From positions 1 through 64,000 of the forward strand of contig JAIMBH010000013.1 of the NCBI GenBank assembly GCA_023511485.1: a stretch of 64,000 nt of DNA. The letters run 5' to 3'. The DNA comes from Bacillota bacterium (lineage in GTDB: Bacteria; Actinomycetota; Aquicultoria; Aquicultorales; Aquicultoraceae). Below the pieces are notes generated by a model. The model had not been told where the DNA came from, did not search any database, and saw only the letters and a list, made by a program, of their open reading frames with translations. The translations under genes were made by a program, and so were the position numbers. Positions 1-64,000 of this stretch are shown here, piece after piece; within the stretch, counting starts at the first letter, position 1; every line of letters begins with the position of its first letter.

Positions 1-510
1 CCCCCATGCCGGTCATTATTGCAACCATAAATAAAACTTTATAGTTTTTTTACCTGTAGGTTTTCCATTTTTAAGCTTACCCTCCTTTATTAGTCTAGAT
101 TTGAATTTTAGGACCGTAGCAGGAGAAATGTCGTTTAATAGGTACTTGCCTCTCGTCCCTTATTTTATGCAATTCCATATTCTACCTAAGCATTGTTTAA
201 ACTGGTTATTGCCCTGACTAGCACTTATTTTGCACTTGTGGTTCGGGTCATGAGCGCGCCATTTGCGCTTCAACTTTCTCCAGGGTCATTACTATTTCTT
301 TCTTGGCTACAGTCGGCGAGGCTACTGCCTGTATACTATAACATAGTATGTCATTGCAAACCGTACGATAAAATAAAGCTAAAGGGGCTAAATAATAAAT
401 TGAGAGCTGCGAGAATTATGGCCTTAATGGGGAATTGGGTCTCGTAAGCTTATACTATCATGGATTCTAATTTTAATGGATCGAACTGTTAAATATGGTA
501 AAATTCCTGC
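1..510. other. AT-rich stretch without a convincing intact gene
   Basis: No ORF here looks like a real intact gene. On the minus strand an open frame from about 159 to 16 reads like the end of a small basic helical protein (it contains DISPATVLKFKSRLIKEGKL and ends in FYLWLQ). It has no start codon or ribosome site and has a stop just upstream, so it is best read as a gene remnant. The plus-strand frame at 193-447 starts with TTG, has no ribosome site and has no recognisable composition. Confidence 0.4.
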
Positions 511-1123
511 ATGATAATTTTTCTTGATGATTCAGGCGATCCTGGGTTCAAGGTAGGAAAAGGCTCGACCACATCCTTAGTTATAGCACTTGCTATCTTC
601 GACGATGAACTCGAGGCAGAAGAAACATCGGTAAAAATAAAGAGGCTAAAAAGAGAGCTTGGCGTAAAAGATACGTTTGAGTTTAAGTTCCATAGATGCA
701 GGCCTCAAGTATAGACGACGCTTTCTTGAAAGGGTTGCTAACTGCAACTTTAGGGTTAGAGCCATAATAATGGATAAGGGCCGAATTTACGGCCCTGAAC
801 TTAGAAGTTCTAAGGAGTCTTTTTATAACTATACGATCAAAACCGTTTTAAAGAACCATCAGAGAACCATATCAGATGCCAAATTGAGGCTTGACGGGCA
901 TGGCGAAAAAATTATTCGGAGGCAGCTTCGATCCTACTTAAGCCGTGAACTTGGACCTGGAATAATTAAGGACCTGAAATTTAAAGATTCCAGCAGGGAT
1001 GTGCTAAGAGAGCTTGCCGATATGGTTGCTGGAAGCATCAGGGTAGCTCATGATAATAGCGACTTGCAGTATCGCCAAATCATAGAACCTCGACTTGAAG
1101 ATGTCTGGACTTTTGGCTGGTAA
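511..1123 (+). pseudogene. DUF3800 domain protein, broken by a frameshift
   Basis: The first part (ATG at 511, frame 1) reads MIIFLDDSGDPGFK, a typical DUF3800 opening with its acidic pair, and runs to FEFKFHRCRPQV before a TAG at about 712-714. The protein continues in frame 2 from RRRFLERVANCNFRVRAI through IRLDG-like and FKDSSRDVLRELADMVAG motifs to the expected end, DVWTFGW. One extra base near 709-713 explains the break. DUF3800 proteins are uncharacterised, nuclease-like and often near mobile or defence genes. No partner remains here. The break could be a real mutation, a programmed frameshift or an assembly error. Confidence 0.75.
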
Positions 1124-1736
1124 AAAATTCGACCTAGCCCCTAGACTGGAGACATTCCAGCCACGCACGCCACCGGCGACAATTCGGGAACCAGGTCTTT
1201 GCAAGAACCATTCTACTATAAGCTAGTGCTTAAGCCTAGTAGGTTTCAATTTTTATTGGAACCTATACTGGTAAATATTTCAAGACCCTCTTCTTTATAT
1301 CTATATCGGCAAATCTTGATCGCTTTAAACCTCTTTTAAGTTGGTACCCTGGTCGATTATTTGCGTTTTCTTCTAATACCTTTCTAATAAAACAATCTCC
1401 TATATCATAACGAGCCATAACAAAACGTATAATTTAGGGCTTTTATGCATGATAAACCAAGATAACAAATCATAATAAGATTACATACCCGCAGGTAGAA
1501 TGGCGGGTTCGACTTTCGATTTTCGCAACCTACGCCCCTGACCTTCACCAAATACCTCCCAACCCTCATACTGAAGTACAACCATTACCACATATTACCA
1601 GACCTAGCCTACTAAAATAATACCCCTAGCTGTGTAAAGGTACCTGTATGGCTGCCGATAACTATATCTGAGTCTTAAATACCTAGCAATCGCCAATCAA
1701 GAGAATAATAAGAGAATAATATAAGAGAGGTGGGCC
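1124..1736. other. 612-base spacer with no clear gene
   Basis: No convincing gene was found. A 51-codon minus-strand ORF (1418 down to 1263, beginning MARYDIGDCF) ends right at a 9-bp hairpin with a T-rich loop at 1242-1263 that could terminate it, but it lacks a ribosome site. The right end, just before 1737, holds the leader of the cytochrome operon, with a small AGAGAATAAT tandem repeat at about 1700-1720. Confidence 0.35.
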
Positions 1737-2129
1737 ATGAACAGAAAAGGTATTAATTGGAGAGCAGCGTTAATTGCGGCTTTAGCAGTGCTGTTTACTT
1801 TCGCAGTCTCATCCATTGCTCAAGCATCCAGCGGTTCCGAACCTGATAAGTCTGTAACGGTAACGCTGGTTAACACTGCTACCGCATTTTTCATCTTTGC
1901 TCTCGGAGTCTGGATTACCTACTTAACAAGGGGTGGTTTTCTATCCTTAGGCTTTATACTTATTACTGTAGGTATTACCATCGGCTGGGTTGCAAAGCTT
2001 GGGGTTGAGTTTCTTGCTGATTCTGGTATGCTTGTCACTTCATATGACGCTGTCGGTATCGCAGAGGTGATAGGTGGGCTAATCCTGGTCGCAGGCTTTT
2101 ACCTGCTAAGTGAAAAATTGAGAGCCTAA
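1737..2129 (+). CDS. Small membrane protein, first gene of the multiheme cytochrome operon
   Basis: A 130-residue protein of unknown family. Residues 8-30 form a signal peptide or first membrane segment ending in an AQAS cleavage-like site. Three further hydrophobic stretches follow, at about 45-65, 68-90 and 103-125. The ATG has a good AGAGAGGTGG ribosome site. It lies 22 bases upstream of the next gene and in line with the 15-heme cytochrome, so it is probably cotranscribed. A role as membrane partner or assembly factor for the cytochrome is inferred from position only; no heme, quinone or metal motif is visible. Confidence 0.7.
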   Translation: MNRKGINWRAALIAALAVLFTFAVSSIAQASSGSEPDKSVTVTLVNTATAFFIFALGVWITYLTRGGFLSLGFILITVGITIGWVAKLGVEFLADSGMLVTSYDAVGIAEVIGGLILVAGFYLLSEKLRA

Positions 2130-2151
2130 GCGAAATATCGAGGGAACAATC

Positions 2152-2454
2152 ATGGATAAACAACAAATTTATAAGGAAATGATTACCGACATTGTAAAGA
2201 AGAAGTTTTCGCTTTATGGCCAGGCATTGGTATCAAAGATATCGGCAACCGGCTTAGTTAATCTTTCCCCAGATGGGGAGGTTATAGCCATTTCAGGAGA
2301 TCCCAAGAAAGCATTAGAAGGCGTTCTCGGCGTTTTTAAAGAGATTGCAGGAAATGTTGGTGTTACTTCTGCAGTAACCGCCTTAAAGGTTTTTTCCATG
2401 AAATATGCGGAAGTTAAGCCGGAAATTGATGAAGCAGTAGGAAAGTTCGTTTAA
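2152..2454 (+). CDS. Hypothetical 100-residue soluble protein in the cytochrome operon
   Basis: A 100-residue protein without signal peptide, membrane segment or cysteine. The N-terminal third is basic and helical. The middle (LVNLSPDGEVIAISGDPKKA) looks like a short beta hairpin, and the end is helical and acidic. It begins with ATG after GAGGGAACA and sits between the membrane protein and the multiheme cytochrome with short gaps. I do not recognise the family. It would be cytoplasmic, so direct contact with the exported cytochrome is unlikely unless through the membrane protein. Confidence 0.65.
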   Translation: MDKQQIYKEMITDIVKKKFSLYGQALVSKISATGLVNLSPDGEVIAISGDPKKALEGVLGVFKEIAGNVGVTSAVTALKVFSMKYAEVKPEIDEAVGKFV

Positions 2455-2504
2455 CTGTTAATACATCAGCAATCGGATAGCGATTGCAGAAAGGAGTGAG
2501 CCGA

Positions 2505-4328
2505 ATGAAAAGATTTGCAATAATAGGCGCTGGCGCTTTGGTATTACTGTTATTATTGCTAGGTACCGGATCAGTTGCTTTCTACAGCCAAGAATCAAAT
2601 TGCGTCAAGTGTCACGAGATGGAAAAGGACTATAGATCATGGCAAATGTCATCTCATAACCATGTAGCATGCGAGAGCTGCCATGCACGTACTACAGCAT
2701 CCTTCTCTATCCAGGGAACTGCAATGGGCAGGATTATTGCCCATTTTACCAAAAAAGATAAAAATCCTAAGGCTTATGTAAGCAAAGAGAACTGCCTACG
2801 TTGCCATGCTGGTATTAAGAAGAATATCAAGACGCTTCGCGATAGCCATATAGTCAATCCGCACCCGATTCACTTAGCTGCAGGTTTTGACTGTTCGCAT
2901 TGTCATAAGCGTGTTGCCCATGCAGACGGTGTAAATACACCGAGCAGACCTCAGATGAAGGATTGTATTAATTGCCACCGCGCAAAAGAAGTTTCAACCG
3001 AGTGTAAAACCTGCCATTACGGTACGCAGGAGCACTTGGATATAATCGCCCAAGCCGGAGGTTACGTTCTTAAGGAGGGCGAGGGTTGTGAGGTTTGTCA
3101 CACCGAAAAAGATGTGGACAAGCCTGACCATGGAAAAGCAATGCAAAACATAGGCGGATATACTGGTTCTGAAACCTGCCTGAAATGTCATGTGAACGCC
3201 GCTAAACAGATTGGAAGCTCTGCTCACGGTATGCTTAAGACAAAAGTTGCCCATGTCCCCGGCATAAAGGTGCCTATGGGTATGGCAAGCAAGGCTGTTA
3301 ACCCAATGGCGCTTAATCTGTGGGCCTCTTTAACTCCGTTAAAAGATGGAACGATGAAGAGTGGAACTTGCGGTAACTGTCATGTGGGCGGAAGCAATCT
3401 TCCGACACCGGAGATGGCTGCACCGGTGGATTGTCTAGTATGCCACGCGGAAAAATACGACTTTAGCAAGCGTCATGTTGAGAAGGTTGGGAACGTGTTT
3501 AAGTGGAACTACGAGCAGGGTCCTGAGGTAGCTGCATCGGTGGGTAAACCTAAGGCCGAGTATTGCTACCGTTGCCACGAAGATCATATGGCAGAAACCC
3601 GCGGCACTAAATACGAGCCTGAAGCTGACGTTCATGCTGAAGCAGGTATGTCTTGCCAGAGCTGTCACGTAACCATCTCCCACAAGATAGCTAAAGGCAA
3701 CGTTGCTGATCTGATGGCAAACGATATACCTGAGCTCTCCGTTTCCTGTACGTCATGTCACGTCGATTTCAAGCATGAAAATAAAAATATCGATACCCAC
3801 TTGAGCCGTCTTGCCTGCCAGACTTGCCATATTGGCAAAGTCGGTGGTTACTGGGTACAGGATAAGACTAAAGGACAGGATGACAACAACGACGGTGTAT
3901 TTGAGGATACCAAGGTGCACAAGGAAGGTTATCCAACTTACTTCTGGTTTAATGGCACCGCTACTGATAAGAACTTGCCGGTTGGAAGCAGAACCGACAA
4001 GAAAGCCAAGATCTTTCCATTTAAGGTCATCACGGTTATAAGTGGAGTCGATCCGAATACTAAGTTGCCGGTTGCAAGTGCTGCTGGTGTTTACTCCAAG
4101 ACGGGAGATTTTGCTGCTGCGGTTAAGGCTGCCGCGGCATCGAAGGGGCTACCAGAACCTAAGTGGATACCGCTTAAGAGCAATAAGGTTCAGCAATTAG
4201 ATCACCAGATACAAAAGATCGGTGTTAAATGTAATGATTGCCATGCAAAGAAAGGCATTATGGATTTCAAGGCTCTTGGTTATACGGACCAAGAAATCGA
4301 AGAGTTGACCCAGCCGCAGAATTACTAG
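2505..4328 (+). CDS. Membrane-anchored 15-heme c-type cytochrome, NapC/NrfH-like head
   Basis: A 607-residue protein with an uncleaved N-terminal membrane anchor (about 4-26) followed by an exported domain. I count 15 CXXCH heme-binding motifs, from residue 33 (CVKCH) to 576 (CNDCH). The first two, with EMEKDYRSW between them, match the quinol-oxidising NapC/NrfH head. Residues roughly 445-575 contain no heme motif and may form a separate binding domain. The start chosen is the ATG at 2505, behind AAAGGAGTGAG, not the upstream TTG. Likely role: passing electrons from menaquinol to an external or periplasmic-side acceptor. The acceptor is not evident, and octaheme or nitrite reductase identity cannot be shown. 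A strong terminator follows. Confidence 0.9.
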   Translation: MKRFAIIGAGALVLLLLLLGTGSVAFYSQESNCVKCHEMEKDYRSWQMSSHNHVACESCHARTTASFSIQGTAMGRIIAHFTKKDKNPKAYVSKENCLRCHAGIKKNIKTLRDSHIVNPHPIHLAAGFDCSHCHKRVAHADGVNTPSRPQMKDCINCHRAKEVSTECKTCHYGTQEHLDIIAQAGGYVLKEGEGCEVCHTEKDVDKPDHGKAMQNIGGYTGSETCLKCHVNAAKQIGSSAHGMLKTKVAHVPGIKVPMGMASKAVNPMALNLWASLTPLKDGTMKSGTCGNCHVGGSNLPTPEMAAPVDCLVCHAEKYDFSKRHVEKVGNVFKWNYEQGPEVAASVGKPKAEYCYRCHEDHMAETRGTKYEPEADVHAEAGMSCQSCHVTISHKIAKGNVADLMANDIPELSVSCTSCHVDFKHENKNIDTHLSRLACQTCHIGKVGGYWVQDKTKGQDDNNDGVFEDTKVHKEGYPTYFWFNGTATDKNLPVGSRTDKKAKIFPFKVITVISGVDPNTKLPVASAAGVYSKTGDFAAAVKAAAASKGLPEPKWIPLKSNKVQQLDHQIQKIGVKCNDCHAKKGIMDFKALGYTDQEIEELTQPQNY

Positions 4329-4349
4329 AAGCGACGAAATAACGAAATA

Positions 4350-4390
4350 GCAAAGAAAAACCCCGCCTGAGAGGCGGGGTTTTTCTTTGC
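4350..4390 (+). terminator. Intrinsic terminator after the 15-heme cytochrome gene
   Basis: Long inverted repeat with the core ACCCCGCCTGAGAGGCGGGGT, flanked by A-rich and T-rich arms, so it could work in both directions. It closes the 1737-4328 operon. Confidence 0.9.
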
Positions 4391-4465
4391 TTAATATTTT
4401 GATTTTTTGCCCAAACTTTGTTTTTGTGGGTAACTAAAACTCAACGCGAAGGGAGGCGAGTTTAT

Positions 4466-4894
4466 ATGGCTATGCCAAAGCCGGAAGAAGAAATGAAGTT
4501 ACTCAAAGAGCAAGGACCGGGGAGGACTACAATATCTGATGCGGTGGTTGCAAAAATTGCAGGAATGGCGGCCCGTGAGGTGCGGGGTGTTCATGATGTC
4601 GGTGGCGTTGCTGAGCGTGTTATTGGTGGTGTTGTATCGAGAATTACCGGAGGACCGGGGGCAGCCGCTGGGGTAAGTGTCCAGGTTGGGCAGGAAGAAG
4701 CTGCAGTTGATTTAAGTCTCATAATCGATTACGGGAATCCAATTCCGGAAGTTACCAACCAGGTCAGGCAAAACATAGTAAATCAGGTTGAATCGCTAAC
4801 CGGCTTACGTGTAAAAGAGGTAAATATCACAGTAAATGACATATGGTTACCGCAGCAAGAACAACAGCAGGCAGGGGAACAACGTGCCGCATGA
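4466..4894 (+). CDS. Asp23/Gls24 family envelope stress protein
   Basis: A 142-residue Asp23/Gls24-type protein. It has the usual order: ISDAVVAKIAGMAAREVRGVHDVGG, a glycine-rich middle, then VDLSLIIDYG and IPEVTNQVRQNIVNQVESLTGLRVKEVNITVNDI. In Staphylococcus the homologue is a soluble protein tethered to the membrane by AmaP and linked to alkaline and cell-wall stress. The ATG at 4466 is preceded by GGGAGGCG; the upstream extension is rejected. It is the first gene of a five-gene cluster, with an acidic N-terminus and a glutamine-rich tail. Confidence 0.85.
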   Translation: MAMPKPEEEMKLLKEQGPGRTTISDAVVAKIAGMAAREVRGVHDVGGVAERVIGGVVSRITGGPGAAAGVSVQVGQEEAAVDLSLIIDYGNPIPEVTNQVRQNIVNQVESLTGLRVKEVNITVNDIWLPQQEQQQAGEQRAA

Positions 4895-5213
4895 TATCTT
4901 ATCCGAGAAGAGATTAATATCTTTACTAACCAAAAATGCGGTAGAGGAAGTAGAAGGCGTTTCTCTTGTACAGGAAAGCCAAACCGGGCCTTCGTACCCA
5001 TATCACCCGGATGTACCGGGTGTATGGGTACATGGCCCTGATCAAAGCGCATCTTTTGCGGTTAGCGTAAATATAGTCGTAATGGGAATAAGCGTTCCTG
5101 AAGCGGCTAAGAGGATACGCTCTGCAATTATGGGAGAGCTTCGATCAAGGAACTTAATAAATCTTGTAAAGGAAATAAATATTAATGTTAAGGATTGGGC
5201 GAAAACAGCATGA
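4884..5213 (+). CDS. Second, shorter Asp23-like protein
   Basis: A 109-residue protein with the Asp23 pattern in reduced form: a beginning like LISLLTKNAVEEVEGVSLV, a strand SFAVSVNIVVMGISVPEAAKRIRSAI, and a C-terminal NLVKEININVKDW. The GTG at 4884 follows CAGGGGAAC and overlaps the end of the first Asp23 gene by 11 bases, so translation is probably coupled. It is a diverged paralogue of its neighbour and may form mixed assemblies with it (inference). Confidence 0.75.
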   Translation: MPHDILSEKRLISLLTKNAVEEVEGVSLVQESQTGPSYPYHPDVPGVWVHGPDQSASFAVSVNIVVMGISVPEAAKRIRSAIMGELRSRNLINLVKEININVKDWAKTA

Positions 5214-5752
5214 GATTGTTTAACCGAGTTTTAGCAACAATAGTATCGCTTTTTCTGATAATCGGCTCAGCGGTAGGTATAATCTATCTGGTCGGCATTT
5301 TAACTGGGGTAACAGCGTTTAGCCAGCTTGGCAGAAGCATTATAGATTCGCTGGCTAGACTAAGTGCCGGTCAAATTCAGGGAATAGTGGCGATAGTATT
5401 CGTGCTATCGCTAATGCTTTTTATATTGGAGGTACGTCCCTGGAGAGCTCGGTTTATCACTGTAAGGGATGATGAAAGGGGTAAGACGCAAGTCTTCAGG
5501 TCGGACCTAGAGACATATCTTGTACAGCGTATCGCACAGAAGAAAACAATAAGTCCGGAGCACCTCGATATTATAACTCATGGCAATAGATTTGTTGTTG
5601 TAACCGATGTTGCTGCCTCGTCAACTGCCGACCCTCAAGCGGTTCAAAAACAAGTTGAGCAGGATATCAGGCGCGACTTGGAGACAATCGGATTAGACGA
5701 GGACCTTGAACAGATAAGCACCAGGATCTCCCGGGTAAAGCGCGTAGCGTAA
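5210..5752 (+). CDS. amaP: AmaP-like alkaline shock membrane anchor protein
   Basis: A 180-residue protein with two N-terminal membrane helices (about 8-33 and 52-75) followed by a cytoplasmic domain. The pattern MRLFNRVLATIVSLFLIIGSA and the helix pair match AmaP, the anchor that recruits Asp23 to the membrane. The ATG overlaps the previous stop (ATGA). It lies directly behind two Asp23-type genes, as expected for the system. Confidence 0.8.
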   Translation: MRLFNRVLATIVSLFLIIGSAVGIIYLVGILTGVTAFSQLGRSIIDSLARLSAGQIQGIVAIVFVLSLMLFILEVRPWRARFITVRDDERGKTQVFRSDLETYLVQRIAQKKTISPEHLDIITHGNRFVVVTDVAASSTADPQAVQKQVEQDIRRDLETIGLDEDLEQISTRISRVKRVA

Positions 5753-5769
5753 AATAGGGGGTCTGGGAT

Positions 5770-6348
5770 ATGGATACACTAAATAGGGTGTTGTTTATAA
5801 TATTTTCTGCCCTGGTGCTTGTGGCAAGCGCTGTTGGGTTAATGCTCGCCTTTGGGGCTATAACGCCGGAACAGGTACAATCAGTCGTACCATATCAGCA
5901 GGTAGTTGAGTTCTTTCGGGTAAATCTGCTTGCATCTTCTTTGATTACGATTTTGCTTTTAGTTATCGTGATGGCACTTTCTTTTCTTTGGCTTCGCGGC
6001 CAATATGCCGAGGCATTAGAGTCTGTTACAGGTGGGCAATATGAATTCTCTAGCGAAGGTCCAGGTCGTACGCTCGTCAATTACAATGTATTGGAAAAAT
6101 CAATAGATTATGCGATCCGGCAAATTCCAGGAGTCATCGACTCGCGAACGAAAATATATTCGGCGCGAGGCGGGCGTTTATTTGCCCATTCGTCTCTTTT
6201 TGCAAGAAGAGATGCAGATATCCGCGAGATCGATCGCAAAATAAGAAACGCGATTAACCGGGAATGGCTGGATAGGCTTGGCAACAACGTTGCCCGTCAC
6301 GATATCACTATTAACATTGAAACAACTACTGAGCGAAGGGTTGCTTAA
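5770..6348 (+). CDS. Second AmaP-like membrane protein
   Basis: A 192-residue protein with the same plan as its neighbour: MDTLNRVLFIIFSALVLVASA, two membrane helices (about 6-29 and 52-76), then a soluble domain ending in a strand pattern like Asp23-interacting domains. Sequence similarity to the first AmaP is low outside the helices, so the duplication is old. The ATG follows GGGGGTCTGGGAT. Having two anchors beside two Asp23 proteins suggests matched pairs (inference). Confidence 0.75.
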   Translation: MDTLNRVLFIIFSALVLVASAVGLMLAFGAITPEQVQSVVPYQQVVEFFRVNLLASSLITILLLVIVMALSFLWLRGQYAEALESVTGGQYEFSSEGPGRTLVNYNVLEKSIDYAIRQIPGVIDSRTKIYSARGGRLFAHSSLFARRDADIREIDRKIRNAINREWLDRLGNNVARHDITINIETTTERRVA

Positions 6349-6362
6349 AGGAGGTAGCCAGT

Positions 6363-6548
6363 ATGACAAACACGCAGTTTGGAATTCTTTTAGGCTTTCT
6401 AATAGGTGCTGCTTGGATAGCGTTTGGGTTTAATTCGATTCTGCTTGGCATCATCTTTGCGGTGGTCGGCTACTTTGCCGGCAGAGTTCTGGACGGTCAG
6501 GTAGACTTACAGGCCTATCTGCAAAGATATTCCAGACAGGCAAAGTAA
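6363..6548 (+). CDS. DUF2273 small membrane protein
   Basis: A 61-residue protein with two short membrane segments, FGILLGFLIGAAWIAFGF and ILLGIIFAVVGYFAGRVL, then a charged tail. Size, helix pair and the place after Asp23/AmaP genes match DUF2273, a constant but uncharacterised part of the cluster. A strong AAAGGAGGTAGCC ribosome site precedes the ATG. Confidence 0.8.
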   Translation: MTNTQFGILLGFLIGAAWIAFGFNSILLGIIFAVVGYFAGRVLDGQVDLQAYLQRYSRQAK

Positions 6549-6666
6549 AGCAGCGGCTGGCCAACTGGGTATGGAGCGCTAAATCATTTGAATTCGCGAT
6601 GGGCAAGGTATATTATTAGCTAGTGTATACTTTGATAAAGGTTAAAATGCTCAGTAGGTTAAGGGC

Positions 6667-7875
6667 ATGGAAAAAGCTGATGTAGTTATAGTTGGAGCTG
6701 GTCCCGCAGGTTCATCGGCGGCTTATTTTCTGGCCAAGCAGGGAGTAGATGTTATCCTTCTTGAGAAGAACAAACTGCCGCGTGACAAGACGTGTGGTGA
6801 CGGGATAGGGCCGCGCTCTATTGCTATGCTTTATAAAATGGGGCTTGGCGACTGGTTGAAGACCGGTGGATATTACCGGTGTGATCGGGCACGCCTTTTT
6901 GCACCTAACGGTAACTATGTCGAGGCGGGCATACCCCGTGCCGACACACCTTTTCCATATTTCTATATAGTTCCAAGAATGGATTTTGACCACAAGCTTG
7001 TCGAGACTGCCGAAGCTGCTGGCAGTGTGGTAATGACGGAATGCAAAGCCACGTCTGTTGTAAGGTCAAATGGAGGGGTAAAAGGAGTCACTGCAATTTA
7101 TCGCGGCGAGGAGGTAGAGATCAGGGCTAAAGCCCTGATCTGTGCAGATGGCACCAGCGGTACATTTTCGCAAAAAACAGGAATTTCTGTCGTAAAGCCG
7201 CACGCGATTGCGGCACGGGCTTATTATTCAAACGTAAAGGGGCTTGATGATTGTATAGATATCTATGTCGATGAACATATACCGGAAGGCTATGCCTGGA
7301 TATTTCCAATGGCTGGTGGTAGAGCAAATATAGGCCTTGGGATTAGTGCGCCTATGTTAAAGAAGCACGATATAGATATAAGGAAGCTTGTTGATTGGTT
7401 TGTTACCGAAAAAGATACTAGCCCTGTTGACTTAAGTGCTGCTAAACAGGATTGCGAGGTAACAGGAGCATGGCTGAGGATGGGTTACGGCCGGCACAAT
7501 ACTGTTGCAGATGGTATTATCATGGTCGGTGATGCGGCGGGGCTCATCAGCCCACTGACCGGTGAGGGAATAGCTTATGCGCTTGAAAGCGGAGAATACG
7601 CTGCCGCGGTCATGAGTAGCGCGCTTGGCAAAGGCGATGTCTCAGAGCAGAGCCTCAAAGCCTACCAGGAGCATTTAAACAAGAATTACTATATGGACCA
7701 CCGGATTTACGAGATTATAAGGCAGACCTTGTCCAAGAACTTTCTCATGAATGGGTTTATAGGCAAAGGCAAAAGGCACTCAACCTTAGCTCATAAGTTT
7801 ATAAGCATTATGATGGGCACCGCAAAGCCATCTGAACTCCTCCGCCCGAAGATGTTTAAGTATTTCTTGTTCTAG
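6667..7875 (+). CDS. Geranylgeranyl reductase family FAD-dependent oxidoreductase
   Basis: A 402-residue flavoprotein. The N-terminal dinucleotide-binding motif is VIVGAGPAGSSAAYFL with an acidic partner at LLEKN. The family motif TCGDGIGPRS is present, and the second FAD motif is VGDAAGLISPLTGEGIAYAL at about 287-306. Relatives reduce double bonds of isoprenoid chains (archaeal lipids, chlorophyll phytyl tails, menaquinone side chains). In a bacterium of this kind menaquinone or another polyprenoid is the likeliest substrate, but the sequence does not decide it. It stands alone and faces the convergent nrdJ. Confidence 0.8.
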   Translation: MEKADVVIVGAGPAGSSAAYFLAKQGVDVILLEKNKLPRDKTCGDGIGPRSIAMLYKMGLGDWLKTGGYYRCDRARLFAPNGNYVEAGIPRADTPFPYFYIVPRMDFDHKLVETAEAAGSVVMTECKATSVVRSNGGVKGVTAIYRGEEVEIRAKALICADGTSGTFSQKTGISVVKPHAIAARAYYSNVKGLDDCIDIYVDEHIPEGYAWIFPMAGGRANIGLGISAPMLKKHDIDIRKLVDWFVTEKDTSPVDLSAAKQDCEVTGAWLRMGYGRHNTVADGIIMVGDAAGLISPLTGEGIAYALESGEYAAAVMSSALGKGDVSEQSLKAYQEHLNKNYYMDHRIYEIIRQTLSKNFLMNGFIGKGKRHSTLAHKFISIMMGTAKPSELLRPKMFKYFLF

Positions 7876-7960
7876 GCCTTGAGCCCTAGAACAAAAGAGT
7901 TCAGGGACCGGAATCCCGAGGGCTATGGACGAGGACCGGTGGCGGCTCCTTCGGCGCCTC

Positions 7961-10084
7961 TTATAGAGGACAATACCCCCAAGCACATCCGCCCGAGTAT
8001 TCCGAAGATGCGGTTATCGGCTGCTCCAGAACTTTTCTCTCTTCGGGGGTTCCAATGTATAGAACCTGCTCCGGCTTGCTGCCGTAGCGGTAAACTGTAA
8101 TTCCTTTACATTCTAATTCGTAGGCAAGTAAGTATATTTTCCGCACATCGTCTATAGTTGCATCTTGCGGAAGGTTTACTGTTTTAGACACCGCATTGTC
8201 TACATACTTCTGAAAGGCAGCTTGCATCCTGACATGCCACTCAGGCGCTATATCAAACGAGGTTACAAATACCCTTCTAATTTCGCTAGGAATATCAACA
8301 ATACCCTGGATTGTTCCGCGTTTTGATATTTCCATCATAAGCTCCTGACTGTAAAAACCACGCTCCCTGGCTACCTTTTCAAAAACCGGGTTAACCTCAA
8401 GAAGGGTAGTGCCTTCCATGACCTCTCTTGCATATGTGACTGCGAAGATGGGCTCGATGCCGCTGCTTGTGTTCGCAATTATACTGATTGTACCGGTTGG
8501 CGCAATTGTTGTAACCGTTGCGTTTCGCATCATCTCGTAGCCTTCTTTGTCCCACTTACTTCCTTTAAAGTTGGGGAAGGAGCCGCGCTCTCGGGCAAGC
8601 TCAATCGATTTTTTTATAGCCTCTTCGTAGATGAACTTCATGACTTCTTCGGCAACATTTAGGCCTGCCTGGCTATCGTATGGGACACCCATGTCAAGAA
8701 GCATATCGGCAAATCCCATCACCCCGAGGCCGATTTTTCGGTTGACTTTAGCCATGTGGTCGATCTGCGGCAGCGGGTATTTACTCGCGTCGATTACGTT
8801 ATCCAGAAAGTGAACGCTTGCATGAACCGTATCTCGCAGCTTATCCCAATTGATAGTGCCATCGCTTTTTAGCATCTTGTGTAGGTTGATCGATCCTAAG
8901 TTACATGGCTCATACGGAAGCAAGGGTACTTCACCGCAGGGGTTTGTGCTCTCAAACTGCCCAATATCAGGTGTCGGATTTACCGCGTTGGCGCGGTCGA
9001 TAAAGAAAAGTCCTGGGTCGCCTGTTGACCAGGCCTGGGTAACTATCAGGTCGAAAAGATACCTTGCCGAAAGTTTGCCTGTAACCTCGCCGTTTCTGGG
9101 GTTAATAAGGCTAAAGTCCTCGCCTTTGGACATTGCATTCATAAAGCTGTCTGAGACAGCAACCGAGACGTTAAAGTTGGTCAGGAAACCTTCTTTCTTC
9201 TTAGCTGTGATAAAGTCAAGTATATCTGGGTGGTCATACCGCAGAATTCCCATATTTGCACCGCGGCGCCTGCCGCCCTGTTTGATAACGTCGGTTGCAA
9301 CATCAAACACCCGCATAAAAGATACTGGCCCTGAGGCGATGCCTTTAGTTGACCTTACGATATCGCCCTTGGGGCGTAAGCGCGAGAATGAGAAGCCTGT
9401 TCCTCCCCCTGTCTGGTGAATAATAGCCATATACTTTACTGCGTCGAAAATGGCTGGGATCGAATCTTCTACCGGTATAACGAAGCAGGCGGCCAGCTGC
9501 CCAAGAGAAGTGCCAGCATTCATCAATGTAGGGGAGTTAGGCAGGAACTCAAAATTCGCCATAAGATTAAAGAATTTTTCCTCTGTGGCTTTAAGGTTAG
9601 CTTTGCTGTTGTATAGTTGGTCAGGGGCGGCTATGGCCATTGCAACACGCCTGAACATCTGACCCGGTGTTTCAATTACCTCGCCCTTTTCGTCCTTAAT
9701 AAGGTATCTTTGGCTTAAAACTTTCGCCGCATTTACGCTAACCTTTATATCGTTCAGTGGCACGCCTACGAATTGTCTTGCAGCTCTTACACTGGCTCTC
9801 ATGTTGCGGTACAGTATGTAAGCCTTGGCAATCTCAGGAAGGTCTTTGTCAATTAGCACCCGCTCAACGATATCCTGTATTTGCTCAACGGTAGGTACCG
9901 GTATTTCCTCGGCTTTTTGTTGGAGTCTTTTTAAGACCTCATCTGCCAGGCTTGCGGCAAGCTTACCGTCTGCATGGCCGGTCGCATTTAATGCTTTGTG
10001 TATGGCCCCTGAGATTTTAGATATATCAAAGTCTACAATCCTGCCGTCTCGTTTGCGAACCTTTCTAATAAGGTGCTGTTCCAT
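7961..10084 (-). CDS. nrdJ: Adenosylcobalamin-dependent (class II) ribonucleoside-diphosphate reductase
   Basis: A 707-residue protein that reduces ribonucleotides to deoxyribonucleotides with a B12 radical, without needing oxygen. An ATP-cone (KVRKRDGRIVDFDISKIS and on, about 8-95) precedes the catalytic barrel. Visible motifs: PTLMNAGTSLGQLAACFV with the first redox cysteine, TNPCGEVPLLPYEPCNLGS with the active-site Asn-Cys-Glu, and PTGTISIIANTSSGIEP. The C-terminal SGGCAWGYC holds the cysteine pair that re-reduces the active site. No small radical subunit gene is nearby, fitting class II. The ATG at 10084 is chosen because TAGGAGGG precedes it; a longer start at 10138 lacks this. Confidence 0.92.
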   Translation of the reverse strand: MEQHLIRKVRKRDGRIVDFDISKISGAIHKALNATGHADGKLAASLADEVLKRLQQKAEEIPVPTVEQIQDIVERVLIDKDLPEIAKAYILYRNMRASVRAARQFVGVPLNDIKVSVNAAKVLSQRYLIKDEKGEVIETPGQMFRRVAMAIAAPDQLYNSKANLKATEEKFFNLMANFEFLPNSPTLMNAGTSLGQLAACFVIPVEDSIPAIFDAVKYMAIIHQTGGGTGFSFSRLRPKGDIVRSTKGIASGPVSFMRVFDVATDVIKQGGRRRGANMGILRYDHPDILDFITAKKKEGFLTNFNVSVAVSDSFMNAMSKGEDFSLINPRNGEVTGKLSARYLFDLIVTQAWSTGDPGLFFIDRANAVNPTPDIGQFESTNPCGEVPLLPYEPCNLGSINLHKMLKSDGTINWDKLRDTVHASVHFLDNVIDASKYPLPQIDHMAKVNRKIGLGVMGFADMLLDMGVPYDSQAGLNVAEEVMKFIYEEAIKKSIELARERGSFPNFKGSKWDKEGYEMMRNATVTTIAPTGTISIIANTSSGIEPIFAVTYAREVMEGTTLLEVNPVFEKVARERGFYSQELMMEISKRGTIQGIVDIPSEIRRVFVTSFDIAPEWHVRMQAAFQKYVDNAVSKTVNLPQDATIDDVRKIYLLAYELECKGITVYRYGSKPEQVLYIGTPEERKVLEQPITASSEYSGGCAWGYCPL

Positions 10085-10190
10085 TTGCCCTCCTACGATA
10101 CAAACAACACAGTGTGGCATATATCTGCTAAGCCGCATGGCGCGGCAGCCTTTATATTCCCATTATACTGTGTAAGTTAAAGAGGTGATA

Positions 10191-10222
10191 CAAAAAAGGC
10201 CGGCCCTAGGATAGGGCCGGCC
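10191..10222 (-). terminator. Intrinsic terminator between the Clp-fold protease-like gene and nrdJ
   Basis: A perfect 10-bp GC-rich stem (GGCCGGCCCT and complement, 10198-10222) with a five-base loop is followed on the minus strand by TTTTTTG. It ends the minus-strand transcript from the upstream genes, so nrdJ probably has its own promoter in the short stretch to its start. Confidence 0.88.
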
Positions 10223-10240
10223 AACAGACCAACGGTATTA

Positions 10241-11095
10241 TCAACGGCCTCTCGGTGGATTTGGGCGGCTTCTATACGGGATTGGGACATATTCAACTGA
10301 TGGGCGCCTCTGTTGGGTTTGCGGATAAAGCTGCATCAGGTCATGAAATTCTTTGGGCAGTTTTTCGTTTACTGGAAGCCCGAACTCTTTGGCTTTGTCT
10401 ACGCCGATTGGGTAATCGTGAGTCCAGCGACCCTCGCTTAGCGCTGTTGCTATCTCACGAGCTCTGTCCTCTGGCATCTTATCTTTTATAAGCTCGTAGA
10501 CTACATCATGTACTTGTCCTATCGCTTTTTTAGCAACGTCGGCCAAAATGAGTGTCGAGTCATCTCTATTGGGATTTGGTACCTCGGCGGCTGCAATAAC
10601 CGATGCCGCCGGGAACGACCCGGTTCTGGGGTCCCCGATTTGGGGGTCGACTGGCCCGAGGACCGCATTTTCATCCATCACTATCTCATCTGCCGCTAAC
10701 GCAACAAGAGTTCCACCCGACATCGCATAGTGAGGGACAAACACCGTAACCTTTGCTGGATGTCTTTTGAGTGCAAATGCGATTTGCTCTGCTGCAAGTA
10801 CAAGGCCACCCGGTGTATGAAGCACGATATCGATTGGCACTTTCGGGTCGGTCAGGCGGATTGCCCTCAAGATTTCTTCAGAGTCTTCGATATCGATATA
10901 CCGGGCAAGCGGAATTCCCAGGAAGCTTAGAGCCTCCTGGCGATGAATCAAAGTAATCAGCCGCGTCTTTCTGCCTTCTTCAATCTTGTGCAAGAACTGG
11001 ATTCTTCTTATATCGAGAATGCGCCTTTGGATTATCGGAAGAAGAAACGATATGATGAAGAGCAGCCATAATATATCTGTGATGCTAATAGGCAT
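10241..11095 (-). CDS. Membrane-anchored Clp-fold serine protease-like protein (SDH_sah/SppA-like)
   Basis: A 284-residue protein with one N-terminal membrane helix (about 5-24) and a ClpP-fold domain. Motifs: VPIDIVLHTPGGLVLAAEQIA (oxyanion region), then VPHYAMSGGTLVALAADEIVMD, where the serine of MSGG is in the nucleophile position, and LGPVDPQIGD. This matches the SDH family of bacterial and archaeal membrane proteases related to SppA and NfeD partners. No NfeD or stomatin gene is adjacent. The substrate is unknown; membrane protein quality control is a guess from the family. The C-terminus is proline- and arginine-rich. Confidence 0.82.
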   Translation of the reverse strand: MPISITDILWLLFIISFLLPIIQRRILDIRRIQFLHKIEEGRKTRLITLIHRQEALSFLGIPLARYIDIEDSEEILRAIRLTDPKVPIDIVLHTPGGLVLAAEQIAFALKRHPAKVTVFVPHYAMSGGTLVALAADEIVMDENAVLGPVDPQIGDPRTGSFPAASVIAAAEVPNPNRDDSTLILADVAKKAIGQVHDVVYELIKDKMPEDRAREIATALSEGRWTHDYPIGVDKAKEFGLPVNEKLPKEFHDLMQLYPQTQQRRPSVEYVPIPYRSRPNPPRGR

Positions 11096-11131
11096 CTAAC
11101 ATACCATTCCTTTCGGTTTTACAACCTGTTA

Positions 11132-11341
11132 TTATTCATTTTTGTTTCCACCGACCACTGCATTAAGCTCGGCCACGAGGTCGTTGGGATCAAGCCCGTG
11201 CAGCGCCGCACCTTGCTCGATATTCTCAAACTGCGATACAGCGCAACCAAAGCAAGCCAGACCATGCCTCAGGAAGACTTCGACGGTCTCTGGATACTGC
11301 TCAACACACTCGGCAATAGTCATATCTTTTGTTATTGCCAT
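11132..11341 (-). CDS. DUF1858 domain protein
   Basis: A 69-residue protein made of one DUF1858 domain: MTIAECVEQYPETVEVFLRHGLACFGCAVSQFENIEQGAALHG. The conserved CxxC (ACFGCA) is the family hallmark. Such domains occur alone or fused to redox and hybrid-cluster-type proteins and are thought to act in sulfur or redox handling. The ATG at 11341 follows AAGGAGG on the minus strand; the longer reading is rejected. It lies downstream of the cytochrome and Rrf2 genes on the same strand. Confidence 0.85.
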   Translation of the reverse strand: MAITKDMTIAECVEQYPETVEVFLRHGLACFGCAVSQFENIEQGAALHGLDPNDLVAELNAVVGGNKNE

Positions 11342-11404
11342 CTTTGTTGCCTCCTTAGTAAATTCCCAATAACGGCACAACTTTATACGCAAAGCCCGAA
11401 GTCC

Positions 11405-12169
11405 TTAGAAATGGCAGCCTCCACACTGGTTATGCGATTTGTGACATGCCAGACAGTTGCCAAGTCCGCCGGAGACATTTGCCAGACTCTTGTTGTATGC
11501 CTCGACCCTGCTGTGCTTAAATGATAGTTCTCTTTCGTCGAAGTGGCAGGTCCTGCAGATGCCATTGCTCGGCTTTTCCTTTGACATCTGCGCGATTTTA
11601 TCTATATCTACAAGAGGCCCACAGGTGCTGCATTGCCAGCCGGCTTTGCTTTTTGAAATCGCCCCGCCGCAATTGCGGCAGGTCTTTTCATCTATGTTAA
11701 CTTGTTTTCTGCATTTTGGACAGAAGAAAGCTCCTGAAATCTTAACTTTATCAGCTTTTGATTTACTAAGTATTGTGCCGTCGCTTAAGTGGCATACTGT
11801 GCACTTTTGGTCTGTCTTGATGCGCTGCTGCATCTCTTCCGGTGGGGTAGGGGCTCTATCTGGCGACATTAAGTTCTCGCCCTCTTTGTGGCAATCGCTG
11901 CAATTTTGCCCGCCAATCGCATCGTGCATCTTGACCATACCTGGCTTCTTGCTGTGGCATCTGCACCCCGGTATTCCGTACGGATTCTGATCGGCCTGTG
12001 CTTGGTTTGATGATGCGCCTCTTTCGGAAACGGTTGGTGATATATCAACCTGTTCAGTATCTGTGCCGGCAGGCAGATTTGAGGCGGCGTAGTAATATCC
12101 GCCGATTACTAAAACTACTATTGCGATAATAATTAAAACCACTATCCGCTTGTTCTTTAACAAATCCAT
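11405..12169 (-). CDS. Membrane-anchored multiheme cytochrome c with embedded zinc-ribbon-like motifs
   Basis: A 254-residue protein with an N-terminal signal anchor (about 8-28). Five CXXCH motifs are seen: CSDCH, CTVCH, CRTCH, CLACH and CGGCH, the last almost at the C-terminus. An extra CRCH near residue 70 lacks the normal spacing. Between the second and third hemes lies FFCPKCRKQVNIDEKTCRNCGG and then WQCSTCG, patterns usual for zinc ribbons rather than cytochromes. It is preceded by the Rrf2 gene and followed by DUF1858, suggesting a redox-regulated set. Electron partner unknown. Confidence 0.82.
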   Translation of the reverse strand: MDLLKNKRIVVLIIIAIVVLVIGGYYYAASNLPAGTDTEQVDISPTVSERGASSNQAQADQNPYGIPGCRCHSKKPGMVKMHDAIGGQNCSDCHKEGENLMSPDRAPTPPEEMQQRIKTDQKCTVCHLSDGTILSKSKADKVKISGAFFCPKCRKQVNIDEKTCRNCGGAISKSKAGWQCSTCGPLVDIDKIAQMSKEKPSNGICRTCHFDERELSFKHSRVEAYNKSLANVSGGLGNCLACHKSHNQCGGCHF

Positions 12170-12186
12170 GTTGCTCCTTTAAGAAT

Positions 12187-12657
12187 CTAAACGTCTATTT
12201 CCGTTTCGTTGCTGACTTGGCTGTTTGAATCTGTAAGGCCATCTGCTGCAGGTATCCTTTTAAGGGTTAGTGCAGCCAGCGTAGTTGACTCAAGGACTGA
12301 TACCATCTGCTCTTGCGCAAGCCGCCACACTTTATGTAGAGAACAGCTTTGCTTCCTTGAACAGGCGCTATCCCCGGTTAGACAATTGTTGAGGGCTATA
12401 GGTCCCTCAATCGCCTCGACAATGTGCTTAATGTTTATCTCGGACGGTTTTTTGGCAAGATAGATACCGCCTCCGTTTCCACGGGATGTATGGATCAGCC
12501 CTGAACTTTTTAGGTCCGGTATGATTTGGATGAGAAACTTTACTGGGATATCCTGCCGCACGGCAATTTCTTTTGACATAACGGGCTGTTGATTATAGTT
12601 AGTTGCTAAATCAACCATGGCGCGAATTGCATATTCTGCTTTTCTGGTAAGCCGCAT
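12187..12657 (-). CDS. Rrf2/IscR family transcriptional regulator
   Basis: A 156-residue winged-helix regulator. It begins MRLTRKAEYAIRAMVDLA and continues with SKEIAVRQDIPVKFLIQII (recognition helix) and the Rrf2 wing TSRGNGGGIYLAKKPSEI. Three cysteines in NNCLTGDSACSRKQSC are spaced like Fe-S ligands of IscR, NsrR and RsrR, so it probably senses iron-sulfur state, redox or NO. Only 17 bases separate it from the cytochrome gene downstream, so it likely controls that set and itself. Confidence 0.88.
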   Translation of the reverse strand: MRLTRKAEYAIRAMVDLATNYNQQPVMSKEIAVRQDIPVKFLIQIIPDLKSSGLIHTSRGNGGGIYLAKKPSEINIKHIVEAIEGPIALNNCLTGDSACSRKQSCSLHKVWRLAQEQMVSVLESTTLAALTLKRIPAADGLTDSNSQVSNETEIDV

Positions 12658-12762
12658 ACGGTGCCTCCTTGAGTTAACATTACCAAGTTGATTAACTTTA
12701 TCATAATTCTATTAGGGTGGGCAAGTAAGGCTAAAGTTGGTTAAGAAGTCTTAACTAAGAAA

Positions 12763-12914
12763 TCTTGATATACCAAAATGCTAATGCAGTACTCTAGTGC
12801 CGTAGCTTGCCAGTGCTTTTATACTGCAGACAAGAAATATTAACTGGCAAACTAATAGCTAAACTTAATTATATATCTGAGTTTAGCGCCTTGGGGCATT
12901 GGCGCGTCAAGACG
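12763..12914. repeat. Dispersed intergenic palindromic repeat, family 1, copy A (long form)
   Basis: The left arm (TCTTGATATACCAAAATGC) and right arm (TTGGGGCATTGGCGCGTC) form an imperfect inverted repeat about 150 bases long. The interior holds AAGAAATATTAACTGGCAA, identical to 19 bases inside the copy at 19829-19976. It lies between the divergent Rrf2 and LysR genes. Confidence 0.7.
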
Positions 12915-12981
12915 CAATATATGTTATAATAAATCCCTATAATACTAAATTATCCGATAATCGCTTCTTATAGGAGGAACT

Positions 12982-13887
12982 ATGAATATAAACCAGCTCA
13001 AGGCGTTCGTTAGCATAGTTGAAAAGGGAACTTTTTCGGCAGCCGCAAGGGGGCTAGGAATATCCCAGCCCGCCGTAAGCCTGCAAATACAGGCGTTAGA
13101 GGAGTTTCTTGGGGTTGATTTATTAGACCGCAGGACAAAGAAGGTCCAGCTTACCGAGGCTGGAAAGCTGTTTTACCCGACAGCCTTGCGAATTGTGGCT
13201 CAGGTTGATAGTGTCCAGCACCAGCTTGAAGAGCTTGGTGACCAAGTAAAAGGCAGACTTACAGTTGGCGGAAGCACCATCCCGGGCGAATATGTCCTGC
13301 CAAAGCTACTTGGGCGCTTTAAGAAAGAGTACCCGGATGTTTCTATCACGCTTAAGATTGCCGATACAGTCGAGATCACAGACCAGATTGTTTTAGGAGA
13401 ACTTCAGATCGGTTTAATTGGGGCCAAACCTGCTGCAGGGCAGTTGAGTGCCCAACCCTTCTTAAATGACGAGCTGGTATTCATTGTTCCGATGGGGCAC
13501 GAGTTTGCAGGCAAGAGGTCCATAAGCCTTGATGACCTACGTAAAGCGGATTTTATTATGAGAGAGCACGGCTCTGGCACACGCCAGACGATTGAAAGCC
13601 ATCTTTTTAAGCAAGGCTTAACTCTTGAAGACCTAAATATTGTGATGGAGCTCGGGAGTACCGAGGCAGTAGTCAACGCCGTAAGTGCTGGTCTTGGTGT
13701 CTCATTTGTTTCCAAGTGGGCTGCCGAAAGGTCGCTGAAACTGGGCGAGATATCGACGGTAAAGCTATCTGGAGTTGCGCTGGTCAGGGACCTTTACCTA
13801 GTTGTAGGGAAACATGCTCCCACAAGGTCGATGCAGGCGTTTCTCTCTTTTGTAGAAGCGCTTGATGTTAACGAGATAAAACCGTAG
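12982..13887 (+). CDS. LysR family transcriptional regulator
   Basis: A 301-residue LysR-type regulator. The helix-turn-helix is at about 1-60 (MNINQLKAFVSIVEKGTFSAAARGLGISQP). The effector domain contains GGSTIPGEYVLPKLLGRF and MREHGSGTRQTIE, features of the CysL/CbbR-like branch and of the LysR proteins often found with selenium metabolism. It lies just upstream of the tungstate/Moco block and in the same genome region as a selenocysteine enzyme, so either role is plausible. The ATG follows TAGGAGGAAC. The effector is unknown. Confidence 0.85.
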   Translation: MNINQLKAFVSIVEKGTFSAAARGLGISQPAVSLQIQALEEFLGVDLLDRRTKKVQLTEAGKLFYPTALRIVAQVDSVQHQLEELGDQVKGRLTVGGSTIPGEYVLPKLLGRFKKEYPDVSITLKIADTVEITDQIVLGELQIGLIGAKPAAGQLSAQPFLNDELVFIVPMGHEFAGKRSISLDDLRKADFIMREHGSGTRQTIESHLFKQGLTLEDLNIVMELGSTEAVVNAVSAGLGVSFVSKWAAERSLKLGEISTVKLSGVALVRDLYLVVGKHAPTRSMQAFLSFVEALDVNEIKP

Positions 13888-14037
13888 TGTAAAGGGTCTG
13901 GGGACCAGGATTCAGGGTCTAGGGTTAAAGAGGCCAAAAGCCAAAAGGGAAGCATTGTCATTGACAAGCAAAGCTGAAATGAATTGTAGACGTTGCAATT
14001 TTAGTTTATGCTAATAAAGTAAATAATTTAAATACAA

Positions 14038-14164
14038 GCAGACTCCGACCCGACATCCCTAAGGCGTGGACTATGGGATCAGGGCGCCGGACTTGTTGAC
14101 GACAAGACAACGGCCAGGGTTGAGCTGGAAACGGCTTTGCCTCCCGACTTTGGAAAGGAGCCTT
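14038..14164 (+). promoter_or_regulatory. Moco-type riboswitch, first of a tandem pair
   Basis: The sequence carries the conserved 3' block GCCTCCCGACTTTGGAAAGG, which I recognise from the molybdenum-cofactor riboswitch of moaA leaders, together with an upstream CTCCGACCCG and AAGGCGTGGACTATGGGA. CTCC (14043-14046) can pair with GGAG (14157-14160) to close the element. An extra hairpin, CTTGT/ACAAG at 14092-14106, is present here but absent in the second copy. A terminator follows at once, suggesting transcriptional control. Confidence 0.8.
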
Positions 14165-14196
14165 GATTTTAGGCAGTGCCTTAGATTTAGATTTGG

Positions 14197-14236
14197 CACC
14201 GGTCTTTCCTTTGGGTGGCCGGTGTTTTTGTTCTTT
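14197..14236 (+). terminator. Intrinsic terminator between the two riboswitches
   Basis: An 8-bp stem CACCGGTC/GGCCGGTG (one G-U) with a 12-base loop is followed by GTTTTTGTTCTTT. Its place directly after riboswitch 1 fits an expression platform acting before the second riboswitch and tupA. Confidence 0.75.
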
Positions 14237-14253
14237 AATAGATCAGCAATATA

Positions 14254-14352
14254 GGCTCTCCGAGCCGGTGCGCCTAAGGTATCGACTATGGCAGCCGGCC
14301 GATAGGGTTAGGATGGAAACGTTCTGGCCTCCCGTGTTTGGAAAGGAGAAGT
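14254..14352 (+). promoter_or_regulatory. Second Moco/tungsten-cofactor-type riboswitch covering the tupA ribosome site
   Basis: It repeats the element: CTCTCCGAGCCGG, CCTAAGGTATCGACTATGG and the 3' block GCCTCCCGTGTTTGGAAAGG. It is about 25 bases shorter than copy 1 between the conserved blocks. Closing pairs would be CTCC (14258-14261) with GGAG (14345-14348), which is the ribosome site for the TTG at 14355. Ligand binding would therefore hide it (translational control). The shorter core resembles the form reported for tungsten cofactor, which suits a tungstate transporter (inference). Confidence 0.78.
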
Positions 14353-14354
14353 AG

Positions 14355-15227
14355 TTGAAGAAGTTTGCCTTTTTATTTGTGATTGTTGCCTTGTTCTTGA
14401 TTGCTTTTAGTATCACTGGATGCTCAGGACAACAGAAAGCCGCTACAAGTACGTCTAATGAAACCACTAAACCTACTAAGAAAGCGACTATCATTTTAGC
14501 CACTACGACCAGTACCAAAGATACCGGGCTTTTGGATGTACTCATTCCCGCTTTTGAGAAAAAGACCGGGTATACAGTGAAGACAGTGGCGGTTGGAACC
14601 GGTGAGGCTTTAAAGATGGGTGAGCGGGGCGACGCTGATGTGCTTCTTGTACATGCCCGCCAGTCTGAGGACGAGTTTATGGCTAAGGGCCTTGGTAAGG
14701 TAAGAGAGGACGTTATGCACAACGATTTTGTGCTGGTCGGCCCAAAGAATGACCCAGCCAGGACTAAAGATGCCATGAGCGCAGCCCAAGCTTTTAGATT
14801 TATCGCCTCTAAAAATGCAACTTTTGTTTCCCGTGGGGATGACTCGGGCACTCATAAAAAAGAGCTCAGTATCTGGGCAAAAGCCGGGGTGAAACCTGCT
14901 GGGAGTTGGTATATAAGCACCGGTCAGGGTATGGCAGCGACTATACGCATAGCGAATGAGAAACAGGGATATACGCTTTCTGATAGGGGCACCTACCTTG
15001 TCCAGAAAGGCAACATTGATCTTGCTATCGTACTCGAGAAGAAGGAAGACCTTCTTAATCCATACGGCGTCATAGCGGTCAATCCAGATAAGTTCCCAAA
15101 GGTTAATTACAAGGGGGCTATGGCGTTTGTAAACTACGTAACTTCTGATGAAGGACAGAAGATAATCGCGAATTTCGGCAAGGATAAGTATGGAGAGCCA
15201 TTGTTTGTGCCAGACGCAAGGAAGTAG
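14355..15227 (+). CDS. tupA: Tungstate ABC transporter substrate-binding lipoprotein
   Basis: A 290-residue lipoprotein. The signal ends in a lipobox, SITGCSG, so the protein sits on the outer face of the membrane. The mature part starts with the TupA signature ATTTSTKDTGLLD and continues with VGTGEALKMGERGDADVLLVHA, which separates TupA from ModA. It binds tungstate (and less well molybdate) for import by TupB and TupC. The TTG start lies six bases after GGAG inside the second riboswitch. Confidence 0.92.
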   Translation: MKKFAFLFVIVALFLIAFSITGCSGQQKAATSTSNETTKPTKKATIILATTTSTKDTGLLDVLIPAFEKKTGYTVKTVAVGTGEALKMGERGDADVLLVHARQSEDEFMAKGLGKVREDVMHNDFVLVGPKNDPARTKDAMSAAQAFRFIASKNATFVSRGDDSGTHKKELSIWAKAGVKPAGSWYISTGQGMAATIRIANEKQGYTLSDRGTYLVQKGNIDLAIVLEKKEDLLNPYGVIAVNPDKFPKVNYKGAMAFVNYVTSDEGQKIIANFGKDKYGEPLFVPDARK

Positions 15228-15246
15228 GTCTAGATTGAGGGTAAAA

Positions 15247-15333
15247 TGCCGAAGCCTAGAAGTGCTAAAGTACTAAAGTACTATGCCTTTATTTCTTGGC
15301 CTTGGCACCTCGGAACATTGGCAAATCAAGACC
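15247..15333. repeat. Dispersed intergenic repeat, family 1, copy C (short form)
   Basis: GAAGTGCTAAAGTACTAAAG on the left and CCTCGGAACATTGGCAAATC on the right are related to the arms at 12763, 19829 and 27508. It sits between tupA and tupB, inside an apparent operon. Confidence 0.55.
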
Positions 15334-15362
15334 TATAACTATGAACTTACCTTGAGGGTTGC

Positions 15363-16076
15363 ATGGAGCTATTATTTGAAGGAATCAAGCAAGCATTGAT
15401 ATTGATATTTACGGGTGATCCCTTGGTGATTGAGGCGACGCTTCGTTCATTTGAAACATCGGGGAGCGCTGTTTTGATATCTTTGCTTCTGGGGTTGCCC
15501 CTTGGGCTATTGCTTGCACTTGCCAGATTTCCGGGGAGAAATTTAATTATTTCAATAGTAAACGCCGGTATGGGTCTGCCTCCGGTTGTTGTTGGACTCT
15601 TCGTTGCTATACTTCTTTGGCGCTCGGGAGTCTTAGGGTTTTTGGGCTTGATGTATACGGTGCCAGCTATGATAATTGCCCAGGTTATCATAGCTATGCC
15701 GCTGGTGGTCGGCCTTACTGTTTCCGCTGTTCAGCAGCTTAACCCAAAGCTTAAGCTCCAAGCACTTGCTCTTGGCGCGAGTAAAGTGCAGATGCTTATA
15801 ACGCTGGTAAAAGAGGCCAGGCTGACTGCACTTGCTGCAGTAATCGCCGGCTTTGGCGCGATTATATCAGAGGTCGGAGCCGTTATTATGGTCGGCGGCA
15901 ATATAAGCGGCCAGACGAGAGTTTTGACAACAGCAATCGTCGAGCTTGTCGGCAAGGGAGATTTCAGTCGTGCCCTTGCCCTAAGCTTTATTCTTCTTGC
16001 TATTACCTTTGCTGCAACTTATGCACTGACTCTTTATCAGCAAAAGGAGGCGGGAGTTTGGCGCCGTATCTCGTAG
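15363..16076 (+). CDS. tupB: Tungstate ABC transporter permease
   Basis: A 237-residue integral membrane protein with about six membrane helices. The cytoplasmic coupling loop contains LKLQALALGASKVQMLITLVKEA, matching the EAA motif of importer permeases. Size and order between tupA and tupC match TupB. It ends overlapping the ATPase gene by 19 bases. The start is the ATG at 15363 following TTGAGGGTTGC. Confidence 0.92.
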   Translation: MELLFEGIKQALILIFTGDPLVIEATLRSFETSGSAVLISLLLGLPLGLLLALARFPGRNLIISIVNAGMGLPPVVVGLFVAILLWRSGVLGFLGLMYTVPAMIIAQVIIAMPLVVGLTVSAVQQLNPKLKLQALALGASKVQMLITLVKEARLTALAAVIAGFGAIISEVGAVIMVGGNISGQTRVLTTAIVELVGKGDFSRALALSFILLAITFAATYALTLYQQKEAGVWRRIS

Positions 16077-17152
16077 TCGAAAATCTTATTAAGCGGTACG
16101 GGCAAAAGCAGGTTTTAAACGTGAAACGGTTGGCCGTGGACCGAGGTGAGGTGCTTGCTGTAATCGGGCCAAACGGCTCGGGCAAAAGCACGCTCCTTCG
16201 CTTAATCGCGCATCTTGAAAAGCCGACCAGCGGAACCATCAATTTTGCTGGATTAGATGGTGCAAGAGACGAGCTTGCTATCCGCAGGCGACTCGCATTC
16301 GTGTTTCAAGAGCCGCTTCTATTTACGGGAACCGTTTTTGACAATATCTCTTATGGATTGAGGATGCGTAAAACCGCAAGAAGTGAGATAAGAAAAAGAG
16401 TTCAAGATGCAGCTGAGATGTTTGGAATTGCGCATCTATTAAATTGGCCTGCCAATCTTCTCTCGGGTGGTGAGGCACAAAGGACATCGCTTGCACGGGC
16501 ATTTGTCCTTGAACCTGAGTTGCTGCTTCTTGATGAGCCGATGGCCTCGCTTGACCCGCCGACACGCGAGTCGCTAATCCGTGACCTCAGCGAAGTGCTT
16601 GGGAATAAGAAGACGACCGTGGTCTATGTAACGCATGAGCTTAACGAGGCCATGATGTTGGGCAAACGCTGTGCATATATCGATGAGGGGCAAGTTATGC
16701 AAATCGGGAGCCCGCGTGAGGTGATGGTTAACCCGATCAATAGGAGAGTGGCCGATTTTGTTGGCGTTGAGAATATTATCAAAGGAAGAATCGTTGGGCG
16801 AGAAAACGGTGTTGTTAGGGTAAAGGTAAACGGTTTAGAGATTGAAGCCCTCAGCAAAAGTATAACGGCCGATAAAGTTTGGGTGTTTATCCGGCCTGAA
16901 AATGTTACTATAACATTGTCAGATTCTGTTAACTCAACAAGTGCGCGGAATCGCTTTTCGGGAGCTGTAGTAAAGATTCTGGACTTAGGAGCACTCTGCC
17001 GTGTGGTCGTCGACTGTGGCTTTTTGCTGGCTGCGCTTGTAACTAAGCGAGCGGTAGAGGAAATGGGTCTTTATGTGGGGCAAAGGGTATGGTTACTGTT
17101 TAAAGCAACCGGAGTGCATATAACGTCGCGCGAAGGAGAACGTGCGCACTAG
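16058..17152 (+). CDS. tupC: Tungstate ABC transporter ATP-binding protein with C-terminal oxyanion-binding (TOBE-like) domain
   Basis: A 364-residue ATPase. Walker A is GPNGSGKST, the signature LSGGEAQRTSLARAF, Walker B LLLLDEPMASLDP, and the switch histidine is in YVTHELNEA. Residues about 235-364 (ENIIKGRIVGRENGVVRVKV and on) form a TOBE/Mop-like domain as in ModC and WtpC. Such domains can bind molybdate or tungstate and inhibit transport, so feedback is likely. The TTG start at 16058 follows AAAGGAGGCGGG and overlaps tupB. Confidence 0.9.
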   Translation: MAPYLVVENLIKRYGQKQVLNVKRLAVDRGEVLAVIGPNGSGKSTLLRLIAHLEKPTSGTINFAGLDGARDELAIRRRLAFVFQEPLLFTGTVFDNISYGLRMRKTARSEIRKRVQDAAEMFGIAHLLNWPANLLSGGEAQRTSLARAFVLEPELLLLDEPMASLDPPTRESLIRDLSEVLGNKKTTVVYVTHELNEAMMLGKRCAYIDEGQVMQIGSPREVMVNPINRRVADFVGVENIIKGRIVGRENGVVRVKVNGLEIEALSKSITADKVWVFIRPENVTITLSDSVNSTSARNRFSGAVVKILDLGALCRVVVDCGFLLAALVTKRAVEEMGLYVGQRVWLLFKATGVHITSREGERAH

Positions 17153-18566
17153 AAATAAAATGTCCGTAAATAAAGCTGAAATGATAGCAGTTGGTGAAAC
17201 CAGGCAAACAAAAGATATGGGTGCGATTATACTTGCCGGAGGCAAAAGTAGCCGCATGGGTCGGGATAAGGTTGCAGTTCTGTTTCGGGGCGAGCCTCTC
17301 CTTATTAGGGTTATTCGCATACTCAAAGAAATGTTTGGCGAGGTAATTGTCGTTAAAAATCAGGATATACCTTTTGAGTTAGATGTGTCCAAAGTAGTCC
17401 AGGATGAGGTTCCTTATCAAGGCCCGCTTGGCGGTATAGCCGCCGGGCTTAAAGCGTCGTCTTATGAGACGAATCTTGTTGTTGCAGTTGACATGCCTCT
17501 TATAAGTCCTCAGGTCGTAGGTTATCTAGCAGGTCTAACCGGTGAGGCAGATGTTGTTGTTCCGAAGACTGGCGATGGCCTTGAGCCACTTTTCGCCTTT
17601 TACAGTAAACGCTGCCTGCCGGCTATTGAGAAAACCCTGAAGGACGGTGAGCGCAAAGTAATATCGTTCTTCCCGCATATTAAACTAAGGGTTGTAAACT
17701 ACGCAGAGGTAAGCCATCTTGACGGGGCGGATAAGACTTTCGTAAACATCAATACCGAGCGCGAGCTAAAAAGAGTCGAGCACAACCTTGATGAGGATGA
17801 AGAAGGATGTTTTAAGGTTTTAGACCGTGAAACCGGTGACCCTCGCATGCCGGTTGAAAGGCCGGTGACAATATACCTCAACTCGGAAGAGCTTGTAACA
17901 GTGCAGACGAGTATGGAGCACTTAGACGAGCTTGCTTGCGGCTTTCTTGTTTCCGAAGGAATGCTTCAGGATAGAGGCGAGCTCGTTGATATCCGTGTCA
18001 ATGAAGACCGTGGCGAAGTAAGGGTGCGAACTGCAAAACCTAAAGAGAATGCGGTGCAATCCATGGGGAAGCGTTTTGTAACGTCTGGCTGCGGTAAAGG
18101 TTTTTCTTTTGTAAGCCTTGGTGATGCTATGGGCATCGCAAGGCTTACCAGCGAATTTAGAGTTGCGGCTGAAGATATCCCGATTTTTATGAGAGAATTC
18201 CTGTTGAGTAGCCGCCGCCCTGGCATGCACTCTTCTGCTTTAGCAAGAGATGGCAAGATAAAGCTAATCCGTCAGGATATCGGTAGGCATAATACGGTTG
18301 ATATGGTACTTGGAAGGCTCTTTCTAGATGGTATTCAGGAAAGGGATGTAATGCTCTTTACGACGGGGCGTATCTCTTACGAGATGGTGGTAAAGGCGGC
18401 CAAGGCAAGAATTCCGGTTCTGGTATCGCGCACAGCGGCAACTACGCTTGCTGTGGAACTTGCCAATAGGCTTGGAATCGAAATAATCGGATATGTGCGC
18501 GGGGAGAAAATGAAGGTGTATACCGGTGCAAGCAGGTTGTTGACCGAGGGGGAAGGGATAGTTTGA
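17142..18566 (+). CDS. MobA-FdhD fusion: molybdopterin guanylyltransferase plus formate dehydrogenase sulfurtransferase
   Basis: A 474-residue two-domain protein. Residues about 27-205 are MobA: GAIILAGGKSSRMGRDK, a nucleotide-binding loop, then VDMPLISP; this domain attaches GMP to the molybdenum or tungsten cofactor. Residues about 225-474 are FdhD: DELACGFLVSEGML, VTSGCGKG with the sulfur-carrying cysteine, RPGMHSSALA, DIGRHNTVDMV and TTGRISYEM. FdhD hands sulfur to the cofactor so that formate dehydrogenase is active. Only one cysteine of the E. coli CxxC pair is kept, as in many FdhD proteins. The GTG start behind GAAGGAGAAC overlaps tupC. The fusion joins two consecutive steps of formate dehydrogenase maturation. 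Confidence 0.92.
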   Translation: MRTRNKMSVNKAEMIAVGETRQTKDMGAIILAGGKSSRMGRDKVAVLFRGEPLLIRVIRILKEMFGEVIVVKNQDIPFELDVSKVVQDEVPYQGPLGGIAAGLKASSYETNLVVAVDMPLISPQVVGYLAGLTGEADVVVPKTGDGLEPLFAFYSKRCLPAIEKTLKDGERKVISFFPHIKLRVVNYAEVSHLDGADKTFVNINTERELKRVEHNLDEDEEGCFKVLDRETGDPRMPVERPVTIYLNSEELVTVQTSMEHLDELACGFLVSEGMLQDRGELVDIRVNEDRGEVRVRTAKPKENAVQSMGKRFVTSGCGKGFSFVSLGDAMGIARLTSEFRVAAEDIPIFMREFLLSSRRPGMHSSALARDGKIKLIRQDIGRHNTVDMVLGRLFLDGIQERDVMLFTTGRISYEMVVKAAKARIPVLVSRTAATTLAVELANRLGIEIIGYVRGEKMKVYTGASRLLTEGEGIV

Positions 18567-19786
18567 TAAGCGTTGATGAGGCTCGTGAGATTATCCTAAG
18601 CAAAATAGACAGGCTCTCTACTGAGGAGGTGCCGATACTTGATTCGTTGGGCAGAGTCCTTGATGAGGATATCATCTCCGAGAGCAATATCCCACCGTTT
18701 GATAACTCGTCGATGGATGGCTATGCTGTGCGCTCGGAGGATACTGCAGGTGCATGGCCGGCTGGGCCGGTTGAGCTAAAGGTGCTTGGTAACCTTGCCG
18801 CGGGCTATGTGCCAGAGAGCTCCATTGGTAAAGGTGAGGCGATTCGCATTATGACTGGTGCTCAGATGCCAGAAGGGGCTGATGCAGTGGTTATGGTTGA
18901 AAATACCGAAAAAACCAACGGCGGTGTTTTGATATTTACCCCGGTGAAGCCGGGCGAGAACGTGCGCTTTGCAGGTGAAGATATCCGGGTCGGAGAAGTC
19001 GCTTTAAGACGGGGCAAAAAAATAACCCCCGGCGATATCGGTATGATAGCTAGCGTAGGCAAGGCAAGGGTAAAAGTCGTAAAACGGCCAAAAGTCGCGA
19101 TAATCACAACGGGAGATGAGCTTATCAATATCGACGAACCGTTGGCGCCGGGAAAGATAAGAAACAGTAATGCTTACTCAATTGCTGCCCAGGTAATCGA
19201 TACGGGTTGTATCCCTTTGATGATTGGTATTGTAAGAGATGCGAAGGAGGATCTCATGGCAAAAGTCAGGCAAGCTATAGAGGAAAGCGCCGATATGATT
19301 ATCACGACCGGCGGTGTTTCAGTTGGCGATTACGACTTTGTAAAAGATATCATAAAACAGGCGGGCGAGGTAGTCTTCTGGCAGGTTGATATGAAGCCAG
19401 GGAAACAGCTTGCATTTGGCATCATAAAAGAAATACCGGTTATCAGTCTTCCAGGTCATCCAACGTCCTCAATGGTAAGCTTTGAGCAGTTCGCTCGCCC
19501 GGCGCTGCTTAAAATGAGTGGGCGAACCGATATCGCACGCATGACGGTTGAAGCGGTCTTCCAGGGTCCTCCGTTCGTAAACAAGACTGGGCGCCGCAAC
19601 ATGCTTCGAGCTGTTGTAACTAAGGAAGACGGCGTATTTAAAGCAAGGCTAAGCGGCTTATTGCAATCAGATGGTTTAAAGGCAATGGCGCTTGCAAATG
19701 GCTTAATGGTCATGCCGGAAGATGTTGAGGAGATAAAAGCCGGAGATAAAGTTACCGTGCAGTTGTTTGAGCCTATTACGGGATAG
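18563..19786 (+). CDS. moeA: Molybdopterin molybdenumtransferase
   Basis: A 407-residue MoeA, which inserts molybdate (or tungstate) into adenylylated molybdopterin. It begins with the MoeA domain, SLGRVLDEDIISESNIPPFDNSSMDGYAVR. It continues with RIMTGAQMPEGADAVVMVE, and the MogA-like domain carries TTGDELI, TTGGVSVGDYDFV and LPGHPTSSM. It starts at TTG 18563, overlapping the stop of the MobA-FdhD gene. Expected length for the family. Confidence 0.94.
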   Translation: MISVDEAREIILSKIDRLSTEEVPILDSLGRVLDEDIISESNIPPFDNSSMDGYAVRSEDTAGAWPAGPVELKVLGNLAAGYVPESSIGKGEAIRIMTGAQMPEGADAVVMVENTEKTNGGVLIFTPVKPGENVRFAGEDIRVGEVALRRGKKITPGDIGMIASVGKARVKVVKRPKVAIITTGDELINIDEPLAPGKIRNSNAYSIAAQVIDTGCIPLMIGIVRDAKEDLMAKVRQAIEESADMIITTGGVSVGDYDFVKDIIKQAGEVVFWQVDMKPGKQLAFGIIKEIPVISLPGHPTSSMVSFEQFARPALLKMSGRTDIARMTVEAVFQGPPFVNKTGRRNMLRAVVTKEDGVFKARLSGLLQSDGLKAMALANGLMVMPEDVEEIKAGDKVTVQLFEPITG

Positions 19787-19828
19787 CCGGAAATATCAAA
19801 TTAAATGTTGACCGATAAAATCTAGAAA

Positions 19829-19976
19829 CATTGATGTACCAAAGTGCTAATGCCCGTGCTCTAGTGCTGTAGTTTGCTAGTGTGGTAGATAAGAAATATT
19901 AACTGGCAATTGGTAACTGGTGGACTAAGTAGCCTTACTTGAACTTAGTACTTTGGAGCATTAGCACATCAAGATG
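19829..19976. repeat. Dispersed intergenic repeat, family 1, copy B (long form)
   Basis: The left arm is TTGATGTACCAAAGTGCTAA and the right arm CTTTGGAGCATTAGCACATC, together an imperfect inverted repeat about 145 bases long. The interior includes AAGAAATATTAACTGGCAA, shared exactly with copy A at 12763-12914. It lies between moeA and the small gene before mobB. Confidence 0.72.
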
Positions 19977-19992
19977 TGACATGGAGGTCTAT

Positions 19993-20175
19993 ATGAGCAA
20001 ACTAACCGAAGACATTTTGAAGAAAATAGAAGAGGCATCTAAAGATAAGCGGTTATCTTGCACTGCTGCGCGAAAAGTTGGAGAGGAGTTGGGTATCCCG
20101 CTTCGCCAGGTTGGTGAAGCCTGTGATGAGCTTGGGATAAAGATCTTTGCCTGCGAGCTGGGATGTTTTAAATGA
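19993..20175 (+). CDS. Small conserved-looking protein ahead of mobB
   Basis: A 60-residue protein, MSKLTEDILKKIEEASKDKR followed by LSCTAARKVGEELGIPLRQVGEACDELGIKIFACELGCFK. The middle looks like a small helix-turn-helix; three cysteines lie at the two ends. Similar short proteins next to mobB are familiar to me, but I know no function. The ATG at 19993 has GGAGG upstream; the longer frame starts inside the repeat and is rejected. Its stop overlaps the mobB start (ATGA), so translation is coupled. Confidence 0.75.
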   Translation: MSKLTEDILKKIEEASKDKRLSCTAARKVGEELGIPLRQVGEACDELGIKIFACELGCFK

Positions 20176-20669
20176 TACCGGTTGTCTCGGTAGTTGGAAA
20201 ATCAAACGCGGGCAAGACCACTTTTCTCGAGAAGCTTATTGCTGAGCTAAAGGCAAGGGGCTACCGTGTCGCTACCATCAAGCACAACGTACACGATTTT
20301 GAAATAGACCATCCAGGAAAAGACACGTACCGTCATGCAAAAGCCGGAGCAGATACGGTAATCATCGCTACGGCACACAAGATGGCGATGATAAAGAAGC
20401 TAGATAAAGAACTGCCGATTCAACACATTGTCGAATTGGCAGGTGCGGGGCATGACCTTATCATCACCGAAGGATATAAGCGGGGGCCGTTTCCAAAAAT
20501 AGAGGTCTCACGAAAAGAAGTCTCCAGTGAGCTTATCTGCTCTGAGGATGAGTTAATCGCACTTGTCACAGACCACCCGTTTCCGATAGACATCCCGCAT
20601 TTTGGCTTAGATGATGCAGGAGGCTTGGCAAACTTTTTGGAGAAGAGGTTCTTGCGACAGAGCCGGTGA
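20172..20669 (+). CDS. mobB: Molybdopterin-guanine dinucleotide biosynthesis protein MobB
   Basis: A 165-residue P-loop GTPase, VVGKSNAGKTTFLEKLIAEL, with KHNVHDFEIDHPGKDTYRHA and LIITEGYKRGPFPKIEV, the family motifs. MobB assists MobA in making the dinucleotide cofactor. It overlaps the small gene upstream by four bases and is followed at once by moaA. Confidence 0.92.
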   Translation: MIPVVSVVGKSNAGKTTFLEKLIAELKARGYRVATIKHNVHDFEIDHPGKDTYRHAKAGADTVIIATAHKMAMIKKLDKELPIQHIVELAGAGHDLIITEGYKRGPFPKIEVSRKEVSSELICSEDELIALVTDHPFPIDIPHFGLDDAGGLANFLEKRFLRQSR

Positions 20670-20680
20670 GAGGGGCAAAC

Positions 20681-21652
20681 ATGGACGAGCTTATCGATAA
20701 GCATAACCGCAGGACAGATTACTTGCGAATATCCGTAACGGACCGGTGCAACCTGCGCTGCTATTACTGCATGCCAAAGGAAGGCATACATCAAAGACCA
20801 CACTGTGATATCTTAAGCTATGAGGAGATCAAAAGATTTGCCGTAGCCGCTGTATCCGCCGGTATGTCAAAAATAAGGCTGACTGGAGGCGAGCCTCTTG
20901 TAAGGAAAGACGTGGTCAAGTTAGTCGAGATGCTTGCCGCCATCCCAAACCTAAAAGATATCTCACTTACGACAAACGGTGTGCTCTTGCCCCGGTTCGG
21001 TGCCGATTTAAAGCGGGCGGGTTTGCAAAGGGTAAATATAAGCCTCGACAGCCTGGACCCTAAGGTCTACCGCAAGGTTACTCGGGTCGGAAATATCGAA
21101 GATGCGCTTGCCGGGCTCAATAGCGCTCTTGAACTTGGGTTTGACCCGGTTAAGATAAACGTTGTTCTTATGCGCGGCATAAACGATGAACCCAAAGACT
21201 TTGTTAGGCTTATCTATGATTATCCGGTCCATGTCAGGTTTATTGAGCTTATGCCAGTCAGCATGCAAGATCCTGGGCTTTACGTCTCAATCGATGAGCT
21301 TAAGGTTAGGCTTGCGCGCTACGGTTTATTTGAAACGATTGGAGGGCCGATAGGGAGCGGCCCGGCTAACTACGTTACATTTCAGGGTGCGCTTGGCACT
21401 ATCGGGTTTATCAGTCCGATCAGCAACCATTTCTGTGCAAGCTGCAATAGGCTTCGTCTCACACCAGATGGCAAACTTAGAACATGTCTCTTCTCGGATG
21501 AAGAATTTGACATAAAGCCCGTCCTTCGCGATAACTTTAGCAAGGAGGAAATTGCTTCGTTTATCCGAGGCGTTCTTGAAAGCAAGCCGGAGAAACACGA
21601 TATCGCAGAGCGGATTAAGACGAACAGGCTTATGTACCAGATAGGGGGGTAA
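20681..21652 (+). CDS. moaA: GTP 3',8-cyclase (molybdenum cofactor biosynthesis protein A)
   Basis: A 323-residue radical SAM enzyme making the first cofactor intermediate from GTP. The N-terminal cluster motif is CNLRCYYC and the C-terminal one [18 protein letters not shown]. The GTP-binding [11 protein letters not shown] is present. The usual terminal di-glycine is also here (YQIGG). The ATG at 20681 follows GAGGGGCAAAC; a GTG at 20666 is possible. Confidence 0.94.
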
Positions 21653-21653
21653 G

Positions 21654-22163
21654 ATGGCAGATCGCTGGAGAATTGCAGAAGAAGAATTGAAAGCAATGAC
21701 GCATTTTAACAAAGAGGGCCGGGCGCAGATGGTTGATGTAAGCAACAAATCTATCACGGCAAGAACGGCGGTGGCGCGAGGTGTGGTTAAGATGAGACCT
21801 GAGACGCTTAAGCTAATAAAAGATGGTGCGATCAAAAAAGGCGATGTGCTGGCTGTCGCGCAGGTTGCCGGCATTATGGGCGCAAAAAAAACGCCCGATC
21901 TTATCCCGATGTGTCACCCCTTACAGATAACTGGCGTTGATATCAACTTCTCACCGCTCTCTGATACCGAGCTAGGCATAATGGCGATAGCAAAGACTAT
22001 GGATAGAACAGGCGTTGAGATGGAGGCTCTAACTGCTGTCTCCATCGCCGCCCTTACTGTTTATGATATGTGCAAATCGGTCGATAGGACAATGGAGATT
22101 GGCGATATAGAGCTAGTTGAAAAAACGGGCGGAAAGAGTGGGGATTGGAGAAGAGATTTTTAG
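21654..22163 (+). CDS. moaC: Cyclic pyranopterin monophosphate synthase
   Basis: A 169-residue MoaC, the partner of MoaA. The core starts at [19 protein letters not shown] and contains the active-site [14 protein letters not shown] and [21 protein letters not shown]. There is a 14-residue N-terminal extension if the ATG at 21654 is used, supported by the GGGGGGTAAG ribosome site; the internal ATG at 21696 gives the usual length. Confidence 0.94.
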
Positions 22164-22179
22164 ATGGAATCTAATTAAG

Positions 22180-22234
22180 GCAGGGCTAAAGTCCTGCGCT
22201 ACACTTATTTGATTCGGGCTAAATCCTGCACTAC
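22180..22234. repeat. Dispersed GCAGGGCTAAAGCCCTGC-type palindrome, two tandem degenerate copies
   Basis: GCAGGGCTAAAGTCCTGCGC (22180 on) and CGGGCTAAATCCTGCACTAC (22215 on) are variants of the perfect copy at 58469-58491. Others lie at 27590-27613 and 29738-29753. They sit between moaC and the MOSC gene. Confidence 0.75.
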
Positions 22235-22271
22235 AAGCTAGATGCTAGCAGCTGTATTGAGGTGGCATAAA

Positions 22272-22724
22272 TTGAGAGATGGTAAAGCAAAAATCGTATC
22301 GGTAAATATAAATCCCAAAAAGGGTGTGAGAAAAATGCCGGTTGCGCACGCCAAGGTCGTTGCCGATTATGGGCTTGATGGTGATGCGCATGCTAAGAAT
22401 TGGCACAGACAAGTTAGCCTTCTTGCGAAGGAGAGCATAGATAAGATGGTCGCTATGGGTCTGGATGTCGGTCCCGGCGATTTTGCAGAGAATCTTACAA
22501 CACAAGGCGTTGACCTTCTTACGCTTCCGATTGGGACAAGGGTTAAGATAGGCTCAGACATTGTTTTAGAAGTAACGCAGATAGGAAAAGAATGCCACAC
22601 TAAATGTGCAATTTACCGGCAGGCTGGGGATTGCGTGATGCCAAAAGAAGGCATCTTTGCCAGGGTAGTCCGGGGCGGGCAGGTAAGTGTGGGCGATGAT
22701 TTAATTATCGAGGGTGAAAAATGA
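22272..22724 (+). CDS. MOSC domain protein
   Basis: A roughly 150-residue stand-alone MOSC domain, the sulfur-carrier C-terminal domain of molybdenum cofactor sulfurases. Visible: VVADYGLDGDAHAKNWHRQVSLL, GPGDFAENLTTQGVDL, and the conserved cysteine in ECHTKCAIYRQAGDC. Single-domain MOSC proteins are common in Moco operons and probably bind or hand over sulfur or cofactor. A TTG start is chosen because GAGGTGG lies seven bases upstream; the ATG at 22242 has no ribosome site. Confidence 0.85.
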   Translation: MRDGKAKIVSVNINPKKGVRKMPVAHAKVVADYGLDGDAHAKNWHRQVSLLAKESIDKMVAMGLDVGPGDFAENLTTQGVDLLTLPIGTRVKIGSDIVLEVTQIGKECHTKCAIYRQAGDCVMPKEGIFARVVRGGQVSVGDDLIIEGEK

Positions 22725-23236
22725 AACTGCAAGGTGTAAAAGTTGCTGTACTGACTATTAGTGATAAAGGCTCGCGTGGAGAGCGTGAGGATACAAGCGG
22801 CCCGGCAATCAGGGAAATCGTCGAGGCGGAGGGAGCCAGTGTGGTTTCCTACGAGGTCATACCTGATGAGCAGTATGAGATCGAGGAGCGAATGGTGCAC
22901 CTCGCCGATTTTGAAGATGTCGATTTGATTTTAACTACCGGCGGAACAGGTTTTTCCTCCAGGGATGTAACACCTGAAGCGACCTTAGCAGTTATCGAGC
23001 GGCTTGCTCCGGGGTTTGCTGAGGCTATCCGGCATGAGAGCCTCAAAATAACACCCCATGCGATGCTCTCAAGAGCGGTTAGCGGTATAAGGGGCCAGAC
23101 CATCATAATAAACCTTCCCGGAAGCCAAAAAGCAGTGCGCGAATCGCTTTCTGTTATTATGCCTGCGCTGCCACATGGTATCCAAATTCTTAAGGGCCAA
23201 ACTGGTGAGTGTGCCACAAATAAGCATGTCAAGTAA
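22721..23236 (+). CDS. mogA: Molybdopterin adenylyltransferase (MogA/MoaB family)
   Basis: A 171-residue protein with KVAVLTISDKGSRGEREDTSGPAI, LTTGGTGFSSRDVTPEAT and INLPGSQKAVRESL. It activates molybdopterin with AMP before MoeA acts. MogA and MoaB cannot be told apart with certainty here; the role is the same. It overlaps the MOSC gene by four bases and ends the Moco operon. Confidence 0.9.
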   Translation: MKLQGVKVAVLTISDKGSRGEREDTSGPAIREIVEAEGASVVSYEVIPDEQYEIEERMVHLADFEDVDLILTTGGTGFSSRDVTPEATLAVIERLAPGFAEAIRHESLKITPHAMLSRAVSGIRGQTIIINLPGSQKAVRESLSVIMPALPHGIQILKGQTGECATNKHVK

Positions 23237-23425
23237 GCTATTGGGTGTTAAACCTTGAAATTTTAGCCAATTTACGCTAAAAATCCTGCTAGAAACCTCC
23301 GATACAGGATTTACTAAGTTATTGCGCAAAACATACCGAAACAATATAATGTTCAGGCAGGTTTGGAAACTTAAACCTGACCAATAAATAGAGTCAGACA
23401 AACTAGGCTTTAAAGGTTGATGTTG

Positions 23426-25525
23426 ATGAAGTTAATTGTGACGGAAAAAAATATCGCGGCTGAGAGAATTTCAAAGATACTGGCAAACGGAAAGGTCAAA
23501 ACGGAGAAGAGCTATACAATCCCGGTTTATAAGTTTGCGGAAAACGGCTCAGAGACGGCAGTAATTGGACTTAAAGGTCATATCCTTAAGGTTGATTTTC
23601 CTGAGGAGTACAGCAATTGGCAGAAGGTATCCCCTGAGTCGCTTATCAACGCAGAGATTATCAAGGTTCCAACGCAGAAGCAGATTATAAAAGCTCTGCA
23701 GAAGCTGGCTAAAGGCGCCGACAAAGTTGTAATTGCAACCGACTTTGACCGGGAAGGTGAGCTTATTGGCTGCGATGCGGTCAACTTAATAAAAGAAGTA
23801 AACCCGGAGGTAGATGTAAAACGAGCACGGTTCTCGGCTATTACCAAACCGGAAATCGAGCGCGCATTTACCCATACCGAGAATCTATATATAGACCTTG
23901 CACACGCTGGTGAGGCCCGCCAGGATATTGACTTGATCTGGGGGGCGACTCTTACCCGGTTTATTTCGCTTGCCTCAAAAAGGCTCGGGTTCCAATTCCT
24001 ATCGGTTGGTCGTGTCCAGAGCCCGACGCTTGCGCTTATTGTGCAGAGGGAAAAAGAGCGTGAGGCCTTTGTTGTTGAGCCTTACTGGCAAATAAAGGCG
24101 ACCTTTGAGCATGGTAAGCAGAAGATTATCGCAAGTCACAAAACCGAGAAGTTCTTTGATAGAAAAGAAGCAGATAAAGTTATCGAGAATATAAAAGGGG
24201 CTGCTAGCGGAAAGGTTGTTTCCGTGACTAAATCGCAAAGAGAGATCGCGCCGCCGGCTCCATTTAATACAACCGCATTCTTAAGTGCTGCGGCAAACCT
24301 TGGAATATCTACAGCAAATGCGATGCGGATTGCCGAGTCCCTTTATATGAAGGGCTACATAAGCTATCCCAGGGTGGATAACACCGTGTATCCGCCATCG
24401 CTTAACTTGCGTGAAATACTTGAGATACTTATGTCAAGCCCAGAGCTTGGCATGCTTGCAACCGAGCTATTGAAGCAAAAAGACTTAAAACCCACGCGTG
24501 GCAAGAAGTTTGCAACGGACCATCCGCCGATTCACCCGACCGGTGTGCCAAAAAAAGACGAGCTTGAGCCGGTCGAATGGAAAGTCTACGAGCTGGTTGT
24601 GCGGAGGTTCTACGCAACACTTGCTCCCGTTTCTATATCTGAGAGCATGCGCATAGATATCGATACCAATGGCGAACCATTCTTTGCAAGGGGAAGCCGG
24701 GTTGTTAGTGAAGGCTGGCTTAAATACTACCACTACAACCGAAAGAAAGATGAGGAGCTCCCGGCAGTAACTGAGGGGGATACGCTTGCCCTTGTCGAAA
24801 CAAACATCGAGGATAAAGAAACGCAGCCTCCCGCAAGGTATAGCCAGGGTAAGCTCATCCAGAAGATGGAGGAGCTCGGTCTTGGCACCAAAGCGACAAG
24901 GCACGAGATTATAAAAAGCCTCTACGACAGGGGATATATCCACGGCGACCCTATCCAGCCGACCGAAACCGGTATGGCAGTTGCCACATCGCTGCTTAAG
25001 TATGCCGAGCGTATAGCGACACCTGAGATGACGGCGGAGCTGGAGAAGGATATGGATGCTATTGCAGAGGGTGTGACAAGTCACAGTGCTGTTGTTGGAC
25101 GGTCAAGGCAGATGTTGGCCGACATCATGCAGGCGCTAAATGAGAAGAAGGAAGAGCTTGGCGAGGAGATAAGAGCGGGAATCCGCACAGATAAAATTGT
25201 TGGTAAATGCTTGAAGTGCGGCTCGGATTTGAAGATTATCAGGGCTAAGAAGAGCCGTAAGAGATTCGTGGGCTGCACCAACTATCCGGAATGCAACACG
25301 TCCTATCCTCTGCCTCAATACGGTGAGATAATCGCGCTTGGCGAGACATGCGACGCTTGCGGAAGCCCTAAGGTAAAGGTCCTTGCCGGCAAGGGAAGAC
25401 CCTGGATACTTTGCATCAACCCCCAGTGCCCGACCAAGGAGAAAAAAGATGCCCCTGCAGCTAAAGAAGTAGAAGCTGACAGACAGATGACCAGGGAGGA
25501 AAAAGTGGCGGCGGTGGCAGACTAA
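23426..25525 (+). CDS. topA: Type IA DNA topoisomerase, archaeal-like
   Basis: A 699-residue topoisomerase that relaxes negative supercoils. The Toprim region opens with KLIVTEKNIAAERISKIL and holds ATDFDREGELIG; the active-site tyrosine is in GYISYPRVDNTVYP. The SVGRVQSPTLALIV and GLGTKATRHEII motifs are present. Two C-terminal four-cysteine zinc fingers follow: CLKCG...CTNYPEC and CDACG...CINPQC. The opening and the YISYPRVDN version of the motif look more like archaeal topoisomerase I than the usual bacterial MKLVIVES opening. ATG 23426 has AAAGG nine bases upstream; ATG 23420 is an alternative. A second, ordinary topA may exist elsewhere. Confidence 0.88.
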   Translation: MKLIVTEKNIAAERISKILANGKVKTEKSYTIPVYKFAENGSETAVIGLKGHILKVDFPEEYSNWQKVSPESLINAEIIKVPTQKQIIKALQKLAKGADKVVIATDFDREGELIGCDAVNLIKEVNPEVDVKRARFSAITKPEIERAFTHTENLYIDLAHAGEARQDIDLIWGATLTRFISLASKRLGFQFLSVGRVQSPTLALIVQREKEREAFVVEPYWQIKATFEHGKQKIIASHKTEKFFDRKEADKVIENIKGAASGKVVSVTKSQREIAPPAPFNTTAFLSAAANLGISTANAMRIAESLYMKGYISYPRVDNTVYPPSLNLREILEILMSSPELGMLATELLKQKDLKPTRGKKFATDHPPIHPTGVPKKDELEPVEWKVYELVVRRFYATLAPVSISESMRIDIDTNGEPFFARGSRVVSEGWLKYYHYNRKKDEELPAVTEGDTLALVETNIEDKETQPPARYSQGKLIQKMEELGLGTKATRHEIIKSLYDRGYIHGDPIQPTETGMAVATSLLKYAERIATPEMTAELEKDMDAIAEGVTSHSAVVGRSRQMLADIMQALNEKKEELGEEIRAGIRTDKIVGKCLKCGSDLKIIRAKKSRKRFVGCTNYPECNTSYPLPQYGEIIALGETCDACGSPKVKVLAGKGRPWILCINPQCPTKEKKDAPAAKEVEADRQMTREEKVAAVAD

Positions 25526-25540
25526 CCCGGTGTTTGTATT

Positions 25541-25574
25541 CCTCTCCCCTAAGGAAGAGGCGAGGTGAGGGGAT
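25541..25574. repeat. REP-like CCTCTCCCC...GGTGAGGGG element
   Basis: CCTCTCCCCTAAGGAAGAGG followed by CGAGGTGAGGGGA is a G/C-strand palindromic element, with relatives at 30984-31014 and 44012-44039. Such elements are common dispersed repeats in many bacteria. It lies between topA and mdh. Confidence 0.6.
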
Positions 25575-25649
25575 GGAGTACCTTACCACTTGCTTTCGCT
25601 GGTTGTAAACTGAATCCTGAACACTGAACAAAACCGGAGGTCTTTATTC

Positions 25650-26612
25650 ATGCCAAAAATATCGATCATAGGAGCAGGAAACGTCGGCGCCACATGCGCA
25701 TATACTCTTCTTAAGAACAACGTTGCTGACATCGCTTTGATAGACATCGTCGAGGGACTTGCAAAGGGCAAATCACTTGATATGATGCAGGCGGGAGCAA
25801 TTGAGGGTTATTACAGGGAGATCATCGGTGGTACTGAATACAGCCTGGCCGAAGGCTCAGATATCGTTATAATCACCGCTGGTCTTGCAAGGCAGCCAGG
25901 CATGAGCAGGAGCGACCTTCTAGGCAAGAATGCCGAAATTTTAAGATCTGTTCTTACAAACGTCATGCAGGTCGCCCCAAATGCTATCATTCTGGTCGTT
26001 ACCAATCCCGCTGATGCCATGACTCAGCTTGCGCATATAGTTACTGGCTATGACCCAAGTCGAGTTCTGGGCATGAGCGGTGTGCTTGATTCCGCTCGTT
26101 TCAAATATTTTATCTCGCGGGAACTCGAAGCCCCGATGGCAAATATCGAAGGAATGGTGATCGGTGCGCATGGCGATTCAATGGTTCCGGTTGTAAGCCA
26201 GGCAAGGGTAGAGGGGACCCCCTTAGCCGACCTCTTGAGTCGGGAAAAGATAGATGAGATTATTAATAAAACTAAGTTCGGCGGGGCCGAGATAGTATCT
26301 TACTTGAAAACCGGAAGTGCGTTTTACGCTCCGGGTGCAGCAGCCGCCTACATGGCTACTGCTATAGTAGATGACACCGGCGAGGTCATGCCCTGCTCAG
26401 TTATGGCGCAGGGCCAGTATGGAGTAAAAGGAATATACATCGGGCTACCTGTAAGGCTTGGCCAAGGCGGCGTTGAAGAAATCATTGAGATACCGCTTTT
26501 AGACAACGAGATAAAGGCGTTCAATGATTCGGTTGCCGCGGCAAAAAGCCTTCTTGCCGAGCTATCTGAGCTTATCGTGGACCCAACCGATGCTGATAAA
26601 TATTCTTTATAA
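25650..26612 (+). CDS. mdh: Malate dehydrogenase
   Basis: A 320-residue NAD-dependent enzyme of the LDH-like malate dehydrogenase group. NAD is bound by IIGAGNVGATCAYTL; the substrate loop GLARQPGMSRSDLL has the arginine that selects malate over lactate. VTNPADAMT and the catalytic histidine in GAHGDSMVP are present. With the two fumarase genes just downstream it links oxaloacetate, malate and fumarate. CCGGAGG precedes the ATG. Confidence 0.94.
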   Translation: MPKISIIGAGNVGATCAYTLLKNNVADIALIDIVEGLAKGKSLDMMQAGAIEGYYREIIGGTEYSLAEGSDIVIITAGLARQPGMSRSDLLGKNAEILRSVLTNVMQVAPNAIILVVTNPADAMTQLAHIVTGYDPSRVLGMSGVLDSARFKYFISRELEAPMANIEGMVIGAHGDSMVPVVSQARVEGTPLADLLSREKIDEIINKTKFGGAEIVSYLKTGSAFYAPGAAAAYMATAIVDDTGEVMPCSVMAQGQYGVKGIYIGLPVRLGQGGVEEIIEIPLLDNEIKAFNDSVAAAKSLLAELSELIVDPTDADKYSL

Positions 26613-26627
26613 TTTGGGGGGTTTATC

Positions 26628-27467
26628 TTGCGAGAGGTCTTCGCTTCGGAGATCACACAAGTTATAAAAGACCTTTGTCTAAGGGCAAATACCGTACTTC
26701 GCCCAGATGTGCTTGAGGCTATAAAGACTAGCCTTGGTATTGAGGTATCGCCAACCGGCAAAGAAGTTATCGAGCAAATAGTCAAAAACGCCGGTCTTGC
26801 CAAAAGCGAGCAGCTCCCGATTTGTCAAGATACCGGCTATGTCGGTATTTTTATCGAGCTTGGACAGGATGTATTGATTAAAGGGGATTTAACCGCAGCG
26901 GTAAACGAGGGCGTAAGGGAGGCCTATAACGAAGGATATCTGAGAAAATCAATCGTTGCCAAGCCGGTTTACGAGCGAAAAAACACTGGGGATAACATAC
27001 CGGCGTTTATTAACGCAGATATAGTAGCGGGTGACAAGATAAAGATAATCGTTATGCCAAAAGGCGGCGGCACTGAGAATGCATCGCAGCTTCGCATGCT
27101 TGCGGTATCTGGCGGAGTCGATGCAGTTAAAGATTTTGTTCTGCAGGCGGCAGAGGGAGCCGCAAAGTCATGTCCACCTGTAATCATCGGCATTGGTATA
27201 GGCGGCAGTTTTGACAAAGTCGGGCTTCTTGCAAAAAAGGCTCTGCTTAGACCGCTAGCCGATAAGAATGCAGACCCTGATCTTGCAGCGCTTGAAGAAG
27301 AGATTCTTGTAGAGGTAAACAAACTTGGCATTGGCCCAGCTGGCCTTGGCGGAAGGGTTACCGCCCTTGGGGTGAAAATCGAAACGATGCCGACCCACAT
27401 CGCCTGCCTTCCAGTTGCTGTGGCATTCAACTGCCATGCTGCCCGCCAAGCAGAAGCAATTATTTAG
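26628..27467 (+). CDS. Class I fumarate hydratase, alpha subunit
   Basis: A 279-residue subunit of the Fe-S fumarase (the N-terminal half of E. coli FumA). Motifs: LPICQDTGYVGIFIELG, PKGGGTENASQLRML, CPPVIIGIGIGGSFDKVGLLAKKAL and CLPVAVAFNCHAARQA; the three cysteines are the [4Fe-4S] ligands. It starts with TTG 16 bases after mdh, behind a GGGGGG stretch. An inverted repeat covers its stop codon. Confidence 0.93.
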   Translation: MREVFASEITQVIKDLCLRANTVLRPDVLEAIKTSLGIEVSPTGKEVIEQIVKNAGLAKSEQLPICQDTGYVGIFIELGQDVLIKGDLTAAVNEGVREAYNEGYLRKSIVAKPVYERKNTGDNIPAFINADIVAGDKIKIIVMPKGGGTENASQLRMLAVSGGVDAVKDFVLQAAEGAAKSCPPVIIGIGIGGSFDKVGLLAKKALLRPLADKNADPDLAALEEEILVEVNKLGIGPAGLGGRVTALGVKIETMPTHIACLPVAVAFNCHAARQAEAII

Positions 27468-27495
27468 GTCTCGGTTACCGAAACTTAAATAATTG
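27456..27495 (+). terminator. Inverted repeat spanning the fumarase alpha stop codon
   Basis: GCAATTATTTA (27456-27466) and TAAATAATTGC (27485-27495) pair perfectly, with partly paired GGTCTCGGT/ACCGAAACT between them. The stop codon lies inside the left arm. Downstream T-tract is weak, so attenuation or mRNA protection is as likely as termination. Confidence 0.5.
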
Positions 27496-27507
27496 CTTTG
27501 TCTGGAT

Positions 27508-27613
27508 GTCTTGATGTACCAAAGTGCCAATGCTTTTATTTTAGTGCTGCAGTTCGCCAGTTGGAACATCGGCACTTCCAGGCCAGAAAGCAGCCCTTAA
27601 GGGCTGCGCTATT
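27508..27613. repeat. Dispersed repeat family 1, copy D, followed by a GCAGCCC palindrome
   Basis: GTCTTGATGTACCAAAGTGC on the left and TTGGAACATCGGCACTTCC on the right are family 1 arms. Directly after, GCAGCCCTTAAGGGCTGC (27590-27607) then GCTATTATAG is a member of the GCAGGGCT family. Two repeat families are therefore stacked inside the fumarase operon. Confidence 0.68.
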
Positions 27614-27624
27614 ATAGATGGTAG

Positions 27625-28185
27625 ATGAAAATTATGCATTATAGTATCCGCACACCGCTGGACGACAACACAGTATCAAAACTTAGAGCTGGCGATACGG
27701 TTGATATATCCGGCATAATCTATACTGCTCGCGATCAGGCGCATGCGATACTGGTCAGACTAATTGAGAGGGGTTTGCCGCTCCCGTTTGGCCTCAGAGG
27801 ACAGGTAATATTTTATGCTGGCCCCACACCGAATCCACCTGGCAGGCCAATCGGCTCAATTGGTCCCACGACCAGCGCGCGCATGGATATTTATACACCG
27901 ATTCTTCTTGAGTACGGACTCAAAGGCATGATTGGAAAAGGTCCGCGCTCAGCTGAGGTTAAAGCCGCCCTTGCCAAACACAATGCAGTCTATTTTGCCA
28001 CGACTGGTGGGGTTGCCGCATTCCTCTCATCTTTTGTTAAAAAAGCAGAGCTAGTGGCTTATCCGGAACTCGGTCCCGAGGCGATATACAGGCTGGAGGT
28101 TGAGCACTTTCCAGCAATTGTTGCCATTGATGCCTGGGGCGGCGACCTATACGAGAAAAATAGAGAGCTCTACAGGGAAGCATAG
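27625..28185 (+). CDS. Class I fumarate hydratase, beta subunit
   Basis: A 186-residue protein matching the C-terminal half of FumA-type enzymes. Motifs: GDTVDISGIIYTARDQAH, YAGPTPNPPGRPIGSIGPTT, MIGKGPRS and YFATTGGVAAFLS. It works with the alpha subunit encoded 157 bases upstream. The gap between the two is wider than usual because two repeat elements lie there. Confidence 0.93.
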   Translation: MKIMHYSIRTPLDDNTVSKLRAGDTVDISGIIYTARDQAHAILVRLIERGLPLPFGLRGQVIFYAGPTPNPPGRPIGSIGPTTSARMDIYTPILLEYGLKGMIGKGPRSAEVKAALAKHNAVYFATTGGVAAFLSSFVKKAELVAYPELGPEAIYRLEVEHFPAIVAIDAWGGDLYEKNRELYREA

Positions 28186-28196
28186 GTGTCAATTCT

Positions 28197-29120
28197 ATGT
28201 TGGTGAAGTTGGCAAAAGTATTTGGAGTGTTATTCTTAATTTTAGTTCTCATGCTTGGGATTCTCTATATTCTTGCACCTTATCTCATCAAAAGCAGGAT
28301 GGCGCGAAGTGAGGTAAAGGCAGAGCCGGGCAAATATGAGGGTCTTAACGCTCTTCCTGAAAATGGCAAGGTTCTCTTTGTGACCGCACACCCTGACGAT
28401 CTTGAATTTATGGCCGGCGGTACGATTCCTAAGCTGCTTGAGCGGGGAAACGACGTTTATCTTGCAATTCTTACAAATGGTGGAAAACAAAGCTACATGC
28501 CTGCTTTTTACTCCAAGCGTATCATCAAGACAAGACACGATGAGCAGCTTATCATCGCAAGGGCCGAAGGTTTAAAACATGTATTTTTCTTCAATTACGC
28601 TGATGGAAGTTTGAGGTATTCGGATGAAGCGCTTAAGAAGGTAGAAAAAATAGCAAAGCAGGTCGATGTCGATTGTATCTTTACGTTTGCACCAGGAAGT
28701 CCGGATGCCTGGAGTGGTCTGCGCCGGGCGGTCTCAAGAAACAACAAAGTGTATGGCGGTGATGGCCAGGCAGTACAGGCCGGTTTGGAAATGGATGGAG
28801 ACCATTCTGCGGCAGGTCAAATTGGCACTGAAGTTGCAAAGAGAAATAGCTCTATCAAGTCACTCTATTATTTCAGGGCCGCAAACCCAAATCTAATCGT
28901 CGACACGAGCGACACATTTGACAAAAAAATCGACCTTCTCTTTATGTTTACTGAGTTTAAGTATAAAAAGCGCATGATGCGCGCCATGCATGAGGCCTGG
29001 GATGGAATGACTGGAAAGCGAATCGGCGTAAAATATGCCGAAGCATTCCGAAAGGTAAACCCAAGAGAGGCTAAACCTGAAGTCAAAGGGACCGGAGCTG
29101 CTAGGGAGATAACCAGATGA
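28197..29120 (+). CDS. PIG-L/LmbE family deacetylase with membrane anchor
   Basis: A 307-residue protein with an N-terminal membrane helix (about 5-28) and a PIG-L domain. The zinc motif is TAHPDDLEFMAGGT, with the later histidine in DGDHSAAGQ. Family members remove acetyl groups from N-acetylglucosamine-type substrates, as in GPI, mycothiol, bacillithiol and cell-wall glycans. The anchor suggests an outside-facing glycan substrate here, but the sequence does not identify it. Its stop overlaps the tmk start. Confidence 0.82.
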   Translation: MLVKLAKVFGVLFLILVLMLGILYILAPYLIKSRMARSEVKAEPGKYEGLNALPENGKVLFVTAHPDDLEFMAGGTIPKLLERGNDVYLAILTNGGKQSYMPAFYSKRIIKTRHDEQLIIARAEGLKHVFFFNYADGSLRYSDEALKKVEKIAKQVDVDCIFTFAPGSPDAWSGLRRAVSRNNKVYGGDGQAVQAGLEMDGDHSAAGQIGTEVAKRNSSIKSLYYFRAANPNLIVDTSDTFDKKIDLLFMFTEFKYKKRMMRAMHEAWDGMTGKRIGVKYAEAFRKVNPREAKPEVKGTGAAREITR

Positions 29121-29758
29121 AAAAAGGGCTCTTTATCACATTTGAGGGAATCGAGGGTAGCGGCAAAAGCACCCAGATAGTTCTCCTAGCAGATTACCTC
29201 AAAGCGAAAGGCTATAATGTAGTCACAACACGCGAGCCAGGCGGAACGCTGATCGGTGCAGCCATTAGAAAAATCCTTCTTGATCCTGAATTAACTTTGA
29301 TGGATTACCACACTGAGGTTTTGCTTTATGCTGCTGATCGGGCTCAGCATGTTGCGGAGGTAATAAAACCCGCTTTAGACAAGGGAGAAATAGTGATTAG
29401 CGACCGGTATCTTGACTCATCGATAGCTTATCAACACTACGGCCGGGCCCTTCCCCTGGATTTTATATTAGATATCAACAAACGCGCCACCCAGGGTCTC
29501 AAACCTGACCTGACGATACTTCTGGCTGTTCCCGTATCGCTAGGTCTTAAGAGGGCAACCAAACTAGAAGCCGACCGCATTGAACAAGAATCAATCGAGT
29601 TCCACAACCGCGTCGAAGCGGGCTTCCTGCAGCTGGCCAAGCATGACCCAGGCCGCTGGCATATAATTGATGGTAGTATGAGTGTTCATGAGGTGCATGA
29701 AGAAGTTGTCCGGGTAGTAGAGGCAGTAATTAAAGCGCAGGGCTTTAGCCCTGTCTAG
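29117..29758 (+). CDS. tmk: Thymidylate kinase
   Basis: A 213-residue kinase making dTDP from dTMP. P-loop FEGIEGSGKSTQ, the TTREPGGTLIGAAIR motif, and the ISDRYLDSSIAYQHYGR loop are all present. The last seven residues (AQGFSPV) are encoded by a GCAGGGCT-family palindrome at 29738-29753, so the tail comes from a repeat. It is followed by holB and ricT, a common Gram-positive order. Confidence 0.95.
   Translation: MKKGLFITFEGIEGSGKSTQIVLLADYLKAKGYNVVTTREPGGTLIGAAIRKILLDPELTLMDYHTEVLLYAADRAQHVAEVIKPALDKGEIVISDRYLDSSIAYQHYGRALPLDFILDINKRATQGLKPDLTILLAVPVSLGLKRATKLEADRIEQESIEFHNRVEAGFLQLAKHDPGRWHIIDGSMSVHEVHEEVVRVVEAVIKAQGFSPV
29738..29753. repeat. GCAGGGCT-family palindrome overlapping the tmk 3' end
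   Basis: CAGGGCTTTAGCCCTG is a near-perfect palindrome inside the last codons of tmk; a degenerate piece (GGGCAGGGTCAAAGG) follows at about 29779-29793. It shows that this repeat can end up inside coding sequence. Confidence 0.7.
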
Positions 29759-29808
29759 CAGCCTAAAGGAGCTTACTTCGGGCAGGGTCAAAGGAGCTGT
29801 AGTTTGGC

Positions 29809-30981
29809 ATGAGTTCTGGTGATAGCATGAGTAAAAACACTCTCTGGACAGATATTATCGGCCAGAAAGGTGCAGTAGACAAAATACTGGGCTCACTCGA
29901 TTCCGGTGAGGCTGTTCATGCCTGGCTCTTTACGGGGCCGCGAGGCGTCGGCAAGTGGACCACCGCTAAAATAATGGCGGCTGCTTTAAACTGTGAAGAC
30001 AACGGATGTGGTACGTGTCTATCCTGCAGCAAAGTATTGCGTGAGATACACCCCGATATTTTTCTTGTTGAGCCTGAAGGCAATTTTATACTCATCGAAC
30101 AGATAAGACGACTTCTGCAATCCATTTCGCTTAAAAACTATGAGGGCAAGACCAAAGTTATTATTATCGACGAGGCAGATAAGTTAACTACTGAGGCGGC
30201 CAATACCTTACTAAAGACCTTAGAAGAACCTCCGCAAAATCTGGTCTTTATTCTCATCTCATCCAACATAGATGCACTTCTTCCGACCATAATATCTCGC
30301 TGCCGGCTGGTGCAGTTCAGGCCACTTCCTGTTAGTGAGATGATATCTTTTCTAGTTGAGCGGTATAACTTAAGCTATGAAGAAGCGGCTCTTGCAACCA
30401 GATTAAGCGGCAGTATTTTGGGAAATGCGATATCGTTTGCAATCTCCCCTGTAAAGAAGGAGCGGCGCAAGAAGGTCTTGCGGATAGTCCAGGACATCGA
30501 CCGGTTTGACCTTGCTGGACTTACCTTTGTTGCCGAGGAGCTTCTAGGCGAAGTTAAAAGGCCGCTTAATGAGTTGAAGGAAAAGCATAAAAAAGAAATC
30601 TCGGAGCTCAAATCCCAGTTTAACTTAGGCAATATACCACCGCAGATCAAGAAACGAATCGAACAGCGCCAGAAGAGAGAACTTAGCTATGAGGAACACC
30701 AAGGATTTGAGGAAATCCTGGGCATCATGGTATCGTGGTTTCGCGACATTATCTTACTTAAAGAGACGGGCAGAGAAGACCTGTTGCTAAATAAGGATTA
30801 TATCCTGGCGGTAAAGGAGACCGTCGAGCTTCTGACCAGCCAGGATATATATAGGTGTCTGCAAATAATAGAAGAAACTAAGCAATATTTGCGATTTAAT
30901 GTTAATATGCAATTAGCATTCGAAACAATGTTATTTAAGATACATGATGTAATTAAAGTGCAAAATTCCCACTTTATCTAA
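29809..30981 (+). CDS. holB: DNA polymerase III subunit delta prime
   Basis: A 390-residue clamp-loader protein. The degenerate P-loop is GPRGVGKWTTAK, followed by a zinc finger with CEDNGCGTCLSC, then IIDEADKLTTEAANTLLKTLEEPP and the SRC motif in IISRCRLVQF. It is longer than E. coli delta prime because of a charged helical insert (about 245-290: ELKEKHKKEISELKSQF). Neighbours tmk and ricT support HolB rather than DnaX. The ATG at 29809 is used; 29827 is an alternative. Confidence 0.88.
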   Translation: MSSGDSMSKNTLWTDIIGQKGAVDKILGSLDSGEAVHAWLFTGPRGVGKWTTAKIMAAALNCEDNGCGTCLSCSKVLREIHPDIFLVEPEGNFILIEQIRRLLQSISLKNYEGKTKVIIIDEADKLTTEAANTLLKTLEEPPQNLVFILISSNIDALLPTIISRCRLVQFRPLPVSEMISFLVERYNLSYEEAALATRLSGSILGNAISFAISPVKKERRKKVLRIVQDIDRFDLAGLTFVAEELLGEVKRPLNELKEKHKKEISELKSQFNLGNIPPQIKKRIEQRQKRELSYEEHQGFEEILGIMVSWFRDIILLKETGREDLLLNKDYILAVKETVELLTSQDIYRCLQIIEETKQYLRFNVNMQLAFETMLFKIHDVIKVQNSHFI

Positions 30982-30983
30982 AT

Positions 30984-31014
30984 GTCCCTTCTTTAGAGGG
31001 GCCAGGGTGGGTGA
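30984..31014. repeat. REP-like TCCCTTCTTTAGAGGGGCCAGGGTGGG element
   Basis: The sequence between holB and ricT has the TCCCT...AGGGG palindrome followed by CAGGGTGGGTGA, related to 25541-25574. Confidence 0.5.
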
Positions 31015-31036
31015 AAAACCGGAGGTTTTCTTATAA

Positions 31037-31957
31037 ATGCCGATAGTTGTTGGAGTTGTGTTTAAAAAGGCCGGTAAAGTTTATTACTTTGACCCAGATG
31101 GGATAGATCTAAAAAGTGGCGACAAAGTTATAGTCAAAACAGCTCGGGGGTTGGAATTTGGCGAGATAGTTGCCTCACCAATGGAAGTCCCGGAGGAGGA
31201 GGTTACAGCACCGCTGAAAAAGGTGCTACGGATAGCCTCCGATGAAGACAAAAATCAGCTTTTGCAAAACAAAGATAAGGAGAAAGAAGCCTACAAGATC
31301 TGCGAAGAGAAAATAGTAAAACACGGGCTTCCAATGAAATTAATCGATGTTGAGTATGTTTTCGATAGAAGTAAGGTAATATTTTACTTTACCGCAGATG
31401 GGCGCGTCGATTTTAGAGAACTGGTAAAAGACCTTGCCTCAGTATTTAGGACAAGAATCGAGCTTCGCCAAATTGGTGTTCGTGACGAAGCGAAGATGGT
31501 CGGTGGCCTTGGTCCCTGCGGTCAGAGACTTTGCTGCACCGTATTTCTGGGCGATTTTGAGCCAGTATCCATTCGTATGGCTAAGGAGCAGGACCTGCCG
31601 CTTAACCCACTTAAGATATCGGGTATCTGCGGAAGACTAATGTGCTGCTTAAAATATGAATATGAGGTTTATCAGGATTTTAAGAAGCGTGCTCCCAAAA
31701 GAGGCACTAAGGTTACGACCGAATTTGGAATTGCAAGAATCGTTGAGTTCAACGTCCCGAAAGAAACTGTTATCTGTGAGCTTGAATCAGGCCAGCGCAT
31801 CGAGATGCCGCTTGTCCAGGCTCTTAGCTGTAACTGCCAGGCGCCATGTGAGCCGGAAGAGTGCTGTGGCAACGGTCATGGTCCGAAAAACGGCACCAAA
31901 CCGGAGATAGAAGAGATCGACGAGGATGCCGACTTCTTACCAGATATAGATGAATAG
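31037..31957 (+). CDS. ricT: PSP1 domain protein, RicT/YaaT-like
   Basis: A 306-residue PSP1-domain protein. The core has PCGQRLCCTVFL and GICGRLMCCLKYEYEVYQDF, the cysteine pairs that hold Fe-S clusters in the B. subtilis RicA-RicF-RicT complex. That complex works with RNase Y in mRNA maturation and with sporulation and competence regulation. The position after holB is the same as for yaaT. A cysteine-rich extra (CNCQAPCEPEECC) and an acidic tail follow the core. GGAGG precedes the ATG. Confidence 0.88.
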   Translation: MPIVVGVVFKKAGKVYYFDPDGIDLKSGDKVIVKTARGLEFGEIVASPMEVPEEEVTAPLKKVLRIASDEDKNQLLQNKDKEKEAYKICEEKIVKHGLPMKLIDVEYVFDRSKVIFYFTADGRVDFRELVKDLASVFRTRIELRQIGVRDEAKMVGGLGPCGQRLCCTVFLGDFEPVSIRMAKEQDLPLNPLKISGICGRLMCCLKYEYEVYQDFKKRAPKRGTKVTTEFGIARIVEFNVPKETVICELESGQRIEMPLVQALSCNCQAPCEPEECCGNGHGPKNGTKPEIEEIDEDADFLPDIDE

Positions 31958-32044
31958 TTATTTTGTACAGCAAGCCCTTTAAGCTTTGCAGCCCTTCACA
32001 AAACGCCAGAATTTTGGTATTAATATAAGGTCATTATATAGATT

Positions 32045-32117
32045 GCCACTGTAGCTCAGCAGGCAGAGCAGCTCACTCGTAATGAGCAGGTCAGCGGTTC
32101 GAATCCGCTCAGTGGCT
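32045..32117 (+). tRNA. tRNA-Thr (anticodon CGT)
   Basis: A full cloverleaf: acceptor GCCACTG/CAGTGGC, D-arm with AGCTCAGCAGG, anticodon stem GCTCA/TGAGC around CTCGTAA, T-arm with GGTTCGAATCC, discriminator T. Anticodon CGT reads ACG. No CCA is encoded. A perfect palindrome follows at once. Confidence 0.95.
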
Positions 32118-32119
32118 CA

Positions 32120-32159
32120 CAACTATAAAAGAGCGGTCTAGACCGCTCTTTTATAGTTG
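32120..32159 (+). terminator. Perfect 40-base palindrome after tRNA-Thr
   Basis: CAACTATAAAAGAGCGGTCT and its exact complement meet without a spacer, starting three bases after the tRNA. It probably terminates the tRNA transcript, but there is no long U run after it beyond the CTTTTA of the arm. Symmetry is unusually complete. Confidence 0.75.
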
Positions 32160-32278
32160 CGAGCAAATGGGCGCCATCTGCCACCCAGAGATTTTTACCC
32201 CAGATTTAATTCAGCAACCAAGATAAAAAGAACCCCTTGCCGAGGCCCTTTTTATCTTCCTATTAATAGCAGACCACA

Positions 32279-32575
32279 CTAGTTTTTTGCCTCAAATTGC
32301 CAGTAACCTAGCCTCAGTCTTCTTGAGCCGTTATACTCGGTGATGCTTATGGTTGAATCAGCTGAGATTTCCAACGGCATCAGGTGCTCGATGATTTTTA
32401 GTAAATCTTTCTGGCTGGGTAACTCTACCTTTTTTGCCTGGTAGTCGAACTTACAGTTCTCAATACCAAGCCCAGAGAGCATTTTCTCAACGCTTAGTAC
32501 GCTCCAGGGGTTAGCCTTTCTTACACTCAAGCCTACTCCGCGTAAGACCCTTTCAAAAATAGCTTCCCTTGCCAT
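32279..32575 (-). CDS. Hypothetical 98-residue protein
   Basis: A small protein, MAREAIFERVLRGVGLSVRK at its start and RLRLGYWQFEAKN at its end. No membrane segment or known motif is seen; one cysteine. GGGGTGAG lies seven bases before the ATG at 32575 on the minus strand. It stands alone, facing the tRNA. I do not recognise the family. Confidence 0.6.
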   Translation of the reverse strand: MAREAIFERVLRGVGLSVRKANPWSVLSVEKMLSGLGIENCKFDYQAKKVELPSQKDLLKIIEHLMPLEISADSTISITEYNGSRRLRLGYWQFEAKN

Positions 32576-32587
32576 CTTAAATCTCAC

Positions 32588-33068
32588 CCCCGTAATGTCT
32601 TTAGAGTAAATTGCTTTTTCCGTAATTCTATTATCGTTAGTAAACTTTAAATAGTTAATAAAAACCTGGTAGGTGTACTAATTTAGCGGTAAATGGGTTT
32701 ATATAAAAGGTGAATGGTATATAAAAACGTCTGTACCGTACACCTTACCGTTTATCTTTGGGTTAGCGATTCAGGGCATTAAAAACTTTTTGAGTAGCTT
32801 ACCCGTATATAAGCATGCTAAAAAGAGAGGTAAAAGTCGGTACCAGCTAAACCGTGTGAAATGCAAGCGATATATCACCCAAAAGAATGAGAAAAAATTC
32901 ACATAACTTACGCTAATATTGTTAATATATCCTGTCGAATGGGTATAAACACTTACTGGGGAACTAAGCGTTAATCTCATCACGCCAAAAAGGGATGAGA
33001 TATGGGGCAAAATCAATATTTGATTTTGTAAACAGTGGGAGGAAAGTCTTTAAGAAAAGGGGTACAGA
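32588..33068 (+). promoter_or_regulatory. Long leader of the formate dehydrogenase operon with two inverted repeats
   Basis: 480 bases without a credible gene. Two inverted repeats stand near the coding start: ATCTCATC (32974-32981) with GATGAGAT (32994-33001), and CAAAATCAA (33008-33016) with TTGATTTTG (33020-33028). The second has the TTGAT half-sites of FNR-type operators, but turned outwards and only three bases apart, so it may instead be an RNA hairpin. Further up, GGTGTAC near 32671 and GTACACC near 32735 also form a pair. The GTG at 33069 has AAGGGG upstream. Confidence 0.5.
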
Positions 33069-36000
33069 GTGAATGCTAAGCTTACGAGAAGGGACTTCCT
33101 AAAAACAACGGGCGTAGTTTCAGCTGCTCTTCTTCTTGATCTGGGTTTTGATCTTACAGATGTTGAGGCAGCTACAGAAGAGCTAAAGATCAAGTACGCA
33201 AAAGAAACACCTACGATTTGTCCCTACTGCGGTGCCGGCTGCGGAATTGTTGTTCATACGCAGAATGGCAAAGTTATCAATACGCAGGGAGACGCCAACA
33301 ACCCAATCAACCAAGGCTCGCTATGCAGCAAGGGGTCCTCTCTTTTCCAAGTGGCTATCAATAAGCGGCGAATGACAAAGCCGCTTTACCGCGCTTCGGG
33401 CAGCGACAGATGGGAAGAGAAAGACTGGGAATGGGTTCTTGATCGAATTGCCCAGAATGTAAAGAAGACAAGAGATGCGAGCTTTATCGCCCAGGAGAAT
33501 GGGATCACAGTAAACCGTACTGATTCCATTGCTTCTATAGGTGGTGCAGCGCTCGACAACGAGGAATGTTATCTTCTCACAAAACTGATGCGTGGACTCG
33601 GTGTTACGTTTCTTGAACACCAGGCTCGCATATGACATTCGGCCACGGTGGCCGGTCTTGGCCCCTCGTTTGGCCGTGGTGCAATGACAAATCACTGGAT
33701 TGATCTAAAAAATACCGACTGTGCTTTAATAATTGGCAGCAATGCTGCAGAAAACCATCCGATGTCATTTAAGTGGCTGACGAAGGCAAGGGAGGAACGT
33801 GGTGCAAAAATAATCAGCGTCGACCCGCGTTTTACCAGAACGGCATCTAAGTCTGATTACTATGTATCAATTCGCCCTGGTACCGATATCGCTTTTATTG
33901 GTGGATTGATCAATTATATCCTGGAGAACAATCTTTACTGGAAAGACTATGTCGTTAACTATACAAATGCAGCCCTTATTGTAAATGATGGTTATACTTT
34001 TAACGACGGGCTCTTTAGTGGTTATGACGCGACAAATAAGAAATATGCCGTAGATACCTGGACTACCAAAAACGATCCCGATGGCAAGCCGCTAAAAGAC
34101 ACAACGCTACAGCACTCACGAACCGTCTTCCAGCTACTTAAAAAGCATTACTCGCGCTATGATGTTGATACCGTCTCAAAAATAACCGGTGCGCCAAAGG
34201 ATTCTTTTATTAAAGCAGCCAAAGCTTTTGCGGCAACTGGAAGGCCGGATAAATCGGGGACAGTACTCTATGCCATGGGTATTACCCAGCACACGGTTGG
34301 CTCCCAAAATGTCCGGGCACTCTCTATCCTGCAACTGCTTCTTGGAAATATAGGTTTGCCAGGTGGTGGAATAAACGCTCTTCGCGGCGAGTCTAATGTC
34401 CAGGGATCGACAGATATAGGCCTTCTAAGTCATCTGCTGACAGGATATCTTAACGCTCCTACCAATGAACCAGCTTATGCCAATCTAGCAGCCTATCTCG
34501 CAAAAGAGACTCCTAAAACCGGATACTGGTCGAACAAGCCCAAGTTCATGGTTAGCCTTCTCAAGGCATGGTGGGGAGATAATGCAACGGCAGCAAATGA
34601 GTTTGCTTACCAATATCTGCCAAAACGTGATGCTAAAACAAACTACACGCACATCGGCGTGTTTGAGGCACTATATGAGGGAAAAATCAAAGGCATGTTT
34701 TCTTTTGGTATGAATCCGGTAGTTGGTGGCCCAAATGCTAACAAGGAAGCTAAAGCTTTAGAGAAGCTTGACTGGCTAGTTGTAGCTGACCTCTGGGAGA
34801 CGGAGACTGCTGTGTTCTGGAAGCGTCCTGGTGCAGACCCAAGTAAAATCAACACGGAAGTATTCTTTCTGCCGGCAGCCTCTTCGATTGAGAAAGAGGG
34901 AACGATTTCAAACAGCGGTCGTTGGATACAGTATCGTTGGAAAGCAATCGATCCTATTGGTGAATCAAAAAGCGACCTGTGGATGATCGACCAGATTGCG
35001 AAGCGCGTTAAGAGGCTTTATGCAAACAGCAATAAGCCTCAGGATGAGCCTATCAAATATCTTACTTGGGGCTATGGTGTAAAAGAAGAGCCCGACGTCG
35101 AGAAAGTAGCCCTTGAGATGGGTGGCTATGAGGTTGCAACTAAAAAACCGATGGTGACATTTGGCGATCTGAAAGAAGACGGCTCCACCGCTTGTGGTGT
35201 CTGGATTTGGGGCGGAATCATGAAGGAAGGCAAGTATCTTGCCAAGCGGCGTGACACCAAAGACGAAAGCGGAATCGGGAGCTATCTTAACTGGTCTTTT
35301 GCCTGGCCAGTAAACCGCAGGATTCTCTACAACCGTACTACCGCAGATTTAAACGGAGTACCCTGGAGTGAGGATAAGAAAGTTATCTGGTGGGATCCGG
35401 CGGCAATCGACGCAAAGACAGGAAAGCCCGGAAAATGGGTTGGCAAAGACGTGCCTGATTTTAATGCGACACTTGCGCCAACTGATCCATCTGGAGGTGG
35501 TATAAAGCCATTCATCATGCAAGCAAATGGTCTCGGCGCCCTCTTTACCGATAAAATGAAAGAAGGGCCTTTCCCAGAGCACTATGAGCCGGCAGAGAGT
35601 CCGACTAAAAATCTTCTTAACAAGGTACAGCTAAATCCGGCGGTTAAAATTCCGGCCACCGCTATGAATAGCGTTGGCGATACAAAAAAGTATCCTTTTG
35701 TTGCTACAACATATCGGCTCTCTGAACATTGGCAGGCAGGTGCTATGACCAGAAATCTACCATGGCTTGCCGAGCTGATGCCGGCTATGTTTGTGGAGTT
35801 AAGCCCGAGTCTTGCTAAAGCCAAGGGCATTAGTAATGGGGATAAGGTAAAAGTCAGTTCAGCCCGTGGTGAGATACAGGCATATGCTCTTGTAACTGAG
35901 CGCGTGCAATCCCTAAAAGTTAATGGCGGAGAAGTAGAGGTAATTGGGATTCCCTGGCATTTTGGCTTTCAGGGTATTGCCATCGGCGACAGTGCTAACA

Positions 36001-36083
36001 GTTTGACTGCACATATAGGCGATGCCAATACCAGCATTCCTGAGTACAAGGCGTTTCTTGTTAACATAGAGAGGGTGAGCTAA
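33069..36083 (+). CDS. fdnG: Formate dehydrogenase-N-type catalytic subunit, selenoprotein (UGA-encoded Sec at residue 189)
   Basis: A 1004-residue molybdopterin or tungstopterin enzyme oxidising formate to CO2. It begins with a twin-arginine signal (RRDFLK at 7-12), so it is exported folded. A [4Fe-4S] cluster is bound by C51, C54, C58 and C86 (CPYCGAGC, LCSKGS). The TGA at 33633-33635 lies in the motif HQARI-Sec-HSATVAGLGPSFGRGAMTNHW, where formate dehydrogenases carry selenocysteine, and the frame stays open to 36083. Residues about 850-1004 form the cofactor-binding C-terminal domain. The next three genes supply the Fe-S subunit, membrane subunit and FdhE. Gene callers will split it into two at the UGA. 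Confidence 0.95.
33633..33663 (+). promoter_or_regulatory. Selenocysteine UGA codon and bSECIS-like hairpin
   Basis: After the TGA, GGCC (33650-33653) pairs with GGCC (33660-33663) around the loop GGTCTT, 18 bases after the codon. An alternative stem, CGGCC/GGCCG (33640-33654), overlaps it. A short stem with G at the first loop position within about 16-37 bases is what SelB recognises, and GGTCT is also found in the E. coli fdhF loop. Confidence 0.7.
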
Positions 36084-36084
36084 A

Positions 36085-36879
36085 GTGGCCGACCAAGCAA
36101 TTCTATATGATGCGTCTAAGTGCACTGGTTGTCGCGGATGCCAGGTTGCCTGTAAGCAATGGAATGGCCTTCCCGCAGATAAAACAGAGTTTTGGGGTAC
36201 TTATGAAAATCCCCGGACTCTAACCGGTAATACCTGGACCAAAATAAACTTCAGGGAAAAGCGTGAGAGCGGTCAGGTAAAGTTTCTCTTTGCTAAAGTA
36301 CAGTGCATGCATTGTGCTAATCCAAGCTGCGAGGCAGTTTGCGCTGCTGGCGCTGTGAAGAAGAGTATTTCTACAGGATTAGTTCAAATCGACCAGAACC
36401 GCTGTATCGGGTGTAAAAACTGTGTGGCTGCCTGCCCATTTGGTGCGGCTAACTTTTCGGAAGAAACCGGAACTTCAAGAAAATGCCGTGGGTGTCCGGA
36501 AAGGGTTGCAGCTGCTATGGAGCCGGCATGCGTCAGCACTTGCGTAACTGGGGCCTTGAGTTTTGGAGTGCGTTCCGAAATAATCAGCCAAGCTAAGGCA
36601 AGGCAAAGGGAACTTCAAGCTCAAGGTAAAAAGGCAGTAGTTTATGGAGAACACGAAGTAGGTGGCTTGCGCACGATATATGTCTTAGAGGATGAGCCGG
36701 AGGCTTACGGACTTCCAGGTAATCCACAGATTGCAACCGCAACTGTTGCTGCCACATGGGCTGGTGTTGGTGTGGCGGCTGGCCTTCTAGCCCTCATACC
36801 TTTTAAGAGCTTTTTTGAGGCGCGTGAGAGAGGCTTGAAAGAGGCGCATGCAAGAAGCATGAAAGGAGGGAAAGGTTAA
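36085..36879 (+). CDS. fdnH: Formate dehydrogenase iron-sulfur (beta) subunit
   Basis: A 264-residue ferredoxin-like subunit with four cysteine clusters: CTGCRGCQVACKQWN, CMHCANPSCEAVC, CIGCKNCVAACPFGA and CRGCPERVAAAMEPACVSTC. It carries electrons from the catalytic subunit to the membrane subunit. A C-terminal membrane helix (about 218-240) anchors it, as in FdnH. It starts with GTG directly after the fdnG stop. Confidence 0.93.
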   Translation: MADQAILYDASKCTGCRGCQVACKQWNGLPADKTEFWGTYENPRTLTGNTWTKINFREKRESGQVKFLFAKVQCMHCANPSCEAVCAAGAVKKSISTGLVQIDQNRCIGCKNCVAACPFGAANFSEETGTSRKCRGCPERVAAAMEPACVSTCVTGALSFGVRSEIISQAKARQRELQAQGKKAVVYGEHEVGGLRTIYVLEDEPEAYGLPGNPQIATATVAATWAGVGVAAGLLALIPFKSFFEARERGLKEAHARSMKGGKG

Positions 36880-37736
36880 TGTATCAAGTAAACTGGTCAT
36901 TAATCATCGCCCTGTACCTGTTTCTGGCTGGCGTCGCAGCCGCGGCTTTCTACAGCGGCGCATTAGCCGAAATCTATAGCGGTGGTAAGTACCGGCGTGT
37001 GGCCATGTGGGGCAATATTATTGCTTTGCCCCTGATTGTAGTCGGGCTTGCATTACTGGTAGTGGATTTAGGTAGACCCCTTTCATTCTGGAAGTTTATT
37101 TTAAACGAAAGCTTTCTGCCGATGTTCAACCCAAGCTCGGTAATGTCTTTGGGAACGTGGCTTCTGAGCGTCTTTTCCATTCTCCTTATTATTAACCTGG
37201 TGCTATTTTATGTGGACAAAGATTCCCTTCGTAGAGGTGTGTCTTATGTGACCATGATTTTCGGTGTGCTGGTTGCAGGCTATACTGGTGTTCTATTGAC
37301 GTCTACTTCGGCTACTCTTTGGCATGCAACACCATTTTTGGGAATGCTTTTCTTGTTCTCGGCCACTTCAACTGGCGTTGCTGTCCTTATGCTTGCAGTG
37401 AGGTTCAGAAACGATGCCGATGAGGAGCTTCTTCATCTGTTGGGTAAGGCTGATGCAAAGGTTATAGTCCTTGAAATACTTGCCTTTGTAGCGCTACTTG
37501 TTGGTTTAGCTATTTGGGCACCAAGTGCGCTGTGGACTATAGCTATTGGTAGCTACGCAGTTGCTTTCTGGCTAGGGATTGTAGTGGTTGGTCTTATAGC
37601 CCCTCTTGCTATTGAGTATAGCGCTGTAAGGAGTGGCAGGGTTTCGGCAAATTCAGCCTATCTCTCAGCTACGTTGGTTTTGGTTGGGGGATTCTTGATG
37701 AGGTATGTTATCCTGCTTGCCGGTCAGTCAGGATAA
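36879..37736 (+). CDS. NrfD/PsrC-type membrane subunit of formate dehydrogenase
   Basis: A 285-residue membrane protein with eight or so helices, starting YQVNWSLIIALYLFLAGVAAAAFYSG, typical of NrfD/PsrC proteins. It would pass electrons to menaquinone. It replaces the cytochrome b subunit (FdnI) of the E. coli enzyme. No heme-ligand pattern is visible. Its start overlaps the beta subunit stop by one base. Confidence 0.88.
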   Translation: MYQVNWSLIIALYLFLAGVAAAAFYSGALAEIYSGGKYRRVAMWGNIIALPLIVVGLALLVVDLGRPLSFWKFILNESFLPMFNPSSVMSLGTWLLSVFSILLIINLVLFYVDKDSLRRGVSYVTMIFGVLVAGYTGVLLTSTSATLWHATPFLGMLFLFSATSTGVAVLMLAVRFRNDADEELLHLLGKADAKVIVLEILAFVALLVGLAIWAPSALWTIAIGSYAVAFWLGIVVVGLIAPLAIEYSAVRSGRVSANSAYLSATLVLVGGFLMRYVILLAGQSG

Positions 37737-37754
37737 TAAGTAAAAGCAAAAGGG

Positions 37755-38531
37755 ATGCGGTCTATTATGTTGCAATGTCCAATCGAGCTTATAAGGCTTA
37801 CTAGCGAGGTCGGCGAACTGCAAAAAGACTATACTGGGGTGGCTGATCTTAAGCCACCCCAGGAAAGTTTGTATAAGGTCCATTTACAGGAAGGAGTGCC
37901 CTGGCTTAAGCTCTATTCCATTGATTTACCTAAAAGTGAGCTTTTAGCTTATTATGTCGAGTTAAAATCACTGCTTGCCAAGTACCCTCCTTTTAGCTTT
38001 CTTGGTGAGTTAGGCTTTGAGCAAATTTTGCCGTTCGCTTGCCGCTGCCTTAAAGGAGAGCTGAGTTCTATTAGAGAAGCTGCAGCTAAAATAGGGGCCA
38101 GCCCAGCCTCGCTTCAGTTTTTCTTGCAGGAGCTGTTGCGTCCATCCTTTAAAAGCTGGGCTGCATTTTTCCGCGATTACCTTAGCCAGGATGATTGGCG
38201 GCTTAGCATTTGCCCGGTTTGTGGGCATCTTCCGATTGGGGGAAGGCATGAAAAGAAAGAGGGTCACCGCTACTTGCTATGCTCCCATTGTGAAACAGAA
38301 TGGCGATTCAATAGGGTAACCTGCATCTCTTGCTACAATGACGACCATAAGACTCTGGGATATTTTACGGTGGAAGATGTGGGTAACTGGAGGGTAAGTT
38401 TTTGTCGGCAATGCAATTCTTATATCAAGGAAGTAATTGGCGATGAGCCAGCTAACATAATTGATTTTGAGCTGGCAATGCAGCTGGATATACTGGCTAA
38501 GAAAGAGGGTTTCGAACCGGTGAAAATGTAA
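37755..38531 (+). CDS. fdhE: Formate dehydrogenase accessory protein FdhE
   Basis: A 258-residue cytoplasmic protein with the FdhE zinc/iron-binding region: CPVCGHLPIGG, LLCSHCETEWRF, RVTCISCYND and SFCRQCNSYIKEV. FdhE is required to make exported formate dehydrogenase active and probably checks it before TAT export. It follows the structural genes, as is common. ATG 37755 is chosen; ATG 37767 is possible. Confidence 0.9.
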   Translation: MRSIMLQCPIELIRLTSEVGELQKDYTGVADLKPPQESLYKVHLQEGVPWLKLYSIDLPKSELLAYYVELKSLLAKYPPFSFLGELGFEQILPFACRCLKGELSSIREAAAKIGASPASLQFFLQELLRPSFKSWAAFFRDYLSQDDWRLSICPVCGHLPIGGRHEKKEGHRYLLCSHCETEWRFNRVTCISCYNDDHKTLGYFTVEDVGNWRVSFCRQCNSYIKEVIGDEPANIIDFELAMQLDILAKKEGFEPVKM

Positions 38532-38558
38532 ATTTATAGTTGCTCGTCTCCCGTAAGC

Positions 38559-38598
38559 AATAGGTGGGGCAAGGCCACATGGCCTTGCCCCACCTATT
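38559..38598 (+). terminator. Hairpin after the formate dehydrogenase operon
   Basis: Perfect 18-bp arms (AATAGGTGGGGCAAGGCC and complement) with the loop ACAT. Strong structure but no clear T run, so it may also protect the 3' end or act on the minus strand. Confidence 0.7.
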
Positions 38599-38760
38599 AT
38601 TAGTACTGCAGCTACCGAAGCTACAGTAAGTCAATTCATTGTTCGCAATTTCCTTGGTACTGCATAAGTAGTGTTTAATTAGTTTGGGTAATAAACTGCA
38701 AAAGGCATGTATGGTGGCAATAGCAAGAGTTATAGTTGTAGCGGTAGTAAGGAAATTGAT

Positions 38761-41124
38761 ATGAAGGGAACATCGTGGAAGAAGCAGCTTGAGCGTGTAA
38801 TTGATACTATCGCTGACGGAATTATTATCACCGATCAGGATGGTTATATTCTATATGCAAACTCCGCAAGCAAGAACATATTTGGTGTTAAGCAAGATGA
38901 ACTAATTGGTCGCAAGTATGATGATCCAACATTAGGGACCGCAATGTTAGATGGAAAACCGCTTTCGGGAGAAGATAATCCTTTTATGAGGGCCAAGAGC
39001 GCAACAAAGCCGGTTTACAATCTGGAACATGCCTACTACCGTCCTGATGGGTCTCAGATTATTGTATCGGTCAATGCATCACCGTTTTGCGATGGAGAAA
39101 AAAAGGTTGTGGGTGTGATTTTATCGATAAGAGATATCACCGATAGAAAAAAAATAGAGTATGAACTACAGGAGAAAACTAAAACCCTTAAAACCCTAAT
39201 TGACGCCTCACCACTAGCTGTTATTGCCCTTGATCTGAACTGGAACGTTACTATCTGGAACTCAGCTGCCGAACACATATTTGGATGGAGAGAAAGCGAA
39301 GTGCTTGGCAAACCGCAACCCTACATACCTAAAGATAAGATACCTGAGGCCCGCATGATTCGGAAGCGCATATTAAAGGGAGAATCCATTACGGGCCTTG
39401 AAGTTCAACGGTTTAGGCGGGATGGCACACCTATATATATCAGCATATGGGCAGCTCCAATGTACGGCCCAAAAAACCGTATTATCGGTGGGATATCCTT
39501 GGTTGCTGACATCACCAGGCAAAAACGCGAAGAAGAGGAGCGCATGCAGTTGACTAGGCGCATGCAGCTCCTATTAAACTCAACCGATGAAGGAATTTAC
39601 GCGATTGATACAGGAGGAAAAGTTACCTTATTTAATCGCTCTGCGTCAAAGATGACAGGTTATAAAGTAAAGGAGGCATTAGGCAAGCAATCCCATACTT
39701 TGATTCACTACAGCCGGGTTGATGGAGCGCCATACCCAGAAAACAAGTGCCCCATTATGCGCGCCCTTGCAACTGGAAAGGGTGTCCGGGTTGATAACGA
39801 AGTTTTCTGGCGAAAAGACGGCACATCTTTTCCGGTTGAGTATTCTGCTTATCCTATAATCGAAATGGGAAGTGTTCATGGGGTTGTTGTGGTGTTTATG
39901 GATATCACCGACCGGAAGCTGGAGGAAAGGCTTGATATCGCTCTAAATGAGGTGAACGCTGCCATAAACTCTACACTTAGCTTCAGCGAGATAATGAGAA
40001 GGGTTGTTGAGCAGGCTACCAGGGCTATAGGTTCTGAAACGGCGCTGATAGTACTGCATGAAAATGGTTCCTGGGTGCTAAGATATCTTTACGGCTTACC
40101 AGAAGACCATTTGGGCATACGGTTTACAGATAAAGATATCCCCTATATAAGGTTGGCTGTTAAAAGCACTAAACCGCTGGCCGTCAATGATGTTTATCGA
40201 GATAGCAGGATCAGCCAAGAGGTTTTAAGAAGATTTATTCTTCGTTCTATTTTAATAGTGCCGTTGATAATGAGGGGAAACGTAATTGGCATGCTTTCTT
40301 TCAATTACCACTCACATCTTCACAAATTTACAGATCACGAGGTTGACTTTGCGGTCAAACTCGGGGCATCTATTTCACTGGCGCTGGAAAATGCCAGGCT
40401 TTACGAGACAGAAAAGGATGTTTCAAATACACTACAATCTGCCGTTCTTACAGTTCCTGAAAAGGTAGAGGGGGTCAAATACGGGCATCTTTACCGAAGT
40501 GCGACAGAGTCCACCAAGGTTGGCGGGGACTTCTACGATATTTTTGAAGTTGAACATGGGAAGGTCGGCATTATAATCGGGGATGTTTCAGGCAAAGGAA
40601 TTAAGGCAGCAACGCTAACATCTCTAGTCAAAAACACAATTAAAGCATATGCATATGAGGATACTTCTTCGGCATCCATCATAAGGAAAACAAACGAGGT
40701 GGTTACTAGGGCAACCACCTCGGCCATGTTTGTAACCGTCTTCTTTGGATTGTTAGATATAAAGACCGGTGAATTGTCTTACTGCTCAGCCGGTCACCCC
40801 CCGGGTTTATTGAAAAGAAAAGCAGGAGCCATAGACCGCTTAGACACTTTTTCCCCTGCGATAGGGGCATTCCCGGGGTTAAATTTTATCGAGGACAGGG
40901 TCACCTTAAAAAAAGGCGATGTGCTTGTTCTTTATACCGATGGGGTTACCGAAGCAAGGTGCAACAGAGGGTTTTTTGGTGAAGAGAAACTCATCGAGGT
41001 AGTCGGAGCTCTCAGGCAAAAAAACATCAAGGAAATACCGGAGATAATCTTCTCTAAGATAATGGAGTGCACTGGGGGTAAACTTACCGATGATATAGCC
41101 CTTATCGCAGTTTCGCTCTCATAA
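38761..41124 (+). CDS. PAS-PAS-PAS-GAF-SpoIIE sensor serine phosphatase
   Basis: A 787-residue soluble sensor. Three PAS domains follow each other (from VIDTIADGIIITDQDGYI, SPLAVIALDLNWNVTIWN, and STDEGIYAIDTGGKVTLFN), then a GAF domain (about 405-560). The C-terminus is a SpoIIE-type PP2C phosphatase with VGGDFYDIFE, IIGDVSGKGIKAAT, LYTDGVTEARC and LTDDIALIAV. Such RsbU/RsbP-like proteins control anti-sigma-factor antagonists in response to redox, light or small molecules. No antagonist or anti-sigma gene of that kind is adjacent. ATG 38761 has AAGGA at the right distance; the frame opens upstream at 38707. Confidence 0.88.
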   Translation: MKGTSWKKQLERVIDTIADGIIITDQDGYILYANSASKNIFGVKQDELIGRKYDDPTLGTAMLDGKPLSGEDNPFMRAKSATKPVYNLEHAYYRPDGSQIIVSVNASPFCDGEKKVVGVILSIRDITDRKKIEYELQEKTKTLKTLIDASPLAVIALDLNWNVTIWNSAAEHIFGWRESEVLGKPQPYIPKDKIPEARMIRKRILKGESITGLEVQRFRRDGTPIYISIWAAPMYGPKNRIIGGISLVADITRQKREEEERMQLTRRMQLLLNSTDEGIYAIDTGGKVTLFNRSASKMTGYKVKEALGKQSHTLIHYSRVDGAPYPENKCPIMRALATGKGVRVDNEVFWRKDGTSFPVEYSAYPIIEMGSVHGVVVVFMDITDRKLEERLDIALNEVNAAINSTLSFSEIMRRVVEQATRAIGSETALIVLHENGSWVLRYLYGLPEDHLGIRFTDKDIPYIRLAVKSTKPLAVNDVYRDSRISQEVLRRFILRSILIVPLIMRGNVIGMLSFNYHSHLHKFTDHEVDFAVKLGASISLALENARLYETEKDVSNTLQSAVLTVPEKVEGVKYGHLYRSATESTKVGGDFYDIFEVEHGKVGIIIGDVSGKGIKAATLTSLVKNTIKAYAYEDTSSASIIRKTNEVVTRATTSAMFVTVFFGLLDIKTGELSYCSAGHPPGLLKRKAGAIDRLDTFSPAIGAFPGLNFIEDRVTLKKGDVLVLYTDGVTEARCNRGFFGEEKLIEVVGALRQKNIKEIPEIIFSKIMECTGGKLTDDIALIAVSLS

Positions 41125-41336
41125 GCATATTCACCATTGCTCATTCCTCAACAGCCATGTGAACTAAATAATAATACTAAGGGGCTAATAAACACTATAA
41201 ATTGGTATAGGATTCACCAATACCAGGGGTATATTATGGTTTGTAACATGACGATTACATATTAAAAGCGATATGTCGAAATATTAACTATATTTTGAAT
41301 AACTTTACGTGTTTAAAGACGTTCGGGGGGATGTAG

Positions 41337-42845
41337 ATGCCAGCCAAAGGGGTAGTAGCCAATTTAATATCTAAGCTAGGTAATAACACAGACAATAAAG
41401 AAGTAGAAAAAGAAATAGAATGTTACGACGAGAAGTCTCTTCTGGCGGGGATACCGGACCCGCTTTTCGTTGCCGACAGGGATTTAAACATTACTTATTT
41501 TAATGACGCTGCCGCCGAGCTTACCGGCTATAGGCCCGAGGAGGCAATCGGCAAGAAATGCTACGAGATATTTAAGTCCAATATCTGTGATAATGGCTGC
41601 GCCATAAAGCACTGTATGTCTACCTATGAAATCATTAAAGGTGCAGAGGTGATAATTAAGAATCGCTATGGCGAGCCCATCACCATTCTTGCCAATGCCG
41701 CGCCGGTCAAAGACCGGCTGGGAAACGTTATCGGCGGCATGGAAACCATGCGCGATATTACTGAGGAGAAAAAGCGCGAAAAAATTATCCACGATGAGGC
41801 TGAACGCTCTCGTGCCAAGATATACGATGCGATATTCGCTACTGATATCAACCAGACGATAACCTACTTTAACGAAGCTGCCGAAAGGCTAACCGGTTAC
41901 TCAAGTAGGGAGGCAATCGGCAAGAAATGCTACGAGATATTTAAGTCCAATATCTGTGACTCAGGTTGCGCTATTAAAAGTTGTATGAGTACAGGTCGGC
42001 CCATTATGGGAGCTGAGGTACGAATCAAGGACCGCAATATGCGCGAGATACCGGTTATAGCCAGGGCTGATATCCTTCACAACGAAAAAGGCGAAATCGT
42101 TGGGGGCATAGAGATTATCCGCGATGTAACCCAAGAAAAAAAGATGCTTGTTGAGATTCAATCAGTTTCCGAGAAACTAAACTCTGCTTTTCACGATCTT
42201 TCGGTAAATGTCGATCAAATTACGTCGGCAACCAGTCAGATAGCAACAGCTATTAGCCAGGTTGCACTGGGTGCAGCAGACCAATCGAGTACTGCTGCGA
42301 AAGCGGCCCAGTCTGTCGAGTACGTTTCAAATGCCATAAATGCTATGGCTGAAAGTGCAGAGCAGCAAACAAAAAGTATTGCTGAGCTAACTAATGGCAT
42401 AAGTGGCATCATAGAAGTAATAGATGACATAGCAAGCCAGACCAATCTACTTGCTCTTAATGCTGCGATAGAGGCAGCAAGAGCAGGAGAGCACGGTAAA
42501 GGATTTGCAGTAGTTGCAGATGAGGTAAGAAAACTAGCCGAAAGAAGTGCTAGCGCAACTGGTGAAATCGGCACGCTTATTAAAGAGATTCAAGATAAAA
42601 TTGGAAGTATTACCGAGAGCAATGAAGGTAAAACCAAGGAAGTAGCCAATGCTACTTTAGAAGTGGTGACCTCCGTTGATGCAATTGCAGCGACATCGGA
42701 AGAATCTGCCGCATCGGCTGAGGAGGTTTCGGCATCGGCTGAAGAGCAAAGCGCAACGCTACAAGAAATATCGGCCTCTGTGCAAAATCTTGCTGCAGTT
42801 GCAGATGAGCTTAACAACCTGCTTGAGAGCTATAAGATAGCCTAG
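41337..42845 (+). CDS. Soluble chemoreceptor-like protein with two cysteine-rich PAS domains
   Basis: A 502-residue protein without membrane helices. Two PAS domains (about 30-150 and 160-275) each contain [14 protein letters not shown] and then GCAIK.CMST, four conserved cysteines apiece. The C-terminal half is an MCP signalling hairpin, with the tip [20 protein letters not shown] and [16 protein letters not shown]. Methylation-helix composition (Ala, Glu, Ser) is strong near the end. It probably senses redox or metal state in the cytoplasm and talks to CheA, though no che gene is in the window. The 51 bases coding the first cysteine motif are identical in both PAS domains. Confidence 0.87.
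41540..41959 (+). repeat. Identical 51-base repeat inside two PAS domains
   Basis: 41540-41590 and 41909-41959 are the same, from GGAGGCAATCGGC to AATATCTGTGA. They code for [17 protein letters not shown] in each PAS domain; the flanks differ clearly, which suggests recent local gene conversion. Confidence 0.85.
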
Positions 42846-42962
42846 GCATTTTATCATTACAAGCAAAACTAAACATCCCTAGTATCGCTAGCTTTAGCAT
42901 TGCCTGCTAGCAGCCCCAAAGGATGGCGTTACTTGCAATCACAGATGGATAAGTTTGTCGGT

Positions 42963-42987
42963 AAGCCGGCATATGCCGGCTTTATTG
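42963..42987 (+). terminator. Terminator after the chemoreceptor-like gene
   Basis: AAGCCGGCAT and ATGCCGGCTT form a perfect palindrome followed by TATTGTTT. Confidence 0.7.
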
Positions 42988-43070
42988 TTTATGATACGCT
43001 TCAGAGGTTATGATAATTAGGGTATAAATCAGCTAACGAGTGTCGGTAATTAAGCGGTCAGGGATTAAAA

Positions 43071-43340
43071 ATGACAAAAACTAAAATTTCACCAAAAAGG
43101 TCCGGGTTAATACTTTTCCTCTCGTTTTTTCTTCTGGGTCTGGTGATATTTATTTTCTTTGGCTGGATGGCAGGGGTTTTTTCACCGGGTAAGGATTTAA
43201 TACATGCATTAACCGGCTCTCCTGCCGGATTGGTAGCTTTATTTGGCGCCACCCTGGTTGTCGTCTCGCCCATCATCGGACTTTCGGTCTGGGCAGTCGA
43301 CCGCGCCTTTAAATCTGCAATCGAGAAGAATAAGAGGTAG
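43071..43340 (+). CDS. Small two-helix membrane protein
   Basis: An 89-residue protein with two membrane segments (about 12-34 and 52-75) and basic ends. A weak ribosome site (AGGGATTAAAA) precedes the ATG. Family not recognised. It lies between the chemoreceptor-like gene and the hemerythrin gene, without tight spacing to either. Confidence 0.6.
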   Translation: MTKTKISPKRSGLILFLSFFLLGLVIFIFFGWMAGVFSPGKDLIHALTGSPAGLVALFGATLVVVSPIIGLSVWAVDRAFKSAIEKNKR

Positions 43341-43440
43341 GCATTTAAAGCAAGTACTCGGCATCTATGCCCATAGTTCGTAGGTCATAACGCTCGGTCA
43401 AAATGGGAATAACGTATGCAGTTAATTTTGGGGTGGTGTT

Positions 43441-43989
43441 ATGGAAGTAACCGATGAACTTAAACACGAACACAGGGATATCGAGCGCGTAATAGATGTG
43501 ATTGAGACAATGAGCGAGCGACTTGCACGCGGCGACTCCTCGATGGTTGGGCTGTTACATAAAGCTTCCTCCTTTATAAAGGGATTTGCGGAAGGTTGCC
43601 ACCATGTCAAAGAAGAAGAGGTTTTATTTCCAGCCCTTGAATCTCATGGAGTATCGAAAGAGAGCGGCCCAATAGGCGCCATGCTTTATGAGCATGCCTC
43701 TGGACGCAAGTACATTGCAGAGATAGAGCAGGCGCTGTCCCAGTACGAGGCAGGAGATAAAGAAGCGGCTAACGCAGTGGTAAATAGCGTTAAAGGTTAC
43801 ACGAGCCTTCTCCGTGCGCATATCCAAAAGGAGGATATGGTGCTGTTTCCAATGGCTGAGAAGGTCTTCAGCGAGTTCGAGAAGCACAAGCTTCACGAGC
43901 AAATGGAAGAAGTCGAACAGCGCCTCGAAGGAAAAACCCACCATGAGTACCTCCGCGATATAGAGGATATGGAAAGAGCAGTCGCGTAA
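43441..43989 (+). CDS. Hemerythrin HHE domain protein
   Basis: A 182-residue all-helical protein. Histidines and acids of a di-iron site are visible: LKHEHRDIERVI, FAEGCHHVKEEEVLFPAL, GAMLYEHASGRKYI and LRAHIQKEDMVLFPMAE. It probably binds O2 or NO, or stores iron, in an anaerobe that meets oxygen now and then. GGGGTGGTGTT precedes the ATG. Confidence 0.88.
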   Translation: MEVTDELKHEHRDIERVIDVIETMSERLARGDSSMVGLLHKASSFIKGFAEGCHHVKEEEVLFPALESHGVSKESGPIGAMLYEHASGRKYIAEIEQALSQYEAGDKEAANAVVNSVKGYTSLLRAHIQKEDMVLFPMAEKVFSEFEKHKLHEQMEEVEQRLEGKTHHEYLRDIEDMERAVA

Positions 43990-44011
43990 ATAACGAATGT
44001 CGTATTAATTT

Positions 44012-44039
44012 TCCTCTCCTCTTAAGTGGAGGGGAGAGT
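44012..44039. repeat. REP-like CTCTCCTC...GAGGGGAGAG element
   Basis: An imperfect inverted repeat after the hemerythrin gene, related to 25541-25574. A second short dispersed string, ATGAACCATGAACAATGAAC, lies just downstream at about 44070-44089. Confidence 0.5.
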
Positions 44040-44106
44040 GTGAAACCCACGTTTCTTACCCTCGCTTCTATGAACCATGAACAATGAACCAGAAAAATGA
44101 TTTTCC

Positions 44107-44140
44107 TGTCACATTTTTAGTCTCTGTGGTGTTATATAGG
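44107..44140 (+). promoter_or_regulatory. Possible ECF-type promoter upstream of the sigma factor gene
   Basis: TGTCACA (44107-44113) and a GGTGTTATATAGG block about 15 bases further on resemble the -35 (TGTCAC) and -10 boxes reported for some ECF groups. They sit about 25 bases upstream of the sigma start, as expected for autoregulation. Confidence 0.4.
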
Positions 44141-44164
44141 TAAGAACAGTCCTGGAGGCTAATT

Positions 44165-44689
44165 GTGGTTTTTAAGGGGAGCCTGAAAGAGGCGTTTTCG
44201 CCAGAGGATTTCGATTTCAAAGAGCTCTTTGACTCACATTATCCGATGGTATTTCGCCATCTAATGCTTATTCTTGGCGAGCGAGCCGCCGCCGAGGATG
44301 TTGCCCAGGATACCTTTATAAAGCTATATGAGAGCCCACCTCAAGAATTTACCAACCTTTCCGGATGGTTGATAAGGGTTGCTACAAACCTTGCATATAA
44401 CCATCTAAGAAACGAGAAAAACCGCAAAAGGCGGGAGGCCCTGGAGGCAGTCTGGGAATCTTTTGAGCAGGATTTTTTAAGTTTCAGCGAAGTTGCGCAA
44501 GTGAGGGATATACTGCAGCTTCTTGAGGATAGGGATAGGATTTGCCTCATTCTTAAGTTTTCAGGTTTTAGCTATGGGGAAATTGCTGGGATGACTGGCA
44601 TGAAGAAAAGCTCTGTTGGAAAAGTTCTGGCCAGGGCAGTAGATAAGTTTAAACGGGCTTATGAAAGGAAGAGCGAGAGTGTGCTATGA
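44165..44689 (+). CDS. ECF-family RNA polymerase sigma factor
   Basis: A 174-residue sigma-70 family protein with only regions 2 and 4. Region 2: FDSHYPMVFRHLMLILGERAAAEDVAQDTFIKLYESP; region 4: LEDRDRICLILKFSGFSYGEIAGMTGMKKSSVGKVLARAVDKFKRAY. It starts at GTG with TGGAGG upstream and overlaps the next gene, a zinc-finger anti-sigma factor, so the two are made together. Confidence 0.9.
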   Translation: MVFKGSLKEAFSPEDFDFKELFDSHYPMVFRHLMLILGERAAAEDVAQDTFIKLYESPPQEFTNLSGWLIRVATNLAYNHLRNEKNRKRREALEAVWESFEQDFLSFSEVAQVRDILQLLEDRDRICLILKFSGFSYGEIAGMTGMKKSSVGKVLARAVDKFKRAYERKSESVL

Positions 44690-45800
44690 CGAGGGTATGC
44701 TTCAGGCCTATCTTGACCGTGAACTACCGGGCCGGAAGCGCTGGGAGATAGAAGCACATATAGCAACATGTAGGGCATGTAAAAGCCTGCTCATAGAGCT
44801 GGATATAGCGGGCAAAATAGCACAAGAGGCGGTAACTTCGGCATCACAAAACTTAGTTATAAGCAAGATGGCAATCGAGGAAGCCTGGCATCGTTTAGCG
44901 GGAGATAGGCGATTCGGCACGCCATCAAATATGAAAGGAGTTTTTGGGATGACAGGTAAATTAAAGACAGTGCTGATTTCTGTAGCTGCAGTTGCTGTAG
45001 TCGCCGTAATGTTTAGCTTTGCACCGGTGCGGCAGGCTGCAGCAGATATCCTAAATATTTTCCGGGTTCAAAGGGTTCAAACCATCAATATAACGCAAGA
45101 TGATTTACGGCAGATGAGAGAGGCCGGTCGCCGTGGCGGGGAGGTTGATATCAGGAACTTTGGCAAGTTCGAGACAACCGGGTTTAGGGAGCCCAGGGCG
45201 GCCACATATGCGGACGCAAAAGCCACGGTCGATTTTAATCTTACGATACCGGAGAGCATAGCGGGCTACAATAACCCCAGCTTTAAGATAAGCGATGAGT
45301 CTATAAGCAGCTTTACCCTTGATGTTGCAAAGGCAAACGAATTGATCAAGTCTTTTGGCGGAACCAAGATTTTGCCTGCTGAACTTGATGGCAAGAAATT
45401 TACAGCTAAAAAGCCGGTGGCTGTAGTGGCAACGTATGTTAAAGAGGGAACCGAGTCACTGACGATAGCGCAAATGAGAACACCGGAGCTAATTCTCCCC
45501 AATGGAGTGGATGCAGGTGAAGTCAGAGATGTACTTTTAAGCCTTCCGATATTGCCGGATAATGTCAGAAGTCAACTTGAAGCCATTAAAGACTGGAGAT
45601 ATACCCTGCCCATTCCAAGCATAGATGGCAGCTCAAAAGAGGTTACAGTTAATGGAGTCAGCGGGGTATTTATAACTCCTCCTAAGGATGCCCAGGTTGG
45701 TGAAAACGTACTGGTATGGCAAAAGGACGGTGTCGTTAATGCAATTGCCGGAAGGGTTGACCTTGCCAGCGCGCAGGGTATAGCCGGATTGATGAGGTAG
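44679..45800 (+). CDS. Membrane-anchored anti-sigma factor with zinc-finger head
   Basis: A 373-residue protein. The N-terminus is a zf-HC2 domain, MLQAYLDRELPGRKRWEIEAHIATCRACKSLL, which holds the ECF sigma. A membrane helix follows (about 94-114, LKTVLISVAAVAVVAVMFSF), then an exported domain of about 250 residues resembling DUF4367-type sensors (ILNIFRVQRVQTINITQDDL). It probably senses an envelope signal and lets the sigma factor go. The GTG at 44679 is preceded by AAGGAAGAG; it overlaps the sigma gene by 11 bases. Confidence 0.85.
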   Translation: MCYDEGMLQAYLDRELPGRKRWEIEAHIATCRACKSLLIELDIAGKIAQEAVTSASQNLVISKMAIEEAWHRLAGDRRFGTPSNMKGVFGMTGKLKTVLISVAAVAVVAVMFSFAPVRQAAADILNIFRVQRVQTINITQDDLRQMREAGRRGGEVDIRNFGKFETTGFREPRAATYADAKATVDFNLTIPESIAGYNNPSFKISDESISSFTLDVAKANELIKSFGGTKILPAELDGKKFTAKKPVAVVATYVKEGTESLTIAQMRTPELILPNGVDAGEVRDVLLSLPILPDNVRSQLEAIKDWRYTLPIPSIDGSSKEVTVNGVSGVFITPPKDAQVGENVLVWQKDGVVNAIAGRVDLASAQGIAGLMR

Positions 45801-45816
45801 GCTGTAATATATCCTT

Positions 45817-46731
45817 ATGGGAAAAGCAGTCATCGAAACCAAAGACCTTACCAAGGTCTACGGTGAAAAAATAGCATGCGATAAGATTTGCCTCTCGGTT
45901 GGCGAGGGGCAAATCTTTGGTTTTCTTGGACCTAACGGGGCTGGTAAGAGCACTTTTGTAAAGATGCTCATTGGTCTTGTTAAGCCGACCTCTGGGACGG
46001 CAAGCCTTCTTGGCTCTCCGATTGGTGATGTCTTTACCCGCCGCCGAATTGGTTTTCTGCCCGAGAACTTTCGCTACCAGGACTGGCTTACCGGCCGAGA
46101 GCTTTTGCATTACCATGCAGCATTATCTCGACTTGCTAAATGGGACCGTAAAAAACGCATTGAGGAAGCTCTGCGACAGGTAAAGCTAACCGATGCCGCC
46201 GATTTTAAGATCAGGACTTACAGTAAGGGCATGCAGCAGCGGATCGGCATTGCGGCCGCACTTATCTCCGACCCGGATCTTCTCTTCCTGGACGAACCAA
46301 CATCCGCTCTTGACCCTATTGGACGAATGGAAGTGCGCGAGATTATCACAGAATTAAGAGGTCGTGGTAAAACTGTTTTCTTAAACAGCCATCTTTTAAG
46401 CGAGCTAGAGATGATTTGCGATGAGGTAGCTATAATCAAAAGCGGAAGGGTAGTGGAGAGCGGCACGTTAAGCGAACTCCTTAAAGGCAGGGTTGAAGTC
46501 GAAGTAACTGCAGGCAATTTAAATGGCTCGTTAATTAACAAGATAGCAAGCCTTGGCACTGTACTCAGGACTGATAAATCAAGTTTTCTGATAGAGCTTG
46601 ATGACGAAGAGAAAATTCCGGCACTAGCATCACTTATTGTCCAAAACGGAGGCAATCTCTATAACTTAAGCCGCAAAAAACGAACACTTGAAGAGTTATT
46701 TGTAGACGTTGTTAAAGGCGGTGGCCAGTAG
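45817..46731 (+). CDS. ABC transporter ATP-binding protein (ABC-2 exporter type)
   Basis: A 304-residue ATPase: LGPNGAGKSTFVKMLIGL, signature YSKGMQQRIGIAAAL, LLFLDEPTSALDP and the H-loop NSHLLSELE. The C-terminal extension resembles exporters such as BcrA/NatA. It lies 16 bases after the anti-sigma gene, so the sigma factor may drive it. Its permease overlaps by one base. Confidence 0.92.
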   Translation: MGKAVIETKDLTKVYGEKIACDKICLSVGEGQIFGFLGPNGAGKSTFVKMLIGLVKPTSGTASLLGSPIGDVFTRRRIGFLPENFRYQDWLTGRELLHYHAALSRLAKWDRKKRIEEALRQVKLTDAADFKIRTYSKGMQQRIGIAAALISDPDLLFLDEPTSALDPIGRMEVREIITELRGRGKTVFLNSHLLSELEMICDEVAIIKSGRVVESGTLSELLKGRVEVEVTAGNLNGSLINKIASLGTVLRTDKSSFLIELDDEEKIPALASLIVQNGGNLYNLSRKKRTLEELFVDVVKGGGQ

Positions 46732-47612
46732 TGTTAACGATAACCGCATTGACTTTTAAGGAAGCATTAAGAAAAAAAATACTTATCGCAGCTATCTTTT
46801 TAACGGTTCTATTCTTAGTTGTCTATGGGATAGGCCTGCATTATATAGCTCAGGATATGGCGGTGAGAAAAGCCGAGTTTGCAACTGGTGGCGGGAGCCT
46901 TTCAAGCGAACAAGAAGAAGCCGTGCGAGATCTATCAAAAAAAGGGTTTTTCTTGCTCGGCATCTACTTCTCAAGCTCGATTGTCTCGCTGCTTGCCATC
47001 TTCTCATCTATTGGCTCGGTTTCTTCAGAGATGGAAAACGGGATGCTTCACGCAATTGCGGCAAAGCCGATCAGGAGACGGGATATAATTCTTGGCAAGT
47101 TTCTTGGTTATGCGTTAATGCTTACATCGTATTCGGCGGTTATATTCATATCTGTTCTTCTGCTGAATCACTATATTTTTGGTTCTAACATTAGCGGCAT
47201 TTCAAGCTCGGTAGGTCTGTTTATTATGCAACCGTTAATACTTCTTTCTATTTCATTAGCAGGCAGTACAAGGTTGTCGACGCTTGCCAATGGAATAGCC
47301 ATTTTTATGCTTTACACGGTTGGGGTTATTGGTGGGATGCTTGAGCAGATCGGAGCGTTCCCATTTGTAAACAGCGCTATTCTTGTGCGCATTGGGGAGA
47401 TTACAAGTCTTATCATGCCAGTTGATTCTATATACCGCATGATAGTTACAATCGTATCCGGCGCCAGCATGAATCCATATCAGGCGATGTTGATAGGACC
47501 TTTCGGTGCTATATCTTAGCCAAGCAACGCAATGATAATCTATGCATTTGTTTATTTAATAACCTTTCTTTTGATCTCCATACGTGCGTTCTCAAAACGC
47601 GATATCGGATAA
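46731..47612 (+). pseudogene. ABC-2 type permease with an internal amber codon
   Basis: The frame opens at GTG 46731, one base overlapping the ATPase, and encodes about six membrane helices (EMENGMLHAIAAKPIRRRDIILGKFLG marks the ABC-2 coupling segment). A TAG at 47517-47519 stops it after PFGAIS. The same frame continues directly with PSNAMIIYAFVYLITFLLIS and IRAFSKRDIG to TAA at 47612, which is the expected last helix of this family. So the true gene is probably 293 codons with one nonsense change; read-through or a sequence error is possible. A 262-residue protein lacking its last helix would probably not work normally. Confidence 0.75.
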
Positions 47613-47692
47613 GCGGGTTTAGTGTTTAGTGGTTGGCTCCAACACATATAAACCAATTGTTCTGGGTACTGAACGCTTAAATAAGTCAAAAA

Positions 47693-48112
47693 TCATTCAC
47701 CAATAATCTTTACCAGAATGCGCTTCCTTCTTTGACCATCAAATTCGCCGTAGAAAATTTGTTCCCAGGTGCCGAGGTCAAGTTTACCATTCGTTATCGC
47801 AACTACTGTTTCACGGCCCATGATTGTTCTCTTAAGATGGGCGTCAGCATTGTCCTCACCGGTTAGATTATGTTTGTATTGCGATATTGGGGCATGGGGG
47901 GCAAGTTTTTCGAGCCAGACAAACCAATCCCGTAAAAGCCCGCTCTCATTGTCGTTTATAAAGACGCTGGCAGTGATATGCATCGGGTTTACGAGACAAA
48001 GGCCTTCCTTGACCCCGCTTTTTTCAACGAGCTCTTGAATTTTTTCGGTGATATTTACCATCTGGTATCGCTCTGGCGTGTTTATCCAGAGATATTCGGT
48101 TAAATGCTTCAT
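47693..48112 (-). CDS. YjbQ (UPF0047) family protein
   Basis: A 139-residue protein with the family features: [38 protein letters not shown] and [19 protein letters not shown]. The family has weak thiamine-phosphate-synthase-like activity reported, but the cellular role is not settled. Single gene; ATG preceded by GGGAGGAATTAA on the minus strand. Confidence 0.88.
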
Positions 48113-48417
48113 TTAATTCCTCCCGGTTTTTAATTTTTGCGCTAAAGAGAAGATAAGCCTTATCGCCGCTCTTAGCAACTTGCGGTTAGCAAATGATAGT
48201 TGCTGATGTAGTTTAATTCACGATTACCAGGTATTATGACAGTTTGATTGTTTAAATCCTTTCAATTAAGGTAAATATTTGCTAAAATAGATTCGGTTCT
48301 CGTGGAATTCTTAGATGGGTTAGGTTTGTGTTTTCTGCACGGTTTCCTCTCTCTAGCTTCTCTCGAGTGGCCGACCAAAAATGCAGGATTTTTTAATCCC
48401 AAGAAAGGAGCGGCTTT
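48113..48417 (+). promoter_or_regulatory. Intergenic region with the leader of the RRM gene
   Basis: 305 bases between divergent genes. TTTGCTAAAATAGA near 48270-48285 could hold a -10 box, leaving a leader of about 130 bases before the ATG at 48418. Such long leaders are common for RNA-binding cold-response genes. AAGAAAGGAGC is the ribosome site. No riboswitch pattern was recognised. Confidence 0.35.
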
Positions 48418-48726
48418 ATGGCCACCAAGATCTATGTAGGCAATCTTTCCTACAGTTTGTCTGAAGACGAATTAAGGGAGGTATTTGCCCAGAAAGGCTC
48501 TGTTCTTTCCGCTAATATCATCACAGATAGGGATTCAGGAAGAAGCAGAGGCTTTGGTTTTGTTGAAATGGAGGATGCGGAGGCAGCTTCCACCGCTATC
48601 GCTGAGCTCAATGGCGTTGAGCTTGCGGGAAGAAAGCTTGTTGTCAACGAGGCGAAACCTCGTGAAGCACGCAGTGGGGGAAGAAGCGGGGGCAGCCGTG
48701 GCTTCGGTCCTAACAGAAGATTTTAA
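48418..48726 (+). CDS. RRM-type RNA-binding protein with glycine/arginine tail
   Basis: A 102-residue protein of one RNA recognition motif: RNP2 is KIYVGNLSYS, RNP1 is RSRGFGFVEM. The tail (ARSGGRSGGSRGFGPNRRF) is rich in glycine and arginine. This plan equals the Rbp proteins of cyanobacteria and other bacteria, thought to act in cold response and mRNA localisation or stability. An intrinsic terminator follows. Confidence 0.93.
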   Translation: MATKIYVGNLSYSLSEDELREVFAQKGSVLSANIITDRDSGRSRGFGFVEMEDAEAASTAIAELNGVELAGRKLVVNEAKPREARSGGRSGGSRGFGPNRRF

Positions 48727-48750
48727 TTCTGGCTAAAACAAAAACTTTAG

Positions 48751-48777
48751 AACACCCCGGTGCAGGCCGGGGTTTTT
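48751..48777 (+). terminator. Intrinsic terminator after the RRM gene
   Basis: CCCCGG/CCGGGG stem with TGCAGG loop, followed by TTTTTC. Confidence 0.9.
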
Positions 48778-48881
48778 CTATTTTCTTTAAAAGTAGGCTG
48801 TATGTTGTTCTTAATCGGGTATTAAAGTTAGAAGTGGTGTGGGATAGCTGCGTTTTCGGTATCGTACTTATGGAGTAAATC

Positions 48882-49901
48882 TTGGATAGACAGCAGGATA
48901 AAAGGAAGTTTATCATTCTAGGGGATGTCATGCTTGGGCGAGGTGTAAATGAGGTGACCAGAAAAGCCCCGCCGACCCATGTTTGGGGCAACACGCTTGA
49001 CATTATAAAGTCGGCTGATTACTCGCTTATAAACCTTGAATGTGCGTTGACTTATCATGAAGAGCAATGGGATGAGTTCGGCAAAGCGTTTTATTTCCGT
49101 GCCGATCCAGGTCCAGCAATTGCAATTTTAAGAGCGGCAAACATAACTTGCGCCTGCCTGGCAAATAATCACATCCTGGATTTTCGAGAAGAGGGTCTGG
49201 TTGATACACTGCATTTTCTTGACCGAGCTGGCATTTGCAGGGCAGGTGCGGGCAGAAACCTAGCTGAGGCAAGAGAGCCGGCTTACCGAGATGTGGGTGG
49301 ATTAAAAGTTGGCTTGATGGCCTTTACCGACAACGAGCCGAGTTTTGCAGCAGGGCATGAATCGGCCGGAGTGAACTACGTACCGATACATGTCGACACA
49401 GACCAGTTTAATTCATTACTTGAGTCGGTCTCTGAAGCAAAACAGGCATGCGATATCTTGATCGTCTCAACTCACTGGGGGCCAAATATGGTCTTTCGCC
49501 CGTCGGATGAGTTTCGCGAGGCGGCACACAGGTTGGTAAATGCAGGGGCGGATATCATCCACGGGCACAGCGCACATAACTTCCAGGGGATTGAAATATA
49601 CAACGGTAGGCCCATAATGTATTCGACTGGAGATTTTATAGACGACTATGCGACTGACCCGATTTACAGAAATGACTGGTCTTTTATTTTCGTTATAAAT
49701 CTAAGCGGTGCGGAGTTTGAGAGTATCGACCTTTACCCGGTGCGGGTACTGTATGCCCAAACCAATCTTGCAATAGGTATGGAGTCTGTTTTAATAGTCG
49801 ACCGCATGGAGTCGATGTGCGCCGAATTTAATACAAGGACCGTCCGCCAGCAAAATAAATTGACTATTCCAATCTTTGAAGAGCGGGCAAGGATTGCTTA
49901 G
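48882..49901 (+). CDS. CapA family metallophosphatase-like protein
   Basis: A 339-residue protein of the poly-gamma-glutamate synthesis CapA family. Motifs: FIILGDVMLGRGV, INLECALTYHEE, CLANNHILDF, VSTHWGPNMVF and GHSAHNFQGIEIYNGRPIMYSTGDFI. The family holds phosphatase-fold proteins linked to poly-glutamate capsules, but capB/capC genes are not near, so that role is unproven. It starts at TTG with GGAG seven bases upstream and lacks a signal peptide. Confidence 0.88.
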   Translation: MDRQQDKRKFIILGDVMLGRGVNEVTRKAPPTHVWGNTLDIIKSADYSLINLECALTYHEEQWDEFGKAFYFRADPGPAIAILRAANITCACLANNHILDFREEGLVDTLHFLDRAGICRAGAGRNLAEAREPAYRDVGGLKVGLMAFTDNEPSFAAGHESAGVNYVPIHVDTDQFNSLLESVSEAKQACDILIVSTHWGPNMVFRPSDEFREAAHRLVNAGADIIHGHSAHNFQGIEIYNGRPIMYSTGDFIDDYATDPIYRNDWSFIFVINLSGAEFESIDLYPVRVLYAQTNLAIGMESVLIVDRMESMCAEFNTRTVRQQNKLTIPIFEERARIA

Positions 49902-49904
49902 ATA

Positions 49905-49996
49905 GCGCCAAGGTTTGAAAAAACTGCCGAAGTCTTTAAATAAGTAATTGGCAACCCTATAAATTTAACTAACATTGGCACATTAAGACATCATTC
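49905..49996. repeat. Dispersed repeat family 1, degraded copy E
   Basis: GCGCCAAGGTTTG...CTGCCGAAGTC on the left and AACATTGGCACATTAAGAC on the right resemble the family 1 arms. The right edge runs into the 3' end of glnD. Confidence 0.45.
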
Positions 49997-52594
49997 AAGC
50001 GCGGCGAGAATTGCTTTCTTAATATCGCCTATCTGCTCATTGTCAGATATTTTCTGCCCATAGATATCCCAGACATAGAAGACGTCGATTACCTTATCAA
50101 CGTCTGTCGATACCTTAGCCAGGTGAATATTAAGGCTGAGATCGTGCATTACCTTAGTGATAGTATAAAGAAGACCGATCCTGTCCTGCACATGGACTTC
50201 TATAACGGTGTAGAAATCGGAAGATGAGTTATCAATCTTGACCTGAGGCGGCTTGTTTAATGCTTTATTAGATTTGTAACGGTCTGCTTTATCGGCTATG
50301 CGATAGTCAAGCGCGATTTTTCCTTCTAGGGCCCGCTTGATGTCCCGAATTATATTGCTCCATCTTTCTTTGTCTATATTGTGTTCGAAATAACCTTTGA
50401 CTTTGAATATATCAAGGACTATGCCATCGCTTCTGGTGTAGATTTGCGCACCAAGGATGTTTATCCCGTGTAAGGCGAGTGCGCCGGATACTTTATAAAA
50501 AAGGCCCGGCTGGTCTTTAGCGATAAGGATAATCTCTTGCAACCCTTCCTTGTCTTTGGTAGTAATAGATATGCCAGTGCCTTTGGCCCTTCGCATCTGT
50601 TTAAAGTGTTCAACTATGCTATCGCTATCTTGAGCCAGCAGGTAAGAGTGCGGCATCTGATCAAGAAAGCGATTTACCTCCTCTTCTGAGAATTCAGGTA
50701 TAAGAGTTTGCTTTACCTGTTTACTTATTTTGCGGATGCTCTCGATGCTTTTCTTGCTCGTGTATTCGCCGCTTCTTATGATATGGATGACTTTATAAAA
50801 GAGCTCTCTTAAGAGGTTATCCTTCCAGGTGTCCCAGGCTTTGGGCCCAGTTGCCAGCGAGTCGGCAACTGAGATGAGATAAAGCATCTTAAGCCGCTCC
50901 TCGCTGATAATTAGCTTTGCCAGATCTATGATTACATTTTCATCGTTTAAGTCCCGGCGTGTGGCAGTGTCTGAAAGAAGCAGATGGTTGCCGACTAAAA
51001 ACCCAACTGTATCGCAGTCTTTGGCAGGGAGCCCCATGCGCGAGCATATCTTCTTGGCGATCCTTTCGCCCTTTTTGCTATGGTCCTTGCCAAGTCCCTT
51101 GCCGATGTCGTGCAGGAGACCTACCAGGAAGAGCAGGTCCTTTTGCTTTATCTCAATGTATACCTGTTTTAATAATGGGTTTACAATATCATACTTGCCT
51201 ATCCCTATCCTCTTGAGTTCAGCGACTGTCAGGAAGAGGTGCATATCAACCGTGTAAAGATGGTACGAGTCATATTGTGGAAGACAGCGAATGTATGACC
51301 ACTCCGGTATGTAGCGCGAGAGGATACCTATATAGTCCATAACCTCAAGCGAGGCGAGCGCATCCTCGCCAGAGCTGATGATATCTATGAAGTCGTCTAA
51401 AATATCTTGTGTCCATGTTGCTGGGTTTTCGCTTTTTTCTAAACCTTCTCTGATTAAGTTAAGCCTCTTGTAGTCGATTAAAAGTTTTTCTTTAATAGCT
51501 TGCTTGAATATCTTAATATCAGTGCCCGGATGCTTTATGATCACTTGGGGGTTTAAGATAGAGAGCATGCCTTTTGATACGACAATACCATCTTTTGTTA
51601 TGCTTTTAGATGCTGAAAATCTAATCCTGCGGTTGGTAAGAAAATCACTGCTTATTTGCTCCCAGAAGGAGCGAGATATAAGCTCTATTGCGCTTGCATG
51701 AGTGTAGAAAGAGCGCATGAATTTCTCAATCCCTGAGATGCCGTTTTCGTCTTTGAAGCCAAGCGACCTAGATATCTCGAGCTGGTGCTCGAAAAAGAGA
51801 CGGTCGTTTTCACGACCAGCTACGTAATGGAGGTGGTTTCTTACCATGAGCAAGAACTCAAGCCCGTCCTCAAGGGTTTCGGCATCAAATTCGGTTAGAT
51901 AACCACTTTCGACGAGTTCTTTGGTGGATGTACAGCCCAAGATACCCTTTGACACCCAAAAGATGGCGTGGATATCACGCAGGCCGCCTTCGCCCTCCTT
52001 TATGTCGGGCTCAAGCAAATAAGCCGCCTGGCCATATTGTCTATATCTGTTTGCGCTCTCATTAAGGACGCTTTGCAGGAATTTCTTGCCGCCCTTCAAG
52101 CGAACCTGTTTTACTATGCTGGCCTTGAGTTTATTGAACAGATCGATGTCACCGGTTATGAGCCGTGCGTCAAGAAGCGCGGTTTGAAGCTTAAAATTAG
52201 TTAGCGCAAGATTTAGGCTCTCTTTTACTGTGCGCGTGCCATGGCCTACTTGCAGCCCTAAATCCCATAGGGGATAGAAGAGTTTCTCAGAAATTCGTGT
52301 GACGAATGCACTGTCTTGCAAGTTATGTAGAACCATAAGATCGATATCAGAAAAGGGGCAGAGCTCCTGGCGACCATAGCCACCAATGGCAATAACCGCG
52401 ATACCTTTCGCATCGCGGTTAACTTTTATATTTGGATCACCCAGGGCCTTATTGAATAATTCAATAATGATCGAGTCGATAAAGTCGGAATGTTTTCTAG
52501 CTAGCTCACGCCCTGTCGGCTTCTTAAAATATTCTTTTTTTAGCCTTGCCAAGCCATCAGTATATTTCTCAGTTATATTAGCTGGGCCCACCAA
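49991..52594 (-). CDS. glnD: Bifunctional uridylyltransferase/uridylyl-removing enzyme GlnD
   Basis: An 867-residue nitrogen sensor that adds UMP to PII proteins when nitrogen is short and removes it when glutamine is high. Domains in order: nucleotidyltransferase (IAIGGYGRQELCPFSDIDLMVLHN), a linker, HD phosphohydrolase (LVGLLHDIGKGLGKDHSKKG), and two C-terminal ACT domains (IAKDQPGLFYKVSGALALHG, VQDRIGLLYTITKVMHDLSL). It starts with TTG or the next GTG. Two PII genes lie just upstream on the same strand. Confidence 0.94.
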   Translation of the reverse strand: MVGPANITEKYTDGLARLKKEYFKKPTGRELARKHSDFIDSIIIELFNKALGDPNIKVNRDAKGIAVIAIGGYGRQELCPFSDIDLMVLHNLQDSAFVTRISEKLFYPLWDLGLQVGHGTRTVKESLNLALTNFKLQTALLDARLITGDIDLFNKLKASIVKQVRLKGGKKFLQSVLNESANRYRQYGQAAYLLEPDIKEGEGGLRDIHAIFWVSKGILGCTSTKELVESGYLTEFDAETLEDGLEFLLMVRNHLHYVAGRENDRLFFEHQLEISRSLGFKDENGISGIEKFMRSFYTHASAIELISRSFWEQISSDFLTNRRIRFSASKSITKDGIVVSKGMLSILNPQVIIKHPGTDIKIFKQAIKEKLLIDYKRLNLIREGLEKSENPATWTQDILDDFIDIISSGEDALASLEVMDYIGILSRYIPEWSYIRCLPQYDSYHLYTVDMHLFLTVAELKRIGIGKYDIVNPLLKQVYIEIKQKDLLFLVGLLHDIGKGLGKDHSKKGERIAKKICSRMGLPAKDCDTVGFLVGNHLLLSDTATRRDLNDENVIIDLAKLIISEERLKMLYLISVADSLATGPKAWDTWKDNLLRELFYKVIHIIRSGEYTSKKSIESIRKISKQVKQTLIPEFSEEEVNRFLDQMPHSYLLAQDSDSIVEHFKQMRRAKGTGISITTKDKEGLQEIILIAKDQPGLFYKVSGALALHGINILGAQIYTRSDGIVLDIFKVKGYFEHNIDKERWSNIIRDIKRALEGKIALDYRIADKADRYKSNKALNKPPQVKIDNSSSDFYTVIEVHVQDRIGLLYTITKVMHDLSLNIHLAKVSTDVDKVIDVFYVWDIYGQKISDNEQIGDIKKAILAALE

Positions 52595-52617
52595 CTCAGA
52601 TCGCCCACTTTACTCAG

Positions 52618-52653
52618 GATTGCCGCGGTCGCTTTGCTCCCTTGCAATGACAA
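52618..52653. repeat. REP-like element between a PII gene and glnD
   Basis: GATTGCCGCGGTCGCTTTGC followed by TCCCTTGCAATGAC, with ATTGC/GCAAT ends, is a well-known type of short dispersed repeat in bacterial genomes. A CTTGTTTCTAGTATCTCGTT string follows at 52686-52705. Confidence 0.6.
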
Positions 52654-52707
52654 TTTACTTTCATTCTAAACTTTCATGTCCAGTCTCTTGTTTCTAGTAT
52701 CTCGTTT

Positions 52708-54406
<1,699 letters not shown>

Positions 54407-54486
54407 GGTATCCCTCCATTTTTAAGCATATTCTAGAGGGATGTTGTTACGTATATGTTTCTTTAAGATTAAATGTATGTTAACGA

Positions 54487-54559
54487 AGCCATCAGCTAAT
54501 AACTAATGCTGATAGCTGGCAGCTGATGGCTGGAGAAAGGAGCCCATGGGCTCCTTTCT

Positions 54560-54560
<1 letters not shown>
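54487..54560 (-). terminator. Two stacked hairpins after the second PII gene
   Basis: The palindrome GAGAAAGGAGCCCATGGGCT...TTCTC (54533-54560) starts at the stop codon of the PII gene. Directly beyond it, AGCCATCAGCT (54487-54497) pairs with AGCTGATGGCT (54521-54531); this second element belongs to the AGCTGAT/AGCTAAT repeat family seen also at 56462-56509 and 56991-57018. Together they probably end the 56249-54560 transcript. Confidence 0.65.
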
Positions 54561-56249
<1,689 letters not shown>

Positions 56250-56628
56250 TTGAATCCCTCCATTAAAAATTTAATTTTGCAGCTGCTTGTTTGTTGATTA
56301 TCGCTGCTCAGTGTTTCAAACGAATTTCACTGTGGTTAAATGTTTGTTGCTGTTTGGTTACAGGAGGATTTCAAAGATGTTAACAACGCGTTAATTGAAG
56401 TACCGAAGTCTTGAATTGCCAAGATCTTTTTAAAGGTCTTAAAGCCTCTTTACTTGCTTTTATTAGCTATTAGCTAATAGCTAATGCCTAAAAGCTATCA
56501 GCTAATAGCTTAAAAGCTGACCACTAATGAGTAGGGACTATTTATGGCCTGATTATCTATACTTACCTTATTTTTTAGATTATCCTAGGAGCTAGCGGCT
56601 AGAAGGTAGAGCTATTTTGGAGGTTTAA
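56250..56628. other. Repeat-rich spacer between the second Amt and the cupin gene
   Basis: No gene. It contains a perfect 24-base palindrome at 56462-56485 (ATTAGCTATTAG and complement) followed by a related AGCTATCAGCTAATAGCT, and a family 1 fragment (GAAGTACCGAAGTCTTGAAT) at about 56397-56417. Promoters of both flanking genes should lie here; none is clear. Confidence 0.5.
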
Positions 56629-56982
56629 ATGTTTAAAATCAACTATACACAAATTACGCCAACGAGCGTGGAAGAAGACGGTGCAAGTGGCGTCTCGTTG
56701 AGGTGGGTGATATCAGAAAAAGAGGGGGCGGAGAATTTTGCCCTGCGCGTTTTTACTGTCGAGCCGGGGGGCCACACACCGCTTCACACCCATCCCTGGG
56801 AGCATGAGGTTTTTATTCTTAAAGGAAGCGGTGCCGTTGTCAATGAGGGTAGGGATGTCCCGATGAGTGCGGGCGACGTAATATTTGTGCCTGCGGACGA
56901 GGAGCATCAGTTCAAAAACACAGCAGACTCTGTGATGGAGTTCATCTGCTTGATACCAATATCAAAGAAGTGCACGCTTTAA
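56629..56982 (+). CDS. Cupin domain protein
   Basis: A 117-residue single cupin barrel. Metal ligands are visible in GGHTPLHTHPWEHEVFILKGSGAV and DEEHQFKN. Function unknown; small cupins of this kind bind a metal and a small molecule or act as stress proteins. TTGGAGG precedes the ATG. A tandem 14-base repeat follows the gene. Confidence 0.85.
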   Translation: MFKINYTQITPTSVEEDGASGVSLRWVISEKEGAENFALRVFTVEPGGHTPLHTHPWEHEVFILKGSGAVVNEGRDVPMSAGDVIFVPADEEHQFKNTADSVMEFICLIPISKKCTL

Positions 56983-56990
56983 TGAATTAG

Positions 56991-57018
56991 CAATCAGCTG
57001 TCAGCAATCAGCTGTCAG
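56991..57018. repeat. Tandem 14-base repeat
   Basis: CAATCAGCTGTCAG occurs twice in a row, exactly, followed by CTTTTTATTTCTT, which might serve as the 3' end of the cupin transcript. It is related to the AGCTGAT elements at 54487-54531. Confidence 0.6.
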
Positions 57019-57094
57019 CTTTTTATTTCTTATGTTTTAAGCGGATAGATGATGGCTGATAGTTTTAAGTACGCTAGGTAGAGATAGCGGTAAC

Positions 57095-57118
57095 GTTAAA
57101 TTTTTCGTAGAATTTAAC
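57095..57118 (+). promoter_or_regulatory. Inverted repeat upstream of the Crp/Fnr gene
   Basis: GTTAAATT (57095-57102) and AATTTAAC (57111-57118) flank eight bases, ending 26 bases before the GTG start. It may be an operator for autoregulation. Confidence 0.4.
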
Positions 57119-57144
57119 CACTTAATTTTGATCGAGGGAATATC

Positions 57145-57840
57145 GTGGACAAATTGCAAAACGGCGTTAAGGCATGCCGTCTCTTTATCGGCTTGCCAGA
57201 AGAAGACTTAAATGAGCTTTGCTCAATAGCAATGTATGCGAAATTTAAGCGTGGCGAGGTCATCTTCTGCGATGGAGATGCAGGCGAGGGGTTCTACATT
57301 GTAATAAGTGGCCGGGTTAAAATTTATAAGCTTGGCACAGACGGGCGCGAGCAGATACTTCACTTTGTCCACAATGGCGACCCTTTCGGCGAGATCACGC
57401 TTTTTGCCGGCACCGCATACCCAGCTTTTGCCAAAGCAGTCTCTGATGTAGAGGCACTTTTCTTTAGGCGTGATGATTTTAAAGCCCTTGTTGAAAGAAA
57501 TCCCCAGCTTAGCTTGAACATGATTGCGATCATGTCTTTTCACTTGAGGCGGTTCGCAGCTCTCATTGAGGACCTCTCGCTAAAAGATGTCCCTGCAAGA
57601 GTTGCGCAATACCTACTTAACCTTGCCGCAAAAGGCGGTAGAGAAAAAGATGGAGCTGTTGAAATAGAGCTTGACATGAGCAAGACCGAACTTGCCCAAA
57701 GGCTCGGTACGATCAGTGAGACTATCTCTCGAACTCTTGGCAAGATGAAATCAAGCGGCATTATTGATACCAACGGTAAAAGAGTCATCATCCTGGATAT
57801 GGATATGCTCGAGGAAGTAGCCTCTGGTATTGGGAAGTAA
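57145..57840 (+). CDS. Crp/Fnr family transcriptional regulator, probably HcpR-like
   Basis: A 231-residue regulator. The cyclic-nucleotide-like sensor domain includes FKRGEVIFCDGDAGEGFYIVISGRVKIYK and GDPFGEITLFAG; the helix-turn-helix is SKTELAQRLGTISETISRTLGKMKSSGII. It lacks the N-terminal cysteine cluster of FNR. With a ferredoxin and hcp just downstream it is best read as HcpR, which senses NO in anaerobes, probably by heme. GAGGGAATATC precedes the GTG. Confidence 0.85.
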   Translation: MDKLQNGVKACRLFIGLPEEDLNELCSIAMYAKFKRGEVIFCDGDAGEGFYIVISGRVKIYKLGTDGREQILHFVHNGDPFGEITLFAGTAYPAFAKAVSDVEALFFRRDDFKALVERNPQLSLNMIAIMSFHLRRFAALIEDLSLKDVPARVAQYLLNLAAKGGREKDGAVEIELDMSKTELAQRLGTISETISRTLGKMKSSGIIDTNGKRVIILDMDMLEEVASGIGK

Positions 57841-57877
57841 AAGCAGTTTCGAATTACGAATTTCAAGCGACGAACTG

Positions 57878-57947
57878 TTAAAGTGCCAAAGTCAAGAAGT
57901 GTCAATGTATTTTATTTATTGACTTTGGTACGTTGGCATATCAAGGC
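57878..57947. repeat. Dispersed repeat family 1, copy F
   Basis: CCAAAGTCA and TGACTTTGG form a hairpin around an AT-rich loop, flanked by AAGTGCC and CGTTGGCATATCAAGG, which match the family 1 arms. It lies between the regulator gene and the ferredoxin promoter. Confidence 0.6.
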
Positions 57948-57989
57948 CAGCCCCACTTTTCAGCCACATTTCAAAAATTTTCTCCATCC

Positions 57990-58031
57990 TTGACTTAAGT
58001 CAAAGGCAACTAATCCTATCAACTTTATAAT
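57990..58031 (+). promoter_or_regulatory. FNR/HcpR-type operator and promoter of the ferredoxin-hcp operon
   Basis: TTGACTTAAGTCAA (57990-58003) is a perfect palindrome of the type bound by Crp/Fnr proteins. A -10 box TATAAT lies at 58026-58031. A start of transcription at about 58038 would put the palindrome centre at -41.5, the standard position for class II activation. The likely regulator is encoded at 57145-57840. Confidence 0.75.
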
Positions 58032-58074
58032 CTAAAGTTAGATTTAAGCTTTTTAAGCGGTAAAGGAGGTTGTC

Positions 58075-58461
58075 ATGGCAACTAAAACGGTCAGAAAGAT
58101 CATCCATATAGATGAAGAAAGATGTAACGGCTGTGGTCTTTGTGTGAGCCCATGCGTTGAAGGGGCTATCGAGATAGTTGATGGCAAAGCTAAAGTTGTA
58201 AAAGACGAGCTTTGCGATGGGGCAGGCTTCTGCCTGGGCATCTGCCCGATGGATGCGCTCACCATTATCGAGCGCGAAGCTGATGAGTTCAGCGAAGATG
58301 CTGTACGCGAGCATAAGGCTACTCATAAAGTAGATCCGGTAACTCAGTATTGCCACTGGTGCCGCACGCCCGATACCGTGCGCCCACTTCTTCCGGCCCG
58401 CTATCAAGGAAATAGCGTTTGGGTCTGTGTGAAATGTCTGCCACCGCTTATTCATGGATAA
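58075..58461 (+). CDS. Ferredoxin with two Fe-S motifs and a C-terminal CxxC-rich tail
   Basis: A 128-residue protein. One [4Fe-4S] motif is CNGCGLCVSPCVEGAI; the second is CDGAGFCLGICPMDAL. The tail has CHWC and CVKC, like a small zinc ribbon. Ferredoxins of this build are usual neighbours of hcp and likely give electrons to it. GGTAAAGGAGG precedes the ATG. Confidence 0.88.
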   Translation: MATKTVRKIIHIDEERCNGCGLCVSPCVEGAIEIVDGKAKVVKDELCDGAGFCLGICPMDALTIIEREADEFSEDAVREHKATHKVDPVTQYCHWCRTPDTVRPLLPARYQGNSVWVCVKCLPPLIHG

Positions 58462-58468
58462 TGTCGAA

Positions 58469-58491
58469 GCAGGGCTAAAGCCCTGCGCTAC
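58469..58491. repeat. Perfect GCAGGGCTAAAGCCCTGC palindrome
   Basis: The best copy of the family also seen at 22180-22234, 27590-27613 and 29738-29753; it is followed by GCTAC as at 22198. It lies between the ferredoxin and hcp genes. Confidence 0.8.
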
Positions 58492-58522
58492 GAGCTAGGA
58501 GTAAATAAAAGGAGGATGAGAG

Positions 58523-60175
58523 ATGTTTTGTTATCAGTGCGAGCAAGTATCAAAAGGTAAAGGTTGTACAGTGGCAGGGGTTTGTGGAAAAGATGCAGAA
58601 ACTGCCGCCCTTCAAGACCTTCTAATCCATGCGCTAAAAGGGATATCCCTTTTAGCATCCGAGGGAAGGAAGGTTGGCGTAATTGACTCAGAAACAAACA
58701 TGTTTACGATCGAGGCGCTTTTTGCAACTCTAACCAACGTAAACTTCGACCCGGAAAGGCTGGCAGGATTGGTTAAGCGTGCAGTTGAATTAAGAGAGGG
58801 CCTCAAAGAAAAGGTGAAAGCCGCTGGTGGTAATGTTGAGTTTGGGCAGACCTGCGTAAACTTTGTGCCTGATTCGACTATCGAGGGTATGGTTAAACAG
58901 GGCGAAGAAGTAGAAGAAATAGTTCCCAGTCCAACAATTGATCCTGACATCCAGTCCTTGCAAGATATAACCCTGTTGGGATTGAAAGGCGTCGCCGCTT
59001 ATGCATATCATGCGCAGATACTTGGGCAAGAAGATGATTCAGTTTATGCGTTTATCCATGATGCAATGTCAGAGCTTGCCAGGAACGAGCTTGGACTTAA
59101 CGAGTGGATCGGCATGGCGTTAAAGTGCGGCGAGATAAACTTGCGTGCAATGGAGCTTCTTGATGCGGCAAATACCGGTGCTTACGGTCATCCCACCCCA
59201 ACTAAAGTTCCGCTTGGCACAAAGAAGGGGAAAGCTATCCTGGTCTCAGGGCATGATCTAAAAGATCTCAAAGACATTTTAGAGCAGACTGTAGATAAGG
59301 GGATTTATGTATATACTCATGGGGAAATGCTTCCGGCTCACGGTTACCCGGAGCTAAAGAAGTATCCGCATTTTTACGGGCATTATGGAACCGCTTGGCA
59401 AAACCAGCAAAAAGAGTTCCCGGATTTTCCAGGTGCGATTGTTATGACAACAAATTGTATCCAGAGGCCTTTTGACACATATAAGGACAACATCTTTACG
59501 ACCGGTCCTGTAGCATGGCCGGGCGTGACCCACATAGCCGATGGAGATTACACCCCAGTGATCGAGAAAGCGCTTGAGATGCCAGGATTTACACAGGATA
59601 TCGAAGGCAAGTCAGTCATGGTCGGTTTTGCAAGAAACGCGGTCCTTGGAGTTGCCGATAAAGTTATCGATGCGGTCAAAAGTGGCGCTATTAAGCATTT
59701 CTTCTTAGTTGGCGGCTGTGATGGAGTCAAGAAAGAGCGTGGCTACTACGCTGAGTTCGTCGACAAGACACCGGAAGATACCGTGGTCCTTACGCTGGCT
59801 TGCGGGAAGTTTAAGTTCTTTGACAAAGACTTAGGCGATATCGGTGGCATACCAAGGCTACTAGACGTTGGTCAATGCAACGATGCTTACTCAGCGATTA
59901 AAATTGCCTCTGCTCTTGCTGAAGCTTTTGGTGTTGGCGTGAATGACCTTCCGCTATCGCTTGTCCTTTCATGGTACGAACAAAAGGCTGTGTCGATCTT
60001 GCTTACGCTTCTTCACCTTGGCATCAAGGGTATCCGCCTTGGGCCATCGCTCCCGGCGTTTATTACGCCAAATGTGCTCGATGTCCTGGTCAAGAACTTT
60101 GACATCAAGCCGATAACGACGCCGGATGAAGACCTTAACGCTATATTAGGTCAAGAAGTCACGGCGGGTGCTTAG
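58523..60175 (+). CDS. hcp: Hydroxylamine reductase / hybrid cluster protein
   Basis: A 550-residue protein of standard length. The N-terminal cluster motif is CYQCEQVSKGKGCTVAGVCG; hybrid-cluster ligands are in GHDLKDLKDIL, TTNCIQRP, VGGCDGVKKERGYY and LACGKFKFFDKDLGDIGGIPRLLDVGQCND. Hcp removes NO or hydroxylamine in anaerobes and is usually induced by NO through HcpR. AAAGGAGG precedes the ATG; it is transcribed with the ferredoxin upstream. Confidence 0.96.
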   Translation: MFCYQCEQVSKGKGCTVAGVCGKDAETAALQDLLIHALKGISLLASEGRKVGVIDSETNMFTIEALFATLTNVNFDPERLAGLVKRAVELREGLKEKVKAAGGNVEFGQTCVNFVPDSTIEGMVKQGEEVEEIVPSPTIDPDIQSLQDITLLGLKGVAAYAYHAQILGQEDDSVYAFIHDAMSELARNELGLNEWIGMALKCGEINLRAMELLDAANTGAYGHPTPTKVPLGTKKGKAILVSGHDLKDLKDILEQTVDKGIYVYTHGEMLPAHGYPELKKYPHFYGHYGTAWQNQQKEFPDFPGAIVMTTNCIQRPFDTYKDNIFTTGPVAWPGVTHIADGDYTPVIEKALEMPGFTQDIEGKSVMVGFARNAVLGVADKVIDAVKSGAIKHFFLVGGCDGVKKERGYYAEFVDKTPEDTVVLTLACGKFKFFDKDLGDIGGIPRLLDVGQCNDAYSAIKIASALAEAFGVGVNDLPLSLVLSWYEQKAVSILLTLLHLGIKGIRLGPSLPAFITPNVLDVLVKNFDIKPITTPDEDLNAILGQEVTAGA

Positions 60176-60234
60176 TACCCGTAAAGCTGGGGTTTAGTTC
60201 CGATCCGCTGGTTTAAAATGTAAAAAGAGGGTAT

Positions 60235-60269
60235 AAAAGGTCCGGAGATATAAAGCCTCCGGACCTTTT
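60235..60269 (+). terminator. Intrinsic terminator after hcp
   Basis: A 13-bp stem (AAAAGGTCCGGAG and complement) with a nine-base loop; the right arm ends in CCTTTTG. Confidence 0.88.
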
Positions 60270-60271
60270 GA

Positions 60272-60929
60272 TTGTTGAGTATTGTTTGTTACGTATTGCT
60301 GGTGGACGAGAGAAAAACGAGCGATTTCCAAATGGTGACACCTAGAGGCACTATTGCGAAACTACCTTTTCTGCTGCGGGCATTTATGTGTACATTAAGC
60401 ATATCGCTACTTACGAGTCAAATCGCCTTTGCTGCAAGCGATAGCATATCTTTACAAAGAACGCTAAGGATTGGAAGCGGTGACGAAGATCCCAGGCGTC
60501 TGCAGGCGCGTCTCATCGAATTGGGATATTCTCCCAGTCCAGCAAACGGCGTTTTTAGTTGGCAGACTTACTATGCAGTTGTTGCTTTTCAGAAAGTAAA
60601 TAAGCTGGCAAGGGACGGTATAGTTGGTCCAAAGACTTACCAGTCGCTGGATAACCCCAAAACAATCGGGGCTCGTTACAGCGGAGACCATGTCGAGATA
60701 AGCAAGGCTTATCAGGTCTTCTTGTCGTCAAAAATGGCCGGGTCGCAAAAATAATTAACGCTTCTACTGGCCTCCGGGGCTATACCACTCCAACAGTTAG
60801 CGCACCTGTTTACCTGAAGCCGGGTTACAAGTGCTGGTCAAGAAAATATGGCGGCATAAGGTACCTATCCCGGATTCAAAATATGTTTATGATAACACTC
60901 CCATTGGTTCAATGGTCTACGTGTACTAG
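60272..60929 (+). pseudogene. Relic of a peptidoglycan-binding L,D-transpeptidase (YkuD) gene
   Basis: The first frame (to 60754) has a signal peptide (ending QIAFAAS), then a peptidoglycan-binding domain, RRLQARLIELGYSPSPANGVF to DGIVGPKTYQSL. Near 60719 one base is missing; the next frame reads VVKNGRVAKIINASTG, the opening of a YkuD domain. A further frame ends DNTPIGSMVYVY at the TAG 60927-60929, the usual YkuD end. The catalytic SHGCVR region is absent. So the gene is broken by a frameshift and an internal loss. A shortened secreted binding protein of about 140 residues might still be made. Confidence 0.75.
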
Positions 60930-61062
60930 CAGCTACCTGAGCCATTAGAAAAACTAACTCCTGCTTTTGTTTTGATTTAATTTCCAAGTTAAGCTTAAGA
61001 AAATTGAGTTAGCTAACGATAATACTAAAAATAAATAATAATTACTTTAGGGGGACTGTTAG

Positions 61063-61932
61063 ATGAGAAGAAAGGGACTGAAGACAATTACCGCTCTTTC
61101 CACTGCAATTGCCTCAGCTTTGGCGGTTACAGGACTAGTTGCCAGAAAGAAAAGGCAGCAGGAGTGCGATTGCTTGGAACCCGGCTGCAACTGTGAAGAT
61201 ATGCATACAGTTGCGCATGTTCCTGAGCCATCTGTGAAGAAGATGTCTTCGCGTGTAAAGGTGCTGGGTAAGCGTAAAGGTGCTCAGGCAACAGAGGCAA
61301 GTTCGCACCCTGCATCTTGGCAAGCCAAAGAAAGACTTCTTACCAATGAGAAAATTGCAAAGGCGATTCTGGATATGATCAATTGGAAGAACGCGGCTAC
61401 TCCAGAAGAGGCGGTTGATGTTCGCAGTATCTACTTTATGAGACACGGCGCGAATAACACGATGGTAGTCGATTTTTATACCGGCGATTACAGGAAGTCA
61501 AGATACAAAAGCGAGCTAAACTGGCTATGGCGCGATATCTTTTTAGCAGATGAGTTCTGGCACGCTGATTTCACGAAGGTAAGGATCAACGTAAAAAATA
61601 AAAGGGCTGGCCGAACTCTGGAGACGATAACCTGTAAGTCAACTGACATTCGCAAATATCTTTTGAAAGAGACTTCACTCGAAGAGTTTCAGCAGAGTTG
61701 GACCAGAAAAAAAGCAACGACAGCAAGCAAGGTAGCTAGCAAAACACCAGGCAAGAAAAACAGCAAAACTATAGGCAGTAGTGTGGCAATTAGCAAAATC
61801 AGACCCGCAGCAAAATCAAAAAAAGCAACAACTAAAAAAGCAGAATCTAAAGCAATGCACACGGAAAAGGATAAACTAGTAACCAAAACAACTACCCAAC
61901 AAACAAAGGCAAAACAGCTGAAACGTGCTTAA
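61063..61932 (+). CDS. Hypothetical membrane-anchored protein with lysine/threonine-rich tail
   Basis: A 289-residue protein of unknown family. One membrane helix (about 8-26) is followed by a basic patch and CDCLEPGCNC. The middle (about 90-215) looks folded: KIAKAILDMINWKNAATPEE, VRSIYFMRHGANNTMVVDFYTGDYRKSRY, WLWRDIFLADEFWHADFTKV. The last 75 residues are made of Lys, Ala, Thr and Ser, like histone H1-type tails. Topology: inside tail or outside tail is not decided. GGGGGACTG precedes the ATG and a terminator follows. Confidence 0.7.
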   Translation: MRRKGLKTITALSTAIASALAVTGLVARKKRQQECDCLEPGCNCEDMHTVAHVPEPSVKKMSSRVKVLGKRKGAQATEASSHPASWQAKERLLTNEKIAKAILDMINWKNAATPEEAVDVRSIYFMRHGANNTMVVDFYTGDYRKSRYKSELNWLWRDIFLADEFWHADFTKVRINVKNKRAGRTLETITCKSTDIRKYLLKETSLEEFQQSWTRKKATTASKVASKTPGKKNSKTIGSSVAISKIRPAAKSKKATTKKAESKAMHTEKDKLVTKTTTQQTKAKQLKRA

Positions 61933-61949
61933 TAACGGATGCAATCCGC

Positions 61950-61980
61950 AAAAAAGCCGGCTTAAAAAGCCGGCTTTTTT
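61950..61980 (+). terminator. Intrinsic terminator after the lysine-rich-tail gene
   Basis: AAAAAAGCCGGC and GCCGGCTTTTTT around a TTAAAAA loop; works in both directions and could also serve the convergent gene at 62038. Confidence 0.9.
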
Positions 61981-62037
61981 GTTCCTGACTCGGTCCAAAA
62001 CGGTAAATATTATTTGGCTTTTAAGCTATTGGCTTCT

Positions 62038-63327
62038 TTAAGTCGTTTTGGTTATTCTGACCAAGGCAACTCTTCGTTGCTGCATCGATTGCACTCTAAA
62101 TCGGGCTCCATCGTATAAAACTTCCTCGCCGGGTCGCGGGATATGTCCCAAGCGGGAGAGTATCCACCCGGCCACAGTATCGTACTCAGGTGACTTAGGG
62201 ATATCTAATTTAAACCGCTCGTTTAACTCATCTATAGGTAGTCTGCCGTCAACAACTACTTCACGCTCACTTATTGCTTTAATAAGCTCCTCTTCTTCGG
62301 GCTTGCCGCCAAATTCGCCGACTACTTCTTCGACGATATCTTCGATTGTTACAATACCGGCAGTACCGCCGTATTCGTCTAACACGACCGCCATATGAAG
62401 CCTGCTTTTCTGCAGGTCTTTAAGGAGGCTGATAGCGCGCCGCGTTTCGGGTACATATAGAACCGGCTGCATAACTTCTGCCGCAGGCGCATCCAATCTA
62501 CCTTTTTCAATATAATCAATAAAGTCTTTGATATGGACTGCGCCAATAATATTGTCTAGGTTCTCCTGATATACAGGGAGCCTGGGGTGGCCGCTCTTTT
62601 TGGCTTCCTCCAGAGCGTCTTTTACGGTTGCTTCGGCATCGACTGCTGCAATATCGGGACGCGGCACCATTATTTGTCGCGACAGCACATCTCCAAACTC
62701 AAAAGCCTGGCGGATCAATTCTTTTTCCTCATCCATTAATGCGGAATGTTGGGTCACCAAAAGCTTTAATTCTTCCTCAGTGGTTCCGGGTGCAGTATCC
62801 TCGGGCTTGATGCCGAAAGCCCTTATTATTATATTGGTTGAAATGGTAAGGAGCTTTGTTACCGGATAAAATATAGTACTTAACCATTCCAGTGGCCTTG
62901 AAAGTATGAGCGCTATGGTTTCCGATTTTAAGATAGCAACTCTTTTCGGTACGAGCTCGCCGAAAACGAGCGTGGTATAAGAAATTCCGAGTGTGATTAG
63001 AACAACTGCCACAGCATTTGATGCCCTTGAGATCAGCGGAATATTGAGGTTTCTTATAAACTCACTTAACCTGCCGGAGAGCTGCGCTGCGGCTACGGCG
63101 CTGGCCAGGAATCCCGCCAGGGTTACCCCCGTTTGAATTGTGGCAAGAAACCGGCTTGGGTCTCTTAGGAATTTTAAGACGGTCTGGGCTGATTTAGAGC
63201 CCTTTTCGGCTCTGGGTCTAATGCGGGTTTCACGAACCGTAATCACGGCTATTTCCGCACTGGCAAAAAGGGCGTTTAGCAAAACCAAAATGCCAATGAG
63301 TATAAAATTGAGCAACAGCGGATCCAT
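62038..63327 (-). CDS. DUF21/CBS-pair/CorC_HlyC membrane protein (hemolysin-C/CNNM family)
   Basis: A 429-residue membrane protein. DUF21 (four helices, about 1-190) starts with DPLLLNFILIGILVLLNALFASAEIAVI. A CBS pair (about 210-335) holds IMVPRPDIAAVDAEATVKDA and GAVHIKDFIDYIEKG, VVLDEYGGTAGIVTIEDIVEEVVGE. The end is the CorC_HlyC transporter-associated domain (DGRLPIDELNERFKLDIP). Relatives export magnesium, cobalt or sodium or regulate their balance. The ATG at 63327 follows GTGAGGAG; the longer reading to 63432 is rejected. Confidence 0.92.
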   Translation of the reverse strand: MDPLLLNFILIGILVLLNALFASAEIAVITVRETRIRPRAEKGSKSAQTVLKFLRDPSRFLATIQTGVTLAGFLASAVAAAQLSGRLSEFIRNLNIPLISRASNAVAVVLITLGISYTTLVFGELVPKRVAILKSETIALILSRPLEWLSTIFYPVTKLLTISTNIIIRAFGIKPEDTAPGTTEEELKLLVTQHSALMDEEKELIRQAFEFGDVLSRQIMVPRPDIAAVDAEATVKDALEEAKKSGHPRLPVYQENLDNIIGAVHIKDFIDYIEKGRLDAPAAEVMQPVLYVPETRRAISLLKDLQKSRLHMAVVLDEYGGTAGIVTIEDIVEEVVGEFGGKPEEEELIKAISEREVVVDGRLPIDELNERFKLDIPKSPEYDTVAGWILSRLGHIPRPGEEVLYDGARFRVQSMQQRRVALVRITKTT

Positions 63328-63536
63328 GGACTCCTCACTTTTATCTAATAAGTATAGATTACCACAAAAAAAGTTCAATTCACGGCAACAAGAAGCAATA
63401 GATTTACGCAAGCTTTTGATATTTAGAGCCAACCGTTCGTTTGCCTTATGCTTAATCGGCCGATAATATTTATTGACATGCTTTTAGCTATATAAGTAAG
63501 ATTTAATTAGAAAATTCTTGAAATGGGAATCTAGCG

Positions 63537-64000
63537 ATGATACGGCAAACAATTGGCAAAAAAGCAATACAGGGTCTGGTATTATTAATCACCCCTGTTT
63601 TCCTTCTTTTTTTAACTACAGCATCTTTGGTCATAGCCCAGGATACCGGCAAAATTGTTTACGATCGCTGCACAGAGTGCCATGTTGCTGGCAAAGATAG
63701 CAAAACCGGAAAAACTTACTGGGAAGGGCGTAAGTTAACCGATAAGCAGTGGGCCAGTATTGTGGATAATATGGTTAGGTATGGAGCTAGGCTTTCAGAA
63801 AGCGAAAGCCGCCTCGTTGTGGAGTATCTGACCGCTATGAGCAAAGGCAGCTTCAAACGCCAGGGAACAAACATAAGGCAGATTAGGCGTATTAGCTTTG
63901 ACAATTTAATTAAAGTTGCAAAGGGTAAAACAGTGGCTAAAGCAGAAGCCGATCTTGATTCTGACCTTAAGGTGGTGCAGGGCGCTAACAGCACGCTTCC
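63537..64000 (+). CDS. c-type cytochrome, cut by the window end
   Basis: At least 154 residues, running off the right edge. It starts MIRQTIGKKAIQGLVLLITP, a signal peptide ending near TASLVIAQD, then one heme motif (CTECH) in GKIVYDRCTECHVAGKDSKTGK. DKQWASIVDNMVRYGARLSESE and VVEYLTAM are the typical monoheme cytochrome c end. A longer C-terminal part follows with ISFDNLIKVAKGKT, not recognised. A clear ribosome site is not seen. It is divergent from the DUF21 gene. Confidence 0.78.
   Translation, partial: MIRQTIGKKAIQGLVLLITPVFLLFLTTASLVIAQDTGKIVYDRCTECHVAGKDSKTGKTYWEGRKLTDKQWASIVDNMVRYGARLSESESRLVVEYLTAMSKGSFKRQGTNIRQIRRISFDNLIKVAKGKTVAKAEADLDSDLKVVQGANSTL

Follow-up and report, generated by a model that had tools for sequence, protein, structure and literature searches.

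A tandem of Moco-family riboswitches with and without P3 in the leader of a tupA-like gene of an Aquicultoraceae bacterium

The locus and its genes

The window, which is the whole 64,000-nucleotide stretch of contig JAIMBH010000013.1 (assembly GCA_023511485.1; Aquicultoraceae, Actinomycetota) that was analysed, contains a leader preceding a tungstate importer and a run of cofactor genes in the same direction. The two aptamers, with P3 present in one and absent from the other, the terminator, the ribosome site within P1 and the gene order are seen in the sequence as follows:

12,982 to 13,887, plus strand: LysR regulator gene (NF040786, selenium-metabolism-associated LysR), upstream of the leader and syntenic in the family
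14,031 to 14,176, plus strand: element 1, RF01055 aptamer with P3 (cmscan, folding)
14,043 to 14,046 with 14,157 to 14,160, plus strand: element 1 P1 (folding)
14,049 to 14,084, plus strand: element 1 P2, with the CCUAAG/UAUGG receptor
14,086 to 14,114, plus strand: element 1 P3, GCCG...CGGC with the inner CUUGU/ACAAG hairpin
14,117 to 14,142, plus strand: element 1 P4, with a GAAA tetraloop
14,140 to 14,159, plus strand: 3' domain of the element 1 aptamer, CCUCCCGACUUUGGAAAGGA, with a computed alternative pairing to 14,202 to 14,219 (proposed antiterminator of the ligand-free state)
14,143 to 14,153, plus strand: element 1 P5 (folding)
14,197 to 14,233, plus strand: element 1 intrinsic terminator, stem CACCGG..CCGGTG followed by a T-run; its 5' half (14,202 to 14,219) is the antiterminator partner
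14,246 to 14,364, plus strand: element 2, RF01055 aptamer without P3 (cmscan, folding)
14,257 to 14,261 with 14,345 to 14,349, plus strand: element 2 P1 (folding)
14,264 to 14,299, plus strand: element 2 P2 (folding)
14,300 to 14,304, plus strand: element 2 J2/4, CGATA, in place of P3
14,305 to 14,330, plus strand: element 2 P4 (folding)
14,331 to 14,341, plus strand: element 2 P5 (folding)
14,345 to 14,348, plus strand: GGAG, ribosome binding site of tupA, inside the 3' strand of element 2 P1
14,355 to 15,227, plus strand: tupA-like gene for a tungstate-binding lipoprotein, TTG start
15,363 to 16,076, plus strand: tupB, importer permease (annotation)
16,058 to 17,152, plus strand: tupC, importer ATPase (annotation)
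17,142 to 23,236, plus strand: mobA-fdhD fusion, moeA, mobB, moaA, moaC, MOSC and mogA, in the direction of the tup genes

The order tupABC-mobA/fdhD-moeA-mobB-moaAC-mogA behind the leader is a gene context characteristic of Moco riboswitches. Much of the order from LysR to mogA is kept in family relatives and in a genome of a sister family (G326), and therefore the cofactor genes are probably read from the tup leader. The downstream gene is tupA-like, as the first-pass annotation had stated: its product matches NF041772 with 268.7 bits, which is under the strict cut-off of 400 of that model, and therefore tungstate selectivity is not guaranteed. The closest solved structure is the tungstate-binding protein 3lr1, and alignment to 3lr1 and 3muq shows conservation of the TTTS motif and, within the SRGDxSGTH stretch, of the binding-site Arg. 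In the TupA of Desulfovibrio this Arg is required for the binding of molybdate, and the native protein has pM affinity for tungstate and nM affinity for molybdate (PMC5517513). The closest named TupA relatives are found in Candidatus Aquicultor and Actinomycetota genomes. With the TupA motifs and the matching permease and ATPase, the three genes form a TupABC system.

A PF13531 search of the genome returned no ModA or WtpA, and therefore TupABC probably imports both metals. It is probably the sole dedicated importer for molybdenum and tungsten, with FecCD-type molybdate importers lying outside that search. Two other SBP matches were considered as ModA and rejected, since one resembles PstS and the other a PBP domain fused to MoeA. 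The tungsten enzyme AOR was not found in the genome of the window, which encodes four molybdopterin oxidoreductases that could use molybdenum or tungsten; an in-frame TGA occurs in some of them. Xanthine-dehydrogenase-type molybdenum enzymes (PF02738) were not found in the Aquicultor family genomes examined. Within the window, a long frame at 33,369 to 35,006 (plus strand) carries a molybdopterin oxidoreductase domain and an in-frame TGA; these features, taken with the selenium-type LysR beside tup, suggest a selenocysteine-containing enzyme, for example a formate dehydrogenase. Elsewhere in the window, a DUF3800-IX RNA (RF02968) is matched at 1,127 to 1,197 on the minus strand with 52.8 bits, over the cut-off.

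Two RF01055 aptamers and their predicted platforms

Both segments belong to the Moco family of Rfam (RF01055), as had been proposed, with cmscan scores of 69.0 bits (E 1.6e-14) for element 1 and 76.1 bits (E 1.3e-16) for element 2 against a gathering score of 36 bits. A whole-genome search found no third copy beyond these two. By folding, the core stems P1, P2, P4 and P5 are present in both elements, with a GNRA tetraloop in P4 and a receptor in P2, and GGAAAC and CCTAAG/TATGG occur in each. The Moco fold is obtained for either segment by itself without constraints; element 1 then has four arms (P2, P3, P4 and P5) and element 2 three. The extra hairpin described in the first-pass annotation (CTTGT-TGACG-ACAAG, 14,092 to 14,106) was recovered to the base in element 1 and has no counterpart in element 2, so that the stem sets differ by P3. 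It is close to certain that the leader holds two RF01055 aptamers, one with P3 and one without. The absence of P3 between P2 and P4 places element 2, and not element 1, in the P3-lacking subclass, and its CGATA joint is the same P2-P4 joint that is seen in most of the P3-lacking elements collected. In every P3-plus family member examined the P3 helix is paired, though its sequence differs between relatives.

The predicted platforms are arranged as in a bi-mechanism tandem, with a terminator on the upstream element and GGAG within P1 of the downstream one. The terminator noted after element 1 is a hairpin of -16.7 kcal/mol (stem 14,197 to 14,224) followed by a T-run (14,225 to 14,233). A simple terminator scan listed nothing on either strand, this terminator included, because its stem and loop fall outside the rules of the scan. 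The ribosome site was likewise located where it had been placed, in P1 of element 2 and six bases 5' of the TTG at 14,355.

An antiterminator for element 1 is plausible. In eight Aquicultor-family leaders the 3' domain of the aptamer (CCUCCCG..GGAAAGGA) is predicted to base-pair with the terminator's 5' half; this duplex (-13.6 to -20.5 kcal/mol) occurs in all eight of the family leaders that have a terminator after a P3-plus aptamer. In the window, the computed energies are -70.3 kcal/mol for the antiterminator fold and -66.9 kcal/mol for aptamer with terminator, a gain of 3.4 kcal/mol, and therefore a ligand would be needed for the flip; in the same-genus species G007 the difference is 6.4 kcal/mol. 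The fraction of shuffled platforms as good as the duplex is 0.005 to 0.21 per single species, which is modest, and G001, G004, G008 and G009, half of the eight leaders, retain aptamer and terminator in their minimum-energy fold without ligand. The case for the antiterminator is therefore carried mainly by its recurrence in relatives, which are not independent of each other.

Each element resembles a published form. Element 1 shares P1 to P5, the GAAA tetraloop and the receptor with the P3-containing form of RF01055 (Regulski 2008, PMC2408646), of which some published members also have a downstream terminator platform; it differs in preceding a tungstate-importer gene in series with a P3-lacking member. 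Element 2 resembles the P3-lacking Tuco/Wco variant (Regulski 2008) in having the core without P3 and in its position before tupA, but it is the second member of a mixed tandem rather than alone or beside another P3-lacking copy. Its ribosome site is hidden in P1, as published for E. coli moaA.

Leaders in relatives and other lineages

Elements were collected with a covariance model of P3-lacking elements combined with folding of the P2-P4 segment; an anchor regular expression was dropped as the element finder as it missed many elements. Computation and comparison support the orthology of the leaders and their modular gain and loss, as well as the antiterminator. The species G007 has the identical order of P3-plus aptamer, terminator and P3-minus aptamer over the Shine-Dalgarno (SD) sequence, and in the window and G007 both elements are intact (69 to 79 bits) with conserved core and platform. 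Four genomes (G001, G002, G004 and G009) have the P3-plus aptamer and terminator only, and G010 has only the P3-minus aptamer at the SD, without element 1. In G003 (L132 and L019) element 1 is kept, element 2 ends after P4 and a new free SD lies downstream; this leader is a fossil of the loss of translational control. G005 (A. secundus) is a hybrid in which the P3-plus aptamer sits directly at the SD. In G008 (L134, minus strand, about 2,948 to 3,045) the 3' half of the aptamer occurs once more after the terminator, reading P4-P5-GGAAAGG before the start codon and lacking the 5' half. These partial losses suggest that the elements behave as separable modules. Compared with P3 excised, element 2 is nearest to element 2 of G326 (73-78%), which makes it an old component of the order; in G326 itself, element 1 has no P3.

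Mixed series are also found outside the family. Three genomes that belong to the same class, G100, G141 and G335, have a P3-plus aptamer with terminator and then a P3-minus aptamer with terminator before wtpABC. A 62-residue Cys-rich open frame lies between the two aptamers (L129, L130 and L131, minus strand), reading MSSASCSLDKVREMVKEK...YGCQLGCF in L129. It has no confident NCBIfam or Pfam family and may encode a small regulator linked to metals that only the first switch controls. In G096, from another family of the phylum, the order is reversed, with a P3-minus aptamer and terminator and then a P3-plus aptamer just before tupA, its SD just outside P1. The two copies of G096 lie at 734 to 838 and 987 to 1,117 of L127 and are 87% identical outside P3, and the first is 93-94% identical to the P3-minus copies of G323, which points to a gain of P3 in the second copy. 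Pairs of two P3-minus aptamers before tupA are commoner (G326, G064, G323, Desulfoscipio and one Tissierellia genome). Mixed pairs in Desulfotomaculia were considered and rejected, as the doublets examined lack P3 twice; in one doublet from Syntrophomonadaceae, the second copy forms a weak hairpin resembling P3.

P3, metal identity and the combined reading

The first-pass annotation had named a link between the absence of P3 and the tungsten cofactor, and this matches the literature. In Regulski 2008, the P3-minus form goes with tungsten, with a near-perfect segregation of P3 with molybdenum or tungsten metabolism. The P3-plus RNA of E. coli did not respond to the tungsten cofactor, and deletion of its P3 abolished regulation and did not switch the metal. 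Direct binding of Moco by the family was not demonstrated in this founding paper. Our literature search found no direct test of P3-lacking Moco RNAs as sensors of the tungsten cofactor, which is a correlation from 2008. Where the downstream gene could be identified in the Actinomycetota sample, P3-minus elements stand almost exclusively before tup or wtp operons, the exceptions being one mobA-like and one FecCD-type context. P3-plus elements precede mobA/moaA, moeA, modA and a FecCD-type system, and also tup in several lineages, and therefore P3-plus may not mean molybdenum only. These contexts agree with the rule that P3-minus means tungsten and weaken the reverse rule. Within the family, the expected link between P3-minus and AOR was not found: G000 (the genome of the window) and G007 have P3-minus elements and no AOR, and G001, G002, G004 and G005 have AOR and only P3-plus elements. 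The selection between molybdenum and tungsten cofactors by P3 is a correlation.

The leader may be a heterotypic, bi-mechanism tandem of two OFF switches. When element 1 is ligand-free, its 3' domain would form the antiterminator with the terminator's 5' half. With ligand, the aptamer would retain this domain, and the terminator would halt the polymerase before the whole run from tupABC to mogA. In element 2, ligand would close P1 over the SD of tupA and switch translation off. Termination would affect all genes downstream, and the SD block presumably mainly on the tungstate-binding protein because tupB starts 136 bases further on. Control of transcription and then of translation is likely on this evidence. 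Element 1 would most likely answer the molybdenum cofactor and element 2 the tungsten cofactor, giving NOR-like control with different reach; here we infer a single transcript, the ligand identities and the logic, taking the OFF direction from the platforms and the difference in ligand from P3 alone. That the inputs are two different cofactors is an evenly balanced proposition, and the whole explanation, including the bi-mechanism pair, both inputs and the NOR-like logic, likewise has about an even chance of holding. Against NOR logic, abundance of one cofactor would deprive the cell of the other under a strict gate. That the two cofactors are read in series stays at the level of a hypothesis, because P3-minus elements do not track AOR and P3-plus elements precede tupA elsewhere; it is better supported than at first because the mixed architecture recurs. 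A broader form, in which the P3-plus element reads the molybdenum cofactor and ends operon transcription, the P3-minus element reads the tungsten cofactor and blocks translation of tupA alone, and P3 is an evolvable metal selector gained or lost in one tandem copy in separate lineages, is tentative, at somewhat less than an even chance.

Both elements might instead sense one cofactor, or not distinguish molybdenum from tungsten, so that the pair would sharpen control at transcription and then at translation. Several lines fit this: the frequent P3-minus doublets before tupA, the P3-plus elements before tupA in other lineages and the lack of correlation between P3 status and AOR in the family. 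Moreover, published Moco and Wco tandems are classed as pseudo-cooperative, and sharpened control has been proposed for SAM-II/SAM-V and homotypic Moco tandems. A single cofactor gives no reason, however, why three lineages keep aptamers of different structure in series, nor why P3-minus elements are nearly confined to tup and wtp leaders, and this explanation is a real but lesser possibility. P3 itself could be structurally neutral, inserted at a permissive J2/4 point, with the element type reflecting lineage history without functional meaning. Its sequence and length vary freely, and one copy of G096 differs from its close sister mainly by P3. The persistence of pairing despite sequence turnover, the published segregation of P3 with metabolism and the effect of its deletion in E. 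coli make neutrality quite improbable.

The pair could also be decaying or transitional, with element 1 taking over from element 2 as the ancestral tup switch, or element 2 from element 1, and no combined logic. The truncated element 2 of G003, its absence from the four genomes with the P3-plus aptamer and terminator only, the absence of element 1 from G010 and the hybrid of G005 are what such turnover would leave behind. Since both elements are intact in the window and G007, and the mixed series recurs elsewhere, decay is unlikely.

Tandem Moco riboswitches are already known; new here is the mixed P3-plus/P3-minus pair with two predicted mechanisms. Tandem Moco RNAs were described in S. wolfei and G. 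metallireducens, including a three-fold P3-lacking series (Regulski 2008). In the passages of Sherlock 2022 (PMC9481103) consulted, Moco doublets, Moco triplets and Wco tandems are all entered as pseudo-cooperative, and bi-mechanism pairs appear only for SAM classes. A mixed Moco/Wco pair or a bi-mechanism Moco pair was not found in the passages of literature searched. The homotypic tandems (the all-P3-lacking S. wolfei triplet, G. metallireducens and the Sherlock 2022 doublets) likewise repeat the family in one leader with separate platforms, but each is of one type and pseudo-cooperative, whereas the window pair mixes types and mechanisms. The SAM-II/SAM-V tandem (Sherlock 2022) also has its terminator on the upstream element and its downstream element over the ribosome site; its two classes bind one ligand, whereas the two forms of one class in the window may bind cofactors with different metals. 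The SAM-I/AdoCbl NOR gate before metE (Sudarsan 2006, cited through PMC9481103) is similar in having two serial OFF switches, which in the window may answer two ligands, and differs from the window pair, which consists of two forms of one aptamer class with unequal reach and putative ligands. If the two elements read different metals, they would be an RNA system able to distinguish cofactors in which a single atom is exchanged for another of almost the same size, and one riboswitch class would supply both inputs of a gate. The leaders of the window and G096 offer matched natural pairs for tests of metal preference that require no sequence design.

Other arrangements were seen among the collected leaders. 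Four P3-plus elements (L167, L173, L174 and L175) have a P2 without the usual CCUAAG receptor and a P4 loop that is not GAAA, in line with the published finding that receptor and GAAA loop are lost together. In one actinobacterial group (L094, L096, L101, L110, L114 and L119), an open frame of ~275-360 residues lies between riboswitch and tupA, and that of L119 resembles a P-loop protein. Moco-family RNAs that lie head-to-head on the two strands, with about 80-150 bases between them, occur in G064 (C3, 750,396 to 750,719; L176), G314, G285, G148 and G221, as if serving divergent operons.
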